From NCBI GenBank assembly GCA_028753945.1, contig JAPNXP010000004.1:1860001-1924000 (forward strand): DNA of 64,000 nt, read 5' to 3'. Under the pieces are notes generated by a model. The model was not told where the DNA came from, ran no database searches, and saw nothing but the letters and a program-made list of their open reading frames with translations. Positions 1 through 64,000 of this stretch are shown piece by piece. Position numbers and translations under genes: made by a program. Source of the DNA: Hexactinellida sp. DTS-2022 (Eukaryota > Porifera > Hexactinellida). Numbering within the stretch: the stretch's first letter is position 1; each line of letters starts with the position of its first letter.

Positions 1-550
1 TAGAGTAATTACAATATAGATAAGATTTCTGATTTACGTAAAAACCGATAATAAACGTAGAATGGATAAGCGATCTATTCATTTTAATTGATATATAGAA
101 ATAATATCTTTAGGATAATACAACCTCTAAATTTTCAATTGCTTAGACCAGAACCGAAATTTCGACATAACAGACGAACAAAGATAAAATTGAGAATTCA
201 GGCTTCAAGGTGATCATCTCCAGGAAATTCTCTATCCCCTGTCTAAATTTCAAATCACTACAATCAATGGGGGTACCTGAATTTGTACTAACGATTTATT
301 GGATTTTGTCCTAACTTTCGATATTAGTATTTGTCCTACATTTTTGTACTGAATTGTAGTGTATATTGGCCTACCTGCTCCTCCCCGAAAATATCGGATT
401 CGAGAACTGATTTCAATAATATGGGAAAATATAGAATTTTAAATAATATGGAAATTGGAAATTATAGAATATTGAAATAATATGGAAAATATAGAAAATT
501 GAAATAATATGGATAATATAGAATACTATTGGAATACCTAAAAACAATTA
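1..550. other. AT-rich intergenic stretch with short tandem repeat
   Basis: I see no gene here. Positions about 414-535 hold four to five degenerate copies of a unit of about 25 bp built around aataatatggaaaatatag. The rest is AT-rich without a recognisable element. Confidence 0.5.
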
Positions 551-1190
551 TTATAGGAAAACTTTCAAAATACCCATTATATCTGCCCTACATATAGGAC
601 ATTTAATTTTCATGCCACTAAACGTTCTGCACATCCTTGGCAAAAATCTGCATGAACATGATCACTATGCAAGAGTGCAAAATTCTCCTTCATTGGAAAG
701 AAACAAATATGAGAAATATTTTCTTCTTCATCGATTGTTAAGTCAGTGACTCACCTCACCAGATGAACCATCAGAGCTGTCACTGTGTGGAATAATTTCA
801 AGAGAATAATTTGCGCGTCCTATTGTTGATGCAATACTATTGAGATATTCAATTGGATTTAATGTACCGTTTGAGTATTTTTCATTATATTTATTTCTGC
901 TATTTCTTTTTGTATTTGTATTTGAATTGGCGCCCCTAGTTGTTTCAGCACATTGAATTAATCGTTGTAATTCGATATTACATTGTCCAAACATGCCATA
1001 AACTGACTGACGTTAGAATGAGGTGTTTTAATTATTGATTTTAGGGACTTGTGATAAGATTCTGCCCCATTGTTAGTGGCATTTTCATAAATTAAACGAA
1101 CAGATTAATTTTTCCAATTAGCCAAGTTCTACTTAAATAATTTCTAAACTTATTAAATAGCTCTTTTTCAGTATCATTTAAATCAGTTGA
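551..1190 (-). pseudogene. MULE transposase C-terminal relic with RING-like end
   Basis: Read on the minus strand, about 1180-1000 gives a piece ending RTWLIGK, then after a frameshift a segment with NNGAESYHKSLKS and PHSNVSQFMACLDN. This is the pattern found after the catalytic core of MULE (Mutator-like) transposases (TNN-x-E-x-H). Another shift leads to the stretch at 994-743 (IELQRLIQ...), which has no known domain. Below that, 705-551 reads HADFCQGCAERL and then, after a third shift, CPICRADI before a stop at 553-551. This resembles the second half of a C-terminal RING finger; the first metal-binding pair is incomplete (CFF instead of CxxC). Possible donor-like GT sites near 750 mean one break could be an intron, but several breaks make a dead copy likelier. 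MULE assignment is fairly firm; the RING reading is moderate. Confidence 0.6.
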
Positions 1191-1640
1191 TGGTATCGTT
1201 TTTGGACACATTTTTTACACCTTATAAAATTTGTCTGGTCCATAACTCTAAAAATATCATACTAAACCCGCAATTTTTATTTCACTATTGGATTCACGAT
1301 AAAAGTTCGCATGTGATGGGAAAGGGAAATTTTTATAATGGGTTTATTTCATGCCATAAATGTGTTTTGAAATTTCTTTGTTTATTCACACTTCAGTTTC
1401 AGTAAAGCTGTTAAATCTAATTCCATTGTTACCTTTGTCTCTTCAAAACTTGATAAATGGGTGTAAACACCTTGATGCGTTCATGACATGGCTAAAATTA
1501 CAAAATTGCAGCTGTGCCGACTGCAATTTCCTTTAGAGGCACTGTCAATCAACCAACGGAAAAATATAGTGCCTATAGAGGAACATGTCTCGGCACAGCT
1601 GCAATTTTTGGATTTTTATTTGTCGGAACAGATTACACTT
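1191..1640 (+). repeat. Detached fragment of the right-end array repeat, with hairpin
   Basis: About 1196-1440 matches the segment of the 53-64 kb array that contains tctggtccataac and cacttcagtttcagtaaa. About 1496-1619 is a degenerate copy of the same family's hairpin (gcagctgtgccgact ... cggcacagctgc). The open frame at 1187-1405 lies in repeat DNA and is not believed to be coding. Confidence 0.65.
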
Positions 1641-1697
1641 GGGACCAGAATAGGTTGCTAATAAATGAATACTGCTATTAACTGAGTTGTTAATATA

Positions 1698-2244
1698 GTT
1701 AGGGAATTTAACCTCAAATTATAGGTAAACCTTGAAAAAAATTGTTACCAAACAATTTATAAAATTATTCGAGATTTACAGTTAATCTCGAAAATCTAGA
1801 ATAATTTTATAAAATGACGTTTTAGAGTGTGGGTATGTGTATAATTTTACTCAGGTACCTGAATGGAGTCGAATGAGGGGTCACTTGATTAAGTTGGAAC
1901 ACAATTTGATAATGGAATTTTTACACATTCCTAAGACATTCCAGCGTTGCTATGGAAAAATTCTTCCAAATATGGACATGTGATATATCAAATTGCTGGA
2001 AATTTAACGCAGAGTACCAATATGGTGATAATAAGTTGATTGGAGCTGATTTGAGAAAGTTAGCTCCAGAAATGTCGGCGATTTACTATGGAAAATCAGA
2101 AACTGCAACCCGTGTAAAAAATTTTCCTCACAGGTTCGGGCTTCAACTTCTTTTCTATGTTTATTTGGGTCCAGAAGAATACTCTAGTGTAGAAATTGTT
2201 TGGTAACATATTTTTTTCAAGGTTTTGAGTTAAAATTCCCTCAC
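1698..2244. mobile_element. MITE with TA duplication and about 58-bp TIRs (copy A)
   Basis: The left end gttagggaatttaacctc is the inverse of the right end gagttaaaattccctcac, and the inversion continues for about 58 bp (attgttaccaaacaat inside). TA flanks both sides (1696-1697 and 2245-2246), as for Tc1/mariner- or PIF-type MITEs. A second copy, lacking the left end, lies at about 26230-26704. An 84-codon open frame occurs in both copies, but nearly all differences between them change the amino acid, so it is not a gene. Confidence 0.7.
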
Positions 2245-2307
2245 TAAAAGGGGAAATTGACTGTATAGAATTCCCAATACTTTTGACCAACATTTAAATT
2301 GTTGCCA

Positions 2308-2720
2308 CAAGGGTGGGGTTGGTTAACCGATCTGAGGCTACAATTACAATTCGAATTCTCACCACGGTTAACCGGTTAACCGCCCATCCTACTGAATTCA
2401 ATAAATCCTTTATAAAAAATTTATTATACACCAGAATAAGAATAAAGTATAAGCGCATAAGTATATTAACTGATACGTTTCGTACTTTAGGTAAATTTAA
2501 ATCAATGTTGTCCAATAAAATATATTATGTGGTGATGAGAAATGGATTTAGGACTACATATTCTGATAAAATTCAAAAAATTTAATACTATATAGTACAT
2601 TAATTTCCCAATAACTGTGCTGTTATTCAACAGACCGGTTAACTGGTTAATAAAATCTCTAACCGTTAACCGATGTCAGCAACGGTTAACCGGTTATCCG
2701 GTTAACCGAATCCAGCCTTG
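2308..2720. mobile_element. hAT-like MITE rich in ggttaacc motifs
   Basis: The termini caagggtggggttggttaac and, inverted, caaggctggattcggttaac form TIRs. The direct repeat gttgcca sits on both sides (2301-2307, 2721-2727), consistent with a 7-8 bp hAT duplication. The ends are made of repeated ggttaaccgg motifs. No coding capacity is seen. Confidence 0.65.
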
Positions 2721-2744
2721 GTTGCCAATAGGGGAGTTGTTATC

Positions 2745-2970
2745 AAAGTAAATCCATTTAATTATATTGTTTCAATTGGTGATAATTATACCTATTTGAA
2801 TCAACTTGTGATATTGAGTAGGCTTCTATTTTCTAATTGAAAACCAACAATATATATTCCTTAACAAGGACAGATTATGTGAGTATATTTCACTTAGCAA
2901 GAATACTCTTACACTATTAATATACTGACATGTTAATTATTACTACGCGCTTCGCTTTGTAGGTTTACAC
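2745..2970 (+). repeat. Fragment of the right-end array repeat
   Basis: Contains gtaggcttctattttc, gacagattatgtga and atatactgac in the same order as 53360-53480 of the right-end array. It ends in a short GC-rich gcgcttcgct motif. The host repeat copy appears to have been split by the neighbouring MITEs. Confidence 0.55.
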
Positions 2971-3083
2971 TACTTTTACAAACTTTCATTAAAAACTTGC
3001 AGTAGCATATTTATTTGTCAACTCAGATGTCCAAGAAAAACGATAAAAGCATTCTCCCTCTCAGAGTGAGGATAGCTCTGTGC

Positions 3084-3636
3084 CAGGGAATGAAAGGTTC
3101 ACGAACGGACAGAATTGACGTAATTCAGTTCATCTCAAATTGACGCACGTTCAGTTCGTTCAAGTTCACCTCCTAACTTCAGCTCCTCCAGCGTTCGTTC
3201 AGTTCGTTCATGGGCTAACCCGCGTTCGTTCAATCCGTTCAATTAAGTTCGTTCAGTTCGTTCAGTGTACAGTGAGTGGGCGAACTATTCCGTTTATGAT
3301 AGACTGTTCGATCCTCCAAGCTGTTATTGAAGTTCAGGTTAAGAAGTTAGAATCTAAGCTAAGAGACATGAGTCCACTAGGGATGTCCTGAATTACAACT
3401 TTTGCAGTCACCTATTATATTTAATGGATTAATATTTATAATTTATCTTTATACAGTTTAGTTCGTTCAGTTCAGTTCGTTCAATCAGTTCAATTCGTTC
3501 AATTCAGTTCGTTCAATTGCCGTTCGGAAACCGTTGGCGTTCGTTCAGTTCGTTCACCGAAAATTGCTTAAAAGCCCTGCGTTCAGTTCGTTCAGTTCAA
3601 GTTCAATAAGTTCGTTCGTGAACCTTTCATTCCCTG
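3084..3636. mobile_element. hAT-like MITE with gttcagttcgttc repeats (copy 1)
   Basis: Termini cagggaatgaaaggttcacg and the inverse cgtgaacctttcattccctg, with a perfect 8-bp duplication ctctgtgc at 3076-3083 and 3637-3644. Both arms consist of degenerate gttcagttcgttc tandem motifs. The inverse-oriented copy 2 is at 30824-32493. The 83-codon open frame inside is repeat-derived. Confidence 0.85.
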
Positions 3637-3700
3637 CTCTGTGCAATGAACGAATTCTAAATGAAGGTGGATGAATACTTTGGTTGATATAGATTATGAC

Positions 3701-3864
3701 CAGGGTTTCATCCAGGCGCGTAATTTCAAAAGGAAACTTTTCTAGGCGCGCGAAAATCGAGAGATGCTCCCATAGATGAAATACAAATTGAGTATTTTAG
3801 GCGCGTGTGAGCGAGCTCAAACTTAATCTAGGCGGGCGGGAAATTTTGCCTGGATGAAAGCCTG
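3701..3864. mobile_element. Short hAT-like MITE, 164 bp
   Basis: TIRs cagggtttcatccaggcg and cgcctggatgaaagcctg are bounded by the perfect 8-bp duplication attatgac (3693-3700, 3865-3872). The interior carries repeated ggcgcg motifs. Confidence 0.85.
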
Positions 3865-3872
3865 ATTATGAC

Positions 3873-4520
3873 AAATTGACCTCCTTTACACACGGTGAGC
3901 TTAAATTAATCATACTGAGCGCGCGTGATAGGGGACAAGTTGTTTGGAACGAGAATCGGAAAAAGCAATGATAAAGTTGACTCAGTTCTACGATCCTTGA
4001 TGAAAATGTAGATGAAATCTTTATTAAAGTCCAGGGAAATACAAAACTGATAATAGAAGACACTTATATTTTTAAGTCTTATGCTGAAGTGGCTTCTACG
4101 GGTACGATGGTGAATACTGACATGTATAACGTGATAAGAGAAGAGGAAGACAGACGTGCTAAAAACAAGAGATATCGGGAAAATAACGTTATAGTATATG
4201 GGTTTCCACTTGCCAGATAGGCTCACTGTCGAGGAATGTTCCAAAACATTTCTTGAAGCATCTAGTGTTTTAGATGTTATACCAAGGTTTTATGAGGTGA
4301 CCCGCTTGGAAAACATCAGAAATGCCTCTAAACCAAGACCAATTCGCATTCAGTTACATTCTAATTTTGTGAAAGAAAAACATGTTGCGAGTGCCTATAG
4401 ACCTAAGGCAGATCCTCGTTTTGCTAGCGTGTATATAAAATCTGATCTTACTTATGAAGAAAGAACTCTACAAAAAAAAACTATGGCAATACTTAAGAAG
4501 GAAAATTAGTGAATTACAAG
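3873..4520 (+). pseudogene. CR1/L2-like LINE ORF1 relic
   Basis: Frames give FTHGELKLIILSARDR, then SYAEVAST, then NNVIVYGFP and, after a shift at about 4198, TRLENIRNASKPRPIRIQL and SVYIKSDLTYEERTLQK. The same order appears in the ORF1 at 14820-15572 (DLKLIILCARDR, TYAEAAS, KNIIVYGL, YRLGKI, RPLKIRL, VYLKPDLSMKER), so both come from related LINEs. This is the N-terminal/coiled-coil plus RRM-like ORF1 protein of non-LTR elements. Stops and at least one frameshift make it dead. No endonuclease or RT follows. Confidence 0.7.
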
Positions 4521-5180
4521 AAAGAGATGGAAAATTAAGAATAACAAGGTTGTAGAGATTAATCAGTTACAATAACAAACCCTACTTTTAGATCAGAAAA
4601 GAAGTGTACATGCCGAATTTGCAGAATACATTTTTGGAGATATGGAAACATCTGAATTCTTACCTATTCCCGTCGTTAAATCTAAGAGCCCATTCCAGTC
4701 AAATTTTAGCCTATTCCCGTCGTTCCCGTCGTTAAATCTAAGAACCCATTCCAGTCAAATTTATTCTAATTTTTCATCATCATCTGTCCCGTACTCTTCT
4801 TTCCAATTACTTCATGTACTTTACACCACTGAACTTAATCTTATTACACTGTATATATTCTGAATCTATTTATATATTTTTATTTTTATTTTCATGTACA
4901 AATTGCAAGCGCATTGAGACATTTGTATAATGCGAAACAAATGCTGTATCATAATAATATTAATATTTGGAAACCGTCCAGTTTCTTCAATCAACTCGGA
5001 CATACAAACAAATATATATATATATTATATACACATGCATATTATGCATATACACCCCCATGTTTGTGTTATAATAGTACGAGCCCTCCGGTCTCGGTCG
5101 CTTTGCGAGTGTTCGGCGCTTCACGCCTCAACAAACACTGGACAAACACACACATATACAACAATTTCGCTTTTAATATA
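4521..5180. other. No gene; small tandem duplication and LINE/SINE-like tail
   Basis: A unit of about 57 bp around cccgtcgttaaatctaag is duplicated at about 4660-4770. Positions about 5080-5178 carry ctccggtctcggtcgcttt and then tggacaaacacacac followed by aatttcgcttttaatat. A similar tail ends at about 22615, so this may be the 3' end of an RTE- or SINE-like element. Confidence 0.35.
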
Positions 5181-5665
5181 CACTACCCGGACAAAAGTAT
5201 TCAACTAACCAACATTTCCCCATTGAAAATAGTACTATAGTGGGCCTAATAATATTGTTCATTGTATTAAAACTTTATGACATACGTGTATTGCTATTTT
5301 GATTTCAGATTCGTATTCTAAGCATTCGAATTACCCATTGTAGATGCTTTCATATTGATTACATATTAATTCGGTTGAAAATTATCACAAAATGGCAACA
5401 TGTGCCACCTGTTCCCATCTCTCTCATAGTGGCAATATGGGAAAAGTGGTGCATAGTGGCACAGGATGATAATTTTAACCAAATAAAAAGGAATTAAATT
5501 GAAAGCATCTATAATTGTTAATTCGAATGCGGAAAATACGAATTTGTAATCGAAATAGAAATATCTCATGTAATTTGAATACACAATCTTCCATTGTTAA
5601 ACATAATATAGTACTACTTTCAGAGGGAAAATGTTGGGTGGTCGAATACTTTTGTCCGGGTACTG
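5181..5665. mobile_element. Tc1-like MITE, 485 bp (copy 1)
   Basis: Ends cactacccggacaaaagtat and, inverted, cagtacccggacaaaagtat, with TA on both sides. The two halves are partly inverted copies of each other. Copy 2 is at 12529-13012; related members are at 11069-12015 and 32896-33472. Noncoding. Confidence 0.8.
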
Positions 5666-5970
5666 TATATAGTACGTATAAATCTCCAACCAATTTTATG
5701 CAAAATGTATATAATCATTTGAATGTATTTTACAATAATCACAAATCTGAGAAAATTGGTTGGAGATAGAGCATCGAAATGTATCATCATTGAATAGGAA
5801 GTTAAGGACGGGCTACCGATTGGATCCATTGACTAAGCTGTAACTATATTCCTACTCGAGATATTACCTCAATCATTGAATTCACGTTTCCAAGGCAACA
5901 GAGGAATGTGATAACATTCCAGAATTGATTCTGAGATATTTTATGTAAAATAACTCCTAGATGGGTTGGC
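5666..5970. other. No gene; isolated ggaatgt/RFX-like motif cluster
   Basis: Nothing coding is visible. About 5885-5925 contains gtttccaaggcaacagagg followed by two ggaatgt/cattcc motifs, the same arrangement that is found inside the foldback arms to the right. Confidence 0.35.
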
Positions 5971-7052
5971 CCATGGCCTACTTAATATACGGCTATATAT
6001 GTCGCCGAGAAGGCCATAAAACAAAGAGGCCAGTTTCTAATCTTCAAAATGGAGAATTGATCTATATTCGAATAATTAGCAATGATAGAGCTGAAAAGTG
6101 TATTATAACTATATAGGAATATGGTATCCAGGTATACATAGCACCCTCCAGAATTGTGATATGTCATCATCTGATGACGTTATGGTTATTTTTGTTGCGA
6201 AATATCTTGTTTTTCTAGAATACTTTTAACATAGTTAAACGCGTTACAAATGTTCAAAATTGGAGCATGGTTATACCCAGAAGTAGTAGAATAAAATATA
6301 TCGAAATTATAAATGGAATGTTGACACATTCCTCGGTTGCCATGGAAAATTTATATTTCTTAAAATGTGCCATAACTCAAAAACTATGAATGTTATGTAA
6401 ACTAGACTGGTACTGATCTGTTCGGAATAGGTAACTTCCTATTCATCGATAATACATTTTATATGCCTAACTTCAATAATTTTTGAGATAGTGAGTCATT
6501 ACCTAATAATGAATTAAGTGTTAATTATCTCATTATCTCAAAAATTATTGAAGTTAGGCATATAAAATGTATTATCGATGAATAGGAAGTTACCAATTCC
6601 GGATAGATCAGTACCAGCCTAGTTTACATAACATTCATAGTTTTTGAGTTATGGCACATTTTAGGAAATATACATTTTCCATGGCAACCGAGGAATGTGT
6701 CAACATTCCATTTATAATTTCGATATATTTTATTCTACTACTTCTGGGTATAACCATGCTCCAATTTTGAACATTTGTAACGCGTTTAACTATGTTAAAA
6801 GTATTCTAGAAAAACAAGATATTTCGCAACAAAAATAACCATAACGTCATCAGATGATGACATATCACAATTCTGGAGGGTGTATGTATACCTGGATACC
6901 ATATTCCTATATAGTTATAATACACTTTTCAGCTCTATCATTGCTAATTATTCGAATAAAGATCAATTCTCCATTTTGAAGATTAGAAACTGGCCTCTTT
7001 GTTTTATGGCCTTCTCGGCGATATATATAGCCTTATATTATATAGGCCATGG
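5971..7052. mobile_element. Foldback element, 1.08 kb, about 530-bp arms
   Basis: The two halves are near-exact inverted copies meeting at about 6510. Ends are ccatggcctacttaatatac and an inverse ending taggccatgg. The 5-bp direct repeat ttggc adjoins both ends. Related termini with 5-bp duplications bound 23983-24792 and 45145-48893. The small open frames in the arms are mirror images and are not genes. Superfamily not identified. Confidence 0.85.
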
Positions 7053-8440
7053 TTGGCCACAGCAATTTGTTTGAAAAAGCTAAATTGAACATTTTACATG
7101 CGTTCAAAGTTTTGGCATATTTTGCCTATTAGATAATACGATGACGTCATTTCGACCAAGTGGCACCTCAAAAATATGCGTCTTGTACATGACCACCTTT
7201 ATATAAAACAATTAAATAAGTAGAAGCACCTTGGATTACTTATTTCGAAAAATAATTGCAATGTATATATTTAGTTGACTATACTAGTTCATCCATGGTC
7301 CAAGTCCATTCAATCGCGGCAACGCCTTAGAGTATAGAATGCTATGGTTAAATCTATTGTAAATAAAACCCTGACTAAGTCTTAACAACAGTAGAACCCG
7401 GTTAAGATGTACCAGCTTGGGAAACAAGCAAAAGTACTTACTATCCGAGATACGTATTATCCGTATGCACAATCCACGAGTCGAAATAGTGATTTGTACA
7501 ATGATGTAAATACGATGTAGGATATCAAGTCTCCAACATACTTAACGATAAGATAAAAGTATTTTAGTTGTCATGTACTCAAGCACACAAACACTAACTG
7601 AGTTCTGCTGACAGTTTTATTACTAGAGTCCGTACCAACCGAATTTATGAATACATTATATTTAGTCGGGAATATAAATTTGTTACAACTTATCCGAGCT
7701 ACGTCTATCGAGTAAGTAATAACTAATCATTCAATTGATAGATAGGAGAGAAAATAGGTTATTAGAAAAAAGTAGGTATTGTACGAATATACGTCTTAAG
7801 CAGAGTACGTACTAAGCGAATTGCACTCTAGTTTCTTTATAAAATAGCACAACGAATTCAAATAAGCAAAGTAAACACATCACATGTTATGAACTTTGCA
7901 TGTTAAATGATAAGTATGAAGATTAGATGAACTAAGGTTCAATTAAATTTAACATATATTTACCCAATAACAAAGCTGAATATTATGACAAATGTGTGTC
8001 TCAATATCATCCATAAATATCAGAAACATGTATTTGTACGTGAAATTTATGTATACAATTTGGAAATACACGCGTTGGAATAGAAAGATAACCAAATGTT
8101 GTTATTCCCATGGACAAAAGGACAGTTTGGTGGAACCAAACAATTGGTAGAGGATAACTAATAATTAATTATTATTACATATAGGTTATAAATATCTGCG
8201 AACAGAATGGTTTGATCAAAAATAATGTAAGTGAACGCATAACAGTAGTTTTGGACGATCAAAGCTAACTTCTGATTAATTCTACTTTTGGTTTAGTAAC
8301 GATAAATCTTTTAAACAGGGGCAAAAATTACTAGACCCTTGTCCGTGACCTACGTAATATCAGGACTTGGTCTTCAAATCTTCAAAAAATGGACTACAAC
8401 GATATTTGGGTTGTTGAATAAACAATTGTCGTCAACAAGG
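7053..8440. other. No gene; possible pogo-like MITE remnants
   Basis: About 7385 reads cagtagaacccggttaagat, resembling the left end of a Tigger/pogo MITE, with further tatccgag and aagcgaatt motifs up to about 7830, but no matching right end was found. The remainder is AT-rich without recognisable structure. Confidence 0.3.
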
Positions 8441-8446
8441 TTAGCC

Positions 8447-8815
8447 CTGTTGTATGCCAGAAAGAACAGTCATTAGATGATTAGTGGAGCGTGTCATTCT
8501 AGCATAGATAGTGAATATCCATGGATTGTGTCATTCTGGCCATGGGCGTAAACTTCATCAAAAAACCCATGGTGCCACGACACTTTATTCATCCCCTAGT
8601 TATCTATTTTTCTGGATAACGATTCATTTTGTGTTTCTGTGTCTTAATTAAAAAATTATTTAGCTCGCCATCTGCTAAATTAACTTTGTGGGGTTAATTT
8701 CGGTTTGAAAATGCCAGGGTGTCAGACACCTTTGCACCATGGCATCACAGCCGTCAGGGTGCCAGGCACCCGCCGCACACCCCAAGTTTACGCCCCTGAT
8801 TCTGGCATACAACAG
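8447..8815. mobile_element. Small inverted-repeat element carrying a nested hAT MITE
   Basis: Ends ctgttgtatgccagaa and the inverse ttctggcatacaacag. It is interrupted by the MITE at 8541-8798, whose duplication attctggc was created from this element's right end. Its own target duplication is not clear. Confidence 0.55.
8541..8798. mobile_element. Nested hAT-like MITE, 258 bp
   Basis: TIRs catgggcgtaaactt and aagtttacgcccctg are flanked by the perfect 8-bp duplication attctggc (8533-8540, 8799-8806). GC-rich motifs ccagggtgtcagacacc and agggtgccaggcaccc lie in the right half. Noncoding. Confidence 0.85.
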
Positions 8816-8971
8816 CCCTTTCAATTAATAAAATATAATTATTGCCCATAGTCCATAGATGATTTAATCTCTCATTAATGGAAATAAAATAAGTTAATGC
8901 ACGAATTATGTATAGTAGTCAATGTACTAATTTATTAAGAATAACTAGCTAATGAAACAGCGCATAAAGAT

Positions 8972-9560
8972 TCATTGTACTTTGAGCTTCTTAAATTTAC
9001 GTTTCCCTTCACCACTTGGTGATATTTGAGAAATTAAATTATTTACCTTATTAGATAAAATGCAATTCGTAGTAGATGCAAGTAGCTTTCGGAACACATC
9101 CCAACCTAACGCGCTACAGCATATACATCTCTCTTCGTGAATCACTTTGATATTCGTTGATGAAATCAATAGCCAGTTGAATGAGAATCTTGCGAGAGAA
9201 TCCAGCTATTAGTGATAGCATTAAGTGATCGTTTTGCTCGATTTCTACAAATATTTTCCATAGACAAATAATTGCCTTGAGTCAGATGGTCATTTAAAGA
9301 ACTTCTGTCAAGTAGTGATATAAAAACGTACTTGCTTTATTTAGGCTCTTCGATTTCGAGAAGTTTAGGTTCTGATAATGCCTGAAGACATGCTTCACAT
9401 TTTGACATCTTGAAATAAGAATGTACTGAGTAGCCAGCGACAAAAGTAAAACTTTGTAGAGTTCTTATGTCAAGAATTAGATTTGAGAAATCCTTCAATT
9501 CGTTAGAGTAGTCATTTAGATACAGTGGGAGTCAGAGATAGTTCTTACTCGTAATATATC
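8972..9560 (-). pseudogene. P-element-like (THAP9-type) transposase C-terminal relic
   Basis: The minus strand from about 9520 reads ELKDFSNLILDIRTLQS, then FVAGYSVHSYFKMSKCEAC, which matches the VAGY...C..C motif seen late in P-element/THAP9-type transposases. An in-frame stop after EIEEPK is followed in the same frame by FISLLDRSSLNDHLTQG, where relatives have a (L/V)DRGGL-type motif. After a further shift, 9169-8972 ends NKVNNLISQI and GKRKFKKLKVQ, like the basic tail of these proteins. Two or more disruptions make it a pseudogene. The N-terminal part is absent; a THAP relic at 21271 is in the opposite orientation and is not part of it. Confidence 0.6.
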
Positions 9561-9689
9561 CACTGTATAATTGTTAATTAAGACTACGTAAATATGTATT
9601 GAATTATCTTTATAATGTTAGCATATTAAAATATTTTAAATATTTTGTATTTCAATCGAATGATCCATTATGAGGTCACAATAAGCATG

Positions 9690-9767
9690 TTTATGGAGAG
9701 ACGCGGGCCGGATAATTTCGCCACGGGGGCCAGATCTGGCCCGCGGAACGGAGGTTGCCGACCCATG
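9690..9767. mobile_element. hAT-end-like GC-rich fragment
   Basis: Contains gggccagatctggcccgcgg and ends gttgccgaccc, a composition typical of one end of some hAT elements. No partner end or duplication was found. Confidence 0.3.
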
Positions 9768-9945
9768 CAGTAGAGTCTCCCAAACTGACACTCCGAGAAG
9801 CGGACAACCCCTCTAGACAAACCTCGTGAAGGAGTGAATTTTCTATACATGTAATAGTTAAGGACTAGACTCCGAGAAGCGGACATCTCTCTACAACGGT
9901 CAAAATCCATGCCCCCAATGTGTCCGTTATTCGGAAATTCCACTG
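9768..9945. mobile_element. Tigger/pogo-type MITE, 178 bp
   Basis: The left end cagtagagtctcccaaactg and the right end, inverted, cagtggaatttccgaataac resemble the termini of the autonomous Tigger element at 45590-48580, including the tgtccgttattcgga motif. TA follows the right end; the left TA is not preserved. It is probably a nonautonomous relative. Confidence 0.65.
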
Positions 9946-11068
9946 TATACATTTTTATGGAGGTGTTTAACTAATTAACTATTGAATTATCTAATTAAAT
10001 ATATAATCTCTGATCTTTAAGAAGAAATGAGAATATAAAAGTTCTGATTGCAAATTTGAATTTCACATGGTCAGCCACAGAGGACACTTATGCCACTTCA
10101 TGGATATTGGCTAAAATGATTTGAAATCACATTATTTGTTAATTTATTACTACGTATAGTAAGATATTTATAGTAATTTCAGAGTGGTTTAAAATAAAGT
10201 TACCAGACGAATAATGTGTCGGAATTAAAATTCTTATTGTTCAAATACTTCTGGCTGGTTAGTGCACTGCGTCTATTTTAGGAACGATAGCATTTTAATT
10301 GGCACAGTATGAATAGTAAACGGCTAATATGTGAACGTGTATCATATAATACTGAGCTTTAGCGCTTCATCGACAATCCTTGTATTTTGTTTTCATAAGA
10401 TGGGCAGGTTTAGGCGTAGAGGAAGAGAGGTATTTGGGGAAGCTAGATAAGATACATGGGACACCATTTTCTGAAATTCTGAAATTTATTAATAAAATAA
10501 TTGTTAAGATTTTGAAGCAAAAAATTGTAAGATCCTCAGAATAGAAGATTTCTGGCTGATCTAGATATGTTTTATTATGTTATAAAAATATTAATATACT
10601 TTAAAATACTACTTAATTTAAAACGAGAAAGAAAAAGCGATAATTTTTGCATCAGCTGCAATAAGCCATCAATATTAACTGGCATAGTATGACTTGTTTT
10701 GAAAAGAGAATATCATAACTTGTCAGAAGATACATGAATTATAATCCTACCTATAAAAGAGCTCTAAAATACTCCCGATTCACAATTTACAACAAAACTA
10801 ATAGCTCCGCAATGGGATGCATGTTTCGAATTACTAAGCTAGTTAAAAGAACCTTGAAAAGTCATATTACAGAATGCGTGCATGTTTGCCTTTGCATTCC
10901 AAAGTTATATAATTCGCTTTTATTTCTTAGTATAGACAAAATGCTAGAACTAATTAAATAAAATTTTTTGAAGAAACACAATTGTTCGATATTTCAACCT
11001 TCGTGCCACTGTGCCAATGGGCACCCTCCGAAAGCAGTGCCCGGATAAGGAAGATCTGAATGTGTATA
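9946..11068. other. No gene recognised
   Basis: AT-rich sequence. About 10228-10265 (ttgttcaaatacttctgg) looks like one end of the Tc1-like MITE family, without a clear partner. Short open frames have no recognisable domain. Confidence 0.4.
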
Positions 11069-12015
11069 CACTGCCCTACCACAAGTAGTCGTGCTCGCAA
11101 AAAAATCTCTGAGAATAGTACTGTACTATGTCTAATATTTAGCAGTAATGTATTCACATTGTATGAGATAGGTCAATTTTGATTTCAGAATCGTATTCTA
11201 CGTAACCGAATTAACTATTACAATAGCTTTCAACTCAATTATATTTGATAAGTTTGAAAATAGGCATCGTGTGTCACCAAGTACCATTTTTCCAATTGCC
11301 ACCATGGTTAAGATGGGAACAAACTAAGTTGATTAATACGGGTATTGAGCATAATACGTATTATACGTATTATACTCAATACGCTATCCATCAGTAAGCA
11401 TTATACGTTAAATCTATGTTCAACTAGGGATGTTTTCGAAGTAAATACAGTATTATATTTCTAAATCTTAATGTAATACAAGATGCTAGCAGATAATCAA
11501 AATTGTACTATCAGACTATAGTATGAGTCGATTAACAAAAAAAACAAAAAAACGATTAAACCGAAAGTAGTTTAAAGCAAATTCCAGGAGCTCAATATTA
11601 TAGGTAAGTTTAAGTATAATACGTATACATTATACGTATTATACGTGAGGTGAAAGCTTCTGCAATGGATATTTCGAATGCGTAGAATACGAAACTGAAA
11701 TCAAAAGTGCAATATCCCATATACAGTCAGGTTCTTTTATTATGAACATTCAAGGGACCAAAAATTGTGTTCATAATAGAGAGACTTCATAATAAGCGAA
11801 CTCAACTTAATACAAACCCTATGTAAATTGTTAAATTGGGACTGTAGAGTTTGTTCATAATAAAAAATCTTCATATTAAGCAGACGAAATCTTGTTCATA
11901 ATAAGCAGACCTGACTGTATTTTGATTTCAACACACATTATTAAGAGACTCACTACATTAGCACTATTTTATATGAGAATGTTTTGGGAGTACACATACT
12001 TTTGGTTTGGGAGGG
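11069..12015. mobile_element. Diverged Tc1-like MITE with internal palindromes
   Basis: Starts after TA with cactgccctaccacaagtag. The right end carries tacttttggtttgggagggt, and internal blocks (tgatttcagaatcgtattct, ccaattgccaccatgg) align with the MITEs at 5181 and 12529. A palindrome built on ataatacgtattat lies near 11342-11380 with a related motif near 11625-11650. The right boundary is approximate. It is split by the MITE at 11724-11917. Confidence 0.5.
11724..11917. mobile_element. pogo-type MITE, 194 bp, nested
   Basis: Starts cagtcaggttcttttattat and ends in agcagacctgactg, with TA on both sides. Internal motifs ttcataataagc are repeated several times. The cagt...actg ends and TA target fit the pogo/Tigger group. 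Confidence 0.75.
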
Positions 12016-12260
12016 TATAACTGTGCAAATTAACAGCATTGTGTTTTAAATAGAATAGAATATAGAGATATAAATTATAGAAAGTTCAAATTTTGTTAAG
12101 TATTTATTAAAACAAAATTCCCCCCTGATTAAACATAAATACCAATTCCGAAAGTTACAACTTATATTAAATAATTGGAATCTGATCAAAAAACAAATTA
12201 TTTCGATCGACTAACAAATAATGATAAATTAAAAGTATCTCATATATCTGTAAAACTTAC

Positions 12261-12448
12261 TGATTGATTACTGGACTGACAAAGTCTGTTTGAGAAATAG
12301 TAGACCTGTGTTTGTCTGGTGTAAATTCATCTAGATTTCTGGTCATCAATCTATTGCATAGAGAAGACTTTCCTACCCCTACGCCTCCATCAGCAGATGG
12401 TTTGCCCACTACAGACAGGCTCAATATGGTAGAAATATTCTTAGCCAT
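12261..12448 (-). CDS. First coding exon, p190RhoGAP-like (ARHGAP35/ARHGAP5) GTPase domain
   Basis: The exon encodes 62 residues plus two bases from an ATG at 12448. LSVVG is followed by a P-loop GVGVGKSS (about residues 22-29), then LCNR, DEF, STISQTDF and a VIN near the end. This order matches the N-terminal pseudo/GTP-binding domain of p190RhoGAP, in which the SVVG strand, G-x-GKS-x-LCNR, DEF and SDF...VVN elements occur. The exon ends at tca followed by the donor gtaagt, so the reading frame passes into an intron in phase 2; the nominal stop just after is intronic. Later exons (rest of the GTPase domain, FF domains, RhoGAP) should lie to the left, but none was recognised down to position 1. 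They may be beyond the window, or this could be an orphan exon. p190 proteins inactivate Rho at the membrane and cytoskeleton. Confidence 0.62.
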
Positions 12449-12528
12449 ACCAATAATTAGAGAATATTCTAACTAAACAGGTTCATGAGAACATAAATAT
12501 TTTAAATATAGATATATACATATACGTA

Positions 12529-13012
12529 TAGTACCCGGGCAAAAGAATTCGACCACCCAACATTTCCCTTTGAAAATAGTACTATAGTAGGCCTAATAAT
12601 ATTGTTCAATGTATTAAAACTTTAAGAGATATTGCTATTTTGAATTCAGATTCTACACATCGTATTCTACGCATTCGAATTACCCATGGTAGATGGTTTC
12701 AAATTGATTACATATTAATTCGGTTGAAAATTATCATCAAATGGCAACATGTCACTAGTTCACAACTCTCCCATAGTGGCAATTTGGGAAAAGTGGTGCA
12801 TAGTGGCACAGGATGATAATTTTTGACCAAATAAAAAAGGAATTGAATTGAAAGCTTCTAGAATTGATAATTCGAATGCGCAGAATACGAATTTGTAATC
12901 GAAATAGCAATATCTCATGTAGTTGAATACACTATCTTCCATTGTTAGACCTACTATAGTACTATTTTAATGGGAAAATTAAGGGTGGTCGAATACTTTT
13001 GTCCGGGTAGTG
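12529..13012. mobile_element. Tc1-like MITE, 484 bp (copy 2)
   Basis: Near full-length relative of 5181-5665: the ends contain gtacccgggcaaaagaattc and acttttgtccgggtagtg, with TA on both sides. It lies about 80 bp upstream of the p190-like start codon, on the promoter side of that exon. Confidence 0.8.
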
Positions 13013-14020
13013 TATATATAAAGATTTGGCCAAGTAATCAACGTGGGGGAGCCAGCTCCCTCAGAAATCAAGACAATTCCCAATTATTCTGTTTACAGGA
13101 ATTTTGATGAAATGTTGCAGTGCAAACGCGTTTTGGGTGTAACCACGATTACACTGGTATATTAGTGTAATCTGGTTTAAATAGACCAGCATATTAGACG
13201 TGGTCTACTAGACGTAATATAGCAGACTAGAAATTCTGAATATGGTGGAACAACAATTTTTTTACAAAGGTGGAGTATAGGACTATTAGAGAGATCAGTC
13301 TGTAAATCTGTACCAATAAAACTCGTTGTTGTTTATTTTTTTGTTTGTCAGGATTGTAATAAAGTGATAGAAACCCCATTTAAATTGAGATAAAGATTAA
13401 CACGCAAATGTTATAATAAGTAAACAGTGTGATGATTACGAATTTCGCATTTACAAAATTATAATGTGAATGTTTATTGTCGTTTGCAAGAATAGCTAGA
13501 CAATCTAATGAAAATCTAAATGAACTTAGAGAGACTTCCAAATGTTAGAAAATGTAAACAAGTATGCTGAATACGAATTCTATTTTTTTTTCAAAATATC
13601 AAATGTAAATATCTATTGACTATTGAAAAGAGCGAGACCACGTTGCGGTTGAGTTATCCGCCGCGATGCGACCGAGACTGAAGGGATCGTATATTATCAA
13701 AACATAGATATATTTAACCGAGCCTAATTGGGGCGTAAGAATTATCAGGGGGACAAGGTTCTCCAGTGGGGACTCAGCCCCTCAAAAGACCCCTGCCTCC
13801 CTGATTAGGATGGAGTACGCTGGATGCCTACGAACACAAGGGCTTTCACTATTGCACGGGACAACAGGGGAATCTAAATATACCATCCATCGCGTTCTAG
13901 TCGAGGACTTGAAAATTAACACGTTTGGCAAAACGTTTCGCCAATGAGAAAGGCCAAAAGCCCGCCGGAAAGAGAATGACCAGTCGTGACCCACGTCATA
14001 TACTGACTGAATTAATTATA
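13013..14020. other. No gene recognised
   Basis: About 13630-13680 has a GC-rich patch (gttatccgccgcgatgcgac), and 13740-14000 has moderate GC. Neither gives a recognisable protein or RNA. The right edge leads into an inverted copy of the array repeat. Confidence 0.4.
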
Positions 14021-14620
14021 ATTAACCCTCGGCTGGCTTGGGGTAAAATGTATAAATAGAAAAACCCCACTTTCACTTTCACTTTCAATTGAAATTCAAT
14101 TAACTTTCAGTTTCAATTTTACATTCCTAGCCAGACAAGGGTTAATTACGTCAGTATATGTATTAACAGTGCAATAATATTCTCGCAGAAGTAAATATAA
14201 TCACATAATCTGTCGTTGTTATGAAATATATAATCTTAGTTTTCAATTGGAAAATAGAAGCCTACTCGATCTCACAAGTTGAATCAATATTATAATAACG
14301 TGTTGAACAATAGAATTAGATTTAACACTTTCAATTTTACTGAAGTGTTAGTAAACAAAGGAAACTTGCAACTCAATTGTGGCACAAACGAAACCGAATT
14401 TAAAAATTCGTGCACTGTGAAAAGGTGTAGAATTTAATTCTCTATCGAATGCATATAAATATAATTTCGGGTACTATTCATTGTTCCTGTTTCAATATTG
14501 AACAGGTGCAAAATGTGTCCAAAAATTTTTAATAAAAAATCCGACCCCAGAGGTGCACATCTGTAACCCATGAGACACATATCCTGAAAATTTGGGCTCT
14601 TAGTAAATTAAACTCTGTAC
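14021..14620 (-). repeat. Inverted copy of the right-end array repeat
   Basis: Reads as the reverse complement of about 52995-53500: ataatctgtcgttgttatg, tagaagcctactcgatctca, aaaaggtgtagaatttaatt and ggtgcacatctgtaaccca all recur there inverted. It is interrupted by the MITE at 14026-14141. Confidence 0.75.
14026..14141. mobile_element. piggyBac-like MITE, 116 bp, TTAA target
   Basis: Ends ccctcggctggctt and agccagacaaggg are inverted repeats and are flanked on both sides by ttaa (14022-14025, 14142-14145), as for piggyBac-type insertions. The interior contains repeated ctttcactttca. Confidence 0.75.
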
Positions 14621-14819
14621 TTAAAAAACGACAACTTTTCAAAAACTAAAACTACAGTTAGCATTATTACATATTATTATTATTCTACAAAGTTCGTCAA
14701 AACAATCTACAGTTCCAGATAGGCTCACATGGCAACAAGATCAAAGTCTACACCAGACTAACCCAAAGACAGTCAAGACAGTCAAGATTCCAATTTCAAA
14801 GGGCTATTTCGTTAGCAAA

Positions 14820-15572
14820 TTGGCACATTGGCTGAGTACTTTGGAAGAGGCAACTGAGGATATTTTAGACACTTTTACGGTTTCAGATCTGAAATTAATT
14901 ATTTTATGTGCACGTGATAGAGAACTCTCATATCGGGACCTTAACTCCTCCGGATATAATGACATTCGCGCAAATCTAACAGAACTAACTGATAATATGG
15001 TACAGTTAAACAAGAAGGTGGAAGCCAACGCCTCCCTTATTGTTGATTCTACTGTTGGCCTCAAAACTTATGCAGAAGCAGCATCAAATAAAGATCCCTC
15101 TTGTGAGCAGTTGAGGAGCCTCCTAAAGGAAGAAAACGCCATGAGAAAACTAGCAGCTGAGGAAGAGGGTGAGAGGAAAAAGAGAGAAAAGAATATTATT
15201 GTTTATGGACTATCAGAAGATATACACTCTTCTGATTGCTCGAAAGAGTTTTAATTAATAGCAGAAGATTTACAACTTAAGCCAAAACTACTAGAAGTGT
15301 ATCGTCTTGGGAAGATACGGGAAGATAATAAATCTAGACCTCTAAAGATAAGATTAGATTCGAAATTCATTAGACAAAAGTTATTAGCCAATTCCCACAA
15401 GCTGAAAAACAATAGAAAATACCACAAAGTGTATCTGAAACCGGATCTCTCAATGAAAGAGAGGAAGTTACAGAATGAACTATGGCTAGAATCCAAAAAT
15501 AATGGCTCTGGTGGACCAAATAAAAAGGTGAGTCTAACCTTAGACGAACCCTCTATCTTGAGTAAAGATTGA
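14820..15572 (+). pseudogene. CR1/L2-like LINE ORF1
   Basis: One frame runs from MAHWLSTLEE through a coiled-coil-prone N-terminal part (SDLKLIILCARDR, NLTELTDNMVQLNKKVEAN), TYAEAAS, a charged linker (EEEGERKKREK) and NIIVYGL, then after an in-frame TAA (15252-15254) continues IAEDLQLKP, VYRLGKI, RPLKIRL and VYLKPDLSMKER. This is a nucleic-acid-binding ORF1 protein with an RRM-like C-terminal part. A TGA at 15570-15572 separates it from the endonuclease region in the same frame. It is a pseudogene through the TAA at least. Confidence 0.75.
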
Positions 15573-16349
15573 TTTAAACTGAGGAACGGATCAAATGTAA
15601 ATTCAATATTTGTTAATAATCCCCAAACAGTTATAGAGCAAGGATCCGTTCCCAAGGATGATTATCATCCCAAAGAAATTACAATCATTGAGGAAGGGTT
15701 AGTTAATACAAACGAACAGTTAAACTTTGTCTACACTAATTGCCGCTCTCTTGGCAATAAAATTTTAGAACTCGAGCAAACAATAGCAGTAGAAAAAGCA
15801 AATTTAGTGGCAGTCTCTGAAACATGGTTTAATGCAGGATGTGAGGTAAGTATACCAGGATTTCACGGTTTTTATTGCTCAAGAAAGTTGCGTAGAGGTG
15901 GAGGAGTGGCTCTGTACATTGATAGTAGTATAGTTTGCAATCCGCAGATAATTGAAACAAATTCTGATTATGACTTTGATGTATTTATTGTCAAGCTGCA
16001 CCTATGTGGTAGGAACCTATACGCAGCTGTTTTCTACCGCCCAACCAATCTTTCATTCCAGGAAACCCAAATAATGTTTGATATTATTAGGACCTTGGTA
16101 AATAAAGATGTAATACTGTTTGGCGATTTTAATTTTCCTGGGATTCACTGGCATTCACATAGTAGTACATTTGTGTACCCCAAGACGCGTGAGGCTATTG
16201 AATTCCTAGAAGTTATTGAGGACTTATTTCTGTACCAGCACGTAAATGCACCGACAAGGCATGGTTCCAGTGGTAGTAGAACTGTGGATCTTATTCTTAC
16301 GAATGACGAAGTTTCTATTAGTGACATATATGTTCCAAACCGCCTTTGA
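15573..16349 (+). pseudogene. LINE apurinic-type endonuclease domain
   Basis: Immediately after the ORF1 TGA, the same frame stays open and reads NFVYTNCRSLGNK, LVAVSETWF, GGGVALYI, VFYRPTN, FGDFNFPGIHW and SRTVDLILT, the motif series of the EEP endonuclease of CR1/L2-type LINEs, which nicks target DNA for target-primed reverse transcription. The first in-frame ATG is well inside the domain, so the native start is upstream or the protein was fused to ORF1. The frame is lost at about 16350, before the RT. Confidence 0.8.
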
Positions 16350-17804
16350 AAGGCAGCGATCACAGTATTCTGGTATTTAATATAGAATTCCCTTCTACAA
16401 ATCTCATTCAGTTGATGTATATTTATATCAAAAAACTAATGATACCCTCGTTTACAAAATTTTTGATGATTGGGAAAATAAGTTTACACTCAATACACCA
16501 ATAGAACAGCCATGGAATAATTTCAGATCTATGTACGATGCTATTCTTTCTTGTGTACCAAGAAAACAAATCTAAAATTAAAAGGTTTTTCTTACTCTTA
16601 AAACCATAGTCTGTGCTTATTTATAAAAATTCTCCGAATCAAGAAACTTGGTTTAATTGCAAAAGCGCAAGAAATAAGGTAGCACATCTAGCCAAATATT
16701 TGAGGCGATCCTATGAAAATTCTATTACTCAACAGTTCAATACCCCGAGAGCAATTAAAAAATTCTTTACTTATGCTAAACATCAAATGGTTAATGTTGA
16801 CAACAACACACGTATATCGCTGTCTGACTCCAATGGGTTATTAACTTCAGAGTGTGTATTTGCGCACCTCTTTTCGGAACATTTTTTATCAGTATATAAC
16901 AACCCTGTGGAGAGAGGCACATATGAAGCTCCTCTGAAAAATGTTGATAACGTCCTTTCTGAAGTAACATTTTCCGAAAATGTTGTGTTGCAGCACTTAG
17001 AACTGATGAACGAATCAAAGTCTCCAGGTCCAGACTGTATTCACCCCAAATTACTCAAGAAGTACTCCATTTTCCTGTACAAACCGCTATACGTTATTTT
17101 TCAAAAAAGCTTAATGTCGGGAATATTACCCGATGATTGGAAAGTGGCAAATATCATACCCTTGCATAAGGACGCACGAGATCAAGCCAAGAACTATAGA
17201 CCCATTTCCCTGACATCGATAATAGTGAAGCTATTAGAATCTATTATTAAGCCATTCTTACTCAATCATCTACTGGAGAATAATTTAATTCACAACAAAC
17301 AAAATGAATTCCTACCAAACAAATCATGTGTATCTAGTTTGCTAGAGACCGTTGAAGACTGGACAGTATCCATAGATTTAGGTTTACCAGTGGATGTATT
17401 ATATATTGACTATGAAAAAGCTTTTGATAAAGTCCAGCATAATATACTTGATAAATTGGATGCAGTTGGGATAAAAGGCCAGTTGTTTATTTGGTTTGAG
17501 TCCTATCTAGCAAATAGAAAACAGCGAGTGAAGATAGAGAAGTCCTTTTCTGATTGGGTTGTTGTTCCAAGTGGCGTTCCCCAGGGTTCGGTTTTGGGTC
17601 CTGTTTTATTCCTCATATATACATATGATACTCCATCAAATTCAGATTATAGTTTATATAAAGTAAATGATTCCACCGGTATATCATGTTTTGCAGACGA
17701 CACTAAACTTTATACGCAGTACTATTCATTCGAAAACTATCTATCCTTGTCCAATAGCGTAGCAAATATTTTAAGTTGGTCGCAGTCGAATTACATGCCT
17801 TTAA

Positions 17805-17896
17805 CACGACGTTTACCACCGATGGGTCACGGAAATGGAACTAAACCACTTTATGCCCATATATGGGCATGTGGGTCACAAGTGGTTATCAGCGGG
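17805..17896. mobile_element. piggyBac-like palindromic MITE inside RT, 92 bp
   Basis: Flanked by ttaa (17801-17804 and 17897-17900). Ends cacgacgtttaccac and, inverted, cccgctgataaccac are imperfect TIRs, with the palindrome atgcccatatatgggcat inside. Removing it with one ttaa restores the expected RT motif MPLNVNKC. With its duplication it adds 96 bp, so the RT frame stays open. Confidence 0.7.
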
Positions 17897-18015
17897 TTAA
17901 ATGTCAATAAGTGCGGGATTTTACACATCGGGAAATCAAATCTGAGATTTAATTACTCATTGAATGGTCGAGTTAAGGAAGTAAATTCTGCAGTTAAGGA
18001 TTTGGGCGTCTGGAG

Positions 18016-18047
18016 GGAGGTTTGAGTGTATATACACTCAAACCTCC
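18016..18047. repeat. Perfect 32-bp palindrome disrupting RT
   Basis: ggaggtttgagtgtat is followed directly by its reverse complement, centred on tatata. It lies in an insertion of about 50 bp between the RT motifs DLGV and VDDRL and supplies an in-frame TGA. No clear target duplication. Confidence 0.75.
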
Positions 18048-18385
18048 TTTACCCGGGCACTTTCGTAGATGATAGACTCTCCTTTTCTAAGCATATTGCA
18101 CATATGTGTCACAGTGCAAACAGACTGATTGGTTTATTTAAAAGAACTTATTCTCTTGTAACTCCAGCTATTTTTAAGATTTTTTATAAAGTTTTGATTA
18201 GACCAAGGTTAGGATACGCAAGTCACGTTTGGTCTCCTTTTCTGATAAAATATATAAACAAGCTAGAAAGGATTCAAAGGAGAGCTACTAAATGTTTTAA
18301 ATGTTTTGCAGCACTTCCTTATATTGAAATATATATATTAGTGTATAGTAGCTGTATAGAGCTCAAGAATAAATTTTGTTCAATA

Positions 18386-19570
18386 ATGTCGGATAATAAT
18401 TTTCCTAATACTAAACCGTTCAAGACGGAAGCTGAGCGAAAGCGCTCAATGCGTGAGAATGAAACTCCTGGCGAAAGAGCTCTCCGTCTTGAGAAGCAAC
18501 GAGAGCGACAAACCTCTCGGAGACTGGCGCAGTCTGACGCAGAGACTGCTATGCGCTTAGAGTGCAAGCGCAAACACCAGGAGGCCCTCAGACAAAGTGA
18601 GTCTGAGGCTGAATCAGCTGAGCGCTTGGAGTACCAGCGAAAACACCAGGAGGTCCTCAGACAAAGTGAGTCTGAGGCTGAATCAGCTGAGCGCTTGGAG
18701 TACCAGCGCAAACACCAGGAGGTCCTCAGACAAAGTGAGTCTGAGGCTGAATCAGCTGAGCGCTTGGAGTACAAGCGCAAACACCAGGAGGCCCTCAGAC
18801 AAAAGTGAGTCTGAGGCTGAATCAGCTGAGCGCTTGGAGTACAAGCGAAACACCAGGAGGCCCTCAGACAAAGTGAGTCTGAGGCTGAATCAGCTGAGCG
18901 CTTGGAGTACAAGCGCAAACACCAGGAGACCCTCAGACAAAGTGAGTCTGAGGCTCAGTCAGCTGATCGCCTGGAATACCAGCGCATACACCAGGAGACC
19001 CTCAGACAAAGTGAATCTGAAAATGAGCGAATTGTTCGTTTGAAGTCCCGGACTCTGTTGTATGAGACGAGTAAGACTCTCCAATCTAAGAGGTACCTCA
19101 ATTTAGCCAGATCACAAATCTCTTTTGAGGTTAGTGATGGTTTGGTTGATGAACATTCAATAGGTAGTATGTCCTATAATTGTTCAATTTGTGATGCTAA
19201 GTTTTGGGAGAGTGAAAAGCTTTCCACAAGTACGAAAGCATGTGCAAAGTTTTCCCTCTGTTGCGGAGAGGGCAAGGTTGTTCTTCCCTCCTTAGATAAA
19301 CTTCCTGAGTTGTTAGACCATCTGCTCACAGCTGCTGATAAATATCCATCTGAGCCAGTTTTAAATTCCATATTTGTTATATGGAAGACCTTTAGTGCCA
19401 TCGAAAACAATAAAGAGTTGATGGCGAAGCTTGTAAGTGGACCTTCTAGAAAAAGACTAGTTGAACTCACGTTGATGTATTTGGAAGATAGTGATAATCG
19501 TGATCCAAGTATTTGGAAGTCTACTTGTATTAGCTGTGGTGTGTTTAGTTGGAAAATATTATCGAGTTAG
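18386..19570 (+). pseudogene. Helitron-type protein N-terminal relic with 23-residue repeats
   Basis: From an ATG at 18386 the frame reads MSDNNFPNTKPF, then charged ERALRLEKQRE-type repeats, then tandem copies (about 18526-19015) of a 69-bp unit encoding SESEAESAERLEYQRKHQE plus LRQ. It then gives CSICDAKFWESEK, FSLCCGEGKVVLPSL and LPELLDHLL, the cysteine-containing N-terminal segment of Helitron Rep/helicase proteins (C-x2-C...CC-x-GKV-x-LP). No rolling-circle HUH or Pif1 helicase motif follows; the tail (PSEPVLNSIFVIWKTF...) is unrecognised and could be a captured piece. A one-base insertion near 18797 and a one-base deletion near 18848 cancel each other, but a TGA occurs in between. It abuts the truncated LINE at about 18330. 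Confidence 0.6.
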
Positions 19571-20033
19571 TCTTTACCGCAGCGAATTGCTTTTTGCAAA
19601 CAAAGTTAAGAATTATAACTCGCTGGTTCTATCAAAAAGTATAGAAAGCGTAAATTTAAGAAATTCTCTTAATTATGTGTCTACTTATTTGTATTTACCA
19701 TGATTTGTATTACTCTGTTTATTCTTATTTCTATTATGTAGTTAAGTGTGTCGTGTGTCACTGCTAGAGCCAGAGAGAGAAAGGGAGAAAGTAAAGAAAG
19801 CAAATAATTGTGTATTATTTACTGTATATTAATATTAGAAATTGTACTGTTTATGTTTATTATTACTATTAAATTATGAAAATCCAATCACCGTTCTAAT
19901 TACAGCTAATACTAATCACGGGCTAGCAGGGCTGAGTTATGTTTACGACCTAGAGACGTATAAAGAACTTAGTAGTTCAATATAGAAAACATTAAAAAAT
20001 TAAAATTTCCCATCTTCTTGTGCATCCCTGGTA
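19571..20033. other. No gene recognised
   Basis: AT-rich sequence after the Helitron relic. A purine run agagagagaaagggagaaag lies near 19770. No hairpin or CTRR end typical of a Helitron terminus could be fixed. Confidence 0.4.
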
Positions 20034-20041
20034 CATCTACT

Positions 20042-20423
20042 CAGTGACGTAATCGCGTAACGTGGTAAAGTGCCGCTGGGGGGCAAGCATCAAATACGCC
20101 CCGCCCCCCACAAACAAAATCACGTTCATCGCGTTGACGTTTTTAGCCAGCCCCGCTCAGCCGGTCGCGACCTTTTGAACATTTAGAGTTAATATACTAA
20201 ATGTATTACTGAATTATTCAAAAATATAACTGTATCGGGTGACAACTGCAATCGTTAAGAAAAAATATGCAAAATTAACTTGAAATGGTTCATAGAGATA
20301 TTTATTAGCATGTAATTCGTGCAATTGTGAGAAAAAAATGTTAAACAAAATGTCAAAATGCCGCCCCCAAAGCGTGCCGCTGGGGGCACGTGCCCCCATC
20401 GCCCCTACCTAGTTACGCTACTG
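20042..20423. mobile_element. hAT-like MITE, 382 bp
   Basis: Starts cagtgacgtaatcgcgtaac and ends tagttacgctactg, with a perfect 8-bp duplication catctact (20034-20041, 20424-20431). The inner borders are GC-rich (gccgctggggg at both ends, in opposite orientation). Confidence 0.8.
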
Positions 20424-20431
20424 CATCTACT

Positions 20432-21240
20432 GTCAGGCCATATATAGAGTAGGCTATGGTTATATATAATTACATAATAATTTTCAGCTCTAAATCTTCA
20501 TTATTTTATTCACAGGAGCCATTTGATCCTCCCTTCTTCTCCAAAATTATTATACGGAGAAATCCCCTTCAAAGTAGGGTGTTTGTTCATTCATGACAAT
20601 TGGTGTTCTATCTAAACAATTATGCAAATTTATGGTGCAAACATCAATATAACCAATTTTGCTTATGTGCACAACAATGCCTTTGTGTTTTTGTCAATTA
20701 GCCTCCGTTTGGAATCTTAGGGGTCGATTATTGATAAGGAATGACCTTTTAACACCTCTATAAGGAGGTGTTAAAAGGTCACAAAATGGGTCGCATGATT
20801 TCCATAAACAGAAATTTAATATTCCAGGGTCAAAAACACAAGTTTAGTGCACTTTTCTGACATAATTTTTTCAGAGTCCAGTTGCATGTTTTCGCCGATT
20901 TGCCATCGAATAACAATTGAATAACAATTGTGGTTTGAAATAACAAATTAAATAACAATTGTGCTTTTTCAATCAAAAATTCCAGTTGAAATTGGTTGCC
21001 GTTAAGACGAGTTTGAAGTCCTGTTATTCCAAGAAGCTGTATTGTTTCGAGAATATTTAAATGCAACTTTAGATATTAGACAATGGTCTATCAGATAGAC
21101 TACGTATGGATATTTTATAAGATGGTAAAAATATTTCCTAGTTCCAGGGGCTGTGCCACTGTGCATCATTTTGAGAGTTCTAGACGTGTCCATATAGCGT
21201 TTTAGCCTAACTCCACTAAATCTAGGAGGTGTTTATTACT
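20432..21240. other. No gene; short hairpin
   Basis: About 20742-20782 is a snapback hairpin, tgaccttttaacacctc paired with gaggtgttaaaaggtca around a loop of a few bases. About 20437-20465 (gtaggctatgg) resembles one end of the ccatggcc foldback family. Otherwise AT-rich and noncoding. Confidence 0.45.
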
Positions 21241-21270
21241 GAAGTTGCACCATATATTCTGCCTAACAAT

Positions 21271-21586
21271 CGTTCAGTGCCGGGTTGTACAAGCAATTAC
21301 AGATTCGCCAATGTTCCTAATCCACCTAATGTTCGCAAATTTAAACCGCCTCCGAGTCCTCCAGAGAGTGTACATGCATGGCTTTGAGCGATTCAACATG
21401 AAAATATATTAGACTTAAATAATGTATTGTTTGCGTAAAGCATTTTCGCAAAGATATCATTAGGAATTATATGGTCTTGCAGTCAGACGGTACCTATCGT
21501 AGTATACCTCGAAAAGATGCAAATTATCTGACGATGCGGTACCTTGCATTTATCCTAACTGTCCATCATACCTTACTTCAATTTAA
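21271..21586 (+). pseudogene. THAP zinc-finger domain relic
   Basis: Across three frames the segment reads SVPGCTSNY, then PPNVRKFKPPP and WL-stop-AIQHENIL, then VCVKHFRKDI and SDGTYRSIPRKDA, then DDAVPCIYPNCPSYLTS. This is the full order of a THAP domain (C2CH: second Cys of the first pair, W, then C-x2-H, then the AVP-type C-terminal box). The first Cys codon is now Arg. THAP domains bind DNA in P-element transposases and in host THAP proteins; which one this was cannot be told. A stop and two frameshifts make it dead. Confidence 0.65.
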
Positions 21587-22700
21587 ACAAAACCAGTTAG
21601 TTCGTTACTTTTGCGATGAGAAGGAGAGCAACACGCTATAGAATCTAGATGAAGTAACTTATACAATCGACTAATTCAATTAACTTAAAGAAAAAATCAA
21701 TTTAACTTCTCTTCAGCCTGGACCCTTAATCTCAAGACAAAAAAATCCATAGTATACATGTTGAATGGTTTAATGCATATTTAGCATATATAATTACAAA
21801 TACTTTATGCATATTTAATTACAAATACTTTAGGAAAAATGGTACCGGAAGTACCTCTTCTCCAGGAAAATGTACTTATTATAGAAATCATTTGGAAGAG
21901 AAAGGCGTACAACATGACGCCATTTTACTAAAGTTCAAACTAGTTTAAGATGAATTGAGTATTTAGATTACGGGCCCTTCGGTCTCGGTCGCTTCGCGAC
22001 GGATCACTCTCACAAAGGCCGCTTCGCGACCTTTGTTCGTTCGTGGTAGACACAATGTAATACAAATAACGGCCTCTTCGCGGCCTTACTCATCGTGAGG
22101 TAAAAAAAGAATAGATAAAAGATTTATCTAGTTCAAAAAGGAATTTATATAAACAAGTATTCATATCTAAAAATCTAAACTTATGCATTCCTGTATGCTA
22201 TTAATAAATCACTAATAGAACTAAATTGAAATCATGCAGGTGGAGACAGCAGGTAATCACCGAAACCTCAATATGTGCAGTGAATTTAATATGTGAATAT
22301 GTGCAATGAATTTAAAGCAATAATAATAATAATAATAATAATTAATTCCCATGTGACGTCATAAACCCAGAAATCGGTATACGTGTGTCTCATTTCATGT
22401 TGTCTTGCCATCTAAAATTGTGGGCGAATCGGATAAGAACTGAAAGAGTTATTCCCAAATAAGTGCCTTTATGACGTCATAATCCCGTTATTTTAGATCG
22501 TTGTCGCAGTACAAAATTACCCTAGATCAGCTTTCTGGGACTCGTAGTCTTTCCAATCAATTCTGGACAAACACACAAACAGACAACAATTCCGCCTTTA
22601 ATTAATATATAGATTTAAGAGCATAGTAGTAGAAACATCCAAGCTGTTTATAACGTTGCAAATAGATCAAAAGAATTGTTGTAATATTCTAATCTCACTT
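21587..22700. other. No gene; GC-rich cttcgcg motifs and retroelement-like tail
   Basis: About 21970-22095 has three short palindromic patches of the gcttcgcgac type. An (aat)n microsatellite lies at about 22320-22343, followed by two gacgtcat motifs. About 22555-22615 ends tggacaaacacacaaacaga then attccgcctttaat, a tail like that at 5130-5178, as expected for the 3' end of an RTE or SINE-like element. Confidence 0.35.
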
Positions 22701-22734
22701 CCTTTATTATTTTAGTTTTCTTGTAGACGGTTTT

Positions 22735-22800
22735 ACACCAGGGGCTACGATTTTTGATCAAATAATTTTAACACCTATCTATACTATTAAAACACAAACC
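22735..22800 (+). repeat. Short fragment of the right-end array repeat
   Basis: caggggctacgatttttgat and aataattttaacacctat match array segments such as 57995-58035. The fragment ends at about 22775-22800. Confidence 0.5.
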
Positions 22801-22822
22801 TGTATAAATGTGTGTAAGTGTA

Positions 22823-22924
22823 CAGTCAACACCGCTTAATAGAGCCACCTCGGGACCAGGTTGTTTTGATCCGATTAAGCGGAGTAACCGATTAACCGGT
22901 GGCTCTATTAAGCGGAGTTGACTG
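22823..22924. mobile_element. pogo-type MITE, 102 bp
   Basis: Left end cagtcaacaccgcttaatag and right end, inverted, cagtcaactccgcttaatag differ at one base, with TA on both sides. Minimal nonautonomous element. Confidence 0.8.
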
Positions 22925-23982
22925 TATATATATTTGTTTGTATGTTCCGAGTTGATTGAAGAAAGTGGACGGTTTCCAAATGTCATTTTTGGCATATGGC
23001 GCTAACTTTTAGCACCCACCAACAAGTTGAGCTTTCGACTGAAAATTTTTCACACCTCGACAAGATATGACGTCATTGTCACAATTCGAGAATCGTGAAA
23101 AATCACTTGACCTCACATAATTTCCGCCCTCTTTGATATAAAATCTGAAAATTTAATAGAACATGGACATTAATGATGCGGACACGTGGGTCACACCAGA
23201 TTGCCACTATGCTTACTCATTGTCGCATAATGACGTAATCAACAAGATTTCACATAGATAAATTTACACTATTTAGGGACATAGCTAATTTCCGGAACGG
23301 GACGGTATGGAACGGTACCATTCCGGAAAATCAAAGTACCTAAATTACGGTACGGTACCATTCCGGGAAATTTAAGTACCTAAATTACGGAACGGGATAG
23401 ACCCCCAAGTTATTGGTTAATTTGGTTATTATAGACTTTAACAACATTTGTTTTTGCATTCTGATATACTATTTTGTACTAAATGTGCTAAATTATCAAG
23501 ATAAAATAAAACAAACCGGTGTAAGGGCGTTTAGGGACCCAGGGCCGAAATAGCTACCTATTGTGTTCTAGGGGTGCCCTAAATCGCTAGCGACTTAGGG
23601 ACCCCGAGTTTTGCATAGAGTTAGGGTTCCGGTATTTAAATTGTTAATTTAGGTACTTGAGCTGGGATAGATCAACTAAATATTGATTAATTAAACCTAT
23701 AACAATATATTCAATAATAAATAAATTACAGGAGTGGTATTAGTTGGACTTTCAATTAGGTAGTAACTCAGATTTCATCAGTAGTGTACGTGCGTGAGAA
23801 CATTTGGTGATGGTGGTGCTCAACACCACCTTGTCTACAGTCTACACGCCCGACACGTGTCACTTATACATACTTAATGTTTAGGGACTTACATAAGTTT
23901 TTAATTTTAATGATAACTCTCCTTGTAAAATGCCAATTGTATCACTGCCCTCCTTCCTGAGTGCGACACTTAGTTAGTATGA

Positions 23983-24792
23983 CCATGGCCTACTATATAA
24001 TACGGCTAGATAAGTCAAGTATTTGCCATTTTATTTCCAGGCCAGTGTTTACTTTCTAATTACTCGTAAAATAAATTACCTATTGTCATGGAATAAACTA
24101 AACTTAGGTTTTCAAATACGCTGGAAACATCTAAAATACTTTTGAGAATGATTTCTCATCGGATTTAACCACAATGACGTAATCAAATATACATGCCCAT
24201 ATATGGCAATGATGTTAAATAAATGTTAATTTTTTAGATAATTTGACAATCTAACTTTGCCGTTTTTATCCTAGTGCATTTTTCTTGTTAAATACTAACT
24301 ACAGTAACAAATTATGTAATTCCTTTCACTCAAATTCTTTTCAACGTCAATGTAAGTAAATAAATATACTATTGTTATCAAACCATATGTTTTGTATTTT
24401 TTTGAAATGTATAGTTAGATTTTTATCTAAGTCTTAAAAGTGCTGTTTGACGATGTACATGTTGCCCAGTCAGTTTAATGACCGTTCTTGTGACTTATTT
24501 AGCTAATGTTCACTGAATTTCTACTTCAATCTCCACTTCAAATCTTTAGTTCATAATTAGTATTAATACCATATATGGGTATGTATATTTGATTACGTCA
24601 TTGTGGTTAAATCCGATGAGAAATCATTCTCAAAAGTATTTTAGATGTTTCCAGCGTATTTGAAAACCTAAGTTTAGTTTATTCCATGACAATAGGTAAT
24701 TTATTTTACGAGTAATTAGAAAGTAAACACTGGCCTGGAAATAAAATGGCAAATACTTGACTTATCTAGCCGTATTATATAGTAGGCCATGG
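23983..24792. mobile_element. Foldback element with 5-bp duplication, 810 bp, nested
   Basis: About 230-bp inverted arms start ccatggcctactatataata. The 5-bp direct repeat tatga flanks both ends (23978-23982, 24793-24797). It shares its terminal ccatggcctac with the elements at 5971-7052 and 45145-48893. The centre of about 350 bp is unique and noncoding. Confidence 0.85.
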
Positions 24793-24825
24793 TATGACTA
24801 ATAATATTGTAATATTTTAAGGAGT

Positions 24826-24958
24826 CCTCTGCGCGGGTCGTATACGGGTGCCGCCCCCGCCCCGCAAAATATTCAGATCCTTTGTTCCGCATGAAACCGC
24901 GGGTTGCGGGTCCCGCGAACCGCGACCCGCATAATTATTGAATTAACCCGCGCAGAGG
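24826..24958. mobile_element. GC-rich small inverted-repeat element
   Basis: cctctgcgcgggt pairs with acccgcgcagagg at the ends; the interior is gggttgcgggtcccgcg-rich. hAT-like composition, but no 8-bp duplication was found. Confidence 0.5.
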
Positions 24959-25189
24959 TCTAGTCTCTATCACTGGACTGGTCGCTAGATTTAGCGAATT
25001 CGGAATAAGCGGGCCCTAAAACGCTAATGATTTAGGGCCGGGGTAAAAGAATAAAAAATGGGAATTTTAGACGGGAAAGGAAGATTGGAAATTGGAATCA
25101 CTATTTTGGTTTACTCGGGGTCTCGGTAGGGCATCCACGGGGTTGCACATATCTTTCGATCGAGGGTTAAGTGAAAGGAGGTATCTTTG

Positions 25190-25400
25190 TTCTGGAAATT
25201 AGAGATCAAAATTAACGGAATCGTATATTCCGGAAATTGGGTATTTAAATTCCCGGAATAAATTTGTTCCGGAAATTAGGCATTTAAAATTTCCGGAATC
25301 GAATATTCCTGAAAATAGGCATTTGAAATTCCGGAATAATTTTGTTCCGGAAATTAGGTATTCATATTTTCCGGAACCGTTTCGCGGAATTCCGTAATTT
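25190..25400. repeat. Degenerate tandem repeat of ccggaaatta units
   Basis: Three to four diverged units of about 50-60 bp, each with attccggaaatt(g/a)gg(t/c)att and a following ccggaat. They probably grew from the arm of the surrounding foldback. Confidence 0.55.
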
Positions 25401-25596
25401 AGGTACTTTGATTATCCGGAATGGTACCGATCCGTACCGTCCCGTTCCGGAAATTAGGTATGTCCTTATTTGGGCCTATTTACGCTTTATAATTATGTTA
25501 AAAGTGTAGAAACCACACATCAACCGCCAAGCGGTTGGTGTGTGTAGTTGTGTTCTGCCGCGAAGCGACCTAGCAAGCGAAGCGCGCTAGTTTAAA

Positions 25597-25910
25597 CTAA
25601 TTAAGGCTCATAGCATGAAATAATTAATAGTGAACTTGATAAAAATTACATATTTGGATAGAGAATCATATTCTACACCTTTTGGTAAATTACAAATGTT
25701 CAATTTGGCCTAGGTTTGTGCCATAATTGGAAGGCCAATCTTGTGTGTATCCTCACACTTCAGATTGAATAAAACTGTTAAATCAATTTCTATTGTTTCA
25801 ACTTGCAATAATGATATTGAATCTAGTTTTATTGCTTCAACTTGTAATTAATGCTAATTAATAACAGCAAATTAAAAAAATGAGATTACACTCATTTTAC
25901 AGTTTATTGC
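25597..25910 (+). repeat. Fragment of the right-end array repeat
   Basis: Matches about 58040-58270: actaattaaggctcatag, tctacaccttttgg, tgtgccataattgg and cacacttcagattga occur in the same order. Just upstream, about 25514-25544 is a hairpin, caaccgccaagcggttg extended by cacac/gtgtg. Confidence 0.65.
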
Positions 25911-26012
25911 ATTAAACGCTACATTTATATATGTAGTATACAGATCCAAAAAAAATTTCGAAAATCGGTATAGAACAATTTTTTTGGTATTTTGCCATTT
26001 TTTATTAATATT

Positions 26013-26878
26013 AAGGCCATGTAAAATAAATTAATTGTTTATCATCCGGATTTTTCAGAAATAGGGACGGCGGACGGGATTTTATTTTTAATTTACATTA
26101 TTATGCAAATAGCATTATCCTATGCCATACAATAAATATAAATATTTAATTTACTTAGAAAATCACATGATAATTAATTAGTTTAATTCAAAACCTAAAA
26201 CGTGATTTTATAAATTTATTCGAGATTTTCGAGATTAACTGTAAATCTCGAATAATTTTATAAAATCACTTTTTAGAGTGTCGGTTTGTGTATAATTTTA
26301 CTCAGGTAGCTGAATGGAGTCGAATGAGGGGTCACTTGATTAAGTGGGAACACAATTTGATAATGGAATTTTTACCCATTCCTAAGACATTCCAGCGTTG
26401 CTATGGAAAAATTCTTCCAAATATGGACATGTGATATATCAAATTGCTGGAAATTTAACGCAGAGTACCAATCTGGTGATAATAAGTTGATTGGAGCTGA
26501 TTTGAGAAAGTTAGCTCCAGAAATGTCGGCGATTTACTATAGAAACTCAGAAACTGCAACCCGTGTAAAAAGATTTCCTCACGGGTTTGGGCTTCAACTT
26601 TTTTTCTATGTTTATTTGGGTCCAGAAGAAGACTCTAGTGTAGAAATTGTTTGGTAACATTTTTTTTCAAGGTTTTCCTATAATTTGAGGTAAAATTCCC
26701 TACCTAAATGCCCAAATAATTCCCTATATACAAGACTAATTATACATTAGTACTTTACACAAGTTTATAGTTAATATCTGTTTTATGTTCATAAGATAAC
26801 AATAAAATATATCCGGACGGAGGGTAAAATTTGGAACGGACGGGGATAATAAACAAGTTATTTATTTTATATGCCTAA
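26013..26878. mobile_element. MITE with nested MITE copy B
   Basis: Ends aggccatgtaaaataaatta and, inverted, taggcatataaaataaataa; inside are tgtttatcatccgga and its counterpart. The relative at 62451-62815 lacks the block at about 26230-26704, which is the TA-type MITE also found at 1698-2244 (here without its left TIR). That gives an occupied/empty pair. Confidence 0.7.
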
Positions 26879-27069
26879 TATTTTGACTTAACTTGTTAAA
26901 TCTTACTCTATTGTTTCAACTTGCGATAATTATATTGATTTAACTTGTGAATTCGCGCTGGCTTCTATTTAATTGTCGTATTACTATACAATGGATTAAA
27001 GCAAATAAAATACGATAAGGAAATTAGTTGACTTTTAACTCATCGTGGATACATTGCTAAAATTAGTGG

Positions 27070-27360
27070 CATAAACAGGGTGGGGGGGCATACGCCCTCC
27101 CCGTAAAAAGTTGAAAGGGGGAAACATTAATGGTGCGGGTGTTAACGTGCCCTCTGGATAAAAAATATTAAGATATTTACATTGTTTAGTATGTACTGTT
27201 ACTCTATTTGATCCATTAATGGTTACAAATCGATATCTGGGTATCTCGCAATCAATTTTTTTCAGGGGGCAACCCCAGACCCCCCAAATGGGTCACTCGC
27301 TACACTCGCTCCGCACCCCCTCAACTTTAACTTAATCTTAGAACAGTTTGCGCCGAAGGT
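27070..27360. mobile_element. GC-rich repeat fragment related to 51830-52130
   Basis: gggcatacgccctccccg, acgtgccctctggataaa, aatcgatatctgggtatctc and actcgctccgcaccccc are shared, in order, with 51850-52085. Probably one repeat family; boundaries are not fixed. Confidence 0.55.
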
Positions 27361-29730
27361 TAAAAGAATTTAATATTTATAGAAACTATGGATTATAACG
27401 CTAGTGCACTCAGTAAATTGTAATTCAGTACGCAGTGATTTCTGTAGTGCCTTAGTTTATCATGCGATTGTTTAGATACTTCCAAAACAACTCTGCGTAT
27501 ATATGAAGAGAATTTTAAACATAGTTGCTGAACTATCTTCATGTTTTTAGGCACGCAATTTTTGAAATATCTAATTTTAGCTTCGTTAATGGTATAATAC
27601 AGCACGTTACAATTTTTACAGTATTTATTAGAAAGGGTTGAAAATTCATAGAAATAATGTTTAGTGTCTAATACAACTGCGCTATATTCACTGTAAGCTT
27701 TTGAAAATTCTAAGTCTCAATTTTCTTCCACTTGGAGCCCGGATCACCGGTTTTATTGGTGTTTGGTGTATTTTCGAACGAAAATACTTCCAATATTTGC
27801 AAAAAATACATATCCACAATTCCAAGGTATAATTTATTCACTTTGATTTTGGGAACAATGTAGGAAATTTTTAGCCCGTTTGAGTTGGTACATTTTGAGG
27901 TATAAATTGTTTAAACAACGCTGGACAAGATTATTTTTAGCTTGAATTGTGTAGAAGTGGCACAATCTGGAGTTTGAAACTTAGTTAAAAACACGATTCC
28001 AATATAATTTTAGTTGCAAATGTGCCTTGAAAATATTAGCAAATATTTCTAGGAGGTTAGAGCTAAACTCTAACACCCACGGTTGGGAAGTTGTTTTTGT
28101 AGTTGCTACATCATTGTTGTCACATGCCACAACCTTATATGGGCATTTGAAATCAGAACACATCATTTGAATTAAAATATAATCCCAGAAGTTTATCCAA
28201 TGAGTAAGAAATAGTATCATGATGTGATTAGAATTTTAGAGCTAGATTCTGCTGTCCATAGATCAAGAGTTAGAAAATTTCCTTCGTCATCAAAATTGGT
28301 CATATCAAAATTACCATATATGGTCATGTTGAGAACCGTGACACTTAGGGACCTAAAATGTATTATATACGTATAGAAAGTCAGGTATTTACAGTATTTT
28401 CTAATAGTTATAATCATTTTATCTCAAATCGTTTCTGAAATATCAACAGGTGTGAAATGCGAGATTTTTTGCTCCTTTCTAAGGGGTAAATGGCCATAAA
28501 CTATCGAATGATGTTTGGATCGTCTCGTTAAACGTCTCATTTGGTGCGCAAATGCTATTTCCATCTTTGTATTAACAAATTGGGGTGTTATATAAACATT
28601 ATTGTATATTTGTGGGCCTTGAGGTGTGAAAATATGACAAAACAGACAAAACCATGGTCATAAATTGGTCATAACTCATGATATATTAGTGCTAAAGTGT
28701 TGAAACCAAATCTTACATATGGATAAGAAGCTTACGCATTGATATGAAGAATAACAGAATTATTCTGTAGTCCAATTTCCCACAGTAAAATAAGATCACC
28801 GGGTACTGGCATAGCCTTCATCTTCTTTTATGCCCATAATTTCCTAATTTTTAACATATTCCAGAACTTTTTGACGTGAACCTTTATATTATGACCTGTA
28901 GATTCCGAATTTTTCGATTTTAGGACACAATATATGGCAGTGCAGAATTTCATAACCTCTTAAAATGCTGAAATTCGGAGAAATTCGTAGGCCGCAGCCC
29001 TAGAACGCTTATGACATCACGAATAACTATCAGAAAGTACCAAAGATTTCTTCAGGGGTAACATATGATCCATCTTCAGACCCTTGATCAATAATTGAAA
29101 GAATTCGCTTCTAAAATAAATTGTTCGAAAATCGGGAATTTACCGAGTGCCCTAGCCTTAGAAAAAGAATTTAATTGCGAGTTGAGCTTCACGAGGATTG
29201 GATAAAGTGGAATTCTACTCGAATAATGTACATTTTCTTAAGCCAACATACGTCAATGAACAATTGGAACTAAATTCTTCAATGACAATTGATTCTTCCC
29301 TCTACGTTAAGGGTAAACGTAGTAGCGTTACTGTTCTCATAGCGTCAATATCATCAGCGACACAAAACAAATCGAACTCCTAAACGAAATAACGACCAGA
29401 ACACAGATTATACAATCAGTTGGATACATATGTATATTAAGCAGCAGCTAAAATAAAATTAGCTATAGCACTAATAGCAGAATGTTATCATTCAGACCAA
29501 GATTCAGATACTCAACAGAGACTGCAATTTATACTGTGTCAAGTTGAAAATTCCTCCGTTTCAAGAATAGTCGGCGATATAATATCATTACACAAGTTTT
29601 TGTTTTAAAGGTACACTTCATCTCTCCAGCTTGTTATAGTTATCTCCAATCGCTCGAGAGAGCCTTTGTTTACCGAATCAAAGAATATATTAAAATTGTG
29701 TTCCAATATTCGCTTAGAGTGAATTTTCAA
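27361..29730. other. No gene recognised
   Basis: About 2.4 kb of AT-rich DNA. Short open frames have no domain. ggatcaccgg near 27740 and gatcaccgggta near 28795 might be ends of one old element, but the inversion is too short to rely on. Confidence 0.4.
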
Positions 29731-29734
29731 GTTA

Positions 29735-30150
29735 CAGTACATATTGGATATAGTGATAATGGTGGGGACATCTGATTTGTGGCCAAATTATCACTATATC
29801 CAATATATCACTAAATCCAATATATCACTATACCCATTATATCACCGCATCTAATATATGACTGTATACAGTCAATACTTATATTCTGAAAAGAATAATC
29901 AAATTCCTTATCAAATTCAAGTGGTAACGATATTTATACTGTAAAATATAAAATTATGGGGTCCAAGGAAGGTCAAAAATCCAATATTCTTGTGTAATCT
30001 GTACACAAATTATCACTATATCCAATAATGACATCACTATAACCAATAAAATTTGTAAGGGATTTGCTCGGGGACGCACCTAAAGCTGCAAAATTATCAC
30101 TATATCCAATATATCACTATATCCATTATCACTTTATCTATTATTTACTG
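29735..30150. mobile_element. pogo-type MITE cluster with atatcactatatccaat repeats
   Basis: cagtacatattggatatagt begins after TA at 29733-29734. Two possible right ends, each followed by TA, are at 29864 (catatatgactg) and 30150 (taatagataaa inverted). Between them, the unit atatcactatatccaat is tandemly repeated. Either one 416-bp element or two adjacent ones. Confidence 0.6.
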
Positions 30151-30820
30151 TATCTCGAAAATGTTAATTATAATTTCACATCTCTTAAACGCAATGTTAT
30201 GTATGATCCACATGGATGTAATTCATATCAAATCAGACATCTCATACAAAGGAGGAAAATAATTGGTTCTACGGTTAATTCAAATGAACCCAGAAAAACT
30301 GTTTTGTTATGCTATCCAGTTTGTATGAAAAAAATTTCCGAAATTGTACGTCTTTTACCTAGTTCTAGCACATCAGCAATTTAAATAAAGCCTATAATTC
30401 CACAACTAATTGGTGATATAGAAATTGTGGATAGTCCGTACGTGTAATCTGTACTGATAACTTTGATTTAAATCTTACTCTTTCAAATTCTTTTCACCAA
30501 ATCAAAAGACATTAACACGTATTGAAACTGTCTATTCTCAGTGAGAAAATTAACGAATTTAGGAAGTTTAAAAAAAGTGCTGATAATTTCCCGTTTTTCT
30601 CTAATCTTGATGACCAACAGTCTAACTAATCCACTACTTTGGAGAGAAAGGGAAACGAAAATAACCAAGTTGTTTGAATATTCATCATTTAATCATATGT
30701 TCTATATTTGGAACATGGTTGTTGAATACTTTCCAAATATTAAGGAGGGTAACATATTCAGCTGTGTTTGATCTGATAGTTGAACGAGAATTCGAAAATA
30801 CTGTAAGAGCACCAACTGCG
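30151..30820. other. No gene recognised
   Basis: Short overlapping open frames on both strands (30483-30917) show no recognisable motif. Confidence 0.4.
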
Positions 30821-30823
30821 GAC

Positions 30824-32493
30824 CAGGGAATGAAAGGTTCACGAACGAATTTGATTTGAACGAACTGAACGCAGGACTTTTAAGGGATTCACGGTGAACG
30901 AACTGAACGAACGACAACGGTTTCCGGACGTCGATTGAACGAACTGAACGAACTGAATTGAACGAACTGAACTGAACGAACTGAATTGAACGAACTGAAC
31001 TGAACGAACTAAACTGAATAAAGATAAATTATAAATATGGATCCATTAAAAATAATATGCGACTGCAAAAGTGTTAATTCCGGGCATCAGGGGCGTAGCT
31101 AGAGTTTTTGAACTAGAGGCGCACAAACGGCGCACAACATTAACTGATGGCGCATTACTTATATTGTTTAACATTTATTTTACATCCCGGGGCTCGTTCT
31201 TTTAGGCTCTGATGGATTTATCACTTTATATTATTTCACAGTGTAATAATGGTTATTCTTTGATTGCAAACATTGTTCCACATATCACAAAATTTATTAG
31301 AGCTTCACACCAATAGGCAATAGAGACAATAATTATGAAATTATATCACTTAATATTTAATACCTTAATGAAACTTTCAAAGTTTCCAATATATTTATGG
31401 TTACATGTTCAAATTGTAAATGTGTCATACAGTCAACTCACGTTTTAACGAAGTGCTCGGCACCTTAGTTTCATTTCGTTATAAGCGGAGTTTGTTATAA
31501 CCGGAGTTCGATCTAAAAAGAGTTCATTACATAATACAAGTTAAATTTCGTTGTACCGGAGTTTATTAAAAACGGATTTCGTTATAACCGGAGTTCGTTA
31601 TAAGCAGAATTCGTTATAAACCGGAGTTCGTAATAACCGGAGTAAATTCAATAGCTTAGAGGCTATATGGGATTTAAATGACTTCGATATAAGCGGAATT
31701 TTGTTAAGCCCATTTCGTTGTAACCAAAGTTTTATTAATGTAATAAGACTTCTGACTAGACTTCTGGCGAGGCACTCCGGAAACAACCCGGCAATAACCT
31801 TTACACAGGATACAGACCACTTCTATAACTCCTTTAGACACCCTTGGACCTTGCGGACATCACACGCTTTTCTTTACCTTTGAATCAACCTCCTATAATT
31901 TAGTATACTACCTTATTAGTGATAATTCTGATAAGCTTATACTCGAAAGATTCTTAATACTGCCATCTAATAAACGATTCCTATCAACACTTCGATTTCT
32001 TTTCGTATATATAAATATCAAAAACATATATATTGAATCTATTGATCTATCCAAATTCCAAGTGGGGGCGCCTCAAGGGGCGCATGGGAATAAAGTGGGG
32101 TGCACTGGCGCCCCCCTGGCTACGCCCTTGCCGGGCATCCCTAGTGGACTCATGTCTCTTAGCTTAGATTCTAGCTTCTTAACCTGAACTTCAATAACAG
32201 CTTGGAGGATCGAACAGTCCATCATAAACGGAATAGTTCGACTTACTCACTGTGCACTGAACGAACTGAACTAAATGAATTGAAGGGATTGAACGAACTG
32301 AACGAACTTAATTGAACGAACTGAACGAACTTAATTGAACGGATTGAACGAACGCGGGTTAGCCCGTAAACGAACTAAACGAACGCTGGTGGAGCTGAAG
32401 TTAGGAGGTGAACTTGAACGAACTGAACGTGCGTCAATTTAGGATGAACTGAATTGCGTCAATTCAGTCCGTTCGTGAACCTTTCATTCCCTG
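30824..32493. mobile_element. hAT-like MITE copy 2, interrupted
   Basis: Inverse-oriented relative of 3084-3636: it starts cagggaatgaaaggttcacg and ends with the inverse. Flanks ctgcggac and ctgtggac match in 7 of 8 bases. It is expanded by an insertion at 31088-32130 and is otherwise built of gaacgaactgaac repeats. Confidence 0.8.
31088..32130. mobile_element. hAT-like element nested in hAT MITE, 1.04 kb
   Basis: Starts caggggcgtagctagag and ends ctggctacgcccttg, with a perfect 8-bp duplication ccgggcat (31080-31087, 32131-32138). The uninterrupted sister copy at about 3390 (agggatgtcctgaatt) confirms the empty site. About 31435-31740 holds many cgttataagcggag/ccggagttcg motifs beginning tacagtcaactcacg, probably a further nested pogo-type MITE. 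No intact gene. Confidence 0.8.
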
Positions 32494-32895
32494 CTGTGGA
32501 CTCATCAAAAGATTTACATTTTGTCACTCAAAATTTGAAAGGTCACACGAGGAGCGAGCTTAACTACTACAGAGTATTGATAAATTTGTATAACATGCGG
32601 ATGTCTTCAACACAAGCTGTATTTAGAACACTGAAATCTTCGAACCTGGTTAACAAGAATGTTCACTGATGGTCTTTAAGATTGAGCCAATTGTACCGAA
32701 TGGTTTTTAGAAAATGTACAAAATTGAATATCTAAGAATTATCCTCTTGAACACCATTTTGGGCTCTATCGCATGATAACTGGGGCTCAGTATCACATTA
32801 GTTGCTGTCAAATTCTAGAGTCTGAAGAAGATTGAAATTGTCACATATATTAAAATTGTTTCCCCCAAGTACAGAGACAGACAAAAGTGATTATA
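32494..32895. other. No gene recognised
   Basis: AT-rich, with a 71-codon frame at 32454-32669 that starts inside the MITE end and has no known motif. Confidence 0.4.
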
Positions 32896-33472
32896 CACCA
32901 ACCAACCAAAAGTATTTGAACAGGAATTTTATTCCAGACACAATGTGCATATGTGCTTCTTGTAGCGTATTCACGGTTGTTTAACCTACTCTGAATCACT
33001 TTAAATATCTTGCTATAGTTATAAATTTCATAAACTTTCGATTTTAAGCCATTTTAATCAAAAATCCATTAAGTGTCATGTGTTCCTGCCTGCCACGTAC
33101 CACTTGTGGCAGAAGTGGCACAAATTGGAATGTGGCTGTATCGCAGTGGAAATAATCGTAAATATTGGAAATTAAGTACATAGACTCCTAGAGTAATTGT
33201 ACCATATGGTATTCAAATCTGAAATCAGAATTTGTATATTCTAATTGTCTCATAGTAATAATCAATTATATATTTAATAAGCTAATTATATAGTTAATGA
33301 GTTTAACACCTCCATAAAAATGCAAATTCAAATATAATCTTATTTTATTTTAGTTAATATATCGTTTCGTGTCAACATCCATGTTTGAGCATCTACAAAT
33401 GTTATCATCCTGCTAAAAGCTTCAATGTATCAAAACAAATTATTGTTGTTCAAATACTTTGTCCGTTTGGTG
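32896..33472. mobile_element. Tc1-like MITE, 577 bp, diverged
   Basis: Starts caccaaccaaccaaaagtat and ends atactttgtccgtttggtg, with TA on both sides. Internal gtgtcatgtgttcctgcc and gtggcagaagtggc resemble the centre of the MITE at 5181. Confidence 0.75.
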
Positions 33473-34308
33473 TAGTTCACTAAAAGCTTTTCTAGAGAAT
33501 TTTTCAGGACAGACCACTGGACCCGGACAGGAGTTAAATTTTTCCTTTGATTTAGAATATTACATGGTCAAAATGGATGACCTTTCTATAATGTTTTTGA
33601 AAGACAAAATATTCAATCCATTCTATTCATCGCAGGCTATGCTGTTTATTCCTATGTGAAATCGACTTTCATGGGAAATACTAGTCCAACTATCCCTTAC
33701 ACTAATTGAACTAGACAGTATTGAAGAATGGAGAAGTTGTTAGAATTGCAGTACATTTGGTTGGGATGTTCTAACTAAAGTGATAACAGTCAGTGTCAGT
33801 CACCAGTAACTGTATTATTGCTAACAAAGTGAAAAACGTAAATTCAGTATACGTACGTGTAGTTGTCAAGCAGCGAAAATTGTAGGAAATTAAGGAAGTT
33901 CAAATTGAGTTAAAAGTAGTCTTATTAAAGTTATTTGTTTCCAACATTCTTTTCCAAGTTCATTCTGTTACGCCTAGAACAGCAACTGTACATACGTATA
34001 TCTGTTCTAATAGTTTTACGCTTCATAAAGAAGCTACAGTATGCTGATATACCAATCAAATCAAATATTTGTGTTGATGATGTGCTTTAGAAATCTGGCC
34101 TGGTGACATATCCATATTCCAAATTTCACATCCTGTGCCATGGCCTTATATTACGTAGGCCACGGCCCAGGCCCCAGTGTATTATGGGATAGAGGGCATA
34201 CTGTTAATAGATTGGCTCCCTGTGAGACAACCATAAATAGCGTTTATTAAGAATTGCGGGCAGCCATTTAGCGTGAGAGAGTGCGATACTAAGCAAGGAA
34301 AACCTATC
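33473..34308. other. No gene; possible minimal foldback ends
   Basis: No domain is seen in the 66-codon frame at 33459-33659. At 34138-34165, ccatggccttatatta is joined directly to cgtaggccacgg, resembling both ends of the ccatggcc foldback family back to back. Confidence 0.35.
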
Positions 34309-34370
34309 AGTTAGATCGAGGTCTAGGGATAACTTAACATGATAAGTTATCCCTAGACCCCGATCTAACT
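34309..34370. repeat. Snapback hairpin, 28-bp stem
   Basis: The first half, agttagatcg then ggtctagggataactta, is repeated inverted after a loop of about 6 bases with one mismatch. It lies directly left of the mariner relic. Confidence 0.8.
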
Positions 34371-34375
34371 ACGAA

Positions 34376-34640
34376 TACCATTAGACGTTTGAATTTCGAT
34401 TGTTTCCCGCACCCTACCTATAGTCCAGACCTGGCTCCAAGTGACTAATGGCTGTTTGGCGAGGTGAAAACACCGCGTGTAAAAAAATTTAAGGAGTTTA
34501 GTACCCTGAGGTCGATGGTCGAAATGTGGAAAAGGGTACCCCAAACAATTTTCGCCACAGGCATTGAAACTTTCAGAAAGGTGGGACCAGTGCGTAAAAC
34601 TCGAGGGGGAGTACATTGAAATTTTGAATAGAATAACATA
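34376..34640 (+). pseudogene. mariner transposase C-terminal relic
   Basis: Reads FPHPTYSPDLAPSD, the motif holding the last catalytic Asp of mariner transposases (HPPYSPDLAPSD), then a stop, WLFGEVK, MWKRVPQTIFATGIETF and, after a frameshift, WDQCVKLEGEYIEILN, the usual C-terminal box. Upstream catalytic residues are missing. The longer minus-strand frame over the same bases (34365-34670) is a shadow. It ends about 190 bp from the APC1 stop codon. Confidence 0.85.
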
Positions 34641-34830
34641 ACTTAAATTGGTACAAATCAAAACAGCCAAAGTGTCAGTTGAAAGTTTTATATTTATAGT
34701 CGTATTTAAACAAGGATTGTCCCATAATTATTTGGACTAGTTATCATAAAAAATATACTTGTAGATATTAAGAGAATTTTGACGAATTATTATAAATACA
34801 AGTTTGGAAAATTGGAATTGAATGGATAGA

Positions 34831-37800
34831 TCAATCATTAAATCGGCGTAAATGAACATACCAATAATAAAAATAATGCGTTAATACAACATTGAATCTA
34901 TATTTGTTATCAGTATCAAATACGTCTTTATAAACAAATAAATTAGTTAAGGATGTATAACTGCTGTCCAATATTTGATGGAAATTTTGATTCATACTTT
35001 CAACAAATCTTTGCGGATATATGTGAGACATACCAAATCTGTTCTTATGAAAATAATAGTAAAGAAAGATTAACGGTTGAGAAAAAAATGTATAGCCATT
35101 TAAAGTAAAACTTGGAGACTCTAAATTTGTCGAGATACAAAGTAACGCATTCCATATTAACTTGTCTTTAGAACCAATAAAATGCACTGTAAAATACTTG
35201 TCATCATACTCAATATCATTAGGATTTGGCTTTAGAAAAATTGAGAGGAAACAAGCCGATTGGAAATATTTGTTCAAATTTGATATAAAAAGAAAATCCA
35301 GGAGTGATTCAAAGCAGGATTTCGAGTTTTCAAAAAAATGAGTTTTCTTTAACAAAAAAATAAGTCCGCCACCCCTATAAAGTTTCGTGAAAGTTTGAAT
35401 GTCACCGCTTATTTCTGTTGGCCAGAAATAATCTGTGTGTATCAAAATAGATTTTAAATTATATGTTTCAGGGACTAAAAACGGTACCCGAAGTCTCCTT
35501 GAGTATTCAGTACCAAGAAATTCATAAATTATGCTTACCTCAGCAGCACATGGTTCATTAGAATGTATGTCTTTTAGGTAAAGAAATTTTCTAGCTATTG
35601 ATAATACGTATAGATGCCTGAATGCTTGTAAAAGATAAATATCATCATAAGAGTTGTTAGGGAAAATAGGGAACAAAGAGATTAAGAGGTATGCGATAGA
35701 ATCGTCGCTAGTCCGTAGGTTGTATTGAAATTTTCCTAGACAGGCAAGTCCGAGAGCCATGTGATATGCCATTTGATTTCCATAACCAACATGAAAATCA
35801 GTATGCTCTTTCGAAATTCTTCTAAGTTTGTAAATTATATTCAACAATTCTGTATCTCCCGTACCACACATTACTAATGAGCATGCAATTAGAGTACAGT
35901 TTATTCTAGAGTCTGAAACAATTTTTGATACGTTTATATCATCAATAAACTGGAGAAGATATCCGCTGATAAAACTATATACAAGTTGATCATGTGATCC
36001 AGCAAATCGTAGCCCAATTGAAAACAAACATCCAACTAAGATTTGAAAATAATTTACTCGTACAACATAAACATCCATACCATCTTGAATAAGTTCCTTT
36101 TTGCTTCGTTTAATATTATCAATTAAAACTTGAGGGATTATTCCATGTAACCAAACTATATTAGGTTTAATGCTGTTCCATTGAACTAGGCAATATGATA
36201 TTGTTTGCAGTATAAGGATGTAAGGATGTATTTCGTCAAGTAAGAAATATGAATTCTTAGGCTTTAGAAAGTTCGAAATTGATTTATCACCAGATTTAAT
36301 ATAAATCATAGCAAGTGCCATTAGCGACCCGGGTCCTATGGACATGATATCAACTCCTTCGTCAGAAATTTGTTGACTGATGACAAAACTATCAAGATCC
36401 TTTTGCTGAAGAGTACCAAGAATATTGTTAGACAGTCTCTCAGCAATTAGTCTCAAAGGAAATGTAGACTTTTCTCTGCCTTTTCCAAGCAGTGTAAGAC
36501 CTAATGCAAACCCAGAAGAAAGACATCTGGACCTTCTGTCGAAAATATTCTCCATTTCACTGCTACTAAAACTTGAAATTTCGTTCAGCAGAACATCAAC
36601 AATATGTCTATTAGAAGTACCTTGATATAATAAACCAACGGAGAGGATTGCGGCAGTTTGTACATTTGGTGAAATTTCTAACTCCATTGAACTCTCGGGT
36701 TGTAATGAACGAACATGTATGGAGAGCATTCGTGTTATATCTTGGTCCATACTTGTACGCTTCGCAGCAGCAATGCCAAGAAGCAAACCAACGAGCGTAA
36801 ATTCGTGCCCTCTACTGAGTAAATCATGCATTGTAAATTTCGATAAAGATGATAGATGTCCTTGCAGTCCCATTGCCATTAAAAACCCAGCGTATTCATT
36901 CTGATGGAACGAAATAGGCTGATTAAATTGTATCCAACTAGTGTCCACATCATTAGAAAATGGATTAAGTGTCAGCCCCGCAGCTACACCATTATGAAAT
37001 TCAGGCCATGAAGTAAGTTGAAGTGGTTTGTCTGTATTGTCGGTCGTAACAGTGGCGTTTGTAGATAAAGCTTTTCCAGTAAGATTAAGAATCGGTAGAA
37101 ATATCTTTTCAGTATGAAGCATATCAAAACTCCCGTAATTAAACATACCACGCCCGATCGGTAGAGCAAGAGAACGGATCAATAGTTTCAAGAGCCTATT
37201 ACTTTGAAGCTCATGAAAATCCTCATCTGACATACTTGGAGATTGTTCAACATCAATTTGAATCTGTTTTGATGAATCTAGTAAATGAAAAACTTCATTA
37301 GCACGATTATCATGAGGAAATAATAAATTTAACACTCCTTTTTGAAAACCAGAACTAATAGAATTCTTTGGTTCAAACATTTCATATTGGAATATTGAAT
37401 TCGAATCAGGAGAACATTTGTCGTGAAAACAAATATCAGAACGGTCTAGCAAAAGATAAAACATATTTGATGCATCTTTTGGAGGATTAAGTCTGCATAA
37501 ATCAAAAAAATTCAGAATTGGAATAGAGTATGGTGGGGAAATTGAGGACAAAAATAATTTGTCAATTTTATGGTGAATAATGAAAGTTGCAAGCATTTCA
37601 TTTACATTGGACATAAAGGATAATGAGTCAAAGTCCTTGCAATATTTGAAATGAAGTTCTCTAGAACAATGTAACAATGAAACATTGTCAACATAAGCAC
37701 AAAGTTGATTAATTGGATATTTTTTATAACGAATAAAGAGGAGTAAATAAATACAGATGATGAAAAACGTCTTCGTAGATAATTGAGGAATATAAGGAAA

Positions 37801-40086
37801 AGGAATACAACTAGAAAATGGATTTATTAGGTGATCAGTTAGCCAATAAAATAAGCTAAATTTCCGCAGTTCTTTATACTTGTCAATTGTGTAAGAATTT
37901 GATTTGACTGTTTGCGATTGTGTTGAGAAATGAAAGAATGACACTAAATGAGAGTAATAATCTAAGTAGTTAAGTGAGAAAGAACAAAAATTTACAAATA
38001 AGAATAAAAATTTAATCAAGGAAACCACTTCATTCATTGAAAATATACCAATCATGATTTCTTCCAAAATTATATGCAATGCGATAAAAATTTTATCAGA
38101 ACAGATTCGAAGCAAACCTGAGATGTCTTTGGTTGGTTTATAAAAATTCAATGTAATCTTAAGAAGTGGTTGAAATTGAAATTTTAGAATTGGCAGTAGG
38201 TAAGCACGCTGTTTGACCAAAAAGTCAATGATATTTCGGTTGGATAGTTCTTCCATATTAAAGATATTGTCCATCCTAAAACCAGTATGCTTTTGAATAA
38301 GGATCAAGAAATCTTGAAAGTTGTAGGTGCAAGTTTTGTTGTTACAAATATAAGTTTCCAGTAAAAATTGATGAAATTCATTGTGCGGTAGAACATGTGC
38401 AAAAGAAGATACTATTAAATGTACTGTACTATCATCTGAAATGTTTGGTACTCTATAGCGCTTGGAAGAACCGTCAAGAAATACCACAGTGATTCTATCT
38501 AAAACTGGATCACATATTCTAATTGGTTTGCTTACATATCCACATACGATTCTACAAATAGGAGTGTTACAAGAATATAAATGCAAAGAAGAGTCAGATA
38601 GATGCAAACATAGCAAAAGATGAAGAGAGTCAAGTGACACTGCGTCCGAAGCATTAATAAAATAGGAATTTCCAAACTCTATCCTTGTAACTGTTAGTGG
38701 CTTTTGAATCTCAAGAAGCCAAACTTTTTCAATCAATGTATCGACAAACACAACAAACTCACGAAATAACAGATCAATGTATTGGAATACCTTCGTCGCC
38801 TTGAAATTTTGTTCATTTTTTGGTTGAGTATAAATGTTTAGCAAACATATTTCCGGTTGAACAGGTACAGTATGCTCATCAAAGGGTGAAAAATATGCTT
38901 GGAAGTAGTGTGATGGTGTTGTCCGAGAAAGAGGGGAAGGAAAAGAAATATTGTTAGGCGATAGTGACCTAGTGCGTTTGAAAGGAGCATTGCCTGGACC
39001 CAATCTTGAATTTTGTTTTTCGATTCTCATTCTTTGATTTGAACCCAAAGCTTTTTGAAATTTGCACTTTGCATCACCTCCAGATGATAACTCGTAAATA
39101 AAATTCCGCTTAACTGTTGCAATTCTCAAACATTCCTTCATTTTAGTAGCTGAAATGTCAATTAACGAAACATTTTTCAATGAACACTTTGACAAATAAG
39201 GAGTGCTTAAATTATCAGGATTGTATAACGTTCTTTTGCTATTAGTATTAGGGGAGGGTGTATATAGTTTTAGAGGTGTATTAAATGGTGTCACTTCAAA
39301 ATGTTGAACTCTTGGAGGAGCAGAACTACTCATTGGTTGATCAAAGTAAATTAAAGAGTCTGTAGGAATAGTATATTGATTATATTCTTTAGAAGCAGGA
39401 ATCATCTGCCAGATAGTATGCTGCTCTAATTCATTATCGTAGGCAATAACAAAGGAAGGATTATTATTCACATGAATGACATCGATTAGTGGGTTGCAAA
39501 AATAGTTCACTAAACCACCTTCATGATTACTATATTTGTATAATACATGACAAGGTTCATTTAATGGGTGTGTAAGTGTAAACAATATTGGTAATTCTGA
39601 ATGTGGCCACTGCCCATCAATTGTCTGGTTTATACATTCCTTAGAATTTAACAATATTTTTTCCTGGTCTGAGGGTTCTCTTTGCAGGATTAAACCAAAA
39701 ACAGAACTCCAAACGCCTTTAATAGCAAAAGGAAGTGCAATATTAAATATATCTTCATCTTGGCTAAATGCTGTAATTCTAGAGCTTTCTACAACACAAA
39801 GACAAGGTAGTTCACCTACTTTAATGCTGTTTTTAGGAAATAAATTTGAAAAAGAGCAAATAACAGCGGCATTAATTTTCGAATCAACAGTAAATGAAAA
39901 AGAAGGTGATCGACGGAATTGGTCAATTCCCCTTCTCCAGTAAATTGTATTATCAATTATTTCAATTTCATGCTCAACAAACTCTTCACTATGATTTAGG
40001 CCTTGTGGGAGAATGAAACATTTAGAATTAGGGGAAGAGATGTGAACATCACAGATAAAATCCAACACAACATAATTATCTGTCAT
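34831..40086 (-). CDS. ANAPC1: Anaphase-promoting complex subunit 1 (APC1)
   Basis: A single open frame of 1751 residues, close to the usual APC1 length (about 1,900 in vertebrates). APC1 is the largest scaffold of the APC/C ubiquitin ligase, joining the TPR lobe to the platform that holds the cullin/RING module; it is nuclear and cytoplasmic and drives destruction of cyclin B and securin. Residues about 30-130 (IYWRRG...FTVDSK) and 450-560 belong to the N-terminal beta-propeller, with a loop of SP/TP-rich sequence at about 280-410. NRLLKLLIRSLALPIGRGMF at about residue 960 is strongly conserved. The proteasome/cyclosome repeats run from about 1029 (FHNGVAAGLTL) through NEYAGFLMAMGLQGHL, GHEFTLVGLLLGIAAAK and AAILSVGLLYQGTSNRH to YHMALGLACLGKF at about 1440. 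The ATG at 40086 is the first after an in-frame TAG ten codons upstream. No intron is needed, which is unusual for an animal. There is no poly-A tract or flanking repeat to mark a retrocopy. Assignment is firm. Confidence 0.95.
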   Translation of the reverse strand: MTDNYVVLDFICDVHISSPNSKCFILPQGLNHSEEFVEHEIEIIDNTIYWRRGIDQFRRSPSFSFTVDSKINAAVICSFSNLFPKNSIKVGELPCLCVVESSRITAFSQDEDIFNIALPFAIKGVWSSVFGLILQREPSDQEKILLNSKECINQTIDGQWPHSELPILFTLTHPLNEPCHVLYKYSNHEGGLVNYFCNPLIDVIHVNNNPSFVIAYDNELEQHTIWQMIPASKEYNQYTIPTDSLIYFDQPMSSSAPPRVQHFEVTPFNTPLKLYTPSPNTNSKRTLYNPDNLSTPYLSKCSLKNVSLIDISATKMKECLRIATVKRNFIYELSSGGDAKCKFQKALGSNQRMRIEKQNSRLGPGNAPFKRTRSLSPNNISFPSPLSRTTPSHYFQAYFSPFDEHTVPVQPEICLLNIYTQPKNEQNFKATKVFQYIDLLFREFVVFVDTLIEKVWLLEIQKPLTVTRIEFGNSYFINASDAVSLDSLHLLLCLHLSDSSLHLYSCNTPICRIVCGYVSKPIRICDPVLDRITVVFLDGSSKRYRVPNISDDSTVHLIVSSFAHVLPHNEFHQFLLETYICNNKTCTYNFQDFLILIQKHTGFRMDNIFNMEELSNRNIIDFLVKQRAYLLPILKFQFQPLLKITLNFYKPTKDISGLLRICSDKIFIALHIILEEIMIGIFSMNEVVSLIKFLFLFVNFCSFSLNYLDYYSHLVSFFHFSTQSQTVKSNSYTIDKYKELRKFSLFYWLTDHLINPFSSCIPFPYIPQLSTKTFFIICIYLLLFIRYKKYPINQLCAYVDNVSLLHCSRELHFKYCKDFDSLSFMSNVNEMLATFIIHHKIDKLFLSSISPPYSIPILNFFDLCRLNPPKDASNMFYLLLDRSDICFHDKCSPDSNSIFQYEMFEPKNSISSGFQKGVLNLLFPHDNRANEVFHLLDSSKQIQIDVEQSPSMSDEDFHELQSNRLLKLLIRSLALPIGRGMFNYGSFDMLHTEKIFLPILNLTGKALSTNATVTTDNTDKPLQLTSWPEFHNGVAAGLTLNPFSNDVDTSWIQFNQPISFHQNEYAGFLMAMGLQGHLSSLSKFTMHDLLSRGHEFTLVGLLLGIAAAKRTSMDQDITRMLSIHVRSLQPESSMELEISPNVQTAAILSVGLLYQGTSNRHIVDVLLNEISSFSSSEMENIFDRRSRCLSSGFALGLTLLGKGREKSTFPLRLIAERLSNNILGTLQQKDLDSFVISQQISDEGVDIMSIGPGSLMALAMIYIKSGDKSISNFLKPKNSYFLLDEIHPYILILQTISYCLVQWNSIKPNIVWLHGIIPQVLIDNIKRSKKELIQDGMDVYVVRVNYFQILVGCLFSIGLRFAGSHDQLVYSFISGYLLQFIDDINVSKIVSDSRINCTLIACSLVMCGTGDTELLNIIYKLRRISKEHTDFHVGYGNQMAYHMALGLACLGKFQYNLRTSDDSIAYLLISLFPIFPNNSYDDIYLLQAFRHLYVLSIARKFLYLKDIHSNEPCAAEVSIIYEFLGTEYSRRLRVPFLVPETYNLKSILIHTDYFWPTEISGDIQTFTKLYRGGGLIFLLKKTHFFENSKSCFESLLDFLFISNLNKYFQSACFLSIFLKPNPNDIEYDDKYFTVHFIGSKDKLIWNALLCISTNLESPSFTLNGYTFFSQPLIFLYYYFHKNRFGMSHIYPQRFVESMNQNFHQILDSSYTSLTNLFVYKDVFDTDNKYRFNVVLTHYFYYWYVHLRRFND

Positions 40087-40308
40087 AATAGGATATAGGT
40101 GAACTAATATTCTCTAACAGACAAAGTACCTAAACAGAACAATATGATAAGATAAATAGGATATCATTCGGTTCAATAATAGTCCAATTAAGTGAAAAGT
40201 AGTTGGAATTAGAAAAACCCCTGTTCTATAGTGTCAAGATTATCAAATAATTTAAGTTGTTCATGCACATAGAAATGAATCACTGATATTGTTAGGAAAT
40301 ATAGCTAA

Positions 40309-40565
40309 CAGGGGCGGCATACCCGATACGCCTGGTGCGGCGAGCGTACCACTTTTCAGAATGACCAGCTTTCCACCTCTATCCGTTCTAAATTAACAAT
40401 TCATCGATAATTTAATGATTTAATAAGTTCCGGATCACATTTAATTAAATACCTGGTGAAGCGTCTCCGGACCATATACGAATAACTGGTGCGGCGTCGC
40501 CGGACCACATTCGAATACTGTAAATTCTCCGCCGTACCAACTTTTCGAAAGACGTGCCGCCCCTG
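40309..40565. mobile_element. Small hAT-like MITE upstream of APC1, 257 bp
   Basis: Ends caggggcggcata and tgccgcccctg, with gctaa directly on both sides; a full 8-bp duplication is not visible. Internal repeats ctggtgcggcg and tccggaccacat. It lies 220 bp upstream of the APC1 start. Confidence 0.55.
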
Positions 40566-40698
40566 GCTAAGCCCTAGCTATCTTTATTTTTGGGTTGATG
40601 GTGACACAACACCTCCATATATGGGCATTAAATTCATAGGATGGAAACCATCTGAATAAGGGTCTCATTTCTTATTCCAATGAATTCCATATGATATA

Positions 40699-42456
40699 TA
40701 TAGCAATATTCATTCGCCACAAAAATTTACAATAACACCTTCTCTAATAACGGATTGCATCCTGGGCGTGGATTTTTTAGCAAGACATCAAATTAACCTG
40801 GATTTTTTTAATAGAGTTGCTACTGGACCAAACCTTGGTATAGTAAAGTCTTTGGATTCGCAAGATAGTCCGCAACGCGTGAATCACACTTGTCCAATAC
40901 ATGATGAACAAAAATGTCCAGGATCTTATGCAGTCTTAAGATCGACAGATCAAGAACAAGAAGAAGACTGGGAGTGTTTGGGGGCAATTCCTAGGTATGA
41001 CTGCTCACCTTCGATTGAGTACCCAGACACAGAAGAAGAGTTCTCAGGGATAGTACTGAAGTTTCAAGATCTATTTGTTACTCTACCTGGCGTGGCAAAG
41101 GTCGATCCCTTTCCTGTCCGTCCAGGTAATGCAGCTCCGGTGAAAGTTCCCCCGCGAATGATTCCACAAGCCTATCAAGATGAGATGAAGTCTCAGATTG
41201 GAGAGATGTTGAGTAAAGACGTTATACAAGTTTCAAGCAGTCCCTGGCTTGCCCCACCGGTGTTAGTTGAGAAGAAAGATGGAAGTATACGATTCTGTAT
41301 TGATTATAGAAACTTAAACAAAGTAACTCAGAAAGATGCATATCCGCTGCCGCTCCCGGATCAGGTTCAGGACAAACTAAGCGGAATGAAATACTTCACA
41401 AAACTTGACTTGAATTCTGGGTATTGGCAAATACCCATTAGGGAAATGGATCGTGAAAAAACAGCGTTTTCTCCAGGACCTGGAATGGGACTTTATGAGT
41501 TTAAGGTATTGCCATTCGGGCTTACAGGTGGACCGAGCTATTTTCAAAGAGTTATGGATCAGGTATTATGTGGACTTGAACATTGTAAAGACAATTTCAT
41601 TGATGATATACTAGTATTTTCACCGGATCTGGAGTCACATAGACGAGATTTAATGCAGGTTTTCCTACGGCTTCGTGAATACAAATTGACTTTAAGGGGA
41701 AGAAAATGTGTAATTGGAAAGCAATCTGTTACCTACTTAGGACACACTTTTTCTGATAAAGGAATGGCACCACAGACAAACAAGGTGGAATCCATTGTAA
41801 ACTGGCCACAACCTACAAGTCAGAAAGAATTGAAACAATTTTTAGGCTTAGCGAATTATTATAGGCGGTATATCCAGAACTTTGCAAACATCGCAGAACC
41901 ACTGAATTCCTTGTTAGCTAAGGATATTATATTTTCTTGGAATGCACATGCAGGAAAATCATTCGCAGAACTTGAGGAAAAATTGGCATCGAACCCAGTT
42001 CTAATTTGCCCAAATTTCACGAAAAAGTTCGTATTGTGTACGGATGCGAGTGGAACTGGATTGGGGGGAGTTTTGGAACAAGAAGGACATGTTGTGGCTT
42101 ACTATAGCAGGGGATTGAGGACTGCAGAAAAACATTATAGCACTATTGAATTAGAGTGTCTTGCGATTGTCGAATCCGTGAAGCGATTTCGACATTATCT
42201 ATTAGGAAGGCAGTTCGAAATACTCACTGATCATAAGCCATTAGAATGGCTGGAGAAGCAAAAGAGTGTCGGACGACTATGGCGTTGGGCTGTAATATTA
42301 CAGGAGTATGACTTTGTAATTCGATATCGCAAAGGAACTGACAATGAAAATGCAGATGCTTTATCGCGTTCTTCATATAATTTTGGAATTCTAGCTGGTA
42401 ACGAAAATCACAAGCATTGCTCACGGAATTATCACGTTTACCTACTATGGAAATGA
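40699..42456 (+). pseudogene. Ty3/gypsy pol, 5' truncated: protease end, RT, RNase H
   Basis: The open frame extends left of the first nominal start (a GTG) to at least 40714 and begins with SPQKFTITPSLITDCILGVDFL, the C-terminal half of a retropepsin (ILG-x-DFL). The RT follows: YRNLNKVTQKDAYPLPLPD, KLDLNSGYWQIPI (first Asp), LPFGLTGGPSYFQRVM and FIDDILVFS (the usual YVDD box). RNase H shows LCTDASGTGLGGVL, STIELECLAIV and TDHKPLEWL, ending at NADALSR. gag and the protease active site are absent, so it is truncated. The frame is lost at about 42400, and integrase continues in another frame. Confidence 0.9.
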
Positions 42457-44087
42457 TTAGACAACAACAGCTTGATGACCCTGTATTAGGCAATGTATTA
42501 TATGAGCTCGAGGCTATTCAAACTCGGCTACGATTCTCTGGTGTCAAGTGGAACCAACCGATACTCAAGCGTTTTAAGCAGATTCAATCACAATTACAAT
42601 TAATTAATGGAGTTTTAACTCGTAACTACAAGATTGAACCATTTTCCGACTTACGAAGTGTCATCATTGTTCCTGATACACTGAAACAAGATTTACTATG
42701 TCAAGCCCATGACGATGCCGGTCACCAAGGCGTAGAACGCACTCTTAGTCGTGCAAAATATTTAGGATTTTGGGTTGGAATGAGCTCTGATATCCACGAG
42801 TATGTGACCTCTTGCGAAACTTGTCAAAAAGCTAAACTACCTTTACCGGTCAGAGCCCCATTACTCAATACTCCAATTGGGAGAACGATGCAATTAGTTA
42901 AAGTGGACGTTCTTGAAGTTCCTGTTAGTACAAAGGGACACCGATTCATCTTAGTAGTCGAGGACGCGTTTACAAAATGGCTGGAATGCATTCCAATGTC
43001 TGATCAGAAGGCTGAGACCATTACGAATATATTGGTCGACTTCTTTGCTAGATTCGGTATCCCTGAATTCCTCCATTCCGACCAAGGACGGAATTTTGAA
43101 TCTTGCCTCTTGAAAGAAACTTGTAGGTCGTTGGGAATCCGTAAAACTCGTACTACCCCTTATCATCCTCAGGGAAATTCTCTGGTTGAAAGGAGCAATA
43201 GGACGGTCCTTCAAATGCTCCGATGTTACGGGGAAAAGAACGAAGATTGGGAGAAGTATTTACACTTAGTTTTGCTATCATACCGGACTTCCAAACATTC
43301 TAGTACTGGTATTTCACCTTTCCAATTAATGTATGGGCGAGACCCACCTGTCATAACGCAGTTTCTAACTCCAGCAGAATGCAACCAAACTTCTTATGAA
43401 CAATTCTTGCGAAGGAAACTGTTCGAGATACGTGAGTTTGTCGAAGGGAATTTGGTACAGGCACAGCATAGACAGAAGGAATGTTATGATGCACACACGA
43501 GCTCGAGGAATTCACTAAGGTTTACAGTCGGAGACAGTGTCTGGCTTTCCCTTCCACATTCTGGAGTTTCTAAGAAACTTGCAGACAGATGGGAGGGAGG
43601 ATGGTTGGTGACTCAAGTTAAAGGCCCAGTGGATGTTTTAATTAAAAACACAGATGGTAGAGTTAAAGTGGTTCATGTTAATCGATTACAACCACATGTT
43701 AGACGAGAGGGAAATGGCATTCATAATCTCAACCAATCGCTTATTCAAACAGATCGCAATAAGACTACAGAAACAAATAATTCACTTAATCATTATAGAT
43801 CGTTAGACAATGTAACCGAAAAGAGTCAATCATTACAAGAAGCGACTAATACAAGTCTTCGAATGGATGGTTCACTTCGAAATAGGTCATTTGACGACAT
43901 AGTTCCAATTGATTCTCAACTACAGTTATCTATGGATTCAGATTATAGCTTCATTAACTCGACTCCTACGAAGATGACATCATCTACCCCTAAGCCTGAG
44001 AAACCAAGTGAATTCATAGGAAAAAGTTGTACTCGACCTCAACGTGAACGTCGCTTGCCCAAATACTTAGAAGATTACCAAATATGA
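42417..44087 (+). CDS. Ty3/gypsy integrase with GPY/F-type C-terminus
   Basis: After LTELSRLPTMEMIRQQQ the frame shows the zinc-binding HHCC region (AHDDAGHQGVERTL, CETCQKAK), then the catalytic core with VDVLEVPV (Asp), HSDQGRNFES (Asp) and NSLVERSNRTVLQML (Glu), followed by FTVGDSVWL and ADRWEGGWLVTQV...VVHVNRLQPH, the GPY/F-type module of Ty3/gypsy integrases. The tail to residue 556 is low-complexity and ends RPQRERRLPKYLEDYQI. It is one frame off from the RT/RNase H region, with an overlap of about 40 bases, so it is either a real shift or a one-base mutation. With the 5' end lost, the element is presumably inactive although this frame is intact. Confidence 0.88.
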   Translation: MLTELSRLPTMEMIRQQQLDDPVLGNVLYELEAIQTRLRFSGVKWNQPILKRFKQIQSQLQLINGVLTRNYKIEPFSDLRSVIIVPDTLKQDLLCQAHDDAGHQGVERTLSRAKYLGFWVGMSSDIHEYVTSCETCQKAKLPLPVRAPLLNTPIGRTMQLVKVDVLEVPVSTKGHRFILVVEDAFTKWLECIPMSDQKAETITNILVDFFARFGIPEFLHSDQGRNFESCLLKETCRSLGIRKTRTTPYHPQGNSLVERSNRTVLQMLRCYGEKNEDWEKYLHLVLLSYRTSKHSSTGISPFQLMYGRDPPVITQFLTPAECNQTSYEQFLRRKLFEIREFVEGNLVQAQHRQKECYDAHTSSRNSLRFTVGDSVWLSLPHSGVSKKLADRWEGGWLVTQVKGPVDVLIKNTDGRVKVVHVNRLQPHVRREGNGIHNLNQSLIQTDRNKTTETNNSLNHYRSLDNVTEKSQSLQEATNTSLRMDGSLRNRSFDDIVPIDSQLQLSMDSDYSFINSTPTKMTSSTPKPEKPSEFIGKSCTRPQRERRLPKYLEDYQI

Positions 44088-44116
44088 CCTCACCATATAG
44101 ATTATGAGATAATTGT

Positions 44117-44400
44117 GAAGAGGGGAGGAATATAGCAATATTCATAATTGTAAATTGTTAAGCAACCAGATCAGTTATTATACTCGTAGACTACATAATA
44201 GGAAACCTGTAAATATCGTTAAGTAACTGTTATTAAACTATTCTATTTCTATACTATACTGTTATATATACAAATGTGACTAGACGATTAGAGTTAAAAT
44301 ATCAATTATCTTTTTGAAATTATCTTTCTGATCATGAACCAATAAGTAAAATAAATTGACAGTTTTCTAATGATCAAACTTGTTGTTTTCAGGTACCAGT
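44117..44400 (+). repeat. Polypurine tract and start of the 3' LTR
   Basis: gaagaggggaggaa (about 44117-44130) is a typical plus-strand primer site right after pol. The following tatagcaatattcat (44131-44145) recurs exactly at 40699-40713, directly before the truncated protease, suggesting that it is the LTR start. The LTR right end could not be placed. Confidence 0.55.
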
Positions 44401-44558
44401 TACCAAATTTAGTCCAAAATGTAGGTTTCAAAAATTTTCGAATCCCGGGTTGACCGTATCCCTGGTCCAAAATCCTCATTCTATTGTGAGGCCTGATTTT
44501 AGTAGGCTATAGAACAGCTATTAAAGAATAGTGAGAAAGTGTACTTACCACTTTAGAC

Positions 44559-44711
44559 CAGGGATGGCGCTAGGGAGTTGGCAGATAGGGGCAATAGCCC
44601 CCCGTCGGGGAACCTTTGCCCCCCATTGGGGAAAGTTTATAAGGGGCAGCTGATCGCGTTCCCTCTATTTAGCCCCCCCCCCCCGTCGGGGATATCCTGG
44701 CGCCACCCCTG
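44559..44711. mobile_element. hAT-like MITE, 153 bp
   Basis: cagggatggcgctaggg and the end ctggcgccacccctg, with a perfect 8-bp duplication ctttagac (44551-44558, 44712-44719). The interior is G/C-run rich (agccccccgtcgggg). Confidence 0.85.
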
Positions 44712-44719
44712 CTTTAGAC

Positions 44720-45139
44720 ATATTAATACCTGAAAGGGAACAGCATTGAAAAGAATGGTGAGAAAGTGTACATTTGCAACTACAATGAATGGTCAACAAA
44801 TATAGTTGGCTTCCAACTTTTAGTCATACGTATAAGGATTTAATAAAATTTTATTTATAGATTTTAATAATTGACCTTGACATTGAAGCACAGTCAGAGA
44901 ACAACTCTGTAAGAGTTATAAAGACGACAAGTGTGTTATGCTGCCTAAGGAAGACTACGAGAACATCACCAGTCAGCTCCTTGAAGCTACTGCTACTGCC
45001 AAAAGTCGCCATACCAGTATTATTTGCTGAAGAAGGATGAATTCCTTGAGTGTGGTTTTGTTAACTCTGAGGTTAGAATTGAAGTCTTCAGAGAATCTAT
45101 AGACATGTTCTACAGTTAATTTTCATTTCCTTTTAAGGA
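44720..45139. other. No gene recognised
   Basis: AT-rich. About 44930-45060 has moderate GC (aaggaagactacgagaacat) but no open frame with a known motif. Confidence 0.4.
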
Positions 45140-45886
45140 TTCAGTCATGGCGTACTTAATATACGGCTGTGTATGTCACCGAGAAGGCCAAAGTATAGAA
45201 GGTCAGTTTATTAATTTCATTCTAGCTAAACTATGCCTCCTATTGTTATTATTTGGGTTGTATATAAGGTAATCAACCATTGCGAGTCCATTAGAACCAC
45301 TTTTGATAATATGAGATTTGTGGTTAAGCTGTTCAGGCGACATTTCATGGTGACGGTTACAATTTATGTAAATTGTAAAAAATTAAATATCATTAATTCC
45401 AATAATTTATATTACAGGAATTCTAAAATAGGGATTGATTTCACACTCCAAAGGCTACTAATCACAAAATGGCGATATTCTAAATATTAAAAAAATTATG
45501 AAGAACTCACATACTAAAATACAAGTAGCAACCGAGTTACAAATTCTATTTTCGTCCATAAAGCGCATATAATTGCTGGTTTATATATACAGTAGAGCCT
45601 CTGAACAACGGACACTTTGGGACCGGAGTCGTTGTCCGTTATTTAGAGGTTGTCCGCTATTCGGAGGTTGAGCCTTATACTAGCTAATAGTACTATAATA
45701 CACTATCAAATAGTGCTAATACATCCCTAATCACACTGTACATAGTTACTAGTCAATAATTGTCCGCTGGGGCCCCAAGTGGACAAATGGTGAACATGAC
45801 GATTAGAGAACTGGACAATTAGATAACTAGACAATTCGAGATTTTTCAATTAGGGAATTGGACTATAAGGGAACACTACTTGATGA

Positions 45887-47527
45887 CTAAAAATAGTTAT
45901 GCAAGTTAGTTTGCACAGAGTATTGTATCTTGAGATTCGCAACTGAGTCTATGGCAGAGCCAACACTGTTTATGGCTTGAATATTCCCTTTCTGGGCCTG
46001 CAGAAATGTATACACATCTTCAAGTGCCAGTAGAGCCTCCTTGAAATTAGTTACCTTGGATCGAGGTTGTTCAACATCAATATCAACTACTCCTTCTGTA
46101 CCAGTTACTCGATCCGAATCATCAGAATCATTATCTTCATCTTGCTGATCTAGCCCAAGTTCTTCCATAAAGTTGACATCCCAATTTTCATTGTCTTGGT
46201 CTATGAACACAAGGGGGTTATCATCTCCTTGTAGATACTCCTCCAAAGTACAACGATCATCAAAAGCCATGGACCTCTCAATAAGAGTTTGAATCTCTCC
46301 TCTGACATCACATTCAAGAAATGGATCTTCACTATCATCATCATATCCAACAGTAACAACATCCATCTCATCACTTAAGATTCCAGCTTTTCGGAAACAT
46401 TTAGAAATTGTTTCCGAATGAACTAAAGACCAAGCCTCGCTCACCCATCTAATTGCCGAAAGTATATTTACCGACTTGACAACATCAGAAGCAGTATCAT
46501 ATGAGTCAATCTTTGAGAGAACATATCTCAATAAAAATCGACGGTAGTACATTTTGAAATTTTGAATAATGCCCAAATCAAGAGGCTGAAGTTTTGATGT
46601 GGTGTTAGCAGGCAAAAAAGTAATTCTGATATTGCTAAACATTGTTGCCAATTTATCGGGATGACAGCCTGCATTATCCATCAATAGTATAATGAAACGG
46701 TTAGTACCTATCAATCGGCGATTCAAATTTTTTAGGACTGTCTCCATGATTTCCCCAGTCATCCATGCTTTTTTTTGGCTGAAATAATTTACGGGCAATT
46801 CATATTTATTTATTCCTTTAAGACATCTTGGATTTTCAGATTTCCATATTAAAATAGGCTGTTCTTTCGTACCAGCTGCGGAAACAAAGAACGCAACAGT
46901 TACACGTTGTTTGACTTTCTTTCCTCCTTTACATTCCTTTCCCTTTTCCCCAAATCCGCGATGGGATAGAGCCTTCCAAAAAACACCCGTCTCATCCATA
47001 TTCCATATATCTTCCTTTGTGTAGCCCTGTAGAATCTCGGGGAGCCGCTCTTTCCATGAACTTAGGGTTAGTCCCTGCACATCACCTGACTCTCCACAAA
47101 TAGTCAACTGTTTCACATTATATCTCAATTTCCACTTCTGTAACCAGCCCCGAGAACATTTAAAATTTGAAATCTTAATGCGCTCGGCAATTTCTTTAGC
47201 CTTTTCCATCAGCTGAGGTCCTCCTGGAAATATATTCTTCGAGCATGCTAAGATATACCATTCATAAAGTACTTTGTTTATTTCACTGAATTGTGATTTA
47301 CGACCAATCACATTTACATGTAGTCTATCCACAGATGCGTTAGACTCATACATGGTAAGAATTGATTCCTTGTTCTTGAGGATGCTTGCAATTTGAGTCC
47401 TACAACACGTGAAAATTTTCACTATGCTTCTGATACTGATGCCTGGATTCTTTTCAGTGAAGTGAATCAATTCAACTTTCTTCTTCAGGTTTAGAAATTT
47501 TCTCTTCTTTGGTACTAGACTAGTCAT
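45887..47527 (-). CDS. Tigger/pogo-family DDD transposase
   Basis: 546 residues, within the usual range for Tigger transposases. Residues about 5-60 form a CENP-B-type helix-turn-helix (KKVELIHFTEKNPGISIRSI) and about 75-140 a second, Tc5-type DNA-binding domain (CSRGWLQKWKLRYNV). The DDE_1 core follows: WNMDETG (D178), LLMDNAGCHPD (D284) and QPLDLGIIQNFK (D317), with 32 residues between the last two Asp. The C-terminal part is acidic (EEYLQGDDN, DQQDEDNDSDDSD). It would bind the element's ends and cut and paste it into TA in the nucleus. All three catalytic residues are present and the frame is unbroken, so it may be active. Confidence 0.93.
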   Translation of the reverse strand: MTSLVPKKRKFLNLKKKVELIHFTEKNPGISIRSIVKIFTCCRTQIASILKNKESILTMYESNASVDRLHVNVIGRKSQFSEINKVLYEWYILACSKNIFPGGPQLMEKAKEIAERIKISNFKCSRGWLQKWKLRYNVKQLTICGESGDVQGLTLSSWKERLPEILQGYTKEDIWNMDETGVFWKALSHRGFGEKGKECKGGKKVKQRVTVAFFVSAAGTKEQPILIWKSENPRCLKGINKYELPVNYFSQKKAWMTGEIMETVLKNLNRRLIGTNRFIILLMDNAGCHPDKLATMFSNIRITFLPANTTSKLQPLDLGIIQNFKMYYRRFLLRYVLSKIDSYDTASDVVKSVNILSAIRWVSEAWSLVHSETISKCFRKAGILSDEMDVVTVGYDDDSEDPFLECDVRGEIQTLIERSMAFDDRCTLEEYLQGDDNPLVFIDQDNENWDVNFMEELGLDQQDEDNDSDDSDRVTGTEGVVDIDVEQPRSKVTNFKEALLALEDVYTFLQAQKGNIQAINSVGSAIDSVANLKIQYSVQTNLHNYF

Positions 47528-47880
47528 CCTATTAATTAATACAATTCAAGTAAAATTAAGTCAATTCTAATCCCACTCGTCATTATTTTTCTTATTTGAA
47601 AAATAAATTAAGTACGGTGGAAGTGGAACAAGCTTAAAACCCGCCAAGGACTGGAAGAAAAGATTGAGGATTTTAGGTAGATTATAGTGGCAAACTGGAA
47701 ATACCTCGCACTGGTTTCACTGTATAATATTCAATTAATATGTAGTTTTCATTACATTACTTTGAAAATGTGGTTTAATAACAAGTTATAATATTTTTGT
47801 ATGCATTGCTGTCTCCTCAATAAACGTATAAAGGATCAAAGATATCAGGAAAACTTTCAATCATAATTAATCTATTTGAC
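47528..47880. promoter_or_regulatory. Divergent spacer between transposase and HIRAN gene
   Basis: This 353-bp AT-rich gap is the only upstream region available to both genes inside the element, so it presumably holds both promoters. No firm TATA or initiator assignment is made. Confidence 0.35.
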
Positions 47881-48279
47881 ATGGCTTGTAAACACAGCAT
47901 ACCTAAAGAACTGGAACTTTTAGAGATCCAGTCATACATAAGGGGTTACCATGCTTACAAAGACAGTTGGACTCCAGTGCTGGGTGAAACACTTTCTTTA
48001 AAGAGAGAGACGACAAACCCAAAAGATAAAAATGCAGTAGCCGTTCATATTGAAGAGAATATTGTAGGACATGTACCTTATAATATCGCACCATACATGT
48101 CTCGATTTCTAAAGAGAGATGTCAACATCGCTTATGCAAAAGTCATAGGGGAGAAAATTAATAGAGGAGCTGGTTATGGACTAGAAATCCCCTGTATATA
48201 TCAGCTTTATGGACCCAGGGAATACATTGATAAAATGAAAGAAATAATTTACTCTTTGAAGACCAATGGATTTGTATAG
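47881..48279 (+). CDS. Stand-alone HIRAN-domain protein carried by the Tigger element
   Basis: 132 residues from the first ATG. Residues about 18-110 fit a HIRAN domain: SYIRGYHAYKDSW, TPVLGETLSLKRET, NPKDKNAVAVHI, IVGHVPYNIA, then VIGEKINRGAGYGLEIPCIY. The hallmark is the -NPxDxNAVAV- strand followed by -VGHVP-. HIRAN is the N-terminal domain of the Rad5/HLTF helicases, where it binds 3' single-stranded DNA ends, and it also occurs alone. No helicase or RING part is attached here. It lies wholly within the transposon TIRs, divergent from the transposase, with no stop. What is seen is the domain and its location; a role in transposition (holding cut ends, or acting at replication forks) is inference. 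It could also be a captured host gene. Confidence 0.85.
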   Translation: MACKHSIPKELELLEIQSYIRGYHAYKDSWTPVLGETLSLKRETTNPKDKNAVAVHIEENIVGHVPYNIAPYMSRFLKRDVNIAYAKVIGEKINRGAGYGLEIPCIYQLYGPREYIDKMKEIIYSLKTNGFV

Positions 48280-48898
48280 AGAGCTAAATTTATCATAATA
48301 TTGTACATATACTTTGGTAATGATAAAAATCTTCTAGCTATCATGAATTCATGGCGTATCATTATTTCGATATGCATTTGTCCGTTATTCGGAGGTAAAA
48401 AAGTACTAATAATTCAATTCGGGACCCAATCACTGTCCGCTATTTAGAGTTCGGAGTCGTCCGTTATTTAGAGGTTGCTTTTCTATTAGACATATGCTAA
48501 ATTCAATCCGTGCCAAGAGGGTTGTCCGATATTTAGAGGTTGTCCGCTATTTGGAGGGGCCGTTATGGGAGGCTCCACTGTATTCATTCTCATTATATAT
48601 TCTGAAAATGTATACTAAGTATATTATCAAATTATCTTCATTTTCTCGTAGTTCTTTCGACTCGAAATGTATATTTACTATATTTATGTTGTCATTATTT
48701 AAATGGCGCCTAAACAGCATAACCACAAATCTCAGATTTTCAAAAGTGGTTCTAGTTGCCTCGGAATGGTTGATTACCCCATATACAACCCAAATAATAA
48801 CAATATGAGGCATAGTTCAGCTTAGAATGAAAGTTTATAAACCTTTGTGACCTTCTCGGTGACATACACGGCCGTATATTAAGTAGGCCATGATTCCG

Positions 48899-49361
48899 TT
48901 AAGCCAATCCCGTAGGAAGTATCTTTTTCTGTCCCCGCCATCTCCTGCCAGAACTTTTGTCAATATTTCAGACATATTTTGGTGCATATACCACCTATAA
49001 AGAAATACCCAACGGTTTTGTTGAGCTCTTACTTGTTTGCACCTTTTCTATGCTTCCAAATATTTAAAAGTAATTATAGGTTAATAAATGGATTTTGAAT
49101 GAGAAATTTTTTATATAAATGTGAATACAACTATATAGGCACAAAAATGAAAATTTACAAAATTTCACTTAATTCAAACATAGACTTGCTAGATTATACA
49201 GTAGTTACAATGTATTGTATCATACAAATGATATTTTAATTTGTAGATATAGATATTCCTTAAAAATTAATTCCCTAATTCTGTGGAAATGTTAATATTT
49301 CTACAGTACAGAGTTAAGTTAAAATAAATAAATAAACGGTTATGAGCGTCTATCCAATATA
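48899..49361. other. No gene recognised
   Basis: AT-rich DNA between the foldback and the next MITE; no open frame with a known motif. Confidence 0.4.
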
Positions 49362-49369
49362 ACATAAAT

Positions 49370-49780
49370 CAGAGTGGACCATGAGTCAACATTGGTAACC
49401 CATGACCCATCTGACCCATCGCATTTGTGACCCATGACCCATTGACCCATTGACACATGACCCATCGAGTGACCCATTGACCCATCAAGTAACGCTTTGA
49501 CCCATCGTTTTACCCATTTACCTTTTAAATATCTAATTTTTAATATCTAAAACATTATGTAATACAATGCGACTTACAATATATGTATGATACTTGTCAA
49601 TCAATTAATTTTGGTAAACTTCTAATACAAAAGAAATACCCTGTAATGTTTCTTGGTTAATTTGGTTCGTACTATAACTGGACCAACATCAAAATTCCAA
49701 ATGGGTCATGGGTCATGGGTCACAGAGCCGTGACCCATGACCCATCTGACCCATGACCCATCGACCCATGGTCCACTCTG
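49370..49780. mobile_element. hAT-like MITE made of tgacccat repeats, 411 bp
   Basis: Ends cagagtggaccatg and catggtccactctg; flanks acataaat and acatagat match in 7 of 8 bases. Both arms are tandem tgacccat units in opposite orientation, so the single strand would fold on itself. Confidence 0.8.
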
Positions 49781-49788
49781 ACATAGAT

Positions 49789-50267
49789 ACTATATACTGG
49801 ATCTTTAGCTTATAGTTTGTTCTAGAATGGTTTCTAGATGTATTTAATTATATAAAGGCCTAATCTTTCGAGGCGTTGATCGATATGTTTGATTTTCGAC
49901 TTCCATGAGCCAATATTAAGGGTACCCAATAAATTATTCGATTTACAAAGGGTTGTTACAAAAAACTAAAAGTCCGATTGACGTGAAATTTTAATTAATT
50001 AATTAATCAAAGAAAACCTTGATGGCAAAACCGTTCCGTGATCAGGCCTGAAAGACAATGTAATGTTTATAAGGGTTACAGCAGAGGAGGAGGAGGAGAG
50101 GGTTGAAAATTCGCAGTGAAACAAATTGGGTTTAAGAGCAAGACTACGCACAAGAGGGTGTGGATAATTATATGTACTAATGAGCATTTCTGCTCACCTG
50201 ATGAGGAATTGGTGGTTTGCCAGGATACAAGTAAAGGCACCAAGAAGAAAGCACGATAGCTCACACC
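49789..50267. other. No intact gene; possible leader of the MULE relic
   Basis: About 50080-50267 becomes GC-richer and purine-rich (agaggaggaggaggagaggg) and may include decayed N-terminal sequence of the transposase that follows (CTNEHFCSPDEELVVCQD in one frame), but no domain could be named. Confidence 0.35.
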
Positions 50268-50996
50268 ATGTATATAGTTGGGGAGAGTCTCCTGACAGTA
50301 TCTGAGGGCACTGCTGCTCAGCTATCCAAGCTGGACAGTATGAAGCGGACATTACAGCGTCAGCGCGTGCAGCAGCTGGCAGCCCTGGTGCATCCTGCCA
50401 GTCTGGTGGAGCTGGTGCTACCAGCAGAGTGCCAGCAGACAGCCAAAGGGGAACAGTTCTTCCTCTACGTCTTGGGACCGGAGACGCAGAGGTTCCTCAT
50501 CTTCGGGACACAGCGCAACCTGGATATGCTGCGACTGTCGGACTACTGGATGAATGACGGCACCTTTAAGACGGCTCCCTCCCTCTTCGCCCAGATGTAT
50601 GTGGTGCATGCACTCCGTGGAGGGCCTCATCCTATGAGGGATGGTCACCTGCTGCCGAGTCTGTTTGCTGCTGCCCAACAAGACGGAGGCTACCTACAGG
50701 ACGATGTGGGAGCAGATTCGCCCACTCTGTCCCCTTTCCCAGCCGAAGGACATGCTCTTGGATTTCGAGAAGGCTGCGATTAACAACTTTAAGGCGGTGT
50801 GGCCGGACACAATGGTCAAGTGCTGCTTTTTCCACCTCACGCAGAAAGTAGGGATGCAAGGTGCAGACTGCCTATATCCAGGACGAGGAGCTGGCTACGC
50901 ATCCGACAGCTCTCAGCTCTCGCGTTTGCGCCGCTCCTGGATGTACCCGGCCTGTTTGCAGCTGCCTGGGAAAAACTGACCATTCTCAGTGCCTGA
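50268..50996 (+). pseudogene. GC-rich MULE transposase relic
   Basis: Frame one reads FLIFGTQRNLDML, then LSDYWMNDGTFKTAPSLFAQ and MYVVHA, the W-x-DGTF...P-x-LF-x-Q motif with the first catalytic Asp of MULE transposases. After a shift at about 50645 the next frame gives LLPNKTEATYRTMWEQI and MLLDFEKAAINNFK (second Asp), then CCFFHLTQKV. After another shift comes DEELA, and then in the third frame RIRQLSALAFAPLLDVPGLF, the usual following segment. At least two frameshifts make it dead. It is visibly far richer in G and C than its neighbours, suggesting a distinct origin. The C-terminal part is absent. Confidence 0.82.
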
Positions 50997-51569
50997 ATAC
51001 ACATACTGAAAAACTGAACTCTACTAGAGCTGAGTTCTATATAAGTTATTTGTTCAAATAATTGCTCAAATTTGACCAATATTTGGCTCTCATTAACTCT
51101 ATAACTTTGTATTACAGTTGAAAATCGACGAGGTGGAATTAGTTGCTCTACTGGTAAGGAGCATTTTGAGGGATAGTTTTTCTCTGTCCGACTTATACTT
51201 TCTGAGATAACCTCTACATGAGCAAGGTCACTTTCCGGAAATTGCCGCGGAACTATATTTTACAAAAAGACGGCGACTTTGACCTTTGGTGACGTCCTAA
51301 ATGTATTGAAAATGTCCGAATCAAATTTCTCATTCGGGATTGGATAGATAGTACGTATATCGATGTATAGTTGGGAATGCTTAAGTAAGAATTTTGCATT
51401 ATTCAACATATTATATTATATTGGTACCCTATCTCCTCTATTAATTAAGATAATGAAATTCCGTATTTTATACAAAACGATTCAATTTATAACAACTAAA
51501 TGATATAAAGTTGTAGATATAATATTCGTTTTTTTCAGGTATAGCTATTTTAGCAAATAAAGAACGATA
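50997..51569. other. No gene recognised
   Basis: Returns to AT-rich composition after the MULE relic; no domain or repeat of note. Confidence 0.4.
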
Positions 51570-51577
51570 CTTATATA

Positions 51578-52202
51578 CATAGGCGCCGAAAGTGGGGGGG
51601 GTCAGGAGGGGTTTCACCCTCCCTGGTATTTGTCAGGGAGGGTTTCACCCCCCCCCCCCCCCCCCCTGGCTGAGGAAACAGTCAGGAGGGTATATTAGAC
51701 ATATTCTTTAATAGAACATAGACTCAATAATAATTACATAAGGAGTTTATCTTAATAACATTGGATGATTTTCGTATGTATACAATTATGCCCATCCAAC
51801 ATAATGATTTTTAGCCACCATAGCAGTGGCGAAAACAGGGGGGTGCGCTGGGGGGCATGCGCCCCCCGGTAAATAGAAGGGGGGGCAACATTATTGGTGC
51901 GGGAGTAACCGTGCCCTCTGGATAAATAATACACTGTTCAATATAATTTAGGATAGTAAATATACGTCTAATTCATTCAAAACAAATCGATATCTGGGTA
52001 TCTCGCAGTCCATTTTTTTACTGGGGGCCTGCCCCCAGATCCCCAAAAGGTCGCACGCCACACTCGCTCCGCGCCCCCCCCCAACTTTAACCTCATACTT
52101 GTAAACTTTGTGCCCATGCACCATAGGCATCGTTTCTTTTACCTTTCACATTTAAATGTAAGAGTTACACCCCCCTGACGCTGGAGAGTTTCAGCGCCTA
52201 TG
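51578..52202. mobile_element. hAT-like element with nested GC-rich repeat and C-run
   Basis: Ends cataggcgccgaaagt and tttcagcgcctatg, with a perfect 8-bp duplication cttatata (51570-51577, 52203-52210). Inside, 51648-51666 is an uninterrupted run of 19 C, and about 51830-52130 is the GC-rich repeat also found at 27070-27360, probably nested. Confidence 0.8.
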
Positions 52203-52210
52203 CTTATATA

Positions 52211-52534
52211 GTTATACATCTTCTCTACACCAATTATTGGCGAACAGTAAATCTATTCTCTGGACAAACAAATTTCTTTTGTATGTTTTAAAAACTGGAT
52301 ACCCACAAAAACTACTCAGTTGAGTAGACTTTAAGTATATACTACTCATCTTCTAAACATTTATACGATTTATTTATATAATGCGAAACTATCAGATGTC
52401 CGGCTCAAATGATCCCTTGAGTTATCTAGAGATGGAGATCTGTTTACACGACCTTTTAATTAAACACATCGTGTGTTAGTTCCTTTGTATGTTGAATATT
52501 CTGAATAATTTCTAAAAATACATAGTACATGTAC
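52211..52534. other. No gene recognised
   Basis: AT-rich spacer before the palindromic tandem array. Confidence 0.4.
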
Positions 52535-52540
52535 TATAGT

Positions 52541-52985
52541 AATTACTGTGTCGACTATACTATAGTATAGTGGCCCAGTTCTAATCATACCTCCTTGGTT
52601 AGTTATTATTACTGTGCCAACTATACTATAGTATAGTGGCCCAGTATTGGTCTTAGTGTTTTGGTTAGTTATTATTACTGTGCAGACTATACCATAGTAT
52701 AGTGGCCCAGTATTAAAATCACTGCCTTTATTATTATTTATATTATTACTGTGCCGACTATACTATAGTATAGTGGCCCAGTTCTAATCTTACTGCCTTT
52801 AGTACAGTGCCGACTGTACTATAGTATAGTGGCCCAGTATTGATCTTACTGCCTTTATTACTGTGGCGACTATACTATAGTATAGTGGCCCAGTATTGGA
52901 ATCACTGCCTTTATTTTATTAGTGTGCCGACTATACTATAGTATAGTGGCCCAGTATTGGTCCTAGATCTTTGGTTACCGATTAT
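52541..52985. repeat. Tandem array of a 35-bp imperfect palindrome, 7 copies
   Basis: Each unit of about 56-69 bp contains actgtgccgactatacta followed by its near inverse tagtatagtggcccagt, then a variable spacer often reading aatcactgcctttatt. Copies begin at about 52543, 52610, 52677, 52746, 52803, 52859 and 52921. Substitutions fall in the outer arms and spacer; the central tatactatagtata is almost unchanged. Confidence 0.85.
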
Positions 52986-54059
52986 TATTATTAGTCCGTA
53001 GATCGTCCACAGAACAGAGTTTTGTAAACTAAGAGCCCAAATTTTCACGATATGTGTCTCATGGGTTACAGATGTGCACCTGGGGTCACGATTTTTTATT
53101 AAAAAATTTTGGCTACATTTTTGCACCAGTTTAATATTAGAAAAAGAACAATAAATAGTGCGCGTATATTTAATTTATATGCATTCGATAGAGAATTAAA
53201 TTCTACACCTTTTCACAGTGCACGAATTTTTAAATTGGGTTTCGTATGTGCCATAATTGAGTTGCAAGTTTCCTTTGTTTACTAACACTTCAGTTCAATT
53301 GAAAGTGTTAAATCTAATTCTATTGTTTCAACTCGCAATTATTATATTAATTCAACTTGTGAGATCGAGTAGGCTTCTATTTTCCAATTGAAAAAAAAGA
53401 TTATATATTTCACAACAACGACAGATTATGTGATTATATTTACTTCTGCGAGAATATTATTGGACTGTTAATATACTGACGTAATTAATTATAATTAATT
53501 CAGTCAGTATATTACTGATATAGTGCTTATAATTTTTTATTAGGGGTTATCGAGAGTGCGGAATTGAAATTTGATAACCAAATTAATTAATTAATTATTC
53601 ATGACAAAATAAATTAACTTAATAATTGTAAGTTGACATTGAAATTGGTGTTAAATTATAAATAATATTTATTATTATTTATACTAATTAATTAAATATC
53701 ATAAATCTCAGAAATCAAATAAGATAGAAACAAACTTCCAATTTATCAATTGATCCTTATGCCACGTAACACTTCTACAAATGAGTTTTGACACCTTGAG
53801 GTGATGATGACATCGTCAAAAAAATGTGTTTTACAATTTTTTTAATTCGATATTTAAAATGGGTTAGTTGATGTTGGGTGATGACCCAACACTCACACAA
53901 AAAATGCTGAGTCATCAGCTATTATAATCTACTCAAACTTGAATATCTCTAAAATTAAGTGAACTAAATGGAAACTTCCACCACTCTAAGGGTCGATGCC
54001 TTCTGTAACACCTTTTTGAAATATTTAACACCATCATAGTGATGAAGACATGGCGGAAA

Positions 54060-54182
54060 AAAAATCCAAAATTGCAGCTGTGCCGACAGCATGTTTCATT
54101 GGAGGCACTATCAATAAGCCACCACCAAATATAGTGACACCAAATGAACATGCGTCGGCACAGCTGCAATTTTGGATTTTTT
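54060..54182. repeat. Array hairpin 1
   Basis: aaaatccaaaattgcagctg through cattggaggcacta pairs with the mirrored right arm ending ctgcaattttggattttt; the loop holds aataagccaccacc. It stands in the long unit type. Confidence 0.8.
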
Positions 54183-55092
54183 TTTTCTCCGTAGACGGTG
54201 CCCTGCCCAGAGTTTTATAGTTGATGGGCTGTAACTTGGCGTATAGGTGCGATGGGACCGTCTAATTTGCACCTGGGGTTACGATTTTTGATTAACAAAT
54301 TTTTTACACATTTTTAACACCTTTCAAACAATATTTGGTCCATAACTCAAAATATGTAATACTAAACCCTCAATTTTTATTTTACCATTGGATTCACCAT
54401 AGAATTCTGCGTCGGATGGGAGGAACAGAATTTAATAATGGGTTTAATTCATGCCATAAATGGAGGTTTAAATTCCCTTTGTTTACTAACACTTCAGTTC
54501 AATTGAAAGTGTAAAGCAAATTCTGTTGTTTCAACTTGTAATAATTACACTGTACAACACACAAAAAAATACTAGATAGCGACAATGTATTTTATGGTAA
54601 GTTTGATATGCTGATCACATTTCCGAACTCCGTTTGTGCCTATCACATTACATTTTCAGAAGAAAAAAATATTCGAATTTTCTTAATTATTAAAAAAAAT
54701 TGACATTTTGCCAGAAATTGAGAAATGTAAGTCGATCTAAAATTGACCAAATGCGAAAAAGGAGGTGTTTGATTTGTTCACGGTAAAATTTATACGTTCA
54801 TATATTAATACTTGATTATAACGAAAAAATTCTTTCCTAGTGAGTAATATGCATATTTGAGGTGTTGAAAATTACTGGGCTCATGCTTCTTATTAAATGG
54901 GGGTATAGTTACTAGACTTGGTTACAGGGATGTTGTTAAGGAATTAGCTTATATTAACCACATTATTATTTGCCTGGTTTAGTTACTAGGACATTGCAAT
55001 GGAATTATTGGGTTGTTACGGAGACGAAAAATTACAACATTCGCCTAATGTAATTCACTAAGCAACATCGTTTAAGAAAATAATAGATTACA

Positions 55093-55223
55093 TACATGCC
55101 AACCTGAGCTACGGACAAAGCGGGACGGGAAGTTGTATTTAGCGGGATATTTTGATATTTAATGGGACATAGCATATTAGAATTAGACTTAACTGCCAAA
55201 AAGCGCGACAGTTGGCAAGTATG
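55093..55223. mobile_element. Small MITE nested in the array
   Basis: tacatgccaacctg pairs with the end cagttggcaagtatg. Flanks agattaca and agattagt match in 6 of 8 bases. hAT-like, noncoding. Confidence 0.5.
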
Positions 55224-55881
55224 AGATTAGTATATTTTTGATTTCTGTTAATATATTTTGAGATCTTATTGCATGTCTACACGTGGTTGTACGAATTCTG
55301 CAGATTCCTTCCATTATTCGAAGTTAGGACTTGACGCTCGCAAAAAAATATTAGTGTAAATGTCTATATTTTTGCAATATTTCAGCAATTTGTAATGTTA
55401 ATTTTCAAAAAAATGTGATGTGATTGAACAAATTGGCCATCAGATCTGTGATTAGCATAACAATATTGCTATAAAACGCATAATTGATACAATGTATTTT
55501 TATAAAACAAAAAATTTGTTGTACAGTGTTATATTGATTTAACTTGTTAAATCTTACTCCATTGATTCAACTCGCGATAATTATATTGATTTATCAAATA
55601 AATTCCAGCTGGCTTCTATTTAATTGTAGTATACTATACGACTGATTAAATAAAATATAATTAAATAAGGAATTTATTGACTTTACTCAACTCACCGTGG
55701 ATAACATTGCTAAAATAAATAACTAATAATATAATTTATTATTAATACATAATGAATGAATGGCATTTAACTAAAGATGGTTTATGATAGAAACAAACTT
55801 CAAATTCAACAATCGTTCCTTGTGACTCCGACCAATTAACAAATGGTTCTTCACACCTTGGGCGTTGATGACTTGGCGGAA

Positions 55882-56007
55882 AAAAATCCAAAATTGCATC
55901 CCGCGCCGACAGCATGTTCCTTTGGAGGCACTATCTATAAACCACCAACAAAATATAGTGCCACCAAGGAACATGCGTCGGCAACAGGGTGCAATTTTGG
56001 ATTTTTT
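55882..56007. repeat. Array hairpin 2
   Basis: The stem begins atccaaaattgcatcccgcg; the right arm has an extra base (tcggcaacagggtgc), so this copy pairs less well. It is followed directly by the palindrome array at 56008. Confidence 0.8.
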
Positions 56008-56190
56008 ACTGTGCCGACTATACTATAGTATAGTGGCCCAGTATTGGAATCACTGCCTTTATTATTACTGTGCCGACTATACTATAGTATAGTGGCCCAG
56101 TTCTAATCTTACTGCCTTTATTATTATTACTGTGCCGACTATACTATAGTATAGTGGCCCAGTATTAGAATCACTGCCTTTATTATTATT
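56008..56190. repeat. 35-bp palindrome array, 3 copies
   Basis: Three units of the family seen at 52541-52985, placed between hairpin 2 and the next tctccgtagac block and ending in an att-rich run. Confidence 0.85.
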
Positions 56191-56918
56191 ATTATTATTT
56201 TTATTATTTTTTCTCCGTAGACGGTGCCCTGGCCAGAGCTTTATAGTTGATGGGCTTAAACTTTGCATGTAGGTGCGATGGGACCGTCTAATTTGCACCT
56301 GGGGTAACGATTTTTGATTAAGAAATTTTTGACACATCTTTAACACCTTTCAAAATTTGTCTGGTCCATAACACAAAATATGTTTTACTAAACCCCCAAA
56401 TTTTATTTCACATTTGGATTCACCATAAAATTCCGCGTCTGATGGGAGAAGAAAACTTTCAATAAAGAGTCTTATTTCTGCCATAAATGGGGGTTGAAAT
56501 TTCTTTGTTTACTCACACTTCAGTTTCAGCATAACTGTTAAATCTAATTCCATTGTTTCAACTTGTAATAATTATATTGATTTAACTTGTTAAATCTTAC
56601 TCTATTGATTCAACTTGCGATAATTAAATTGATTTAACTTATAAATTGCAGCTGGCTTCTATTTAATTTACCATACAATGGATTAAATAAAATAATATAA
56701 TATAAGGAATTTGTTGACTTAATTCAACTCAACCGTGGATAACAATGCTAAGATAAATAACTAATAATATAATTTATTATCAATACATAATGAATGAATG
56801 GCATCAAACTCAAGATGGTTTAAGATAGAAACAAACTTCAAATTTATCTACCGTTCCTTGTGACTCGGACCAATTAACAAATGCTTCTTCACACCTTGGG
56901 CGTTGATGACTTGGCGAA

Positions 56919-57046
56919 AAAAAATCCAAAATTGCAGCCTGCGCCGACAGCATGTTCCTTTGGAGGCACTATCAATAAACAACCAACAAAATATAGTGCC
57001 ACCAAAGGAACATGCGTCGGCACAGGGTGCAATTTTGGATTTTTTT
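56919..57046. repeat. Array hairpin 3
   Basis: The left arm runs cagcctgcgccgacagcatg to ggaggcactat; the right arm runs atagtgccaccaaaggaaca onward. Short unit type; 851-853 bp before hairpin 4. Confidence 0.85.
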
Positions 57047-57771
57047 TTATTTATATTTTTTTTTTCTCCGTAGACGGTGCCCTGGCCTGAGCTTTATAGT
57101 TGATGGGCTGAAACTTGGCATGTAGGTGCGATGGGACCGTCTAATTTGCACCTGGGGTTACGATTTTTGATTAACAAATTTTTGACACATCTTTAACACC
57201 TTTCAAAATTTGTCTGGTCCATAACACAAAATATGTTTTACTAAACCCCTAAATTTTATTTCATATTTGGATTCACCATAAAATTCTGCGTCTGATGGGA
57301 GAATAAAACTTTCAATAAAGAGTTTTATTTCTGCCATAAATGGGGGTTGAAATTTCTTTGTTTACTCACACTTCAGTTTCAGTATAACTGTTAAATCTAA
57401 TTCCATTGTTTCAACTTGTAATAATTATATTGATTTAACTTGTTAAATCTTACTCTATTGATTCAACTTGCGATAATTAAATTGATTTAACTTATAAATT
57501 GCAGCTGGCTTCTATTTAATTTACCATACAATGGATTAAATAAAATAATATAAAATAAGGAATTTGTTGACTTAATTCAACTCAACCGTGGATAACAATG
57601 CTAATATAAATAACTAATAATATAATTTATTATCAATACATAATGAATGAATGGCATCAAACTCAAGATGGTTTAAGATAGAAACAAACTTCAAATTTAT
57701 CTACCGTTCCTTGTGACTCGGACCAATTAACAAATGCTTCTTCACACCTTGGGCGTTGATGACTTGGCGAA

Positions 57772-57899
57772 AAAAAATCCAAAATTGCAGCCTGCGCCGA
57801 CAGCATGTTCCTTTGGAGGCACTATCAATAAACAACCAACAAAATATAGTGCCACCAAACGAACATGCGTCGGCACAGGGTGCAATTTTGGATTTTTTT
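57772..57899. repeat. Array hairpin 4
   Basis: Near-identical to hairpin 3 except for gaacg in place of ggaac in the right arm; the preceding 850 bp also match closely, indicating a recent duplication. Confidence 0.85.
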
Positions 57900-59227
57900 A
57901 TTTATATTATTTCTCCGTAGCAGGTGCCCTGGCCACACCTGTATACATTGAGTTCTGAAACTTGGCATGCAGGTGCGGAGTGACCGTCTAATTTGCACCT
58001 GGGGTTACGATTTTTGATCAAATAATTTTAACACCTATTTAAACTAATTATGGCTCATAACATGAAATAATTAATATTGAGCTTGATAAAATTTACATAT
58101 ACGGATATAGAATTAATTTCTACACCTTTTGGCAATTCACGAATGTTCAATTTAGCATAGCTTTGTGCCATAATTGGGGTGCCAATCTCCTGTGTTTCCT
58201 CACACTTGAGATTCAGTAAAACTGTCAAATCTAATTCTATTGTTTCAACTTGTAATAATTATATTGAATCTAATTCTATTGTTTCAACTTGTAATAATTA
58301 TATTGATTTAACTTGTTAAATCTTACTCTATTGATTCAACTCGCGATAATTATATTGATTTAACTTATAAATTCCAGCTGGCTTCTATTTAATTGTAGTA
58401 TTACTATACAATGGATTAAATTAAATAATATAATATAAGGAATTTGTTGACTCAACTCAACCAACGATGGATAACATTGCTAAAATAATTAACAAATAAT
58501 ATAATTTATTATCAATACACAATTAATGAATGGCATTAAACTCAAGATGGTTTATGATAGAACAGTTAAGATTTTACATTCCACAACAACGACAGATTAA
58601 GTGATTATATATATTTCGGCGAGAATATTCTTGCACAATTAATGTACTGACGTAATTAATTATAATTAATTCCTTTTGTATTTAACTTATAGACGGTTCA
58701 AATTGGATTATTGGGGTTATCGAGTACGTGGAATTCAAATATTATAGTGAAATTCAATTTAAATTAATAATAATTGCAAATAATTGAACTTAATTTATTT
58801 TGCTGTATATAATAATGGTGTTAAATAATTATAAATTAATTAAATATTTATACTAATTAGCTAAATTTCATTAATTTCAGAGATGATTCAAGATAGAAAC
58901 AAACTTTCAATTTATCAATTGGTCCTTATGGCACGTGCCACCTATACAAGTGGGTCCTGACACCTTGAGGTGATTATGACATCGTCAAAAAAATGTGTTT
59001 TTACAATTTTGTTAATTCGATATTTAAAATGGGTTAGTTGATGTTGGGTGATGACCCAACACTTACATAAAAAATGCTGAGTCATCAGCTATTATATTCT
59101 ACTCAAACTTGAATATCTCTAAAATTAAGTGAACTAAATGGAAACTTCCACCACTCTAAGGATCGATGCCTTCTGTAACACCTTTTTGAAATAATTTAAC
59201 ACCTTCATAGTGATGATGACATGGTGA

Positions 59228-59355
59228 AAAAAAACACCAAAATTGCAGCCTGTGCCGACAGCATGTTCCATTGGAGGCACTATCAATAAACCACCACCAA
59301 AATATAGTGCCACCAAAGGAACATGCGTCGGCACAGCTGTAATTTTGGATTTTTA
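59228..59355. repeat. Array hairpin 5
   Basis: The left arm starts caccaaaattgcagcctgtg; the right arm ends cggcacagctgtaattttgg. Long unit type. Followed by four 35-bp palindromes. Confidence 0.8.
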
Positions 59356-59368
59356 TTATTATTTTTAC

Positions 59369-59620
59369 TGTGCCGACTATACTATAGTATAGTGGCCCAG
59401 TTCTAATCTCACTGCCTTTATTCTATATTACTGTGCCGACTATACTATAGTATAGTGGCCCAGTATTGAAATCACTGCTTTTCTTATTTATTATTTTATT
59501 TTTACTGTGCCGACTATACTTTAGTATAGTGGCCCAGTATTGGAATGACTGCCTTTATTATTATTATTTATATTACTGTGCCGACTATACTATAGTATAG
59601 TGGCCCAGTATTAGAATCAC
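59369..59620. repeat. 35-bp palindrome array, 4 copies
   Basis: Units begin at about 59368, 59430, 59505 and 59573. One carries ctatactttagtatag, breaking the central symmetry at one base. Placed after hairpin 5 exactly as the array after hairpin 2. Confidence 0.85.
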
Positions 59621-60776
59621 TGCCTTTATTTATATTATTATTATTTCTCCGTAGCAGGTGCCCTGGCCACACCTGTATACATAGAGGGCTGAAACTTGGC
59701 ATGTAGATTCGGAGTCGACGTCTAATTTGCACCTGGGGTTACGATTTTGTATTAACAAATTTTTGACACATCTTTAACACCTTTCAAATTTTGTCTGGTC
59801 CATAACTCAAAAATTGTTTTACTAAACCCCCAAATTTTATTTCACATTTGGATTCACCATAAAATTCCGCGTCTGATGGGAGAAGAAAACTTTCAATAAA
59901 GAGTTTTATTTCTGCCATAAATGGGGGTTGAAATTTCTTTGTTTACTCACACTTCAGTTTCAGTATAACTGTTAAATCTAATTCCATTGTTTCAACTTGT
60001 AATAATTATATTGATTTAACTTGTTAAATCTTACTCTATTGATTCACCTTGCGATAATTATATTGATTTAACTTGTGAATTCAAGCTGGCTTCTATTTTG
60101 CAATTGAAAATTAAGATTATTTATTTCATAACAACGACATATTATGTGATTATATTTACTTCTGCGAGAATATAATTGCACTGTTAATATACTGACGTAA
60201 TTAATTATAAATAATTCAGTTTGTATTTAACTTATATAGAAGCTTCCAATTTGTATATTAGAGGTTATCGAGTGTGCGGAATTGAAATTTGATAGATAAA
60301 TTAATTAATTAATTATTTATGACAAAATAATTGAACTTAATAATTATATGTTGACATTGAAATTGGTGTCATATTATAAATAATATTAATAATTATTTAT
60401 ACTAATTAATTAAATATCATAAATCTCAGAGATCATAGAAGATAGAAACAAACTTTCAATATATCAATTGGTCCTTATGACACGTGCCACCTATACAAGT
60501 GGGTCTTGACACCTTGAGGTGATGATGACATCGTTAAAAAAATGTGTTTTTACAATTTTGTTAATTCGATATTTAAAATGGGTTAGTTAATGTTGGTTGA
60601 TGACCCAACACCCACTTAAAAAATGCTGAGTCATTACAGATTATATTCTACTGAAACTTGAATATCTCTTTAATGAAGTGAGCTGAATGGAAACTTCCAC
60701 CACTCTAAAGGGTCGTTGCCTTCTGAAACACCTTTCTGAAATAATTTAACACCTTCATAGTGATGATGACATGGCG

Positions 60777-60907
60777 AAAAAAAAAATCCAAAATTGCAGC
60801 CTGTGCCGACAGCATGTTCCTTTGGAGGCACTATCAATAAACCAACAACAAAATATAGTGCCACCAAAGGATCATGCGTCGGCACAGGCTGCAATTTTGG
60901 ATTTTTT
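60777..60907. repeat. Array hairpin 6
   Basis: Stem cagcctgtgccgacagcatg paired with catgcgtcggcacaggctg; one substitution, ggatc for ggaac, in the right arm. The outer stem is extended by aaaatccaaaatt/aattttggatttt. Confidence 0.85.
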
Positions 60908-61631
60908 ATTATTATTTTTATTTCTCCGTAGCAGGTGCCCTGGCCACACCAGCATACATTGAGGGCTAAAACTTGGCATGTAGGTGCGATGGGACCGTCT
61001 AATTTGCACCTGGGGTTACGATTTTTGATTAAGAAATCTTTGAGACATCTTTAACACCTTTCAAATTTTGTCTGGTCCATAACTCAAAAATTGTTCTACT
61101 AAACCCCCAAATTATATTTCACATTAGGATTCGCCATGAAATTCTGCGTCTGATGGGAGAAGAAATTTTTCAATAAAGGGGTCAATTTCTGCCATACATG
61201 GGGGTTGAAATTTCTTTGTTTACTCACACTTCAATTCAGTAAAGTGTTAAATTTAATTCTATTGTTTCAACTTGTAATAATTTTATTGATTTAACTTGTT
61301 AAATCCTACTCTAGTGATTCAACTTGCGATAATTATATTGATTTAACTTATAAATTCCAGCTGGCTTCTATTTAATTCTAGTATTACTATACAATGGATT
61401 AAATTAATCAATATAATATAAGGAATTTGTTGACTCAACTCAACCAACCATGGATAACATTGCTAAAATAAATAACTAATAATATAACTTATTATCAATA
61501 CATATTGAATGAATGGCATTAAACTCTAAAGGGTTTATGATAGAAACTAACTTCAAATTTATCTACCATTCCTTGTGACTCCGACCAATTAACAAATGGT
61601 TCTTCACACCTTGGGCGTTGATGACTTGGCG

Positions 61632-61760
61632 AAAAAAATCCAAAATTGCAGCCTGCGCCGACAGCATGTTCCTTTGGAGGCAGTATCAATAAACAACCAA
61701 CAAATATAGTGCCACCAAAGGAACATGCGTCGGCACAGGCTGCAATTTTGGATTTTTTTT
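61632..61760. repeat. Array hairpin 7
   Basis: Short unit type; the left arm reads gcctgcgccgacagcatgtt, the right arm ends cggcacaggctgcaattttg. ggcagtat replaces ggcactat at the loop border. Confidence 0.85.
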
Positions 61761-62450
61761 TCTCCGTAGACGGTGCCCTGGCCACACCTTTATACATTGA
61801 GGGCTGAAACTTTGCATGTAGGTTCGGAGTGACCGTCTAATTTGCACCTGGGGTTACGATTTTTGATAAAATAATTTTAACACCTATTTAAACTAATTAT
61901 GGCTATTACATGAAATCATACCTTGTGAACTTGATAAAATTTTCATATTGGATAACAAATTTAATTCTACACCTTTTGGAAAATCAAAAATATTCAACTG
62001 TACGTCAATTTATGCCACAAATCGGGGTTTAAATTTCTTTGTTTACTCACACTTCAGTTTCAGTAAAACTGTAAATCTAATTCCATTGTTTCAACTTGTA
62101 ATACATATATTGATTAAACTTGTTAAATCTTACACTATTGTTGGAACTTGCGATAATCATATTGATTCCACTTGTGAAATTGAATAGGCTTCTATTTTCT
62201 AATTGAAAACTAAGATTTTACATTACATAACAACAACAGATTATGTGATTATATTTACTTCTACGTGAATATTCTGCATAATGGATACACTGACATAAAT
62301 AATCGCTCTGTCTTTAACTTGTAGAGAGGGTTTCCAATTAGATTATTGGGGTTATCGAGTGCGCTGAATTCAAATATTATAGTGAAATTCAATTTAAATT
62401 AATAATTATTAAAAATAATTGAACTTAATATATTTTGCTGTACATAATAT

Positions 62451-62815
62451 TAGGGCCACATAAAATAAATTACTTGTTTATCATCCATATTTTTCAAGAA
62501 AATTGGGACGGCGGACGGGATTTTATTTTTATTTTTTATTTCCATTAATATGCAAATAACATCATCCTATGCCAAAAAATAAATATAAATATTTAATTTA
62601 ATCAGAAAATAACATGACAATGCCCAAATAATTATAGTAATGCTCTAAAATATAGGACTTATTAAATATTCAGGCATAGTAGGTACTTTACACAAGTTTA
62701 TAGCTTATATTTTGTACGATTACGTTCATAAGATAATAATAAAATAGATCCGGACGGATAGTAAAATTGGGGCGGGCGGGGATGATAAACAAGTTATTTA
62801 CTTTATACGGCCTAA
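62451..62815. mobile_element. MITE nested in the array (empty-site relative of 26013)
   Basis: gggccacataaaataaatta and the inverse ending ataaacaagttatttacttt then tacggccta. It sits in a unit whose uninterrupted counterpart reads ataataatggtgttaaat near 58810. It lacks the nested element present at 26230-26704. Confidence 0.7.
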
Positions 62816-63228
62816 TGGTGTTAAATTATTAATAATTTGAATAATTCTATATACTAATTTGCTAAATGGCATTAATTTCAGAGATGATACAAGATAGAAA
62901 CAAACTTCCAATTAATCAATTAATCCTTATGCCACTTAACACCTCTACAAATGGGTCTTGACACCTTGAGGTGATGATGACATCGTTAAAAAAATGTGTT
63001 TTTACAATTTTGTGAATTATATAATGCGAATGAGTTGGTTGTTGTTGGGAGATCACCCAACATTCACATAAAAAATGCTGACTCATCACTTATTATATTC
63101 TACTGAAACTTGAATATCTTTGAAATGAAGTGAGCTAAAACGAAACTTCCGACTCACTAAGGGTCGTTGCCATTTGAAACACCTTTCTGAAATAATTTAG
63201 CACCTTTTTAGTGATGATGACATGGCGG

Positions 63229-63353
63229 AAAAAAATCCAAAATTGCTGCTGTGCCGACAGCATGTTCCATTGGAGGCACTATCAATAAACCACCACCAAA
63301 ATATAGTGCCACCAAAGGAACATGCGTCGGCACAGGCTGCAATTTTGGATTTT
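63229..63353. repeat. Array hairpin 8
   Basis: The left arm begins aaattgctgctgtgccgaca; the right arm has cggcacaggctgc, leaving a few mismatches. It is followed directly by accattggattcacc, without the usual tctccgtag block. Confidence 0.8.
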
Positions 63354-63655
63354 ATTTACCATTGGATTCACCATAGAATTCTGCGTCGGATGGGAGAAGA
63401 CAAATTTTAATAATGGGTTAGTTCATGCCATAAATAGAGGTTTAAATTCCCTTTGTTTACTAACACTTCAGTCCAATTGAAAGTGTTAAATCAAATTATA
63501 TTGTTTCAACTTGTAATTATTATATTGATTTAACTTGTTAAATCTTACTCTTGATTCAACTTGCGATAATTATATAGATTTAACAAATAAATTCCAGCTG
63601 GCTTCTATTTAATTGCAGTATTACAATACAATGGATTAAATAAAATATTATAATA

Positions 63656-64000
63656 AAAATCCAAAAATGCAGCCTGTGCAGACGCATGTTCCTTTGGAGG
63701 CACTATATTTTGTGATGGTTTATTGATAGTGCCTCCAAAGTAACATGCTGTTGGCACAGGCTGCAATTTTGGATTTTTTTCGCCATGTCATCATCACTAT
63801 GAAGGTGTTAAATTATTTGAGAGAGGTGTTTCGGAAGGCACGACCCTTAGTGAGTTGGAAGTTTCGTTTTAGCTCACTTCATTTCAAAGATATTCAAGTT
63901 TCAGTAGAATATAATAAGTGATGAGTCAGCATTTTTTTTGTGCGTGTTGGGTGATCACCCAACACCAACCAACCCATTAGAATTATATAATTCATAAAAT
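63656..64000 (-). repeat. Inverted terminal copy with array hairpin 9
   Basis: 63656-63780 is a hairpin whose loop (ttttgtgatggtttattgat) is the reverse complement of the other copies' loops, and 63781-64000 is the reverse complement of about 63010-63230 (catgtcatcatcactatgaa, agtgatgagtcagc). The right edge of the window therefore folds back on hairpin 8's flank. Confidence 0.8.

Follow-up and report, generated by a model that had tools for sequence, protein, structure and literature searches.

Background

Most complete Tigger elements are about 2.8 kb long and have just one ORF, of about 492 aa, and the catalytic spacing of the Tigger/pogo group ranges over DD29-36D (PMC9219625). CENP-B, POGZ, JRK and several TIGD genes derive from pogo-type transposases (PMC7386202). 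In HLTF, residue Y93 of the HIRAN domain stacks on the bound dinucleotide (PMC4666394), and the HIRANs of yeast Rad5 are described as binding ssDNA with no specificity for a 3'-OH (PMC7804152). On its own, the HIRAN domain has been published as a dominant negative of HLTF: a piece comprising residues 1-180 inhibits both the removal of Cas9 from cut DNA by HLTF and end resection, and its N90A-N91A version inhibits much less (PMC11237066).

The window, the whole stretch of 64,000 nucleotides of Hexactinellida sp. DTS-2022 that was analysed, contains a Tigger/pogo element with two genes, one encoding a transposase and the other a stand-alone HIRAN protein. An earlier note on this DNA had stated that autonomous Tigger elements normally carry only a transposase, which matches the published description (PMC9219625), and that no Tigger with such a second gene was known to its author; likewise, our literature search found no published description of a Tigger element carrying a HIRAN gene.

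Structure and insertion site of the element

The features of the element and its surroundings are listed below.

45590-48580: whole two-gene Tigger/pogo element, 2991 bp (TIRs, TA flanks, full-length copies, empty sites)
45590-45601, plus strand: left TIR, cagtagagcctc (read from the sequence)
48569-48580, minus strand: right TIR, inverted, cagtggagcctc in minus-strand reading (read from the sequence)
45588-45589: left TA target duplication (sequence; one TA fewer at the empty site L085)
48581-48582: right TA target duplication (sequence; empty site L085)
45145-45345: left arms of an older palindromic repeat (inverted repeats I1 and I2; uninterrupted copies elsewhere)
48701-48893: right arms of the same older palindromic repeat (inverted repeats I1 and I2)
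45632-45668, plus strand: two subterminal direct repeats TTGTCCGnTATTynGAGG (repeat family D1)
48378-48558, plus strand: five more copies of this subterminal repeat by the right end (repeat family D1)
45887-47527, minus strand: transposase gene, 546 aa, with CENP-B_N, HTH_Tnp_Tc5 and DDE_1, DD32D
45890-45913, minus strand: canonical PIP-box motif QTNLHNYF, the last eight transposase residues, predicted to bind PCNA (motif scan)
47528-47880: spacer between the divergent start codons, 353 bp (from the gene coordinates)
47881-48279, plus strand: HIRAN gene, 132 aa (PF08797; AlphaFold2 and Foldseek; dN/dS between subfamilies)

The matching termini with TA outside both, on which the earlier note had relied, were confirmed at 45588-45601 and 48569-48582, and comparison of the two 12-bp TIRs revealed one mismatch between the ends. 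The element is nested in an older repeat, other copies of which are uninterrupted and show the empty target; one such empty site (L085) was read, and the insertion point falls inside a TA-rich run. The subterminal direct repeats are possible transposase sites, a role suggested by their sequence and position, and the 353-bp spacer is presumed to be the shared promoter region of both genes. When subfamily A was compared with B or C by blastn, the aligned DNA consisted of the transposase and HIRAN, and for B of the ends too; the spacer, in contrast to both genes, gave no alignment of A to B or C.

The transposase and HIRAN proteins

The unbroken DDD transposase that had been noticed on the strand opposite HIRAN proved intact. 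Its frame is open from stop to stop at 45887-47545 of the minus strand (552 codons), with the first Met at 47527, and Pfam analysis detected DDE_1 (5.5e-37), HTH_Tnp_Tc5 (2.8e-12) and CENP-B_N (2.1e-7). The spacing between the second and third catalytic D is 32 in subfamilies A, B and C and 30 in F. Tigger is held to be polyphyletic (PMC7325037), and the assignment to Tigger made here rests on domains, DD spacing, short TIRs and the TA duplication. The PIP box was defined, and its occurrence in pogo and Tigger taken, as in PMC5371812. A strict C-terminal PIP box was found in all nine readable transposases from the HIRAN-carrying families A, B, C and F (2 of 16 C-termini in the scan were unreadable and were dropped), against a chance expectation of about 0.1% per 40 random residues. 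Three HIRAN-less lineages (E, G and H) also have the strict form and a fourth, D, a loose one; I has no box. Most transposases here end in putative PCNA-binding motifs.

The 132-residue plus-strand protein was borne out as a HIRAN protein both by PF08797 (2e-6, 28.0 bits; curated cut-off 24.7) and by its predicted fold. The subfamily C protein scored 31.6 bits, above the cut-off, and that of the deep subfamily F 22.9 bits, below it; a PDB sequence search with the deep-subfamily protein gave no match. The AlphaFold2 model of the window HIRAN (mean pLDDT 84) had HLTF HIRAN structures as its top Foldseek matches (best E 1.4e-6), and HLTF HIRAN was also on top for the model from F, the deepest subfamily (E 7.7e-6). 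D49 and K50, which correspond to HLTF D94 and K95, do not vary across the 14 aligned HIRAN rows, and N46 (HLTF N91) hardly does; the position of HLTF Y93 is occupied by K or V, N90 is not conserved, and Y72 falls outside the computed alignment. DNA-end binding by the element HIRAN may be inferred from the predicted fold and the partly kept pocket residues, and the loss of Y93 and N90 makes its 3'-OH specificity unsure. By eye, the loop between strands one and two is longer in the element HIRAN than in HLTF.

Copies, subfamilies and gene pairing

Two full-length copies were identified, at C13:3915533-3918536 (99%) and C11:12352491-12355479 (97%). Within this genome both genes are present in four subfamilies, between which HIRAN identity falls to about 23-37%, and all 23 transposase-HIRAN pairs are divergently arranged. 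All 20 HIRAN-model matches found in the 112-Mb genome lie in or beside elements of this kind, and 23 of 45 HIRAN places had a transposase place no more than 3 kb away, as compared with 0.17 expected. Among the fetched loci, 14 TIR-bounded elements had HIRAN sequence; 11 of them, from four subfamilies and including some decayed ones, have both genes and the remaining 3 have internal deletions. Beyond this genome, a prokaryote scan for relatives confirmed 0 of 59 pattern stretches, and viral contigs yielded three loci at 33-34% identity, none of which matched two transposase queries.

The left-end pattern was matched 561 times with at most two mismatches, far above the number of HIRAN places; the contents are known for a minority of these matches, and left ends of subfamily B, too, fit the pattern when one mismatch is allowed. 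Nine resolved short copies (pieces 1-81 plus about 2845-2991) have neither HIRAN nor transposase. The earlier note had asked whether HIRAN always lies between these TIRs, and would have been troubled by a majority of copies lacking it: HIRAN is there together with the transposase in the 11 of 14 elements and missing, along with the transposase, from the short copies, and by the left-end count most copies do, to the letter, lack HIRAN. Another of its worries, a HIRAN gene confined to this locus, is answered by the four subfamilies that carry the pair. Purposeful retention of HIRAN in transposase-deleted copies was also considered and dropped, the B copies of this kind keeping only the C-terminal part of HIRAN.

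Selection on HIRAN and its history

A total of 16 HIRAN frames were open over at least 85 aa, of which 14 were aligned (L024 and L073 left out) and 13 were used for dN/dS (L069 also left out); one further comparison used 10. The dN/dS of HIRAN was 0.30-0.39 between A and B (8 pairs), 0.19-0.24 between A and C (16 pairs) and 0.21-0.25 between B and C (8 pairs), at a dS of 0.95-1.9, and 0.46-2.2 within subfamilies (7 pairs having synonymous changes). HIRAN is under purifying selection between subfamilies, with dN/dS of about 0.2-0.4, and the neutral decay that would have spoken against the earlier note was not seen there.

The related Tigger lineages D, E, G and H of the same genome are TIR-bounded and have no HIRAN, so the proposition that every Tigger here carries the gene was rejected. 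Since these sister lineages move, D having near-identical recent copies, HIRAN is not needed for transposition; it is an accessory gene, dispensable in related Tigger lineages of this genome. The best tree does not group the HIRAN-bearing transposases as one clade (AU p 0.045; long branches), and the history of the gene was either an old gain followed by losses or transfer between lineages.

The two-gene Tigger with a stand-alone HIRAN is upheld by its occurrence in four subfamilies, by the divergent order of every pair seen, by the location inside TIRs, by purifying selection between subfamilies and by an HLTF-like predicted fold. From conservation and selection we put at about 0.95 the probability that HIRAN is an old acquisition of a Tigger/pogo lineage, in which it has since been maintained as a functional accessory gene.

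Possible roles of the HIRAN protein

End protection, steering of insertion and action at forks, which the earlier note had put forward, are all candidate roles. With a likelihood somewhat short of even, free HIRAN occupies the 3' ends arising from transposition and excludes host HLTF/Rad5-type remodelers. The transposase would cut at the TIRs and leave 3'-ended DNA at the element and the donor gap, a cut geometry taken by analogy with Tc1/mariner. Stand-alone HIRAN would bind the single-stranded 3' ends, or transposase complexes exposing them, and would stop the remodelers from stripping the transposase complex or opening the ends to resection, such that a larger share of cuts would end as reinsertion. 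The constant pairing, the constraint between subfamilies, the HLTF-like predicted fold, the kept equivalents of N91, D94 and K95 and the published inhibition of HLTF by its isolated HIRAN piece speak for this explanation. Against it, besides the changed pocket residues and the HIRAN-less sister lineages, are the weaker constraint on HIRAN than on the transposase and the fact that a search with the HIRAN model did not find a host HLTF in this genome.

It is unlikely, though next in order, that the C-terminal PIP box anchors the transposase to PCNA and HIRAN reads 3' ends at forks or gaps, transposition being directed to, or timed by, replication as a eukaryotic analogue of Tn7 TnsE. The strict PIP boxes agree with this, as do a two-hybrid interaction of the pogo transposase with PCNA, a motif kept in Tigger, and the clamp motif and recessed 3'-end binding of TnsE (PMC5371812). 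K. lactis Rad5 needs its HIRAN domain for PCNA binding, but such binding is reported there for Rad5 and not for the HLTF HIRAN (PMC7804152). Moreover, PIP boxes do not explain HIRAN, since lineages without it have them too, in the strict form (E, G, H) or a loose one (D). Slightly more doubtful is a combination of both ideas, a replication-coupled, 3'-end-directed system in which the clamp would recruit the transposase and HIRAN, reading 3' ends either at forks or where the element itself is cut, would block HLTF/Rad5, as a eukaryotic counterpart of what TnsE is for Tn7.

Less probable again is a role as partner or regulator of the transposase, in which HIRAN would bind mainly to this enzyme or to the ends of the element and adjust expression, entry into the nucleus or the assembly of the complex, free 3' ends being uninvolved. 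Helper proteins occur in other DNA transposons, ISL2EU and Harbinger among them, and the divergent shared spacer suggests co-regulation of both genes; against this, even at about 23-37% identity the proteins retain the HIRAN fold together with the DK motif from the HLTF pocket, which points to a DNA-binding role. That the captured gene is a passenger useless to the element is very improbable: in its favour are the HIRAN-less lineages, a nearly neutral dN/dS within subfamilies, based on few changes, and a number of broken copies, but a useful gene too would decay neutrally after insertion, and both the constraint between A, B and C and the pair in four subfamilies argue otherwise. A host HIRAN gene merely next to a Tigger transposase, or an oddity of a single locus, is excluded for practical purposes by the repeated pairing and by HIRAN lying inside the TIRs of near-identical full-length copies.

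A Tigger-type element with a conserved second gene may bring its own DNA-repair partner, and the retention of such a partner across deep divergence implies that these transposons are limited by how cut ends or forks are dealt with. Natural stand-alone HIRAN proteins could compete with HLTF, which published assays can test. HIRAN genes without known purpose occur in other animal genomes, and two-gene Tiggers may account for them.

Comparison with known systems

The element resembles Tigger in its CENP-B_N, HTH_Tnp_Tc5 and DDE_1 domains, DD32D, length of about 3 kb, short TIRs and TA duplication, and differs from the usual single-ORF description in having a second, selected ORF. Its HIRAN shares with HLTF/Rad5 the predicted fold and the equivalents of N91, D94 and K95, whereas it is stand-alone and transposon-encoded, has no SNF2 or RING, and has not kept Y93 and N90. 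The extra DNA-acting gene of ISL2EU is a nuclease. Fungal TET/JBP DNA transposons and KolobokP, like ISL2EU, carry an extra DNA-acting gene (PMC12730594, PMC9587614, PMC4482050), but these belong to different superfamilies and have different accessory genes. The ciliate Tec and TBE elements of the Tc1/mariner group are related DDE elements with extra ORFs (PMC7325037); they have three ORFs, and the additional genes are not HIRAN but a recombinase in Tec and, in TBE, a zinc-finger protein plus an unknown one. We know of no sequence relation of Tn7 TnsE to the element HIRAN. TnsE is bacterial and the likeness is one of functional analogy only: it too is an accessory protein, one that attaches to recessed 3' ends and couples transposition to the clamp (PMC5371812).

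Structure and coding content of the element

Matching termini with TA outside both, an unbroken DDD transposase on one strand and an unbroken 132-residue HIRAN protein on the other had been described in an earlier note, and all of these were borne out by the window sequence:

45590-48580, the element, beginning cagtagagcctc and closing with inverted cagtggagcctc, with TA outside both ends
45887-47545, minus strand, transposase frame of 552 codons between stops, giving 546 aa when read from the first Met
47881-48279, plus strand, HIRAN gene, 132 aa (Pfam HIRAN match 28.0 bits vs the cut-off of 24.7)

The domains CENP-B_N, HTH_Tnp_Tc5 and DDE_1 were identified in the transposase by Pfam, and its catalytic aspartate spacing, DD32D, lies inside the range of DD29-36D given for Tigger in PMC9219625. 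The two genes are divergent and separated by a spacer of 353 bp. A 19-bp repeat (TTGTCCGnTATTynGAGG) occurs seven times across the two subterminal regions, and we infer that these copies may be transposase sites. Other features were also recorded in the window:

14625-19570, plus strand, endonuclease and reverse transcriptase of LINE-like type, each in its own frame; neighbouring frames gave no Pfam match
34834-40113, minus strand, one uninterrupted 1760-aa frame matching ANAPC1 (6.7e-10) and a proteasome/cyclosome repeat; it looks like an APC1 gene without introns, or a retrocopy
40684-44087, plus strand, reverse transcriptase, RNase H, H2C2 and rve integrase of a Ty3/Gypsy-like pol, spread over two frames that overlap
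49369-49781, minisatellite of the TGACCCAT type that has inverted arms

Mobility and copy number

The window element is a mobile element. Among the 40 of 550 candidates that were scored, two further full-length copies were found, at C13:3915533-3918536 (99% identical) and C11:12352491-12355479 (97%). The host site of the window copy is the interior of an older palindromic repeat, whose arms (45145-45345 and 48701-48893) have hundreds of candidate copies (683 at first look, 40 scored). When the two flanks of the element were joined and used as the query, 39 of the 40 long matches scored among 683 candidates ran uninterrupted across the junction, and the remaining one was the window's own left flank; the single empty site that was read (L085) had the flanks joined, one TA shorter, within a TA-rich run.

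The left-end pattern of the element, which also fits the left ends of subfamily B, gave 561 genome matches with up to two mismatches vs 0 for the reversed control pattern; a minority of these matches were examined. Nine resolved short copies consisted of pieces 1-81 and about 2845-2991, with neither gene present. Taken by the letter, such numbers go against the earlier note, which would have given up its reading if most same-TIR copies lacked HIRAN; they say little on HIRAN itself, since the transposase is gone from the short copies too.

Distribution and classification of HIRAN-carrying elements

Four HIRAN-carrying subfamilies were defined by TIR and sequence, namely A (the window element) and the following:

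Subfamily B, TIRs CAGTGGAGTCTC / CAGTAGAGACTC
Subfamily C, TIR CAGGTAAACCTC
Subfamily F, TIR CAGTCAACATCCGrTAACTCGAA

Among the fetched loci, both TIRs and TA flanks were located in 14 elements with HIRAN sequence. In 11 of the 14 (three of A, two of B, three of C and three of F) both genes are present, some being decayed or having a shortened HIRAN. The other three are B copies that have undamaged ends and internal deletions (C12:2865416-2866660, C13:3884066-3885546 and C4:1878651-1879603); they lack the transposase and retain HIRAN only in its C-terminal part. Compared with the HIRAN of A, the open frames of B and C were about 56-65% identical, and those of F about 23-37%. No HIRAN was found in the six TIR-bounded elements of the Tigger lineages D, E, G and H by frame listings, local search and genome-wide searches, lineage D having three TIR-bounded copies of 2055-2058 bp; for lineages I, J and K, absence was judged from the genome-wide searches alone.

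Searching the whole genome for HIRAN at the protein level yielded 51 matches, which together with one added place from the Pfam search resolved to 45 places, so the gene is not, as the earlier note had allowed, confined to this locus. A transposase lay within 3 kb at 23 of the 45 places vs 0.17 expected at random (the paired copies share descent and hence are not independent), and orientation was divergent in all 23 pairs. Short fragments and internally deleted copies are among the 22 unpaired places; a more local search recovered transposase pieces, also divergent, at two of the 22 (C8:986609 and C5:2415464). Conversely, HIRAN was present at 23 of 59 transposase places, the remaining 36 including truncated copies and HIRAN-less lineages. 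The Pfam HIRAN model gave 20 hits at E up to 1, 12 of them over the cut-off, all in or adjoining Tigger sequence; no host HLTF/Rad5 HIRAN was seen by this model, from which introns or divergence may conceal it. All whole-genome counts are lower bounds. The HIRAN gene is part of the element family.

Selection on the two genes

The dN/dS of HIRAN, which the earlier note had proposed to examine, was calculated by the Nei-Gojobori method from 13 of 16 open frames and was 0.19-0.39 among A, B and C: 0.30-0.39 for A-B (8 pairs, dS 0.95-1.09), 0.19-0.24 for A-C (16 pairs, dS 1.6-1.9) and 0.21-0.25 for B-C (8 pairs, dS 1.2-1.4). The A-F values (0.42-0.63) are near saturation, a level that B-F and C-F exceed. 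Within subfamilies, where changes are few, the ratio was 0.46-2.2 in the seven pairs with synonymous changes and nine pairs had none, the pattern expected of copies drifting after insertion. For the transposase, dN/dS was 0.10 (A-B), 0.16-0.22 (A-C) and 0.14-0.17 (B-C), with dS of 1.6-2.3, and these lower ratios therefore indicate somewhat stronger constraint than on HIRAN. At the DNA level, A aligned to B and C over the transposase and the HIRAN gene (and the ends for B), and the spacer did not align. The A-B dS was about 1.0 for HIRAN and, measured on other B copies, 2.3 for the transposase; this gap may be saturation noise or exchange between subfamilies, and little is read into it because the values are near saturation.

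Predicted structure and phylogeny

The window HIRAN, modelled by AlphaFold2 with 14 element sequences, had a mean pLDDT of 84, and its first 12 Foldseek matches were HIRAN structures of HLTF (best E 1.4e-6, TM 0.62-0.72), with 3k2y and Rad5 coming next. The F protein scored 22.9 bits, below the Pfam HIRAN cut-off; its model (pLDDT 77), from an alignment including A-, B- and C-type rows, also matched HLTF HIRAN first (7.7e-6). By hhalign, N46, D49 and K50 pair with N91, D94 and K95 of HLTF. All 14 rows have D49 and K50, and N46 is close to invariant; the equivalents of HLTF Y93 and N90 are not kept. Binding of single-stranded DNA is thus plausible from residues and model, and strict reading of a 3'-OH is unsure.

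In the HIRAN tree (17 rows, of which only four are outgroup), element HIRANs formed one group, with support of 100/99, apart from HLTF and three viral HIRANs. Over 53-77 residues, small HIRAN-like proteins on viral contigs (L077, L078 and L079) shared 33-34% identity with the element HIRAN. In the transposase tree (17 rows, including C_C1, a truncated copy without its own HIRAN, and K, two joined pieces), the HIRAN-carrying families did not form one clade: A, B and C grouped with D, E, G and K; the partners of F were H, I and J. Branches were long and support weak (85/91), and a single clade of HIRAN-carrying families was rejected marginally (AU p 0.045). Shared place and orientation, together with nearest kinship, tentatively favour one old acquisition of HIRAN followed by losses or exchange.

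Possible function and comparison with known systems

According to PMC11237066, the isolated HIRAN piece of HLTF binds Cas9-cut DNA exposing a 3' end and is dominant negative on HLTF's Cas9 removal and end resection, an effect much smaller with the N90A-N91A piece. A HIRAN piece of this kind made by the transposon could hold HLTF-type remodelers off the transposon's own cut ends. Alternatively, HIRAN may belong to clamp or fork targeting of transposition: a canonical PIP box, the PCNA-binding motif, ends the transposase in every member of a HIRAN-carrying family whose C-terminus could be read (9 of 9, after two unreadable pieces were dropped), and PMC5371812 reports that pogo transposase interacts with PCNA and that Tigger has kept the motif. 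Among five HIRAN-less lineages the box is strict in E, G and H, loose in D and absent only in I. Since these lineages mostly share the motif, the PIP box forms a background to the action of HIRAN and does not explain it. The canonical motif lies at or near the C-terminus across diverse Tigger transposases (A, B, C, F, E, G and H).

Most complete Tigger elements have a single ORF, as stated in PMC9219625. Among the open-access papers listed, none describes a eukaryotic transposon with HIRAN, as judged from titles and abstract starts. Similar stand-alone HIRAN proteins are presumably annotated in other animal genomes. Tec/TBE, the TET/JBP carriers, KolobokP and ISL2EU are, like the window element, DNA transposons with accessory genes; such genes are already known in this class, and HIRAN is a variant on that theme.
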